Source: a virus. From it: a DNA stretch of 24,482 bases. Position 1 is the first letter of the stretch. Each line of letters starts with the position of its first letter. The stretch lies in IMG/VR virus record IMGVR_UViG_3300044823_000543, positions 1 through 24,482 of that record. The stretch is one strand, 5' to 3'. This document shows, in pieces, positions 1 to 24,482 of this stretch. The notes under the pieces were generated by a model. That model made no database searches, was not told the DNA's origin, and was given only the letters and a program-made list of their open reading frames with translations. Made by a program: the position numbers and the translations under genes.

Positions 1-828
1 ATGAAGGGGGTCTCCCCGGCCACCGTTGCGTGGTACCGGTACAGCTTCAAGGCGTTTTCTCCTGTCTTGGAACGTCCATACCAGTGTACAACAGATTTGC
101 GGGCCGCCATCATCGAGCAAATCGGCCGACTCCAAACAACGGGTCGGGGCAACCGCGCGGTTTCCATCAACACCTACCTGCGCTGCCTGCGGGCATTCCT
201 GCGCTGGGCGCACGAAGAGCAAATTATCAAAGAGCCGGTAAAACTGAGCTGGCTAAAGGAAGAAGAGAAAATCCTAGCCACGTTTACGCCTGAGCAAATC
301 CAGCGAATCGTGAACCGGAAGCCCGTCGGGCGTAACGAAACACGGATTCGGATGGTGGCGATTACGGCCATGGACACGGGGATGCGGTTTCAGGAGCTGC
401 TGAACCTGCGGCGCCCGGATGTGGATTTCGACAATCTGATGTTTCGAGTCAACGGTAAGGGAAAGAAACAGCGCCTCGTACCAATGAGCATTGAGTTGCG
501 CAAGCTGCTTTTTCGTTACCTGTCCCAGCACCAATTCGACTGGGTGTTTTGCACGGGCCGCGGCAACCAGGCCAACCAGCGATACCTTCTTCGTGATTTT
601 AAGCTGTTGTGCAAGCGTCTCGGAATTTCCGGCGTTCGCTGTTCTCTTCATACGCTTCGTCATACGTTTTCAGTTAATTATCTGAGGGCTGGGGGAAACC
701 TATACTACCTCCAGAGGATTCTGGGACACAGCTCCATTTCAACGACGGAGCGGTATCTGCGGAGCTTGGGAATTGCGGATTTACAACGGGTCCACGACAG
801 GCTATCGTTACTATCCCACCAAAACTAA
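1..828 (+). CDS. Tyrosine recombinase / phage integrase, probably 5'-truncated by the window edge
   Basis: Site-specific recombinase of the XerC/XerD/lambda-Int superfamily, expected to integrate and excise the phage genome. The 275 residues hold an N-terminal SAM-like core-binding helix bundle (about 1-85) and a C-terminal catalytic domain (about 95-270). Visible catalytic residues are Arg129 (in GMRFQELLNL), a beta-hairpin lysine near 153-156 (NGKGKKQRLVP), His217 and Arg220 (HTLRHTF), His243 (LGHSS) and the nucleophile Tyr252 (TERYLR). The set is complete, so the enzyme should be active. The ATG is the first base of the window and the protein begins within the core-binding domain (KGVSPATVAWY), some 15-25 residues later than most relatives, so the true start is probably outside. 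The gene converges end to end with the next minus-strand gene, with no terminator between. Confidence 0.92.
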   Translation: MKGVSPATVAWYRYSFKAFSPVLERPYQCTTDLRAAIIEQIGRLQTTGRGNRAVSINTYLRCLRAFLRWAHEEQIIKEPVKLSWLKEEEKILATFTPEQIQRIVNRKPVGRNETRIRMVAITAMDTGMRFQELLNLRRPDVDFDNLMFRVNGKGKKQRLVPMSIELRKLLFRYLSQHQFDWVFCTGRGNQANQRYLLRDFKLLCKRLGISGVRCSLHTLRHTFSVNYLRAGGNLYYLQRILGHSSISTTERYLRSLGIADLQRVHDRLSLLSHQN

Positions 829-1128
829 TTATCTTCGGCGCCGCTTCGGCTTAGGTTTTGGCTCTTGCTTAAGCCTATAATCCGGCGTAGCAAAGAATTC
901 GTTAGGTTTGGTGAAATTATCGTAGAAACCTACAGGAATCCGCAGAGTCATGATATGCTCTGGAATGAACTTCTCAATCCAGAGAAAACCGCAATAGCTG
1001 CATCTGAACATCCGTTCATCAGGCGCAACCGTGATATCAGCCGGAACTTTATAACCAGAAGGGTCGCGAACTTCATGTACTCGGAAGGAATCCCCGCCGG
1101 AACAGTCATAGGCTGGACATGTAGGCAT
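829..1128 (-). CDS. Hypothetical zinc-ribbon protein (99 aa)
   Basis: Unrecognised small phage protein. The N-terminus has Cys4 and Cys9 (CPAYDC) and a second pair at about 43-46 (CSYCGF), a four-cysteine zinc-ribbon layout. The C-terminus is very basic (KPKPKRRRR), which suggests nucleic-acid binding; that is inference. Start chosen at the ATG that lies 4 nt after the upstream nuclease stop, preceded by AGGAAT, a weak Shine-Dalgarno. It is the last gene of the leftward block and its stop abuts the integrase stop. Confidence 0.7.
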   Translation of the reverse strand: MPTCPAYDCSGGDSFRVHEVRDPSGYKVPADITVAPDERMFRCSYCGFLWIEKFIPEHIMTLRIPVGFYDNFTKPNEFFATPDYRLKQEPKPKPKRRRR

Positions 1129-1132
1129 ATTC

Positions 1133-1450
1133 CTATTGTAATAAGGCTGTCAACCCAGACTGTACCTCCTCTATGGAATGCGCCACAAATGCCAGCCCTC
1201 CCGCCCCGTTAATCGTGTCAATGAACTGCTGCTGCTCAGCCGTGGGCTTGCCACCCGGCCGCTTCACCTCAATCGCCAGAAACCGGCCAGTCTTCGGAAT
1301 GCAGCCAATGATGTCTGAAACGCCGCGGGTGTGCGTAGGGATATAGCCGCCGTCCGGCTTCCTGATGCCGGCGTTCTGGTGCTTATAGCAGGGGATGCCG
1401 CGAAAGCGGACGTAGTCGAGGATTTGCTTTTGGATGTGTTGTTCGAGGAT
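1133..1450 (-). CDS. VRR-NUC domain nuclease, no canonical start codon
   Basis: A single-domain VRR-NUC protein of about 105 residues, too poorly started to appear in an ATG/GTG/TTG search. VRR-NUC proteins are PD-(D/E)xK nucleases, and small phage versions are thought to cut branched DNA. Read in frame, it has an N-terminal helix (LEQHIQKQILDYVRFRG), then G-V-S-D-I-I-G with the metal-binding Asp, then F-L-A-I-E-V-K with the Glu-x-Lys pair, then the family's G-G-K-P-T-A-E-Q-Q-Q-F-I. The frame is intact to TAG at 1133-1135. The frame is the same as that of the upstream gene, which stops with TAA at 1457. Between that stop and the conserved helix there is no ATG, GTG or TTG, only ACG (1454) and ATC (1448). 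Start set at ATC1448-1450, which gives the usual family length. A point mutation, sequencing error, near-cognate start or stop readthrough are all possible. Confidence 0.8.
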   Translation of the reverse strand: MLEQHIQKQILDYVRFRGIPCYKHQNAGIRKPDGGYIPTHTRGVSDIIGCIPKTGRFLAIEVKRPGGKPTAEQQQFIDTINGAGGLAFVAHSIEEVQSGLTALLQ

Positions 1451-1456
1451 GGCCGT

Positions 1457-1879
1457 TTAGGTTAATAATCTGCTTGGGTCCAAAACGGTATTCTCGAAAA
1501 GCGTGCGGCCGTTTTTCTGAACAACGTAGGGCAAAAATACTTCCTGCATCTGAACAATATCAAGCTCCACAAGGGCCATTTGGATATTGACCCAATCCCT
1601 CAGAATGCGCCACGCCACGCGGTAGCAATAGTCGTCGTCGCGGCTCTTGCTGATCCGCTGCTCCTTCATCACTCGCTGCGCCTCCCGCCACCGTAGCGGC
1701 AACCGAAAACCCCAGTCCTGTCCATTGAGGTTTATCTTGAAGGCGAGACTGGCAATCCTGCCAGTGCCCGGCTCGTATTCCATCAAAACGCCGCTGGCGC
1801 CGTGTTTCTGAAGCATCTCCTGAATCTCCTGCACGCTCCGGCTGGCAGGCACTTGGGTTGTATAGTTTTTTAGGGCCAT
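1457..1879 (-). CDS. Conserved phage hypothetical protein (140 aa)
   Basis: I recognise the layout as a common phage protein of unknown function: an N-terminal MALKNYTT...SVQEIQEML segment, a short beta region (GVLMEYEPGTGRIASLAFKI), then an amphipathic helical part with YRVAWRILRDWVNIQMALVE and an ending around EVFLPYVV. No catalytic motif is evident. Relatives that I recall sit in early or DNA-metabolism clusters, as here. The ATG at 1877-1879 has no Shine-Dalgarno. Its upstream region is shared with the divergent DUF4177-like gene only 20 nt away. The VRR-NUC frame continues directly after this gene's TAA. Confidence 0.75.
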   Translation of the reverse strand: MALKNYTTQVPASRSVQEIQEMLQKHGASGVLMEYEPGTGRIASLAFKINLNGQDWGFRLPLRWREAQRVMKEQRISKSRDDDYCYRVAWRILRDWVNIQMALVELDIVQMQEVFLPYVVQKNGRTLFENTVLDPSRLLT

Positions 1880-1899
1880 TGGTGTAGAATCAAAATGCT

Positions 1900-2106
1900 A
1901 TGCAAAAATGGGAATACTTGTTTGAACAAACTGAGACTGCGAAAGAGATTGCCTCGATTCTGAGTAAAGCCGGTGAAGAAGGATGGGAACTCGTAGCGGT
2001 GACTACATTGCAGGGGACGGAGAAGAAGGAGTATGGCGGTAAACTCGGCTTCTATGACAGTCCTTGGTTCCAATGGAATCTTTTCTTCAAGCGCCCTAAA
2101 CCGTAA
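1900..2106 (+). CDS. DUF4177-like small protein (68 aa)
   Basis: Small protein with the DUF4177 pattern: an aromatic N-terminal strand (MQKWEYLFEQ), a short helix, the hallmark GEEGWELVAV around residues 26-35, and a terminal strand ending FFKRP. The function of this family is unknown. It is the only + strand gene inside an otherwise minus-strand block, divergent from the 140-aa gene and overlapping the 3' end of the GIY-YIG gene by 11 nt. There is no Shine-Dalgarno before its ATG. The clear family motif makes a chance ORF unlikely. Confidence 0.72.
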   Translation: MQKWEYLFEQTETAKEIASILSKAGEEGWELVAVTTLQGTEKKEYGGKLGFYDSPWFQWNLFFKRPKP

Positions 2107-2896
2107 CTTCCCCCGGCAACGGAATCTGTAGCCCCAAAAACTCGTTGGCCCAACGTCTACCCAGAATAATCGCACTAACGAGGCTGTTACTGATACCATA
2201 GATACGAGCAAGCCACACTTGACGAAAGATCCGAGCAAGTAAGCGAATCTCAATAACATCTTCGACCGATAGAATGGATTGCCTTCTTCTGGCGGCAATC
2301 ATGTTGAGTCGTTGAATCGGTGTTGCTGGTACTCCGGAATGAGACGCACTAATCTTTGCGCGAGTAGATTGTGAGACTGGTCGGCCACGAAGGCCTTCGG
2401 AAATCTTTAATCGCGCGACTAGAGTATGTCCATGACCCAAATGAGCTTGCCGGTTCCTCTCCTTGGCTTCCTCAGAATGGTGTTTGCCTTTCATATGAGC
2501 AATACCACCGTTGTCAAAATACTTTTTAGAAGCTGCCTTATTACCGATACCTATCTTGGCTCGCGTCGCTGCGGAATGCTTGTAGCTTGTCAAACCATCT
2601 CCACCATCCGTAAGATTCACAAGTTTACAGCCGCGGGCACGATATAGCTTAATGAAGGTTTTTTCCCAAAACTGCCAGTTATCTTTACTCACTTCTTTCA
2701 GAATTGATAATCCAGGCTTTAATCCTTGACGCTTAAGCTTTGCTATCCAGCGGCAACGATAAAAGTTGTACTTCTCTCCCCAAATGTGGGCATTAAAACG
2801 ACGCTTCGGGTTATCAGCCTTGCCTACATAACGAACTGCGCCCGTGATGGGGTCGTGAAGTGCGTATATGAAAGTAGTGTTAGATGACAACCTCAT
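2096..2896 (-). CDS. Free-standing GIY-YIG homing endonuclease with NUMOD3 motif
   Basis: The N-terminus has a GIY-YIG nuclease core: FIYALHDPITGAVRYVGK (residues 9-26, the two strands of the motif), the conserved Arg in PKRRFNAHI (about 30-38) and a Glu in FWEKTFI (about 77-83). It is followed by TDGGDG (about 97-102) and a NUMOD3-type DNA-binding repeat region (about 104-185) rich in Ser, Lys and Arg, with repeated S-x-x-T-R-A-K-I patterns (SAATRAKIG, SQSTRAKIS). The C-terminus (about 215-255) looks like a helix-turn-helix. Such enzymes spread their own gene into related phages. No intron is apparent around it. Its first 17 nt overlap the 3' end of the NinB-like gene and its end overlaps the opposing DUF4177-like gene, as expected for a mobile insertion squeezed between genes. 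Confidence 0.88.
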   Translation of the reverse strand: MRLSSNTTFIYALHDPITGAVRYVGKADNPKRRFNAHIWGEKYNFYRCRWIAKLKRQGLKPGLSILKEVSKDNWQFWEKTFIKLYRARGCKLVNLTDGGDGLTSYKHSAATRAKIGIGNKAASKKYFDNGGIAHMKGKHHSEEAKERNRQAHLGHGHTLVARLKISEGLRGRPVSQSTRAKISASHSGVPATPIQRLNMIAARRRQSILSVEDVIEIRLLARIFRQVWLARIYGISNSLVSAIILGRRWANEFLGLQIPLPGEVTV

Positions 2897-3272
2897 TCGG
2901 ATCAGGAATGTTAATGTTTAACTCCTCCGCTGCCCATCGTCTTACCTTCTCGCAATATTGGCCAAAGTCAATCGTGTCAAGGTAACGTGTACCCGAAGCC
3001 ACAACAACACTTCCAACAATATGTTTCGGGGAAAGATGAGCCTTTAAAGCTTCGTGCAAATCTTGCGGGTCGTCGCCGGTATGCTCGGAAATCAGTTTTA
3101 GGATACAACCCCAATACCATCTATTCTGCTGATTGCTACGCTTCTGCTTTAACTTTTGAACCGTCAACTCCACTCTTTTGCCGTTTAGGGTAAGGAGATA
3201 ATCTTTAAACTGCCCGGCCTTGTCGAGTGAGAGTTTGCCATCTTTGACTTGTCCCAAAAATACGGGAGTCAT
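2880..3272 (-). CDS. NinB-like phage recombination-associated protein (130 aa)
   Basis: The protein contains K-R-S-N-Q-Q-N-R-W-Y-W-G (residues 44-55), then a helical segment with EHTGDDPQDLHEALKAHL, and a C-terminal RRWAAEELNINIPDPNEV. This resembles phage proteins annotated as NinB/YbcN-like, single-strand-binding accessory recombination factors. The N-terminal half (GQVKDGKLSLDKAGQF...LNGKRVELTVQKLK) is a short beta domain also seen in that group. The assignment to NinB is from memory of the motif and moderately sure. The ATG lies 3-4 nt inside the stop of the upstream zinc-finger gene (overlap 3269-3272), consistent with coupled translation. Confidence 0.6.
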   Translation of the reverse strand: MTPVFLGQVKDGKLSLDKAGQFKDYLLTLNGKRVELTVQKLKQKRSNQQNRWYWGCILKLISEHTGDDPQDLHEALKAHLSPKHIVGSVVVASGTRYLDTIDFGQYCEKVRRWAAEELNINIPDPNEVVI

Positions 3273-3550
3273 TTGATAGTGCTTAATGATTTACGTGGAC
3301 GGCCTCGCTTCTTTGGCACGATAGCTTTATCTAGTTGCTGTGCCAGGTCTATTGTCTTCCTCTTCTCCTGTGCCAGTTCGTCCCGCAACTTTTCAGCCTC
3401 TGACTTTCCAGGAAAGTAGTTGCCATGTCCATTTAAACAATAAAACTCTTCATGGTCTTCCCTACGCAGGGAAAAAAAGGATGGATTGGCGGCGATGACA
3501 ACCGCACAGCAGGCACATGTTATCGTTTCCATTTCGACTTCAACTTTCAT
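3269..3550 (-). CDS. Hypothetical zinc-finger and coiled-coil protein (93 aa)
   Basis: Cys12, Cys14 and Cys15 (TCACCAVV), then Cys38 and His42 in EEFYCLNGHGNYFPGKSEAEKL, form a plausible metal site. This is followed by a charged coiled coil (about 50-75) and a basic tail PKKRGRPRKS that resembles an AT-hook. It looks like a widespread phage protein of unknown function. It overlaps the upstream nuclease stop by 4 nt and the downstream NinB-like start by 4 nt, so the three genes are an operon. The leader is TTAACG followed by 8 nt and ATG, without Shine-Dalgarno. Confidence 0.7.
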   Translation of the reverse strand: MKVEVEMETITCACCAVVIAANPSFFSLRREDHEEFYCLNGHGNYFPGKSEAEKLRDELAQEKRKTIDLAQQLDKAIVPKKRGRPRKSLSTIK

Positions 3551-4044
3551 TGTCGTTGCGTTAATTCTTTAGCCACCCGCCAAAACGGCGTGGAGTGTTC
3601 CTTGCAAACTTTCCAATCAAGCAGCATTCCCATGTTGCCAGCTTGGTCACCTCCGGCAACGTGCTTAAATGTATACTGCTCGGCAAACGTGCCGTCGCCC
3701 CTCGCTACTCGGTTCTTGGCGTTGTAGAGGGTTCTTAAATGGTCTACGTCAAAGACATCAAGTAGCAGGCGGCCGACAATCATATTGCTGGCTTTGGTGT
3801 TGCGGAGAGTCTTCTCTTCAACGAAGATTCGGCCGGTGATGCCGCTCTGCCAATCCATCTTTGCCTCAAAAAAGGTTTCCTGCCCTTCTGGGCCGGCGTA
3901 TAGGTCGTAGTCCTCACGCCGTGGGTCATCGGTGCCGCTGGCCGGATTGTAGCCGACAGATATCCCAAGGTTGTGAAGGTGGGAGGCTATAAGGATTTCT
4001 AGGGGTGCGCCGCGCTGGTCGCGGTCGAAAGTGAATTTGTTCGT
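3547..4044 (-). CDS. PD-(D/E)xK-type nuclease, no canonical start codon
   Basis: The only ATG in frame (3856-3858) falls in the middle of the conserved core, so an annotation starting there would miss the N-terminal 62 residues. The frame stays open upstream to TAA at 4087-4089. It encodes FDRDQRGAP, LEILIASHLHNLGISVGYN, then DDPRREDYDLYAG with the metal-binding Asp, and TFFEAKMDW with Glu-x-Lys, followed by GRIFVEEKTLRNTKAS. This Asp...Glu-x-Lys...GxIFVE layout is typical of phage restriction-like endonucleases. No ATG, GTG or TTG exists in frame upstream of residue 63. I set the start at ACG4042-4044, which gives N-K-F-T-F-D as a natural N-terminus and lies 9 nt after a TTAACC. Total about 165 residues. 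Near-cognate start or a substitution at the start codon are the two explanations. Confidence 0.68.
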   Translation of the reverse strand, partial: TNKFTFDRDQRGAPLEILIASHLHNLGISVGYNPASGTDDPRREDYDLYAGPEGQETFFEAKMDWQSGITGRIFVEEKTLRNTKASNMIVGRLLLDVFDVDHLRTLYNAKNRVARGDGTFAEQYTFKHVAGGDQAGNMGMLLDWKVCKEHSTPFWRVAKELTQRQ

Positions 4045-4211
4045 AGGGATAAAGGTTAATGAATCTGCTAAGCAAGAGCCACAAGTTTAGTACGAAGCGA
4101 CCAAGCTCTATTCTTGTGTACTCTCTAGGGTACTTCTTACGGCTTCCGAGCGACGCCACCCGTCCCTATGATTCTTGCGAACCATGAAGCCTTGAATTTC
4201 CGCCCTGCTGG

Positions 4212-4319
4212 TTAGGCAAAGCTCACGCCCTTGCTTAACAGACTGTCCACCTTAAGTTTATCAGGCTGGAAAACGCCGTCAAATGGCTTAGGTATGCGGA
4301 GTGCGGCGGGGTTATCCAC
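4212..4319 (-). CDS. Possible 35-aa ORF starting GTG inside a DnaA-box-like site
   Basis: A short ORF reads M-D-N-P-A-A-L-R-I-P-K-P-F-D and ends K-G-V-S-F-A. Composition is protein-like, but there is no Shine-Dalgarno and no family I recognise. It starts just downstream of the hairpin terminator of the membrane-protein gene. Nothing else convincing lies between 4087 and 4311; a 25-codon ORF at about 4104-4182 is too weak to call. Confidence 0.2.
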   Translation of the reverse strand: MDNPAALRIPKPFDGVFQPDKLKVDSLLSKGVSFA

Positions 4320-4320
4320 A
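4311..4320 (-). promoter_or_regulatory. DnaA-box-like element TGTGGATAAC (copy 1)
   Basis: Exact 10-bp match to the other two copies at 6217 and 12597. The 9-mer TTATCCACA is the consensus DnaA box of many bacteria. On the minus strand it reads TGTGGATAAC toward the nuclease operon. It sits against the U-tract of the neighbouring terminator. Confidence 0.5.
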
Positions 4321-4365
4321 GAAAAAGAAAACCCCGCGTTCGGGTTTCCCTTACTAGCGGGGTTT
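4321..4365 (-). terminator. Rho-independent terminator of the 64-aa membrane-protein gene
   Basis: A 9-bp perfect stem AAACCCCGC (4329-4337) with GCGGGGTTT (4357-4365) is followed, in the minus direction, by TTTTCTTTTTC. It lies 32 nt after the stop of the 4398-4592 gene, so it closes a one-gene transcript. Confidence 0.75.
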
Positions 4366-4397
4366 GTGGCGCAATTGGTATTGTTTTTAGTCTAAGC

Positions 4398-4592
4398 TTA
4401 CAGGCCAGTTAAGAAAATAAATATAACCAACCTGTGTATTCCCAACAAAAAACATCCAAACAGCAACGCCCTAATTATAATCGCCTCAATTCGAGGAAAT
4501 AACTTAACAAGCTTCTCAATTTGGGAGATAGCAACAATAATTTTTTTAACAACATTTTCAAAAAGATAAATGGTCTCTTCTTGCTGTTGCAT
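4398..4592 (-). CDS. Small membrane protein of unknown function (64 aa)
   Basis: The protein starts M-Q-Q-Q-E-E, has an amphipathic helix (about 10-35, ENVVKKIIVAISQIEKLVKLF) and a strongly hydrophobic C-terminal half (about 37-63, IIIRALLFGCFLLGIHRLVIFIF) that should span the membrane once or twice. No family recognised. The region is more AT-rich than its surroundings. ATG at 4590-4592 is preferred over TTG at 4596-4598, because a good promoter puts the transcription start at about 4592-4594, so the messenger would be essentially leaderless. It has its own terminator, so it is an independent unit, possibly a lysogeny or superinfection gene; that role is a guess. Confidence 0.55.
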   Translation of the reverse strand: MQQQEETIYLFENVVKKIIVAISQIEKLVKLFPRIEAIIIRALLFGCFLLGIHRLVIFIFLTGL

Positions 4593-4599
4593 GGCCAAG

Positions 4600-4628
4600 A
4601 CGATACCACTCCATCAGATTGCTGTCAA
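4600..4628 (-). promoter_or_regulatory. Sigma70-type promoter of the 64-aa membrane-protein gene
   Basis: On the minus strand a perfect -35 TTGACA (4628-4623), a 17-nt spacer and -10 TATCGT (4605-4600, 4 of 6). The predicted start point coincides with the ATG at 4592. Confidence 0.6.
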
Positions 4629-4684
4629 CCCTTTTTCCCTTCCAGATACCATCCAAAAAGCCTGTCGGAAAACAGACTGCTGGC

Positions 4685-5505
4685 TTGACGGCGGTCGCTC
4701 CGTTTTTTCCCGGCGCCGTCTCCCCTTAACTGTCAGCCGGGTCCCGGTCGGGCCTGGCCGCTGTCCCCGGCAGCGCAAAAGGGTTTCGCATAACGCTGCC
4801 GGCGGTCTTCATTTGGATTTCCCATACCAGACCCTGCTACCGCGGCGGCAGGGCACGCCGAACCAATGAAGTCCCCACGCTTTAAGTTGGCATCCAGCCG
4901 GGGGCGCGTGAGGTTCGCCTCACCACACCGGCCAGTATTCTGGTTTTACAAAAACAAAAACGCCGGCCCGCGCTACTGGCGCAGGATGGCGTTGCTGGTT
5001 TCGTATGGGGGTGTTGTTGATTTTGGTTGCATGGACGTTGGCTTTATGGATCTCTATTTCAGGGTGGACTCGGCACGTTTTATCGCCAGACCGAAGCCTT
5101 AGCTTTCGTTACCGAGCCACCCCTTTACGGCGGCTAGCCCAGGCCTTGGTCACGTAATGAGTGCTCCTCATAGTCGTGCGGTACTCTGGACCCCGACGGC
5201 CAGGTTTCCTTTTGGCTCCCGCAGGTGCCCCGTTGGAAGTGCGGTGTCTCGCGAGACTCACCGGCAGGGTTCGCTGTGGCCCGTACCCTGGCGCGGGCTG
5301 TATGCTTCCGTCGCTACTACCTGCACAATCGGAGCCGGAAGCGTTTCACTAGCCAGTTAGAAGCCTGGCCCATAGAACACCTCCGTGGCGAAGAGTCGCC
5401 GTCAACAGTATACGCCAAACTCGTCAGAAATGTTCAAATAAAAACTCCTGTAGTCGAGGGGCCAACTTGCGATTGGAACACCCCCCAACTACAGGGGTCT
5501 TTTTG
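4685..5505 (+). ncRNA. Candidate large structured non-coding RNA (about 820 nt)
   Basis: No credible protein gene is present here; the ORFs have non-protein-like composition and weak starts. Instead there is a dense set of complementary helices. A long-range 9-bp stem TTGACGGCG (4685-4693) with CGCCGTCAA (5397-5405) closes the domain. Inside are 4767-4775/4794-4802 (9 bp), 4832-4837/4848-4853, 4908-4913/4918-4923 (loop TTCG), 4930-4935/4940-4945, 5062-5073/5112-5122 (11 bp with one bulge), 5159-5164/5181-5186, 5198-5202/5213-5217, 5242-5251/5252-5263, 5275-5283/5294-5302, 5304-5310/5336-5342, 5352-5356/5365-5369 and 5387-5391/5396-5400. Several helices need G-U pairs on the + strand that would be A-C mismatches on the minus strand, which indicates + transcription. 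The terminator at 5444-5504 would give the 3' end. No clear + promoter is seen; direct repeats GATACCA at 4602 and 4645 are the only upstream feature. Size and phage context recall the GOLLD and ROOL RNA classes, but I cannot assign it to either. Confidence 0.6.
5444..5504. terminator. Bidirectional terminator between the ncRNA candidate and the 229-aa gene
   Basis: Stem ACTCCTGTAGT (5444-5454) with ACTACAGGGGT (5488-5498), extended inward by GGGG/CCCC and CCAA/TTGG. It is followed on + by CTTTTT and on minus by TTTTTATTT. The + strand pairs fully using one U-G, while the minus strand has a C-A mismatch. It would end the + strand RNA and the minus-strand gene at 5565. Loop bases 5463-5470 are also complementary to 5505-5512. 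Confidence 0.75.
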
Positions 5506-5564
5506 CAAGTTGATTGCTGTCCGAACTCATTGTGAGGTGAAGTGTAGCAGGTCTACAAAAGTTG

Positions 5565-6254
5565 TCAAGGGACCCAGTTTATATTATGGAACATCGTGAT
5601 AATTCCCCAACCGTATTGAAGGATTTGCAGCGCAAAGAACTGCTTTGTCTCGGCGCTCCTTGTTGTCAGGTCATAGTTGTTTATAACCCATGAGGAAGGG
5701 TGAATGAGTTTGCAGGAAAACTTCCAAGTAAGCGATTCCTGCCCCTCAGATGGCTCAACACGGACTCGCTTCGGGTCGGATACCGGCAGCAACTCCATTT
5801 CCGGAGTGTCGGGATGTGCCTTCTGCATCCGCTCGTACAGCTCGTTCATATCGATATTAGATTCGTTTAAGAAACGTGTAGCATTCGCCTCGCTCTCAGA
5901 GACGAATTTGGTCCAGAACTTCGATTCAATCAGATTCCGCATGATCCATGCCAGCAGGTCAGCCTCGGCTTCAACCCAGAAGACGGCCCGGTAGAGCTGC
6001 GTGTCGAGGTAGCGCAGTATACGGTATCTGGCTATTTGCTGGTCGGAGCGTTTGTCTTCAGCAAAGAGCTTTTTCAGCACGTCGCGGCAGATTTTGATTT
6101 CCTGCCGAAACCTCTCTGTGCTGTAATCTTTCGCAAGTTCAGAAATTGCGGTGATGTGGTACGGATACTCTTCCTCAGGCATTTCCATTAAATTAAAGGT
6201 ATCACAAAACAAAGACTGTGGATAACTTTCGTCCATATCACCAAAACCCAACAT
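5565..6254 (-). CDS. Hypothetical protein, up to 229 aa
   Basis: No family recognised. The protein is mostly helical and acidic in its middle (KICRDVLKKLFAEDKRSDQQ, EAEADLLAWIMRNLIESKF, ESNIDMNELYERMQKAHPDTPEMELLP) and has a beta-rich C-terminal third (about 170-229) with KFSCKLIHPSSWVINNYD and LQYGWGIITMF. The longest start is ATG6254. ATG6188 (M-E-M-P-E-E-E-Y-P-Y) is a good alternative, since it follows a G-poor leader like those of other genes here and would free the DnaA-box-like site at 6217-6226 from the coding region. It is a single gene on minus, convergent with the ncRNA candidate and divergent from the + operon at 6332. Confidence 0.6.
   Translation of the reverse strand: MLGFGDMDESYPQSLFCDTFNLMEMPEEEYPYHITAISELAKDYSTERFRQEIKICRDVLKKLFAEDKRSDQQIARYRILRYLDTQLYRAVFWVEAEADLLAWIMRNLIESKFWTKFVSESEANATRFLNESNIDMNELYERMQKAHPDTPEMELLPVSDPKRVRVEPSEGQESLTWKFSCKLIHPSSWVINNYDLTTRSAETKQFFALQILQYGWGIITMFHNINWVP
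6217..6226 (+). promoter_or_regulatory. DnaA-box-like element TGTGGATAAC (copy 2)
   Basis: Identical to the elements at 4311 and 12597. It points toward the + strand operon whose first ATG is at 6332 and overlaps the 5' end of the divergent 5565-6254 frame. Confidence 0.5.
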
Positions 6255-6283
6255 TCACAGCCTCTTTACGCTTCTTAAACTTC

Positions 6284-6312
6284 TTGCCATACTTAGGTAA
6301 AGGTCGTTTTAT
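6284..6312 (+). promoter_or_regulatory. Probable promoter of the + strand replication operon
   Basis: -35 TTGCCA (6284-6289, 5 of 6), 17-nt spacer, -10 TTTTAT (6307-6312, 4 of 6). Start of transcription would be near 6319, 13 nt before the ATG, so the leader is short and has no Shine-Dalgarno. Confidence 0.4.
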
Positions 6313-6331
6313 CAACCAAGCATTCAAAACC

Positions 6332-6862
6332 ATGAACGAATTAGACAAAGTACCGGCGCAACAACCGCAAGTGATTGTGCCGTTGGTGGATCTAGTCCAA
6401 GGTTACATTGAAGCTCGGGACCGAATCAAACAATTTGATGAAGAGTACGACAAACAAGTTGTACCGCTCAAAGAGGCTCGGGAACACTTCAAAACCGAAA
6501 TCGTCCAAGTGTTTAAGGAACGGAAAGAGTTTTCCACGCGCGTCCAAGGCGCAACCGTTTCCCTATCAGTCCGCCGGACAGCCAAAATCCTTGATGAGGC
6601 TGCCCTGGTCGCACACCTCAAGGAAACTGGGCTGGCCAAAGAGTATGTGGCCGAACGGGTAACCGACTTGTTCAAAGACTCCGTATTGGAGGAGCTTGCC
6701 AAAGTCGCTATCCGTGAAGACAACACCGTGGACACCTCCAAACTGCCGCCGGGTGTCGTGTTCCAGGAAACTGAAACCATCTCGGCGAGAAGCAACGCCA
6801 AGAAAGACCCACGGAAAACATTGACGGGAGAGTTTAAGACACTCCCAAGTCAATCAAACTAA
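6332..6862 (+). CDS. Coiled-coil phage protein (176 aa), early or replication operon
   Basis: Residues about 15-70 form a charged coiled coil (LVQGYIEARDRIKQFDEEYDKQ, LKEAREHFKTEIVQVFKER). Then come a strand pair (GATVSLSVRRTAKI) and a helical segment (LVAHLKETGLAKEYVAERVTDLF), and P-P-G-V-V-F near 150. The layout, coiled coil then V-S-x-R-R-x-x-K-I, recalls Gp157-like or Gam-like phage proteins that sit beside SSB genes, but similarity is too loose for a name. Start at ATG6332 is chosen over an in-frame GTG at 6218, because the upstream stretch lies before the predicted promoter and reads unlike protein. First gene of a three-gene operon with the SSB-like and zinc-ribbon genes. Confidence 0.7.
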   Translation: MNELDKVPAQQPQVIVPLVDLVQGYIEARDRIKQFDEEYDKQVVPLKEAREHFKTEIVQVFKERKEFSTRVQGATVSLSVRRTAKILDEAALVAHLKETGLAKEYVAERVTDLFKDSVLEELAKVAIREDNTVDTSKLPPGVVFQETETISARSNAKKDPRKTLTGEFKTLPSQSN

Positions 6863-6892
6863 CGCCGCATAGCGGCAGAAATTATCAATCGT

Positions 6893-7537
6893 ATGCCATT
6901 ATCACCAGACACGGCGATGAAGGTGCCGGAAAAGAAAGACTGGCCCCTCATCCCCGAAGACGTTTACCAAGTGCAAATTACGGACATCGCCGAAGACGTT
7001 TCGGAATACCAAGGCCAAAAGCGCGACGTGTTCAAGTTCGAGTTAACCATCATTGAAGACGGCGCCAGCTACGGCCGCAAGCTATGGAAGCGCGGTTCCC
7101 GCGTCTCGCCTATTCCCTACAAAAACGGCAAGAACCCGCTGACGTGGAAAGTCGCCTCGGCCGTGGCCAAGCACCCGCTCACCGAAGAAGAGGGCAAAGC
7201 CTACACCATCGCCATGATGAACGCCATGATTGGCAAGCAGCTCCGCGTGGGCGTGACTGTTTCCGAACCGAAACCTGACGGCAAGCAGTACAACAATGCT
7301 GACAGTTTCTTTATGGCCAAACAGGTGTTGCCGCCGTTCGATGAAGCCAAAGTGCCAAAGGAAAACCAACCGGCCGCCGCCGCTATTCCCGCGCCTGCTG
7401 CTGCTCCGGCTCAACCATCCAAACTTGCCCAGACCGTGCATTCTGCCAGCGGCGGGAAGTTCGGAAAATCCGCCGACGAAGCTGACCCCAGCGAAGTCGA
7501 GATGGGGGAAATAGACGTAGAAGATATCCCTTACTAA
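6893..7537 (+). CDS. Single-stranded-DNA-binding-like protein with acidic SSB-type tail (214 aa)
   Basis: The N-terminal about 150 residues look like a phage OB-type or DUF669-like domain: WPLIPEDVYQVQITDIAEDV, then KRDVFKFELTIIEDG, RKLWKRGSRVSP and GKQLRVGVTV. A flexible Ala/Pro linker follows (about 162-185). The C-terminus is acidic and ends G-E-I-D-V-E-D-I-P-Y, closely mimicking the D-D-D-I-P-F tip through which bacterial SSB recruits partner proteins. I infer that it coats ssDNA during phage replication or recombination. The family assignment is by architecture only. Downstream gene starts 6 nt after the stop. Confidence 0.65.
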   Translation: MPLSPDTAMKVPEKKDWPLIPEDVYQVQITDIAEDVSEYQGQKRDVFKFELTIIEDGASYGRKLWKRGSRVSPIPYKNGKNPLTWKVASAVAKHPLTEEEGKAYTIAMMNAMIGKQLRVGVTVSEPKPDGKQYNNADSFFMAKQVLPPFDEAKVPKENQPAAAAIPAPAAAPAQPSKLAQTVHSASGGKFGKSADEADPSEVEMGEIDVEDIPY

Positions 7538-7543
7538 AACCAA

Positions 7544-7858
7544 ATGCGTAAAGTCCGCTGCCACACTCCAAGATGTACGAACACCTTTGCCACCAAAGAC
7601 GGCCGGCGCCGCTTCTGCAACGCTTGCCGTCTGGCAAAGAAGCCTCACCCGAATCCTCGGCCGTGGCGGCGGCGCCCCGCTGGTATGGATTTGAAAACCT
7701 ACAAGCGTTTATGGATGAAAGCGTATAGGGCGGGGAAAAAGTTCCATAGGGGCGGACTGGTGACAGTACAAAAACACCATCATTTCAAACGATGTTTTAA
7801 ATGCGCTTACTGGCTGGATGGAGAAAAGATTTGCCCGCGGTGCCAGACTAAACAGTAA
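7544..7858 (+). CDS. Basic zinc-ribbon protein (104 aa)
   Basis: Two Cys clusters: N-terminal Cys6, Cys11, Cys25 and Cys28 (CHTPRC ... CNAC) and C-terminal Cys84, Cys87, Cys97 and Cys100 (CFKC ... CPRC). The middle is very rich in Arg, Lys and His. Probably a nucleic-acid-binding protein with two zinc sites; no family recognised. Last gene of the + operon, with the leader CTAAAACCAA before its ATG and a strong terminator starting 4 nt after its stop. Confidence 0.65.
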   Translation: MRKVRCHTPRCTNTFATKDGRRRFCNACRLAKKPHPNPRPWRRRPAGMDLKTYKRLWMKAYRAGKKFHRGGLVTVQKHHHFKRCFKCAYWLDGEKICPRCQTKQ

Positions 7859-7862
7859 AGAG

Positions 7863-7918
7863 AAAAGCCCGGCTCGGTCCTACCACATTGGGGAGTAGGA
7901 CGGAGACACGGGCTTTTT
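7863..7918. terminator. Bidirectional terminator between convergent operons
   Basis: Outer stem AAAAGCCCG (7863-7871) with CGGGCTTTT (7909-7917) and inner stem GTCCTAC/GTAGGAC. The + side continues in TTTTT, the minus side in TTTTCTCTTT. It lies between the stops at 7858 and 7929. Confidence 0.85.
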
Positions 7919-7928
7919 AGTTTGAGGG

Positions 7929-8312
7929 CTAAACCTTCTTCAATCCGAACTGTTCCAGGTCTTTGGCCGTAAAAGGCTTCTTGTTCTCGCCCTGCGCCCG
8001 ATGCTTACGCGCGTCGTGGTTGGGCGACGTAAGGAAGTTGCAGACCGAGCAGGGCTTGTTGGGGTCAATCTGGCCCGCGCCTTCTCGGGCGCCGCGTTTC
8101 CTGGCTGAAGGCTCTTCGTTGTCGATTTCAACCAGCTTGCACATAAAGCCGATAGCCGTCAAATCATCAATGCCTTCCTGTACCTTCTTCATTGCCGCGG
8201 CTTTGGCATCTTCAATGAGCTTGGCGCGCTGCTCGTCCAGTTTCTTGAGCTGTTCCAGTACCGTCATCTTCTTTACCTCGGGTTTGGATGATGTCTTCGT
8301 CTCTTCTGCCAT
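7929..8312 (-). CDS. Coiled-coil plus zinc-finger protein (127 aa)
   Basis: Start chosen at the ATG giving M-A-E-E-T-K, because AAAGGAG lies about 10 nt upstream; a longer frame to 8411 has no such signal. Residues about 15-50 are a Lys/Glu/Ala coiled coil (LEQLKKLDEQRAKLIEDAKAAA). Residues about 88-105 hold C-S-V-C-N-F ... H-D-A-R-K-H, a compact CxxC/HxxxH metal site. The coiled coil followed by a small DNA-binding-like domain recalls H-NS-type organisation, but the C-terminal signature of H-NS is absent. Unknown function. Confidence 0.68.
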   Translation of the reverse strand: MAEETKTSSKPEVKKMTVLEQLKKLDEQRAKLIEDAKAAAMKKVQEGIDDLTAIGFMCKLVEIDNEEPSARKRGAREGAGQIDPNKPCSVCNFLTSPNHDARKHRAQGENKKPFTAKDLEQFGLKKV

Positions 8313-8442
8313 TGTTCCATACTCCTTTAGGGAAAGTAAAGCCCAAACCGATAATCTGGAATGGGCTGATTTAGCATTGCTGGGCATTGCACCCTTTGGC
8401 GGGAATTGCAACTGCGGGGAAGTTGGCGGGCTAACGTAGCGG

Positions 8443-8622
8443 CTAGTTGGGGAAGGCGCCGGCGGTTGCCGGCGAGATGTGGGTCACCTCCTTATGCGCG
8501 AAGCAGACTACTTCCATCCGGTCGGCGTGGATCTCCTTTCCGCAATGCGTGCATTTCCTGTTCTTGTCCGGTGTCCGCAGATGGCAATGCGGGCAGTAAA
8601 CCGTCTCAACCGAAACAGCCAT
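8443..8622 (-). CDS. Tiny zinc-ribbon protein (59 aa)
   Basis: Begins M-A-V-S-V-E-T-V-Y-C-P-H-C-H and has a second knuckle C-T-H-C-G-K, a classic four-Cys zinc ribbon (Cys10, Cys13, Cys25, Cys28). The rest (about 30-59) carries one further Cys and several His. A Shine-Dalgarno GAGGAG sits 8-9 nt before the ATG, which makes this a real gene despite its size. Function unknown. It lies between two other Cys-rich small genes on the same strand. Confidence 0.65.
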   Translation of the reverse strand: MAVSVETVYCPHCHLRTPDKNRKCTHCGKEIHADRMEVVCFAHKEVTHISPATAGAFPN

Positions 8623-8652
8623 AAACGTCTCCTCTGCGGTGAGTACCGCATA

Positions 8653-8814
8653 TCAGTCCCTATTCAGCTCGTGCAGCTCGGCCCTCTCCTCGCAAGGTAC
8701 GCAGATATAGGCTTTGCAGCCTTCGCCCTTGTGGATTGTGTGGGGAGTTTCCTTGTTGCAGGTTCGACAAAACCTCAGAGTCGTAATAGACTCCTCAGTC
8801 GCCCAGGTCTTCAT
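8653..8814 (-). CDS. Tiny zinc-finger protein (53 aa)
   Basis: Contains C-R-T-C-N-K (Cys16, Cys19) and Y-I-C-V-P-C-E (Cys37, Cys40) separated by a His-rich turn (PHTIHKGEGCKAY). Start fixed at ATG8812-8814 by a near-perfect Shine-Dalgarno AAGGAGGTG just upstream; the longer frame starting TTG at 8928 is not supported. Function unknown. Confidence 0.65.
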   Translation of the reverse strand: MKTWATEESITTLRFCRTCNKETPHTIHKGEGCKAYICVPCEERAELHELNRD

Positions 8815-8954
8815 TGGCACCTCCTTGTTGATCTGGAGAGGGGGGCCAAGGTTTTTGCCGGCGCTGGTGAGTTTGCCGGTCTTGGCTCCTTTCCCCAAGG
8901 GGCGAGAAATCTCGTCCCTGGAGGGCAATTGTTTGACTCTAACGGGCTTTTAAA

Positions 8955-9098
8955 TCAGCGACACCATTGGTGAGCATACTTTTCGCCGTTGGGCAAAGAG
9001 AGTTGGCAAAATCCGCACTTATCGGGAATCCGCCTGCGCGCTTCCTCCAGCTTCCGCTTGGCTTTCCGTAACGCTCTCCTTTGTGCCTTCGTTTTCAT
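8955..9098 (-). CDS. Tiny basic zinc-finger protein (47 aa)
   Basis: The first half is a highly charged helix (KTKAQRRALRKAKRKLEEARRR) and the second half holds C-G-F-C (Cys28, Cys31) and H-Q-W-C, a probable zinc site. Start at ATG9096-9098, without Shine-Dalgarno; a TTG at 9143 would lengthen it by 15 residues. It overlaps a competing frame at 9019-9192. Confidence 0.5.
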   Translation of the reverse strand: MKTKAQRRALRKAKRKLEEARRRIPDKCGFCQLSLPNGEKYAHQWCR

Positions 9099-9192
9099 TT
9101 GCGGGCCATTGGTGTTTAAGTTGGTAGTGCTTGGGCATATCAAGAACGTGAACGTCCTTGCCGCACAAGCAATTTATCCAGGGGCTTTTCAT
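9019..9192 (-). CDS. Alternative overlapping ORF (57 aa)
   Basis: Its ATG overlaps the holin-like stop as TAATG, the coupling arrangement seen elsewhere in this genome. It reads M-K-S-P-W-I-N-C-L-C-G-K and then becomes polar (ENEGTKESVTES). About 80 nt of its 3' part overlap the 47-aa zinc-finger gene in another frame. Either both are translated, or this is only a relay; I cannot decide. Confidence 0.3.
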   Translation of the reverse strand: MKSPWINCLCGKDVHVLDMPKHYQLKHQWPANENEGTKESVTESQAEAGGSAQADSR

Positions 9193-9431
9193 TATTTCAT
9201 TCCAAAGCTGCCGCCGGTCGGCGTGCCGTCAATGATAGTGCTATTCGGAACTATGGCATTATAATTCTGGCTTGGGTTGACGTGGAAGTACGCGGCAAGC
9301 AAAGTCAAAATGCCATTTACTAGGTCTTTAACAGATTGGTCAACGGGTAGATGAGGGATAAGGTTAAATACCAACATCACCACCACCGTCCACAACGTGC
9401 GGCTCTTGAGAGCCAATGCAAACTTACTCAT
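9192..9431 (-). CDS. Holin-like small membrane protein (79 aa)
   Basis: An N-terminal positively charged stretch (MSKFALALKSRT) leads into a hydrophobic helix (LWTVVVMLVFNLIPHL, about 13-28). A short turn and a second hydrophobic helix (KDLVNGILTLLAAYFHV, about 35-51) follow, then a polar Gly/Thr-rich tail. This two-helix phage protein is commonly found beside endolysins and is probably a holin. AAAGGA lies about 10 nt before the ATG. It overlaps the endolysin stop by 8 nt. Confidence 0.65.
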   Translation of the reverse strand: MSKFALALKSRTLWTVVVMLVFNLIPHLPVDQSVKDLVNGILTLLAAYFHVNPSQNYNAIVPNSTIIDGTPTGGSFGMK

Positions 9432-9927
9432 TTGAGATTTCCTTTATGAGCTTTTCAACCTCCACGGCATATGCCGGGTTGGGATTGTAGGCTCTTAAGA
9501 TTTGGTTAATGGTTTTTCCTCGGTAGTAAACTCCAGTTCCCAACTGTCGGCTGACGAATTGAATACCTTCATCAACTGAGCCAAAGTTATTACCCCGGCA
9601 ACTTTGCCATCCCCACCAATTATTTCCACAAGAATGGTTTCCTGCGCTGGATTCCGCAACCGAAATTGCGGGTAAGAGACGGTAATCAATTTGGTATGCT
9701 CTGGCATAGGTGATGTAGGCGGTAATTGGATAAGGCTTCTTACCATGGTAGTGCTCAAAGAAGTTAATGAGACTGACTCTTTGCTTATGGTCGATGTTTC
9801 TTTGATGTTGGATTGCCAGTTGGGAAATGAAGTCGTCTGACTTCTCGGTCGTAGGCGATGGAGTCGCCAAGAGAAAGACCGAACACAAAACCAACAGCAA
9901 AAGTGAGAACCAAGATGAGAATTTCAC
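9424..9927 (-). CDS. Endolysin: glucosaminidase/lysozyme-like peptidoglycan hydrolase (167 aa)
   Basis: An N-terminal hydrophobic segment (about 5-22, WFSLLLLVLCSVFLLA) acts as a signal or SAR-type anchor. The catalytic domain (about 60-165) follows the LYZ/glucosaminidase pattern: RLLPAISVAESSAG with the catalytic Glu92, NNWWGW (102-107) and a VDEGIQFVSRQLG helix. Cys100 and Cys110 could form a disulfide. The role is cleavage of host peptidoglycan at lysis. The start is GTG9925-9927, without Shine-Dalgarno, 4 nt inside the overlapping 48-aa frame. A secretion signal suggests export by the host Sec system, possibly without needing a large-pore holin. Confidence 0.78.
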   Translation of the reverse strand: MKFSSWFSLLLLVLCSVFLLATPSPTTEKSDDFISQLAIQHQRNIDHKQRVSLINFFEHYHGKKPYPITAYITYARAYQIDYRLLPAISVAESSAGNHSCGNNWWGWQSCRGNNFGSVDEGIQFVSRQLGTGVYYRGKTINQILRAYNPNPAYAVEVEKLIKEISNE

Positions 9928-9931
9928 GCAT
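9785..9931 (-). CDS. Possible small membrane protein overlapping the endolysin gene (48 aa)
   Basis: Starts at ATG9929-9931, just before the endolysin GTG in another frame, and reads M-R-E-I-L-I-L-V-L-T-F with a single hydrophobic helix (about 4-22), then a charged, Pro- and Lys-rich tail. Overlapping lysis genes such as antiholins and spanin components have this form. Because the endolysin signal peptide is encoded by the same bases, the hydrophobicity could be a side-effect of the other frame. Confidence 0.35.
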   Translation of the reverse strand: MREILILVLTFAVGFVFGLSLGDSIAYDREVRRLHFPTGNPTSKKHRP

Positions 9932-10109
9932 AGGTTTGTCTGCGCCGACAGTCTTGCTTGCCACTCCTCCGGAATTTCTCACGCAAGGATTTGAGGCGGT
10001 GAATTATAGTCATGAGCTAACCCCCAAGCCCGGCTCAAGCCATGAGGGAGCTTGGAGGGGGGGAATGGACAAGGTTTTGTTTTTGTCTTTCCAGTTTGAG
10101 GCTGGAGGG

Positions 10110-10214
10110 TTAACCAATGATGAATATGATGAATTTGTAAAGTTCGATGGCGATGATTACTGTCAGGCCTGCCTTAAGCAGGAACAAGTGCGGGTCGCGG
10201 GGTACTTTCAGCAT
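10110..10214 (-). CDS. Tiny single-span membrane protein (34 aa)
   Basis: M-L-K-V-P-R-D-P-H-L-F-L-L-K followed by a hydrophobic helix (AGLTVIIAIELYKFIIFII) to the C-terminus. A good Shine-Dalgarno (AAGGAG) lies 6 nt before the ATG at 10212-10214, and TTGACA occurs about 60 nt upstream (10272-10277 on minus), so expression is likely. Position before the endolysin suggests a lysis-timing or holin role; that is inference. Between this gene and 9931 I see only a 24-codon ORF of doubtful value. Confidence 0.5.
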   Translation of the reverse strand: MLKVPRDPHLFLLKAGLTVIIAIELYKFIIFIIG

Positions 10215-10384
10215 CTGGCTCTCCTTTTTAAAACCGAGAGCCAACCCCATCATCTCACCGGAATCGTGGCTGTCAAGGGGTGGACGAGGTCGTTTTTGTC
10301 GTTGCAATAACCCACAGGTTTTTGTCTTCCGTATATATTGCGTTCTTAGCTCTTAGAGATTCTGGACCTGCAAAAAACAGGGTA

Positions 10385-10432
10385 TAAATTAAAATTTGTT
10401 AAAGTGCGGGGCGGGTATTGTTGAGCCGCCCC
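10385..10432 (-). terminator. Terminator after the DUF932 gene
   Basis: Stem GGGGCGG (10408-10414) with CCGCCCC (10426-10432). On the minus strand it is followed, after GCA, by CTTTAACAAATTTTAATTT. It lies 8 nt after the stop of the DUF932 gene. Confidence 0.55.
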
Positions 10433-10439
10433 TTTGAAG

Positions 10440-11165
10440 TCACAGTTTACGCTGTGCGAAGTATCCGGCCAGCTCGTTGGTGGCCCTGACCATGGGTATC
10501 GGCTCCAACTGCTTGAAGCTTTCGGTAAAGGCGTTCTGGAGGCTCCACATGGTGCGCGGTGCGAATTCATCGTGCGGCGGGTTGAAGTACGCTTGGTGCA
10601 CCGGCCTGGCCAGGTGGCGTGGCAGATCCACGGCGCCCTCGATGAACGCCTCGTAGATGAGCAGCCGGGCGGCAACGTCGGAAAGCTGGCTATCCTGCCA
10701 GCGGGAAATGTCGGTAACCATCGGCTCCCAGTTCCGCTGCATCAGGTCAATGCCGTATGCGAGAGCGGGCAGCAGTTCGAAGCCTTTGGTGTGCTTGCGC
10801 ATTACCGGGGTGAAGTCGCCCCAAAAGGCGAGATTGTCGCAGACCAGGACTTTGTAGCCGACCGTAATTCCGAGAGACAGGCTCTTGTCGTGGCTGTTGC
10901 GAATGCCGAGGGCGAAGCGTACGCCGTGGCTGGTGGTTTCCAGTTCCATGGTGCCGAACAGCTTCATTCCGTCGCGGGAGACGGCGTACTGGTCTTTGAC
11001 AACGCCGATGTGCCGGAAGCCGAGAGTTTCAACGAGTGCGTTGACAACCTCGTGGTGCGGCACAACCTTGTGGGTGAGCGTGGATTGCGGATAGGGTACG
11101 AGTGCCAGTTCCTGCCGGCCAATCGTTCCTGTTTGCGAACAGAGCGTTACGGTAACGTCGGACAG
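10440..11165 (-). CDS. DUF932 family phage/plasmid-like protein, likely CTG start (241 aa)
   Basis: The family pattern is clear: ALVPYPQSTLTHKVVPHHEVVNALVETL, then VKDQYAVSRDGMKLFGTMEL, then the hallmark FALGIRNSHDKSLSLGITVGYKVLVCDNLAFWGDF and RKHT. DUF932 proteins occur on phages and plasmids; function is not settled. The frame is open well upstream of the first GTG (11061-11063), and conserved residues lie before it. A perfect AAGGAGG (11170-11176) sits 4 nt before an in-frame CTG (11163-11165), with no ATG, GTG or TTG nearer, so CTG is the best start. The gene stands alone behind a promoter with an operator-like palindrome and a structured leader. Confidence 0.8.
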   Translation of the reverse strand: MSDVTVTLCSQTGTIGRQELALVPYPQSTLTHKVVPHHEVVNALVETLGFRHIGVVKDQYAVSRDGMKLFGTMELETTSHGVRFALGIRNSHDKSLSLGITVGYKVLVCDNLAFWGDFTPVMRKHTKGFELLPALAYGIDLMQRNWEPMVTDISRWQDSQLSDVAARLLIYEAFIEGAVDLPRHLARPVHQAYFNPPHDEFAPRTMWSLQNAFTESFKQLEPIPMVRATNELAGYFAQRKL

Positions 11166-11240
11166 AAATCCTCCTTGGAAGTTGTCTGATTGTGAAATCG
11201 GAGCCGTCTGGGACGGCCACCCCCGAAAGGTTCGCTTGCG

Positions 11241-11278
11241 GGCAAGGGCTGCCGTATCGACCGCCGGCAGCTTTTGCC
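11241..11278. other. Stable hairpin in the DUF932 leader
   Basis: GGCAA-GG-GCTGCCG (11241-11254) pairs with CGGCAGC-TT-TTGCC (11265-11278), 14 pairs on + with two G-U, or 12 with a small internal loop on minus. Two further small hairpins lie between it and the Shine-Dalgarno (GCCGTC/GACGGC near 11204-11218, CCCG/CGGG near 11222-11242). Confidence 0.45.
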
Positions 11279-11284
11279 TGAAAG

Positions 11285-11318
11285 CGAAAATGCCAAAAGC
11301 GTCGATGCTCTTGGCATT
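11285..11318 (-). terminator. Terminator or attenuator in the DUF932 leader
   Basis: On minus, AATGCCAAGAGC pairs with GCTTTTGGCATT over 12 positions with one G-U, then TTTTC. It lies about 75 nt after the peptidase stop and about 30 nt after the predicted DUF932 start of transcription, so it can serve the former as terminator and the latter as attenuator. Confidence 0.5.
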
Positions 11319-11347
11319 CTAAAAATGAGGTGAGGTGGCTTGTTTAC

Positions 11348-11375
11348 AGTATTGCACTTTTAAAAAAGTGGTCAA
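11348..11375 (-). promoter_or_regulatory. Promoter of the DUF932 gene with operator-like palindrome in the spacer
   Basis: -35 TTGACC (11375-11370), 16-nt spacer, -10 AATACT (11353-11348). The spacer is almost entirely the inverted repeat CACTTTT (11355-11361), 2 nt, AAAAGTG (11364-11370). A repressor bound here would block polymerase. A TTATCCCCA, one base off the DnaA-box-like element, lies just upstream at 11381-11389. Confidence 0.5.
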
Positions 11376-11391
11376 ATGAGTTATCCCCAGG

Positions 11392-12126
11392 TTAGCTTTT
11401 GAAGACATCTGCATTGGCTTTGAGCTTGATAAACTCAGACTGACCAATGTTGATGGTAACGAACGGCCGGCCGCTGACGTAGTTGTTGAACGCCGTCATG
11501 TCGGAGAAGCCTACCCAGGCTCCGTCCATCAAAGCCCATTTGGTTTGAGTGCCAGGCACTTGGAAGAATACGAGCATACGTTTTGATTGAGGGTTAAGGA
11601 TTAGTTGCCCCTGCCAAGTAATTTGGTCAGAGGAATTAAACTGCTTTTGATATTGCACGTAAGAGTCAAAATAGTCAACCTGGTCAAGCTGTTCGACCAT
11701 ATGGCCCATAGTGCCGCCGATGAGCATCGCCGTCCATACGGGAGCTAAGGAAAAGTTTGTGCTGCCGTTTAACAGGGTGATGTTCGGCTTGTTTGCCTTG
11801 ACCAGAATCTCGGGCGGGATGTCCGCGTAGAACTCATCAAGCGTCCAATCATCGCCGAGTTCGGTAGGCCAGTCGGAATCTAAGATCAAGCCATATTTCA
11901 AAATGGCGTTGTAGACATTTTCCGCGTTGTTGCCGCGCTTGTTGACTGGGCCGGTGTAGACCGTACCGGATAGCTTGGCAAGGGCGCGCTCGGAATAGCC
12001 GGGCGTCTGGCCGGTCTGGGCGATTTCCTGAGACTCGATGCAATGGACCGCAGCAAAGGAAACACACCCGAAACTATCGGCTACGTTGGAGTGCTGCTCT
12101 TCGGCTGGAGGTAGGGGCCAGTTCAT
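11392..12126 (-). CDS. Papain-like cysteine peptidase (244 aa)
   Basis: Start at ATG12124-12126 (M-N-W-P-L-P-P), directly after the upstream TAA; a longer frame to 12195 overlaps the upstream gene and is unlikely. The N-terminus has D-S-F-G-C-V-S-F-A with probable nucleophile Cys21 at the start of a helix, followed by SERALAKLSG as in C1 peptidases. GGTMGHMV gives the probable catalytic His142 and YFDSY the Asp154. The middle (NNAENVYNAILKYGLILDSDWP) matches the bacteriophage C1-like group that I recall. Possible roles are virion maturation, lysis or host-protein cleavage; the sequence does not decide. It forms an operon with the XhlA-like gene. Confidence 0.62.
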   Translation of the reverse strand: MNWPLPPAEEQHSNVADSFGCVSFAAVHCIESQEIAQTGQTPGYSERALAKLSGTVYTGPVNKRGNNAENVYNAILKYGLILDSDWPTELGDDWTLDEFYADIPPEILVKANKPNITLLNGSTNFSLAPVWTAMLIGGTMGHMVEQLDQVDYFDSYVQYQKQFNSSDQITWQGQLILNPQSKRMLVFFQVPGTQTKWALMDGAWVGFSDMTAFNNYVSGRPFVTINIGQSEFIKLKANADVFKS

Positions 12127-12127
12127 G

Positions 12128-12589
12128 TTATTTGGTTTGGTTAATGTGATTTTGGATTTCAGTCTGCAAAGTGGAAAGAGTCTGGTTAAGCCCATTGTAA
12201 GTATTCTGGATTTGTTGAACTGTCACCTGGTTTGCCTTATCATCCGCCATGTGGTTGATTACCGAAACCGCGAGCCACGCCACAATCGGCAAAACTATCA
12301 CCGTAACTACCGCCAGCGCCCCGGCTGTATATGACCGCCATTGTTTTAAGGAATTAACCTGTTTGAACAAATCATCGTTGACCAAATCCTGGTCGTGTTT
12401 GGCCGCAAAGACCTTGTCAGCATTGTTTTTAAAGTCTTCAATCCCCTGTATTCGATTTGAGTAGTTGTTTTTAAGGTCGTCAATGCTCTCTTTTACCTCT
12501 TTGCGAAATTCGTCCTGGCCTTTAGCCAAGTTATTTACATTCGCAACAAGGGTGGTCAAAACGTCGTGGTCTGTTATTTGGTCGGGCAT
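12128..12589 (-). CDS. XhlA-like coiled-coil membrane protein (153 aa)
   Basis: Long acidic coiled coil (about 5-85: VLTTLVANVNNLAKGQ, FRKEVKESIDDLKNNY), then one strong transmembrane helix (about 88-113, TAGALAVVTVIVLPIVAWLAVSVI), then a polar Gln/Asn-rich coil to the end. This is the organisation of XhlA and other phage membrane proteins near lysis cassettes. Its stop is 1 nt before the peptidase ATG. The ATG at 12587-12589 lacks a Shine-Dalgarno; the TGTGGATAAC element is 8 nt upstream. Confidence 0.6.
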   Translation of the reverse strand: MPDQITDHDVLTTLVANVNNLAKGQDEFRKEVKESIDDLKNNYSNRIQGIEDFKNNADKVFAAKHDQDLVNDDLFKQVNSLKQWRSYTAGALAVVTVIVLPIVAWLAVSVINHMADDKANQVTVQQIQNTYNGLNQTLSTLQTEIQNHINQTK

Positions 12590-12596
12590 AGGGGGG

Positions 12597-12606
12597 TGTG
12601 GATAAC
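12597..12606 (+). promoter_or_regulatory. DnaA-box-like element TGTGGATAAC (copy 3)
   Basis: Third exact copy. It lies in the 67-nt divergent region between the XhlA-like gene and the secreted-protein gene, pointing to the latter, whose ATG is 51 nt downstream. Confidence 0.5.
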
Positions 12607-12656
12607 TGATTTGCGTTAGTTTTTAAATGGTGTAGGCTTAAGGTGAAAGGAGCTTT

Positions 12657-13307
12657 ATGAAAAAACTTATGCTTGCCTTAGTGTTTAGTGGATTAGTCTT
12701 TTCTCTCCCGGCCCGCGCTATGCTGATGGGCTTTAGTGATGGGATGGGTCTTTGGGATGAGAACGGAGTCCAGCAGTATACTTGCTTTCCTGACAATATG
12801 TGTGTGGGATTGGATAACAAGATTTACTCAAAGCCTGAACTTTTGGGAACTGACCTGAAAACTTCCACCCCTGCGACAACCATCGCGCCTGCCATCTTGC
12901 CCGAAGAACCAATTATTAACTCAAAATCTATATCTATGGACACTCCATCAACTGCTCAAATATCTGGTGCTGAAGCAACTTCCGCTGACAATTCCGTTGA
13001 CAAGCCGCAAGACACAAGCCTTATTGATTGCTCCAACATCCGGTCAAACTGTCAGATAAGCGTAACTGCGGACAACATTTCAGTTCTGATTAAGACAACT
13101 CCTGATGCCGTGGTAACGCTTACCTTTGACGGTGCCGAAGTTCAGCCAACAGAAGTGGAACAGGGATTGGCGACAGCCGGTATGAAGCACACTCTTTACT
13201 CGGAAGACGGGTTAACCCCCGGTAGTGAGCACACCTATTCGCTGCGGGTCGAGACGGCGAGTGGCTGGGATGTCAAAGAAGCGACGGTAACAACTAAAGC
13301 GGAATAA
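12657..13307 (+). CDS. Secreted protein with FN3-like domain, moron candidate (216 aa)
   Basis: Residues 1-21 are a textbook Sec signal peptide (MKKLMLALVFSGLVFSLPARA, cleavage after A-R-A). Then a small Cys-containing segment (CFPDNMCVG), a Ser/Thr/Pro-rich linker (about 65-120), and a C-terminal beta domain (about 125-216) ending VTVTTKAE-like with TPGSEHTYSLRVET, typical of fibronectin type III folds. Cys pairs at about 42/48 and 124/132 suit an exported protein. Strong Shine-Dalgarno AAGGAG 5-6 nt before ATG. It is on the strand opposite to the virion and lysis genes, which fits a separately expressed lysogenic-conversion gene. Target unknown. Confidence 0.72.
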   Translation: MKKLMLALVFSGLVFSLPARAMLMGFSDGMGLWDENGVQQYTCFPDNMCVGLDNKIYSKPELLGTDLKTSTPATTIAPAILPEEPIINSKSISMDTPSTAQISGAEATSADNSVDKPQDTSLIDCSNIRSNCQISVTADNISVLIKTTPDAVVTLTFDGAEVQPTEVEQGLATAGMKHTLYSEDGLTPGSEHTYSLRVETASGWDVKEATVTTKAE

Positions 13308-13310
13308 TCT

Positions 13311-13436
13311 ATGGGCTTTATACAAATCATCATTGGAGCTTGGCTTATTTCCCTAGTTGCTTCTTGGTTTGAGGAGCAGTCCGAGCATTCACGAAGGCTG
13401 AACCAGTCGCAACACGACCAACGTTGGAACGAATAG
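13311..13436 (+). CDS. Possible tiny membrane protein after the secreted-protein gene (41 aa)
   Basis: Begins 3 nt after the previous stop: M-G-F-I-Q-I-I-I-G-A-W-L-I-S-L-V-A-S-W-F (one hydrophobic helix) and then a polar tail (EEQSEHSRRLNQSQH). The last 92 nt are antisense to the end of the 683-aa gene. Close spacing supports it; small size and overlap count against it. Confidence 0.35.
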   Translation: MGFIQIIIGAWLISLVASWFEEQSEHSRRLNQSQHDQRWNE

Positions 13437-15396
13437 CTGTCGGTAGAGCGTTGATGCCGGAAACAAGCGCCTGTTTTGTTAAACCCAAACCTCTTGCCAC
13501 TTCACCAACCAACCGTGGCGACGAAACCGCGAAGGCCGCTAATGTTTGTGGCGAGAAAAGCGCGGCCAGGCCGTGGATGATGCTGCCGCCCGCTATGAGG
13601 TCAATGCCCCTGCCAAACACGCCGCGCGGAACGACGGGATTCAACTGATAGCCAGATATGGAGCCCATCAGGTCTTTGCCACCAGCGTCCTGAAGTTGTC
13701 CAATCAGCTCCGTCCGCATTTCATTATTGTCTTTCAGAGCCGTTGTCAGTTTCTTAAACGCTGTATCAACTGAAGCCTTGTCGCCCAGCGACAGGGTTTT
13801 TTGAATGTCGTTAATCAGGTTACTGGCTTGCTCATATCCGCTCGTCATTTGCTGGTAGCCTGGAATGCCATCGTTCAAAACGCCACGGATGGAACTCTTG
13901 ACTGATTGCGTAAAGGCGCGAACGTCGCTGTTCTGCGACCACTCCGAACCCACGCGGCGCTTGAGCGTATCAAGTCCGCCACCGGTGGTGTCCTGCCAGT
14001 TCGTCACGTCGTTGTAGATCCGTTGGATGCGTCCTTGCTCGGCCGGGTCGCTGATGGTTGAAGTTTTGAAATCCAACATCGGCTTTCCGCTCTCATCAGT
14101 CAGCACCTTTACGCCAAAGTCGTTCAAAGATTTGTTTAGAGCCGCATTCACTGGCGCCGTGTCCTGCGGCAAGGTAGATTCCTTCACCTGGGCGAGCTGC
14201 TGGCGGTATGCGGTGCCACGGTCTTCTTTGAGTTGACCCAAAGCGTCTTTTGCGTCGCTGACAATCTGTTCAGGACTCATATTGCCGCGCATTGCTGCGG
14301 CCTGGGTGTCGCTGGGATTCGTGAATGCTTGTCTGATGCTCTCTGATCCGGCTGAAGTAGTAAGGCCGAGTGCCTTTGATGCTCCCGTGCCAACCAAATC
14401 CGCGACTTTACCTGCTGCTTTAAATGTTTGGTTTACTGGATTGATGGTTTCAGCCACTTTGCCGCCGATTTCTCCGGCCTTAGAAAGGGCATTGGTGCTT
14501 TCACCCGCGTACTGAGTAGCGGCAGCCCGCAACATCGGGTTGTCCGTTGCGGCGGCGATTGCCGCGGCATTGGTCTTTGCGGCCATAGTCGAGGCATCAG
14601 TGGCGTCAACAACGTCCCCCGCCAAACCAACTCCCTTCATTGCCGGCTCCAATACGGTCGCCAAATCCAAGAGCACCCCTGGCGTGTCTGTGTACAGGGT
14701 TTCCTTGAACTTGTCCATACTTCCGTAGCGGTTTCCAAGGCTGTCGAGCAAATTCTGAAGCGGCTTATCGGTAAGCTGCCAACTGCCTTGTTCACCCGCG
14801 TTCTTTCCGGTAATTAGGTTGTGGCCGATTATGACCGGGCTGGCAAGCAACCCGCCCGCCACCTTCGCCACATTGACGATGGTGTTCTGGTCGGGATTGG
14901 TGTTTAGGATGTTGACCAAACCGCCGATGATGTTCTTTACGAGGGTGCCGGTGGCGCCGATGGTGTTGCCCAGATAACCCATAACGGATTTAGGCTGCTC
15001 GGTTGCCTGGTCTGTCGTCTGTCCGGCTGCGGTGGTGTCCGTCGCCTGGCCGCCGTTCTGCTTCAGCACCTCGTTGATGATGTCCTGCGGCTGAGCACCT
15101 CGCTGAATGGCAGTTTGAAACTCCTGCTGCTTGTCTGGGTTTGACTGAATAAGCTTCTGGACGATTTGATCAGGACTGGCTCCCCGTTCCATGGCGGTGT
15201 TTACGGCCTCCACGATAGGCGACTGCTGCGGTTGTGGCACCGTTATTGGAGTATTATTGCCCAAGGACAACGGTTGTCCAGCTTGGGGTGTGGGAGATTG
15301 CTGCACCGAAAGGGTAGCCGGCATCCCGATGGGAGCCTGGGCCACGGCCAAACCGCCCTGTGGCGCGCTATTTGGTTGTCCTACGGATAATTGCAT
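13345..15396 (-). CDS. Virion protein, probable internal/ejection protein (683 aa)
   Basis: The N-terminal about 130 residues are Gln/Pro/Ala-rich and disordered, with two helical repeats (ERGASPDQIVQKLIQSNPD and QRGAQPQDIINEVLKQNGG). The centre has Gly/Ala-rich amphipathic or membrane-active stretches (IGATGTLVKNIIGGLVNIL, VAKVAGGLLASPVIIGHNL). The C-terminal half is helical (EDRGTAYRQQLAQVKE, VRAFTQSVKSSIRGVLNDG). This mix, together with its place after the lysozyme-domain protein, fits podovirus internal virion proteins that enter the host membrane with the DNA. No enzyme motif seen. Its ATG overlaps the upstream stop by one base (TAATG). Confidence 0.6.
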   Translation of the reverse strand: MQLSVGQPNSAPQGGLAVAQAPIGMPATLSVQQSPTPQAGQPLSLGNNTPITVPQPQQSPIVEAVNTAMERGASPDQIVQKLIQSNPDKQQEFQTAIQRGAQPQDIINEVLKQNGGQATDTTAAGQTTDQATEQPKSVMGYLGNTIGATGTLVKNIIGGLVNILNTNPDQNTIVNVAKVAGGLLASPVIIGHNLITGKNAGEQGSWQLTDKPLQNLLDSLGNRYGSMDKFKETLYTDTPGVLLDLATVLEPAMKGVGLAGDVVDATDASTMAAKTNAAAIAAATDNPMLRAAATQYAGESTNALSKAGEIGGKVAETINPVNQTFKAAGKVADLVGTGASKALGLTTSAGSESIRQAFTNPSDTQAAAMRGNMSPEQIVSDAKDALGQLKEDRGTAYRQQLAQVKESTLPQDTAPVNAALNKSLNDFGVKVLTDESGKPMLDFKTSTISDPAEQGRIQRIYNDVTNWQDTTGGGLDTLKRRVGSEWSQNSDVRAFTQSVKSSIRGVLNDGIPGYQQMTSGYEQASNLINDIQKTLSLGDKASVDTAFKKLTTALKDNNEMRTELIGQLQDAGGKDLMGSISGYQLNPVVPRGVFGRGIDLIAGGSIIHGLAALFSPQTLAAFAVSSPRLVGEVARGLGLTKQALVSGINALPTAIRSNVGRVATGSAFVNARTAPQTKKQLGK

Positions 15397-17558
15397 TATT
15401 GTAAAGTGAAATTAAGGTCTGAAAGGTCAACGGAGCCATTGCCGGTTTGCTGGCTGCCGGTTGAGATAAGTCCTGGCAAGGTTTCATTTAGCTGGTTGGT
15501 CAGAAGCTGTTTTAGTCCATTGATTTTCTCGCTGGCATAGCCGATGTTGTCTGTGATGTTTGGCAAGTTGCTGGCGGCGGTGTCGATTTCACCCATATTG
15601 AGCCGCAAGCCCGAACCCGCCCCACCGGCCAAAGCCTGGACGGTTTTGATGGCGGTGTCGCGTGCTAATTGGAATTGGGCAAAGCGTGGGTCGGTCTGTG
15701 CAAGTGCCTGCGCTTGATTGCTGACTAAGCCCTGTATCCTGCCACCAATTCCACCGCCTAACAATTCGGTTGAGAGGTTACTAAGGTTGTCCAACGCTTT
15801 GAAGATGACATCAATGTTCTTTAGCCCGGATACTTCGGTTCCGGTAAGTACAGGAACTTTGCCTGCTGCTTGAGATTGTACGGCCGGTAATTGAGTGCTG
15901 GCAACGCGGTCGGTATTGATATACTGACTGCCTGGTACATTTGGCAGGGTCTCCAGATACTTGGCAACAATCGGAGGGAGAATTGTTCCTTGGCTCGATG
16001 CCTGCATTACCTGTAAACCTTGTGAGCTGGCTATCTGTGTCCCGCTTTCTTTCATCGCCTGAAACTGAGCTATCTGGTTCGGGTCAATGCTGGCTAAAGA
16101 TATATTGGCGTTTACACCTAAAGCTGTTGCGGCTTGCTGGATATTCTGCGCCGTGTTGTTGGAAGTCGGCGGGGCGTATTTGCTGATGTACTGGCCTAGT
16201 GTCATACCACGGCTTTGGTCAAGCTTGACTTGGCTGATGAGCGCATTGTAGCCGTCCTGCGGGGTGGCGAATTTGGCAAAGCCACCGGCACCTTTCACGG
16301 CTCCCTGCTGGCCGGCATACATAAGATTGCCGGGATTGTTATTTTGAAATGCCAGTTGCGGCGCTCCGCTCGTATCTGAACCTTGTGGGTACTGAGGAAT
16401 AGTAATCTGCGTTGGATTGGAAAATCCGCCGGTTGTTGAAGTCGGAGTAGTCGGCGTGGTTTGGCCTGTGCTGGTATTGAAGCCCACCAGGCTGCCTTCT
16501 GGCGTTGTGACCGGCTGGATGTTACCGCCTGGCGGTGTGACCTGCTCAAACGTCTGCGTGTCGGGGTTCCACTGCCACTGTCCTTGCTGCGGAGAGCCAA
16601 TAGTCTTTTGGGAAGATGCCGTCTTGGCATAGGTACTCAGATAGTCGGGCATATATCGGTACACTTGCTGCGCCTTGACGTTCGTCGCGGCGGTGCCCAG
16701 CTTTTCGGCATAACTGGTCAGGTAATTGAGTTTGGCTACTGATTGGTCCCGGTTCGTCTGGAAATCGTTTGTGTATTTGGTAACCAGGCCGTTTACTTCG
16801 GTTAAACCTTGCGTGTAGAGGTATTTGAGCTGGTTCTGCTCGTTGGTAAGGTTGGAAATGCGGCTGAGATTGGTTTGATAAAGCTCCTGCGCGCGCTGTG
16901 TACGGGAGGCTTCCGACAGAAACGGGTTTTCGGTAATCTGGCCGTTGGCGTCTGTGTACTGACCATTCGCCGTATTTATCTGGTCAGCCAAATCCATAAT
17001 TCTGGTCTTCAAATCCCCAAGCCCAGCTTGGTTGTAAGCATCGGTGTAGAATTGGACTGTCCCCTCTGAGAGTGGCGCAAAGGCCGCTTGGGTTGTGGCC
17101 GGTATGCCAAGCTCGGTTCTGATGTTGCCGATTTCCTCGGGCGAAAGCGCGGCGTTGGCCTGGGCGATTTTCTGTAGGTCATCAAAGGACAATCCCGCTT
17201 TCCCTGCTCCTGTGGCTATGGACTGGTTCTGGTCGGTACCAGGCGTCGATGCCGGTTTAACCTCGTTTCCGGCCACGTCATAGCTCTTACCGTCGCCAAA
17301 GGAAAAGGTCTGCGCCGGTGTCGCCGGTGCCGGTGCCGGAGTGGGCTGCTGGGGCTGCGCTACAGGCGAAATTTGGGGCTGTGTAGCGACTTTCTGGGCG
17401 GCTGGTACAACCGAAACGCCAGCAGGCTGTAGGATATTGCCTGCTGACTGGCTCCCGCCGCCGGCCTGGGCAACGCCAATAGCGGCCGGTACGCTGGGAG
17501 CTGGGCCGAGTAGGGTATTAGGGTTTTGATTGGCAGGAACCACAGAGACGGTTGGCAT
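15396..17558 (-). CDS. Virion-associated protein with lysozyme-like domain (720 aa)
   Basis: The N-terminus (1-110) is Pro/Gln/Ala-rich. A long helical region (about 150-330) carries coiled coils such as AQELYQTNLSRISNLTNEQNQLKYLY. A Thr/Pro linker comes next, then at about 400-510 a domain starting FQNNNPGNLMYAGQQGA with FAKFATPQDGYNALISQVKLDQSRG and YAPPTSNNTAQNIQQAATALGV. That segment matches the phage structural lysozyme-like domains (N-N-P-G-N-L, F-x-x-F-x-x-x-x-x-G-Y-x-A-L, Y-A-P-P). It probably loosens peptidoglycan during DNA entry. The C-terminus (about 600-720) is helical. The start has no Shine-Dalgarno. Confidence 0.68.
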   Translation of the reverse strand: MPTVSVVPANQNPNTLLGPAPSVPAAIGVAQAGGGSQSAGNILQPAGVSVVPAAQKVATQPQISPVAQPQQPTPAPAPATPAQTFSFGDGKSYDVAGNEVKPASTPGTDQNQSIATGAGKAGLSFDDLQKIAQANAALSPEEIGNIRTELGIPATTQAAFAPLSEGTVQFYTDAYNQAGLGDLKTRIMDLADQINTANGQYTDANGQITENPFLSEASRTQRAQELYQTNLSRISNLTNEQNQLKYLYTQGLTEVNGLVTKYTNDFQTNRDQSVAKLNYLTSYAEKLGTAATNVKAQQVYRYMPDYLSTYAKTASSQKTIGSPQQGQWQWNPDTQTFEQVTPPGGNIQPVTTPEGSLVGFNTSTGQTTPTTPTSTTGGFSNPTQITIPQYPQGSDTSGAPQLAFQNNNPGNLMYAGQQGAVKGAGGFAKFATPQDGYNALISQVKLDQSRGMTLGQYISKYAPPTSNNTAQNIQQAATALGVNANISLASIDPNQIAQFQAMKESGTQIASSQGLQVMQASSQGTILPPIVAKYLETLPNVPGSQYINTDRVASTQLPAVQSQAAGKVPVLTGTEVSGLKNIDVIFKALDNLSNLSTELLGGGIGGRIQGLVSNQAQALAQTDPRFAQFQLARDTAIKTVQALAGGAGSGLRLNMGEIDTAASNLPNITDNIGYASEKINGLKQLLTNQLNETLPGLISTGSQQTGNGSVDLSDLNFTLQ

Positions 17559-17577
17559 ATGATTGAAAGATTAAGGA

Positions 17578-18312
17578 TTACCAATTAGGCAAGTTAAAGT
17601 TACCAATCGGGCTTTGGCGGCTGTTAGGATAATCCGGGAAGTAGTTCGGCGCATTGAACAACGGCCGCTGCGCCTGTAAGTTTGCCTTGCTGTCGGCAAA
17701 CGGCTTCCAGAGCAAATCCAAAGACTGGTAGGCTTTCTTGCGCTCCACCTCGGCCGCCTGCGGGTTCTTTTTCTTTTCGCTGTCCATTGCCTCGCTGTAG
17801 GCGAGTTGGACGATGGCCTCGTTGCCGCTGTATTCCTGATTGTCCGTAATGGGGCTGAACGGTAGAAGGTCGGTGGTGTTGGAAAGGTGCGGGGCGATTG
17901 CCTTGCCGTAAAGGTCAAAGGTGTCAACGCCTTGGGCATAGGCATTCTTGTTAATAAAAATGTACGTCTGGGTTTCGGACCAATAGCGCGTCTGGTCGGT
18001 GGGGTTGATTGAAAGCCAGCGCAAGTAGTCTTCGATGAGCAACTTCTTGTATTCCTTGCCTCCCGCCCTCAAAAGATAAATACTGCCGTTCATCACATCC
18101 TGTGGGTAGTCGTAGTAATCGGTATTGGCGATGGTGGTTGCGGTCTTGACGGCTTGCGTAAAAGGCCATGGCTTATAATCCCAAGCGCGGATCAGCCCGG
18201 CCTGAATGTAGCCGGCCAAATCGGCGTCGGTGAACAGGCCGTTGTTGGCGATGTCGCTATAATCTATATCTAGCTTTCTGGCCAAAGCCTGTTTGGATTC
18301 CAAAAGATTCAT
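17578..18312 (-). CDS. Head-tail adaptor / tail tubular-like protein (244 aa)
   Basis: Helical N-terminus (ESKQALARKLDID, DADLAGYIQAGLIRAWDYKPWPFTQ), then a beta stretch NTDYYDYPQDVMNGSIYLLRAGGKEYKKLLIEDYLRW and a helical C-terminus (EAIVQLAYSEAMDSEKKK...AEVERKKAYQSLDLLWKPF). This is the pattern of podovirus adaptor proteins (T7 gp11-like or P22 gp4-like) that join portal to tail. Leader TTAACC, 9 nt, ATG; no Shine-Dalgarno. Between the upstream stop and this ATG are 6 nt. Confidence 0.6.
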   Translation of the reverse strand: MNLLESKQALARKLDIDYSDIANNGLFTDADLAGYIQAGLIRAWDYKPWPFTQAVKTATTIANTDYYDYPQDVMNGSIYLLRAGGKEYKKLLIEDYLRWLSINPTDQTRYWSETQTYIFINKNAYAQGVDTFDLYGKAIAPHLSNTTDLLPFSPITDNQEYSGNEAIVQLAYSEAMDSEKKKNPQAAEVERKKAYQSLDLLWKPFADSKANLQAQRPLFNAPNYFPDYPNSRQSPIGNFNLPNW

Positions 18313-18318
18313 ATGGGT

Positions 18319-18600
18319 TTAGGTTAAGGATACATAACGCCACACTTTGTTGACGTAAAGATAAAGCCTTTGGTGAGTGCCGTCATCGTAAAATTGGATT
18401 TGGTCAAGGAAGGTTCTGGGAGTAAACGTCGGGGCAGAGGTCAGATAGGCGCGCGGCTGGCGAATTGTGGTCAAAAGCCCAAGGAACTGCTTCATACTGT
18501 CGTCTGGTAATTCGGCTTCCATCTGCTGCTGGGGTTGCGGCGGCTGGATAAACTTGACATTGCCGCTTTTGACTTCTTGATTGAGTTTCGCTTGGTTCAT
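18319..18600 (-). CDS. Small virion-cluster protein (93 aa)
   Basis: N-terminal basic and Gln/Pro-rich arm (about 1-35), then a compact C-terminal part with PTFTPRTFLDQIQFYDDGTHQRLYLYVNKVWRYVSL. This ending (R-L-Y-L-Y-V-N-x-x-W-R-Y) is a beta-hairpin often seen at the ends of phage structural proteins. Role unknown, probably a minor tail or neck component. It sits 3 nt after the upstream stop with leader TTAACC, 9 nt, ATG. Confidence 0.6.
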   Translation of the reverse strand: MNQAKLNQEVKSGNVKFIQPPQPQQQMEAELPDDSMKQFLGLLTTIRQPRAYLTSAPTFTPRTFLDQIQFYDDGTHQRLYLYVNKVWRYVSLT

Positions 18601-18603
18601 AAA

Positions 18604-20505
18604 CTACGAGGTTAAGAGACCTTGGTCATTGTAGATAAACTGCCCATCCGTAATTTCCAGTTCGGTATTGGTGATGTTGGTAAAAAGCAGTTTGAGCAAG
18701 AACCGCTTGCCTTTGTATTTGCTCTTGATATCAAAATAAACGTCGCGGAGCTGCGCAAGATTTGAAAAGTTAAACGTTTGTACCAACTTAAACGGCGAGA
18801 CGGAAACGAACACGCCGGTTTCAGTCGTATGGGGTAAAGTGTTGACCGTCCAAGTCTCGGCGCTGGTTCCCTGATTGGCAATGTTCGTGATGTGCGTCAC
18901 CTGCCCGGCGTTAACACCTTCCAAAATGGTTACCTCGTCTCCCACCTGCGCCACCGGATTGCCGGATTGAATGGTGCCGCCAATGGTGATATGGGTAGTG
19001 TCGGCAGTCCCGGTAACCGTCTGCGCGTATGACCAAAGGCTACGCTGGAAATTGTAGACCTTAAGGGCGAGAGAGTAGGTATTGCTTCCTACTGTAGACG
19101 GCCGGGTATTTTGAAGAATGGTAAACTTGGCCGCTTCGGCGGTCTTTTCGTTGCCGGCGAAGGAAGTCTTGCCATCTCCAAGGCCTTTTGGTTCGGTAAT
19201 GTAGTAAGCCGATGACGGCGAAACATTCAACAGTTGGCCAATGGCAGTTATGGAGGGATGGGTTGAACCGTATGAAAAATGGATATTGAGCGCGCTGTCA
19301 AAGAATATGCCGCCCAATGTCAGGTTAGCCTGAACGTTGTTTGGTACGGGACAGAATTCAAACGTCTTGGTCTCAACATTAAAAATGTAAATGCCGGCGC
19401 CCTGTCTTGTAAAGCTGCTGCCGCCGAGAAAAATTAGATAGTTTCCGATAAGTACAACGCCATTAGGTGTCAGGTTTCCGACAAGATGGCTGTATGTGAG
19501 GCGGTCATCCGGCAACATCTCATAAATAGGCGTGACCACGTATCCGTTCGTTTGGTATATGCCGCGGCTGGTGATGACGTAATAGCCCAAGTACCCTTCG
19601 TTGGTTGGCACAATGGCTTTGATGTTGGCGTTAAACCAAATCCAAGGAGCAATGGAGCCGTTGGAATAGGCGTCCCAAAGGAAAGCGGCTCCTCGGGCGT
19701 TGACGTTGACGCCTACAAGAATTCCGGACGTGCCGGCGCGAGCTGTGACGGCAGTATAGCCGCTGGGAAGTGCCAATCCCTGATTGGTAAAGGAATCGTC
19801 GGTAACATTGAGCAAAGCGAGACTGTTCTTGTTGGTTATGACGACCCAGTCTTCATACAAGTCCATTTGCCTGATGCCGGTCACCGTAAAAGCGGAGCCG
19901 AAGTCCTTCCACTGCTCAGTCGAGCCCATATAGATTGTGTAGTTGTAGGTTCCGGTTGTGCCGGTAAAGTTGCCCGTCAAAGTCAATGAGGTGGTACTGG
20001 CCACGGATAAAATAGTGTATAGCTGGGCTGAAATAACAATCTGCTTACCAACCATGTCGCTGGTGAAGTTCGTACCGGTTCCGGTGAGATTGGCATTGCC
20101 GTTTTGGGTGTAAACCGTACCTGCCGTAACCGCTGCCGTGGAGCCGTCCCATTTGGACAGGTAGCGGTCGCCCGCCACCAGCACGCGGCCGGTTTGGTCA
20201 ACAATCATGCCATTGCCATGGGAAGACGTAAAAGGCGTATAGGCTTTGGCCCAATTCAGATTGGTGCTGTCGGCGCTGTTGACCACTCCTCCGCTGTCGA
20301 AGCCAAACACGCTGCTGGCGTTGGAACCAAACCAGTTCACAACATTCAGGCCAGACAAACTTGCTGACGTGATTTGGTCCCGGCTATGCCAGTTCGGAGT
20401 CAAACCAAACTGGGTTTTGCACATACCCTGCGAATAGAAATACTCGCCTTGCTGGGCGCCTGTGCCGAAGCCATTGAAGTTTTGGATTGGCTCAACGCTA
20501 ATCAT
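18604..20505 (-). CDS. Large beta-rich tail hub/nozzle-like protein (633 aa)
   Basis: Repeated short beta segments with W/G/D turns (VAGDRYLSKWDG, DWVVITNKNSLALLN, GIYIFNVETKTFEF) suggest a beta-propeller or nozzle. An inserted domain at about 138-190 (GTGTNFTSDMVGKQIVI ... YTILSVASTTSLTL) resembles one in the coat protein of this window. The C-terminus (about 580-633) has AQLRDVYFDIKSKYKGKRFLLKLLF. Likely the tail tubular B/nozzle equivalent, following the adaptor gene in function. Its ATG overlaps the stop of the 573-aa gene by one base. Confidence 0.6.
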   Translation of the reverse strand: MISVEPIQNFNGFGTGAQQGEYFYSQGMCKTQFGLTPNWHSRDQITSASLSGLNVVNWFGSNASSVFGFDSGGVVNSADSTNLNWAKAYTPFTSSHGNGMIVDQTGRVLVAGDRYLSKWDGSTAAVTAGTVYTQNGNANLTGTGTNFTSDMVGKQIVISAQLYTILSVASTTSLTLTGNFTGTTGTYNYTIYMGSTEQWKDFGSAFTVTGIRQMDLYEDWVVITNKNSLALLNVTDDSFTNQGLALPSGYTAVTARAGTSGILVGVNVNARGAAFLWDAYSNGSIAPWIWFNANIKAIVPTNEGYLGYYVITSRGIYQTNGYVVTPIYEMLPDDRLTYSHLVGNLTPNGVVLIGNYLIFLGGSSFTRQGAGIYIFNVETKTFEFCPVPNNVQANLTLGGIFFDSALNIHFSYGSTHPSITAIGQLLNVSPSSAYYITEPKGLGDGKTSFAGNEKTAEAAKFTILQNTRPSTVGSNTYSLALKVYNFQRSLWSYAQTVTGTADTTHITIGGTIQSGNPVAQVGDEVTILEGVNAGQVTHITNIANQGTSAETWTVNTLPHTTETGVFVSVSPFKLVQTFNFSNLAQLRDVYFDIKSKYKGKRFLLKLLFTNITNTELEITDGQFIYNDQGLLTS

Positions 20506-22226
20506 TAGAGATGGTGATATTTGTTGTTATAACTTGTTCCTTGCTGATTGTACTTGTTGCCGTAGCTCGTGTTTCGTTTGGAAAACTTATTGCTGTAAAT
20601 GGCCAATAGGCCGTTTAGGGTTACCCTGGATATCCGTACCAATCGGCTGGCCGCGGTAGACACGAACACCTTCACTGAGCGAGTGTATGTCATTAGCCGA
20701 ACGACCGAGGCGAGTCTGGAAGCGGCGTTTGAAACAGTCACGACTGCCGTCCTGAAAAAGATTTTGCCTTTGCTGACAACAATCGTTCTGGATGCCGCCA
20801 GAGATACTGATACTGAAGCGGCGCGCTTATACAGAAACCCCCGAACCATCACGGCGAATCTGGAAGCAGCATTGGATACCGACGCTGTCGGATTGCGAAG
20901 GAAGGTAGCCTTCCTGACTATGGTCGCCAAACGGGAAGCAGCATTTGAGACGGAAGCGGCCAAAGCCCGTATCAGAATCCTTGCCCTTGCCACCGAAGCC
21001 AAGCGTGAGGCGGAGTTTGACACGGAAGCCGAAGCGGAACGCTTGCCCGTAAAGCTCCTGACCATGGTCGCCAATCTTCCGGCCGTGTTCGATACCGAAA
21101 CGGATAGGGCGACAACAATCCTGTGAGACTTAGTCGCCACAATGGTGGCCAATCTGGATGCCGCATTGGAAACAGAAACGGAAACAGTCTTTACAAAGAT
21201 AGTCGGGTTATGGCTTAGGATATACGCTACCGTGGCCAGTCTGCTGGCGGCGTTGGAAACCGTAGCTGATAGTTTTCTAATGAACGTTCCTTTTCTTACC
21301 ACCGTCGCCAATCTGGAAACGGAATTGGATACGGACGCGGATATTCCTCGCTTTAAAGTCGCCAATCGCGCGACGGTTGCCGAACGGCTCGCGGCACGAG
21401 AAACCGAGGCGGATATTGCTCGCAAGAATGTAACCTTGCGAACGACAGCAGCCAGTCTGCTGACCGCATTGCTTACTGAAGCCGCGACTGCTCTTTTTAA
21501 GGTGCCAATTCTGGTTATGGTTATACTTCTGGAAGCGGCGCGAGAGACTGTAACGGAGGCGGTGGAAGCAAAAGTAGTCACGGTAACGGGAGCAAACGAA
21601 CACTGTATAACTTGTTCTGACCAATTTTGCGGCCCACCCTCTGCCCACTCAACCGTCACATTTCCTGCTGGATGAATTGGACCATTTGTATCGGCTAATG
21701 CCCAAGCACCTCCACCAGTAACACGCAAAGTCATTCCGCTATTTAAACTCAAAGCTCCCCAAGAGTTAACGCAAACACTTAACATCCAACAATTATCAGC
21801 TACACTTGAAAGTGAACAATCTATAACTTTTCCACTGTGTGTACCAGAGCCAGAATTGTAGTAGGTGTTACTGGCGTCCGGTTGCCCTGTTTGTGCCGCC
21901 CCAGTATAAGAAACGCTAATTGCCTCACTATTTTTAGAGTCGCTCAAACTAACGACAACATTGTGCGTGCCAGTTGGAGGGTTTACCATTTTATAAAGGT
22001 AAATTGGCTGAACCCAACCACCGGAACCAGCGGCGTGCTTAGCGACAAAATCCATAGCCACGCCATTGTAAGTAATGCCTGTTATGTCGTCGTCCCCACT
22101 AGTGTCCTCTTGGTTTACGGCGACAAACAAAATACGGTTGCTACCTGAGCAAGTATGAGAAAAAGTCAGAGAAGTTGCCGCCGAACTAGTGTGGCCAGTA
22201 TTTGAGCTATCAAAAGCTATGGGCAT
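20505..22226 (-). CDS. Tail protein with jelly-roll-like N-domain and 24-residue repeats (573 aa)
   Basis: Residues 1 to about 215 form a beta-sandwich-like domain (SLTFSHTCSGSNRILFVAV, ITYNGVAM, LYKMVNPPTGTHNVVVSLS, ISVSYTGAAQTGQPD) common in phage and environmental surface proteins. From about 222 to 530 come twelve to thirteen copies of a 24-residue repeat with consensus A-S-V-S-N-A-A-S-R-L-A-T-V-V-R-K-x-T-F-x-R. The end (about 540-573) is rich in Asn, Tyr, Lys and Ser, with S-Y-x-N-K-Y repeated. The repeat region is strongly basic. The genomic position and architecture suggest a fibre or host-contact protein, not proven. The ATG is preceded by a G-poor leader without Shine-Dalgarno. Confidence 0.65.
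   Translation of the reverse strand: MPIAFDSSNTGHTSSAATSLTFSHTCSGSNRILFVAVNQEDTSGDDDITGITYNGVAMDFVAKHAAGSGGWVQPIYLYKMVNPPTGTHNVVVSLSDSKNSEAISVSYTGAAQTGQPDASNTYYNSGSGTHSGKVIDCSLSSVADNCWMLSVCVNSWGALSLNSGMTLRVTGGGAWALADTNGPIHPAGNVTVEWAEGGPQNWSEQVIQCSFAPVTVTTFASTASVTVSRAASRSITITRIGTLKRAVAASVSNAVSRLAAVVRKVTFLRAISASVSRAASRSATVARLATLKRGISASVSNSVSRLATVVRKGTFIRKLSATVSNAASRLATVAYILSHNPTIFVKTVSVSVSNAASRLATIVATKSHRIVVALSVSVSNTAGRLATMVRSFTGKRSASASVSNSASRLASVARARILIRALAASVSNAASRLATIVRKATFLRNPTASVSNAASRFAVMVRGFLYKRAASVSVSLAASRTIVVSKGKIFFRTAVVTVSNAASRLASVVRLMTYTRSVKVFVSTAASRLVRISRVTLNGLLAIYSNKFSKRNTSYGNKYNQQGTSYNNKYHHL
20639..21563 (-). repeat. Protein-level tandem repeats of about 72 bp (24 codons)
   Basis: Twelve full units and one partial. 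Core V-S-x-A-A-S-R-L-A is kept almost every time, while bases at third positions differ widely, so the units are old or under protein-level selection. Two units carry insertions (one of about 5 residues with SHNPTIF, one of 2 with TKSHRI). Confidence 0.85.
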
Positions 22227-22267
22227 ACTAAGGGATAGATAAACCGATTACAAAGTCAGCAACTTAC

Positions 22268-22894
22268 CTATATGTTAACCGTCCACGTAACCTGCAAGAT
22301 ATCGTTCGTGGCCATAACCGCCGAGCTGCCAAAGTTCGCCTCGGCAAACATGTTGCCGGTGGAGGCCGCGTCAAAGAGAGCCGATGACACCACCGTGGTG
22401 CCTGCGCCGGTCAAGGTGAACTGTTTGTAGATGTCGTACGAAGCCGCGCCGTCAACGGTCGTGCCGGGCGACACGTAATTTTGCACCGTTCCGAGCGCGC
22501 GGGCAATACCAGCCACTACGGTTTCACTTGTTAAGGTTGTGTCGCCGTACGCCGGAGTCAAACTTGCCGTCGATAGGGCAATGTAGATAGGCGGTAGCGG
22601 CGAAGCACAAGAGCCTAAAGCCGAACCCGACATTAACGAAGCCTGCAAAGCCGCTCCCTTATTAACGCGGGAGTTATAGGAAAACTGAAACCGCGACGGC
22701 TTGGCGTACACCTTGTTGCCGTCTTTGTCATATTCTTTGAACTTTATAAGGCTATAGCCTACCCGGTCAAACCCTTTGATGCCTAACGTAAAGGCGATGT
22801 GCTTGCCAACCTGGGTTTTGAGGAAAGCTTTGACAAGTCTTATCCAGATGTTTTGTTTCCTCTGGATGGGAATGTTTGTCTCTATTTCGGACAT
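22268..22894 (-). CDS. Fibre/virion protein with C-terminal phage beta-domain (208 aa)
   Basis: The N-terminus (1-45) is basic and helical. A linker with FKEYDKDGNKVYAKPSRFQFSYNSRVNKG follows. The C-terminal about 110 residues (PPIYIALSTASLTPAYGDTTL ... GIARALGTVQNY ... FTLTGAGTTVVSSALFDAASTGNMFAEANF ... DILQVTWTVNI) match a beta domain I recall from many phage tail or fibre proteins. Function probably structural. Between it and the 22953 gene lies a perfect hairpin. Confidence 0.6.
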   Translation of the reverse strand: MSEIETNIPIQRKQNIWIRLVKAFLKTQVGKHIAFTLGIKGFDRVGYSLIKFKEYDKDGNKVYAKPSRFQFSYNSRVNKGAALQASLMSGSALGSCASPLPPIYIALSTASLTPAYGDTTLTSETVVAGIARALGTVQNYVSPGTTVDGAASYDIYKQFTLTGAGTTVVSSALFDAASTGNMFAEANFGSSAVMATNDILQVTWTVNI

Positions 22895-22924
22895 TGGTTT
22901 TGTGATTTAATTCTCAAGCCCTGA

Positions 22925-22945
22925 ACTCTGGGTAGAGCCCAGAGT
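22925..22945. other. Perfect intergenic hairpin
   Basis: ACTCTGGG (22925-22932), loop of 5, CCCAGAGT (22938-22945), between the 165-aa and 208-aa genes. No U-tract follows on either strand, so it is more likely a processing or mRNA-stability element than a terminator. Confidence 0.55.
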
Positions 22946-22952
22946 CTGGGAA

Positions 22953-23450
22953 TTACAGAGTGGAATACTGCGGGAAAAAGTCGCCCACGGTGTTGACGTA
23001 AGCGGCGTTCGGAACAACGGTCGCGTCGTCCAACGCCGTATTACCACCGACAAAGTTGCCGGTGCCGGTCGGGTTGATGATGACGAAACCGATTGCAACC
23101 GAGCCATCGGGAACGGACGGGAAAACTACACCGCCCAAAGTTGCGGCTTCAGTTCCCATTTGAGTAGCAAGCGTGCCTGCGGCATTGACCGAGAACACAA
23201 ACACGTTGAATTTGGCGGCGGTTACGGTGCCAGCCAAAGCGGCGCAGTCAGCGGCGGTCTTGCTGTAAACCTGACCATCAATCATAAAATAGATGGTGTT
23301 CACAAACTTGGCTAAAGCCGAAGCCGAGCCGTGAATGGCCAAAGCGCCGGTATTTAACAACGATGTAATGGCTGCCCGTTGCAACTTGTCAAACACAGCC
23401 TTTTCTTCATCTTCCGTGTTCGGGAAGGCGATAGATTTAGTACGAGCCAT
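22953..23450 (-). CDS. Capsid-adjacent structural protein, decoration-like (165 aa)
   Basis: Short helical N-terminus (EDEEKAVFDKLQRAAITSLL), then a beta-rich body: NTIYFMIDGQVYSKTAADCAALAG, KFNVFVFSVNAAGTLATQMGTEA, GGVVFPSVPDGSVAIGFVIINPTGTGNFVGGNTALDDATVVPN. I recall this V-F-P-x-x-P-x-x...I-G-F-V-I-I-N-P-T-G-T-G pattern from phage proteins encoded next to the coat gene. Probably a head decoration or minor structural protein. It is separated from the coat gene by a strong terminator and has an A/T-rich leader without Shine-Dalgarno. Confidence 0.6.
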   Translation of the reverse strand: MARTKSIAFPNTEDEEKAVFDKLQRAAITSLLNTGALAIHGSASALAKFVNTIYFMIDGQVYSKTAADCAALAGTVTAAKFNVFVFSVNAAGTLATQMGTEAATLGGVVFPSVPDGSVAIGFVIINPTGTGNFVGGNTALDDATVVPNAAYVNTVGDFFPQYSTL

Positions 23451-23473
23451 AAAATAGATGTTTTAATGATAGG

Positions 23474-23509
23474 GAAAAACCCCGGCCCACTATTTGGGCG
23501 AGCCGGGGT
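23474..23509 (-). terminator. Rho-independent terminator after the coat gene
   Basis: ACCCCGGC pairs with GCCGGGGT (23479-23486/23502-23509), with CCCA/TGGG inside, followed on minus by TTTTTCCC. It lies 7 nt past the coat stop. Partial readthrough would set the coat-to-tail ratio. Confidence 0.85.
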
Positions 23510-23516
23510 CTATAGA

Positions 23517-24482
23517 CTAGGCGGTGAACTTGACGAATGCAGTCGCGCCGAATTTGCGGCGTTCATCGGCAACTTTCGCGCCGTAAACGAACAAATCCTT
23601 ATACGCTGATCCGAAGTTTCCAATCAGGTCTTCTTCCATTCCGACGTTCAGAGCTTTGTCGGCAAAGGTTAAGAAGTTCCTCTGGCAAGCCAGGACGTGA
23701 TAACCGTTGGTGTTGTCGCCGGTCAAGCGGTTGACTTTGAAGACTTTGAAGCCTTCAAGCTCCGTGACCATACCTTTGACTATGAGGTCTTCATAGGCGG
23801 CGGGCACGTTCAGCTTGATTTTGGTGTCTTTCAACAGGGCGGTGATACCGGCCGGAGGTAAGAACAAAGCGCGGCCTTCATCAGGCACTTCGTTTTCGTC
23901 CAAAACCTGTTTAAGGCTGGTAACCATGTCGAGCAGGTACATGCCCGTGGTGCTGTTGTCGATGGTTCTTACAGTCGCGGCTTGGATGGTATAAGTTGCG
24001 CCAGCGCCGATAGCGCCGCCGTCGTATCCGGCTGTCGCGTCGTCGGTGTCGTTGACAATGGTGATGGAGGTGGTGCTGGTGTAGGTGGCTATGCGATACC
24101 ACTTGGTGTGGCCGGTCGCCTTAAACGGAAGGCCTACCATAGTGGCGGCAAAGGTAGTGCCGTTGCCCGAGACAACGCCGGTGGTCACATCAACGGTGAC
24201 GGTTCCGGTTGTGTAATCGGTGCCGACCCAGTTGCCGGCTGCCGCTTTGGTGTACAAGCCAAGCAAGTACTTCATGATGTTCTTCCGCCGTTCGTTGGCG
24301 GTCTGCTCAAGGACGGTGCCTTTCGGCTCCTTGATGTAACTGGCCCATTTGTTTATCGTCTTTTCACGCCAGTAGAAAGATTTCCACTGGTCGATGGTTA
24401 ACTGACTGTTGACCTCGGTGAGGTCATCCGGGGAGAGGTTGGCCCCGGTATAGGTCTGTTCCGAGAGACGGGTGAAGTTGAG
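23517..24482 (-). CDS. Major coat protein, P22/HK97-like, 5' end outside window
   Basis: The frame is open to the right edge, so an internal ATG at 24275 is not the start: upstream residues (TRLSEQTYTGANLSPDDLTEVNSQL, then DQWKSFYWREKTINKW) are typical of P22-like coat N-terminal regions. Downstream are helical DMVTSLKQVLDENEVPDEGRALFLPP, the strand-turn KVFKVNRLTGDN, and the final part QRNFLTFADKALNVGMEED...LFVYGAKVADERRKFGA. A Thr/Gly-rich beta domain (about residues 90-160 of the visible part, GTVTVDVTTGVVSGNGTTF ... GATYTIQ) is inserted in the shell fold, like the I-domain of P22 gp5. Followed by a strong terminator. Confidence 0.75.
   Translation of the reverse strand, partial: LNFTRLSEQTYTGANLSPDDLTEVNSQLTIDQWKSFYWREKTINKWASYIKEPKGTVLEQTANERRKNIMKYLLGLYTKAAAGNWVGTDYTTGTVTVDVTTGVVSGNGTTFAATMVGLPFKATGHTKWYRIATYTSTTSITIVNDTDDATAGYDGGAIGAGATYTIQAATVRTIDNSTTGMYLLDMVTSLKQVLDENEVPDEGRALFLPPAGITALLKDTKIKLNVPAAYEDLIVKGMVTELEGFKVFKVNRLTGDNTNGYHVLACQRNFLTFADKALNVGMEEDLIGNFGSAYKDLFVYGAKVADERRKFGATAFVKFTA

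Follow-up and report, generated by a model that had tools for sequence, protein, structure and literature searches.

New classes of structured RNA are rare. Dual-function RNAs such as RNAIII/hld and SgrS/SgrT are free-standing transcripts that act as a structured RNA and also as the mRNA of a very short protein, and tmRNA combines pseudoknots with an internal short ORF. GOLLD and ROOL are pseudoknotted structured RNAs of unknown function, 580–800 nt in length, found in phages and prophages, and their structures have been described (PMC12286853). Short conserved ORFs lying over covarying RNA structure have been reported as uORFC-6-1 and other uORF candidate motifs upstream of hflX and other genes (PMC8632094), while TnaC is a short leader peptide able to stall ribosomes (PMC8429421).

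The RNA class described here is previously uncatalogued and is common to phages and some Acidobacteriota soil bacteria. Like GOLLD and ROOL it is phage-encoded, structured, and pseudoknotted; unlike them, it is only about 450 nt long, contains a conserved 18-codon ORF, has no sequence or covariance-model match to either, lacks nearby tRNA genes, and has most of its known members in Acidobacteriota genomes. Its outline recalls the dual-function RNAs, in that a predicted promoter, a Shine-Dalgarno (SD) sequence, a coding signal, and covariation, all read from sequence, point to a candidate single transcript holding both a structured RNA and a very short ORF. However, it has no sequence relation to RNAIII/hld or SgrS/SgrT, and its ORF codons, unlike theirs, form the arms of a helix and a pseudoknot in a conserved pseudoknotted domain. 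Pseudoknots and an internal short ORF are shared with tmRNA, whereas the new RNA has no tRNA-like domain and its ORF possesses its own SD and start codon. As in the uORF motifs and TnaC, a short conserved ORF overlaps covarying structure and conserved residues lie beside the stop, with an Arg-Leu-Arg stretch in some members as in the uORF motifs; unlike these systems, both situated upstream of a regulated gene, the new RNA has no conserved downstream gene. The embedded ORF, which was missed in the initial annotation, is the most unusual feature of the RNA.

The RNA was found in a 24,482-base IMG/VR virus record (IMGVR_UViG_3300044823_000543; the whole stretch analyzed is termed the window), whose phage genes encode an integrase, NinB-like, Gam-like, and SSB-like proteins, a tape measure, and a major head protein. 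The initial annotation had proposed that positions 4685–5505 encode a plus-strand structured RNA, possibly of a new class, about 820 nt long and comparable to GOLLD and ROOL, that ends at a terminator near 5504, and had suggested an Rfam search and a homologue and covariation analysis as checks. ORF and family checks agreed that this stretch, the G+C content of which is above that of its flanks, lacks a credible long protein gene, and the abundance of local helices was borne out. The strand was not: the plus-strand fold gave z −0.82 against dinucleotide shuffles, with 5 of 20 shuffles equally stable, whereas the minus-strand fold gave z −5.12 with none of 20 as stable. A sliding-window fold scan identified 4881–5040 and 5361–5520 as exceptional, on the minus strand only, and the minus-strand direction is that of the upstream gene (6254–5565) and of most genes leftward. 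A hairpin with a flanking T-run is indeed present at 5440–5504, although the minus-strand reading of this stretch is an H-type pseudoknot and T run with its own promoter. The homologues likewise argue against the plus strand, and together with the fold statistics they rule out a plus-strand RNA ending at 5504. The minus-strand RNA instead probably ends at a terminator at 4993–4949 and is about 450 nt rather than 820 nt in length; the conserved unit comprises only ~5402–5057, plus the terminator in three phage copies, and no similarity to 4945–4657 was found in the relatives examined.

Homologues were sought among related viruses and then in bacterial genomes. With the major head protein (23517–24275) as query, 68 related virus contigs were obtained, and BLASTN of the 4685–5505 segment against 50 of these records returned two clear homologues, in G008 (IMGVR_UViG_3300044823_000222) and G013 (IMGVR_UViG_3300045257_000401). 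Similarity among the three phage copies extends from ~5437 to ~4945 on the minus strand, with the terminator at its end. A covariance model of the 5' domain (R1) matched the two phages with E 1e-77 to 1e-88 and gave no further members in the 50 virus records, while in Acidobacteriota it matched genome G347 (E 1.4e-21) and a further six genomes from the order to which G347 belongs (E 1e-21 to 1e-52). A second model (R2) in a class-level search added three distant members (E 4.6e-11, 2.4e-6, and 7.7e-5), in which the promoter, SD, 3' helix, and 3' end, all outside or beyond the model, can likewise be recognized. The class thus comprises the window and 12 further members: two related IMG/VR phages and ten Acidobacteriota genomes. 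R2 matched G347 alone among 396 genomes phylum-wide and recovered the identical seven genomes when rerun on the order of G347. The class is therefore rare, and its known members all come from a single part of the Acidobacteriota and from its phages. The head protein has relatives on an Acidobacteriaceae contig and on a Thermoanaerobaculia contig of 156 kb, which makes an acidobacterium the probable host of the phage, although bins of other groups contain relatives as well. No homologues were gained by BLASTN against phage GenBank and plasmid collections, by a pattern scan of genome contigs, or by a Gam-protein scan, and motif scans of viral contigs gave, beyond known members, chance matches or none. 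Match L095 is coding sequence, and the weak matches L172–L179, L188, and L195 were not taken as members.

The transcript probably runs from ~5400 to the intrinsic terminator at 4993–4949. The RNA and its immediate surroundings have the following features.

5565–6254, minus strand: upstream protein gene, 229 aa, with a Pfam DUF5677 match below cut-off; part of the neighborhood, not of the RNA
5436–5568, minus strand: separate upstream element, with promoter TTGACA-16-TACACT (5541–5568) and H-type pseudoknot plus T run (5436–5512)
5399–5437, minus strand: predicted RNA promoter, TTGAAC, 19 nt, TATACT, with the −10 at 5407–5412 and an expected start at ~5400
5057–5402, minus strand: conserved structured core, 346 nt, defined by covariance-model matches, covariation, and fold z
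5387–5400, minus strand: P1 hairpin GGCGA/UCGCC at the RNA 5' end; 5 of 5 pairs changed on both sides among 10 members
5371–5384, minus strand: SD GGAGGTG and micro-ORF start codon, conserved with their spacing in most members
5317–5373, minus strand: 18-codon ORF, MGQASNWLVKRFRLRLCR followed by a stop; conserved length, start, and stop, and a coding test
5347–5374, minus strand: P2 hairpin enclosing the start codon; 4 of 9 pairs changed on both sides
5304–5342, minus strand: P3 helix GCUUCCG/CGGAAGC, its 5' arm being ORF codons 11–13; 2 pairs changed on both sides
5281–5292, minus strand: 5' part of PK1, loop GCCAGG (5292–5287), within the P4 hairpin (5279–5298)
5242–5263, minus strand: P5 hairpin; 6 of 8 pairs changed on both sides (helices 8 and 9)
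5216–5239, minus strand: P6 hairpin; 2 of 5 pairs changed on both sides
5193–5204, minus strand: 3' part of PK1, CCUGGCCGUCGG, in which CCUGGC (5204–5199) pairs with the GCCAGG loop
5192–5136, minus strand: variable middle domain
5062–5123, minus strand: 3' closing helix GGGGUGGCUCGGU/ACCGAGUCCACCC, then CCCUGAAA; helix kept with different sequence in L093, L192, L201, and L202
4949–4993, minus strand: intrinsic terminator, common to the three phage copies only

The promoter hexamers and spacing (TTGAAC-N19-TATACT) are also present in L092 and L190, with TTGAAC-N19-CATACT in L194, and other members except L180 have a −10-like hexamer a few bases 5' of the first hairpin. At the other end, most members terminate in CCCUGAAA or a near variant, and an unstructured linker of ~60 nt separates this motif from the terminator. 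The terminator itself, AACGCC..GGCGUUUUUGUUUUUG (also given as AACGCC...GGCGTTTTTGTTTTTG), occurs in the window and L092, with a compensated version in L093; chromosomal copies have no obvious intrinsic terminator.

Conservation of the fold was assessed in a ten-member alignment (A4), which was fitted to the R1 helices, with a structure based on three of the ten rows. Of 52 pairs, 24 showed change on either side of the pair, compared with a shuffle mean of 11.4 (0 of 500 shuffles reached this value), the covariation score was 0.375 compared with 0.206 for shuffles and 0.07–0.09 for slid structures, and 95.1% of cells were paired. Because A4 was fitted to these helices, the two pseudoknots, PK1 and PK2, which lie outside the search model, provide the cleanest test. 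PK1, although absent from the model behind the alignment, is paired in 98.3% of cells, and in L189 it changes from GCCAGG/CCUGGC to GUUAGG/CCUAAC. In PK2, GCAGGUAG, spanning codon 17 through the stop, pairs with CUACUUGC, CUAUCUGC, or CUGCUUGC; this pairing is weaker than PK1, with 87–90% of cells paired and changes that are one-sided, none being on both sides, and while it is retained in most members the window forms only 5 of the 8 pairs. Helices within the model are also preserved through substitution: P3 becomes GUCCCG/CGGGAC in L201, and the closing helix GGGGUGGCUCGGU/ACCGAGUCCACCC becomes GGGUGAUUGGU/ACCAAUCACCC in L093 and GCCGACC/GGUCGGC in L201. Single-sequence fold z of the core over 12 members averaged −2.7 in sense and −2.2 in antisense; as these values are close, the strand call rests on the promoter, SD, ORF, G-U pairs, and terminators. 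A conserved structured RNA with at least one pseudoknot is, on this comparative sequence evidence, well supported, as is its standing as a class.

Turning to the embedded ORF, its products are MGQASNWLVKRFRLRLCR, MGQASNWLVRRFRLRLCR, MSHLYWLVSSFRLQLCR, MAKITSWLVPIFRLRMCR, and MNQLTSWLVPSFRLRLCR, further ones are (GTG)NKLTAYLVKRFRYRLCR, (GTG)TKLTTWLVPNFRLQLCR, and (TTG)SKITSWILASFRFHVCR, and the distant member L202 encodes (GTG)KKFMAYLVKESRHQECR. GGAGGTG followed after 4–5 nt by ATG, GTG, or TTG is present in 8 of the first 10 members and in L202, so that the start codon varies while the SD spacing is near-constant. The product has a charged, arginine-rich C-terminus and ends in Cys-Arg-stop. 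In a coding test the mean BLOSUM score was 2.80, compared with 1.29 (SD 0.34) after column shuffling (0 of 2000 shuffles reached it), and the tested sequences contain no in-frame stop. Among eight members counted, no forward frame 3' of the ORF is open and no reverse frame is open in all eight; a protein gene in another frame is ruled out by stops and frame-breaking indels. The micro-ORF is absent from L180 and L194, has an early TAA in L200, and lacks its usual stop in L201; either the RNA fold persists without the peptide in a few copies, or those copies are decaying. A helix and a pseudoknot each take their 5' arm from the last codons and, since the conserved fold and the coding ORF share nucleotides, translation and folding should exclude each other.

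Comparison with known families placed the RNA outside all of them. No Rfam 15 covariance model, including those of GOLLD, ROOL, OLE, HEARO, and raiA, matched at gathering score, and relaxed searches gave nothing relevant with cut-offs of E 5 (window region and L180) and E 0.5 (other homologues); a known Rfam family is thereby ruled out for 4685–5505. The homologues, the covariation beyond all 500 shuffles, and the absence from Rfam all support the central idea of the initial annotation, that a phage here encodes a structured RNA belonging to a new class. The likeness to GOLLD and ROOL held loosely, as phage-borne structured RNA, and failed in the lack of an Rfam match and of a nearby tRNA gene. 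ARAGORN searches of the window and of the stretches around 9 homologues were negative for tRNA; a tmRNA or tRNA-like element is rejected on the ARAGORN and Rfam results and the lack of a tRNA-like domain. An isolated T-arm-like stretch occurs in the L192 apical loop. An RNA-guided nuclease scaffold, considered for the variable sequence after CCCTGAAA, is rejected because the loci share no nuclease or transposase gene. Sequestration of the SD by CUUCC, possible in the main group, is lost in L200–L202, where P3 covaries.

The genomic context bears on whether the RNA is a leader. No gene common to all loci was found; in L189, L193, and L201 the downstream gene is encoded on the strand opposite to the RNA, and elsewhere the downstream genes bear no relation to one another. 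This absence of a conserved downstream gene indicates a free-standing RNA, not a leader. In most loci it lies 30–470 nt 3' of a same-strand gene. Neighbors include a TIR_2 protein and a Mrr-type endonuclease (Mrr_cat) in L190, a SIR2_2 protein in L201, a DUF433/DUF5615 pair in L189, and a PIN protein in L193; we treat an association with defense or toxin genes as a lead only. G660, the genome of the closest relative, shares the right flank of L190 (from ~7570) but has no match to the RNA itself. Both phages and variable genome islands carry the RNA.

The function of the class can be inferred from this architecture. The most likely reading, to which we give about an even chance, is a free-standing, trans-acting structured RNA of ~450 nt gated by translation of its own micro-ORF. 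Transcription would start from the RNA's own promoter near 5400, and a ribosome initiating on or crossing the 18 codons would hold P2, P3, and PK2 open, the 5' arms of which are the start-codon region, codons 11–13, and codon 17 to the stop, respectively. When initiation fails or the ribosome has departed, P2, P3, and PK2 could close to give a compact form of the RNA. The gate would plausibly operate through arrest at the conserved Cys-Arg-stop or slow release there, and the role of the RNA would probably lie in conflict among phage, host, and other elements. A more specific version, which we regard as improbable, is an RNA sensor of translation that stays open while translated, adopts an active pseudoknotted form upon failed initiation or stalled release, for example at phage takeover, and then takes part in trans, alongside neighboring TIR, SIR2, or PIN effectors, in conflict directed against phages or between them.

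Possibly, though doubtfully, the transcript is instead the message for a micropeptide of 18 aa, a toxin or an effector, and its long structured part controls how it is translated and how stable it is, in the way of hok and other type I toxin mRNAs. Protein-level selection on the ORF, its strong SD, the position of the start codon inside hairpin P2, and the toxin–antitoxin genes adjoining some copies are consistent with this. However, type I toxins are usually hydrophobic peptides, and here the C-terminus is charged and arginine-rich; moreover, the fold outlasts the ORF in L180 and L194, and ~260–340 nt of conserved structure lie 3' of the stop. It is rather unlikely that the RNA is a structured scaffold in the manner of GOLLD and ROOL, forming an RNA-only particle or a ribonucleoprotein, with the ORF a by-product or merely RNA-stabilizing: the intricate pseudoknotted fold carried by phages, the unstructured ~60-nt linker before the terminator, and the low frequency in genomes would suit a scaffold, whereas the strong coding signal, the missing Rfam match, a size half that of these RNAs, and the lack of detected tRNA genes nearby speak against it. 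Least probable is a leader-peptide attenuator, in which stalling on the 18-codon ORF would switch the RNA and terminator of a downstream gene, for although the SD, the short ORF with an RLR-like C-terminus, the overlapping helices, the phage terminator, the published Arg-Leu-Arg uORF motifs upstream of hflX (PMC8632094), and the stalling peptide TnaC (PMC8429421) fit it, the RNA holds no conserved position upstream of a regulated gene, the downstream genes differing and often lying on the opposite strand, and the three phage copies have no common regulated gene 3' of the terminator.

The class combines strong covariation, a phage-to-chromosome distribution, and a conserved micro-ORF in fold-forming nucleotides. 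If the translation-gated reading is true, it would offer a compact test of how a single RNA can report the state of the ribosomes to a cell or phage; even without the gate, the 13 members form a seed set for a new RNA class.

Several observations concern the surroundings of the RNA. The separate upstream element keeps its architecture with different stem sequences in L092 (~1400–1530), L093 (~2210–2340, minus strand), and L098 (~4410–4550, minus strand), and its helices are decayed in L194 (~2350–2480). L194 repeats the trio of the window, with a DUF5677-like protein 66% identical to that of 5565–6254, the decayed pseudoknot, and the RNA; structure prediction for the 229-aa window protein was uninformative (pLDDT 36). 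L098, from phage G002, carries the element without the large RNA, whose position is taken by a zinc-ribbon-like ORF of ~58 aa (4180–4380, minus strand), which makes this a variable cargo position between the pseudoknot and the nuclease gene; in L093 a 113-aa ORF separates element and RNA. In L092 the nuclease-like gene, of 179 aa, aligns as DNA to window positions 4045–3546, where the open frame starts only at 3858, and the window gene (3547–4045, minus strand) may be truncated or frame-shifted at its start. The stretch at 4657–4945 (minus strand) is G+C-rich, with a strong minus-strand fold and its own intrinsic terminator (4655–4677). Further along, a 66-aa ORF (4398–4598, minus strand), the product of which has a hydrophobic C-terminus and no family match, is followed by a strong intrinsic terminator (4322–4364). 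Finally, L194 contains at 2840–2990 a second partial copy of the RNA (promoter, P1, SD, and P2), just past the first, which runs into a 363-aa ORF.
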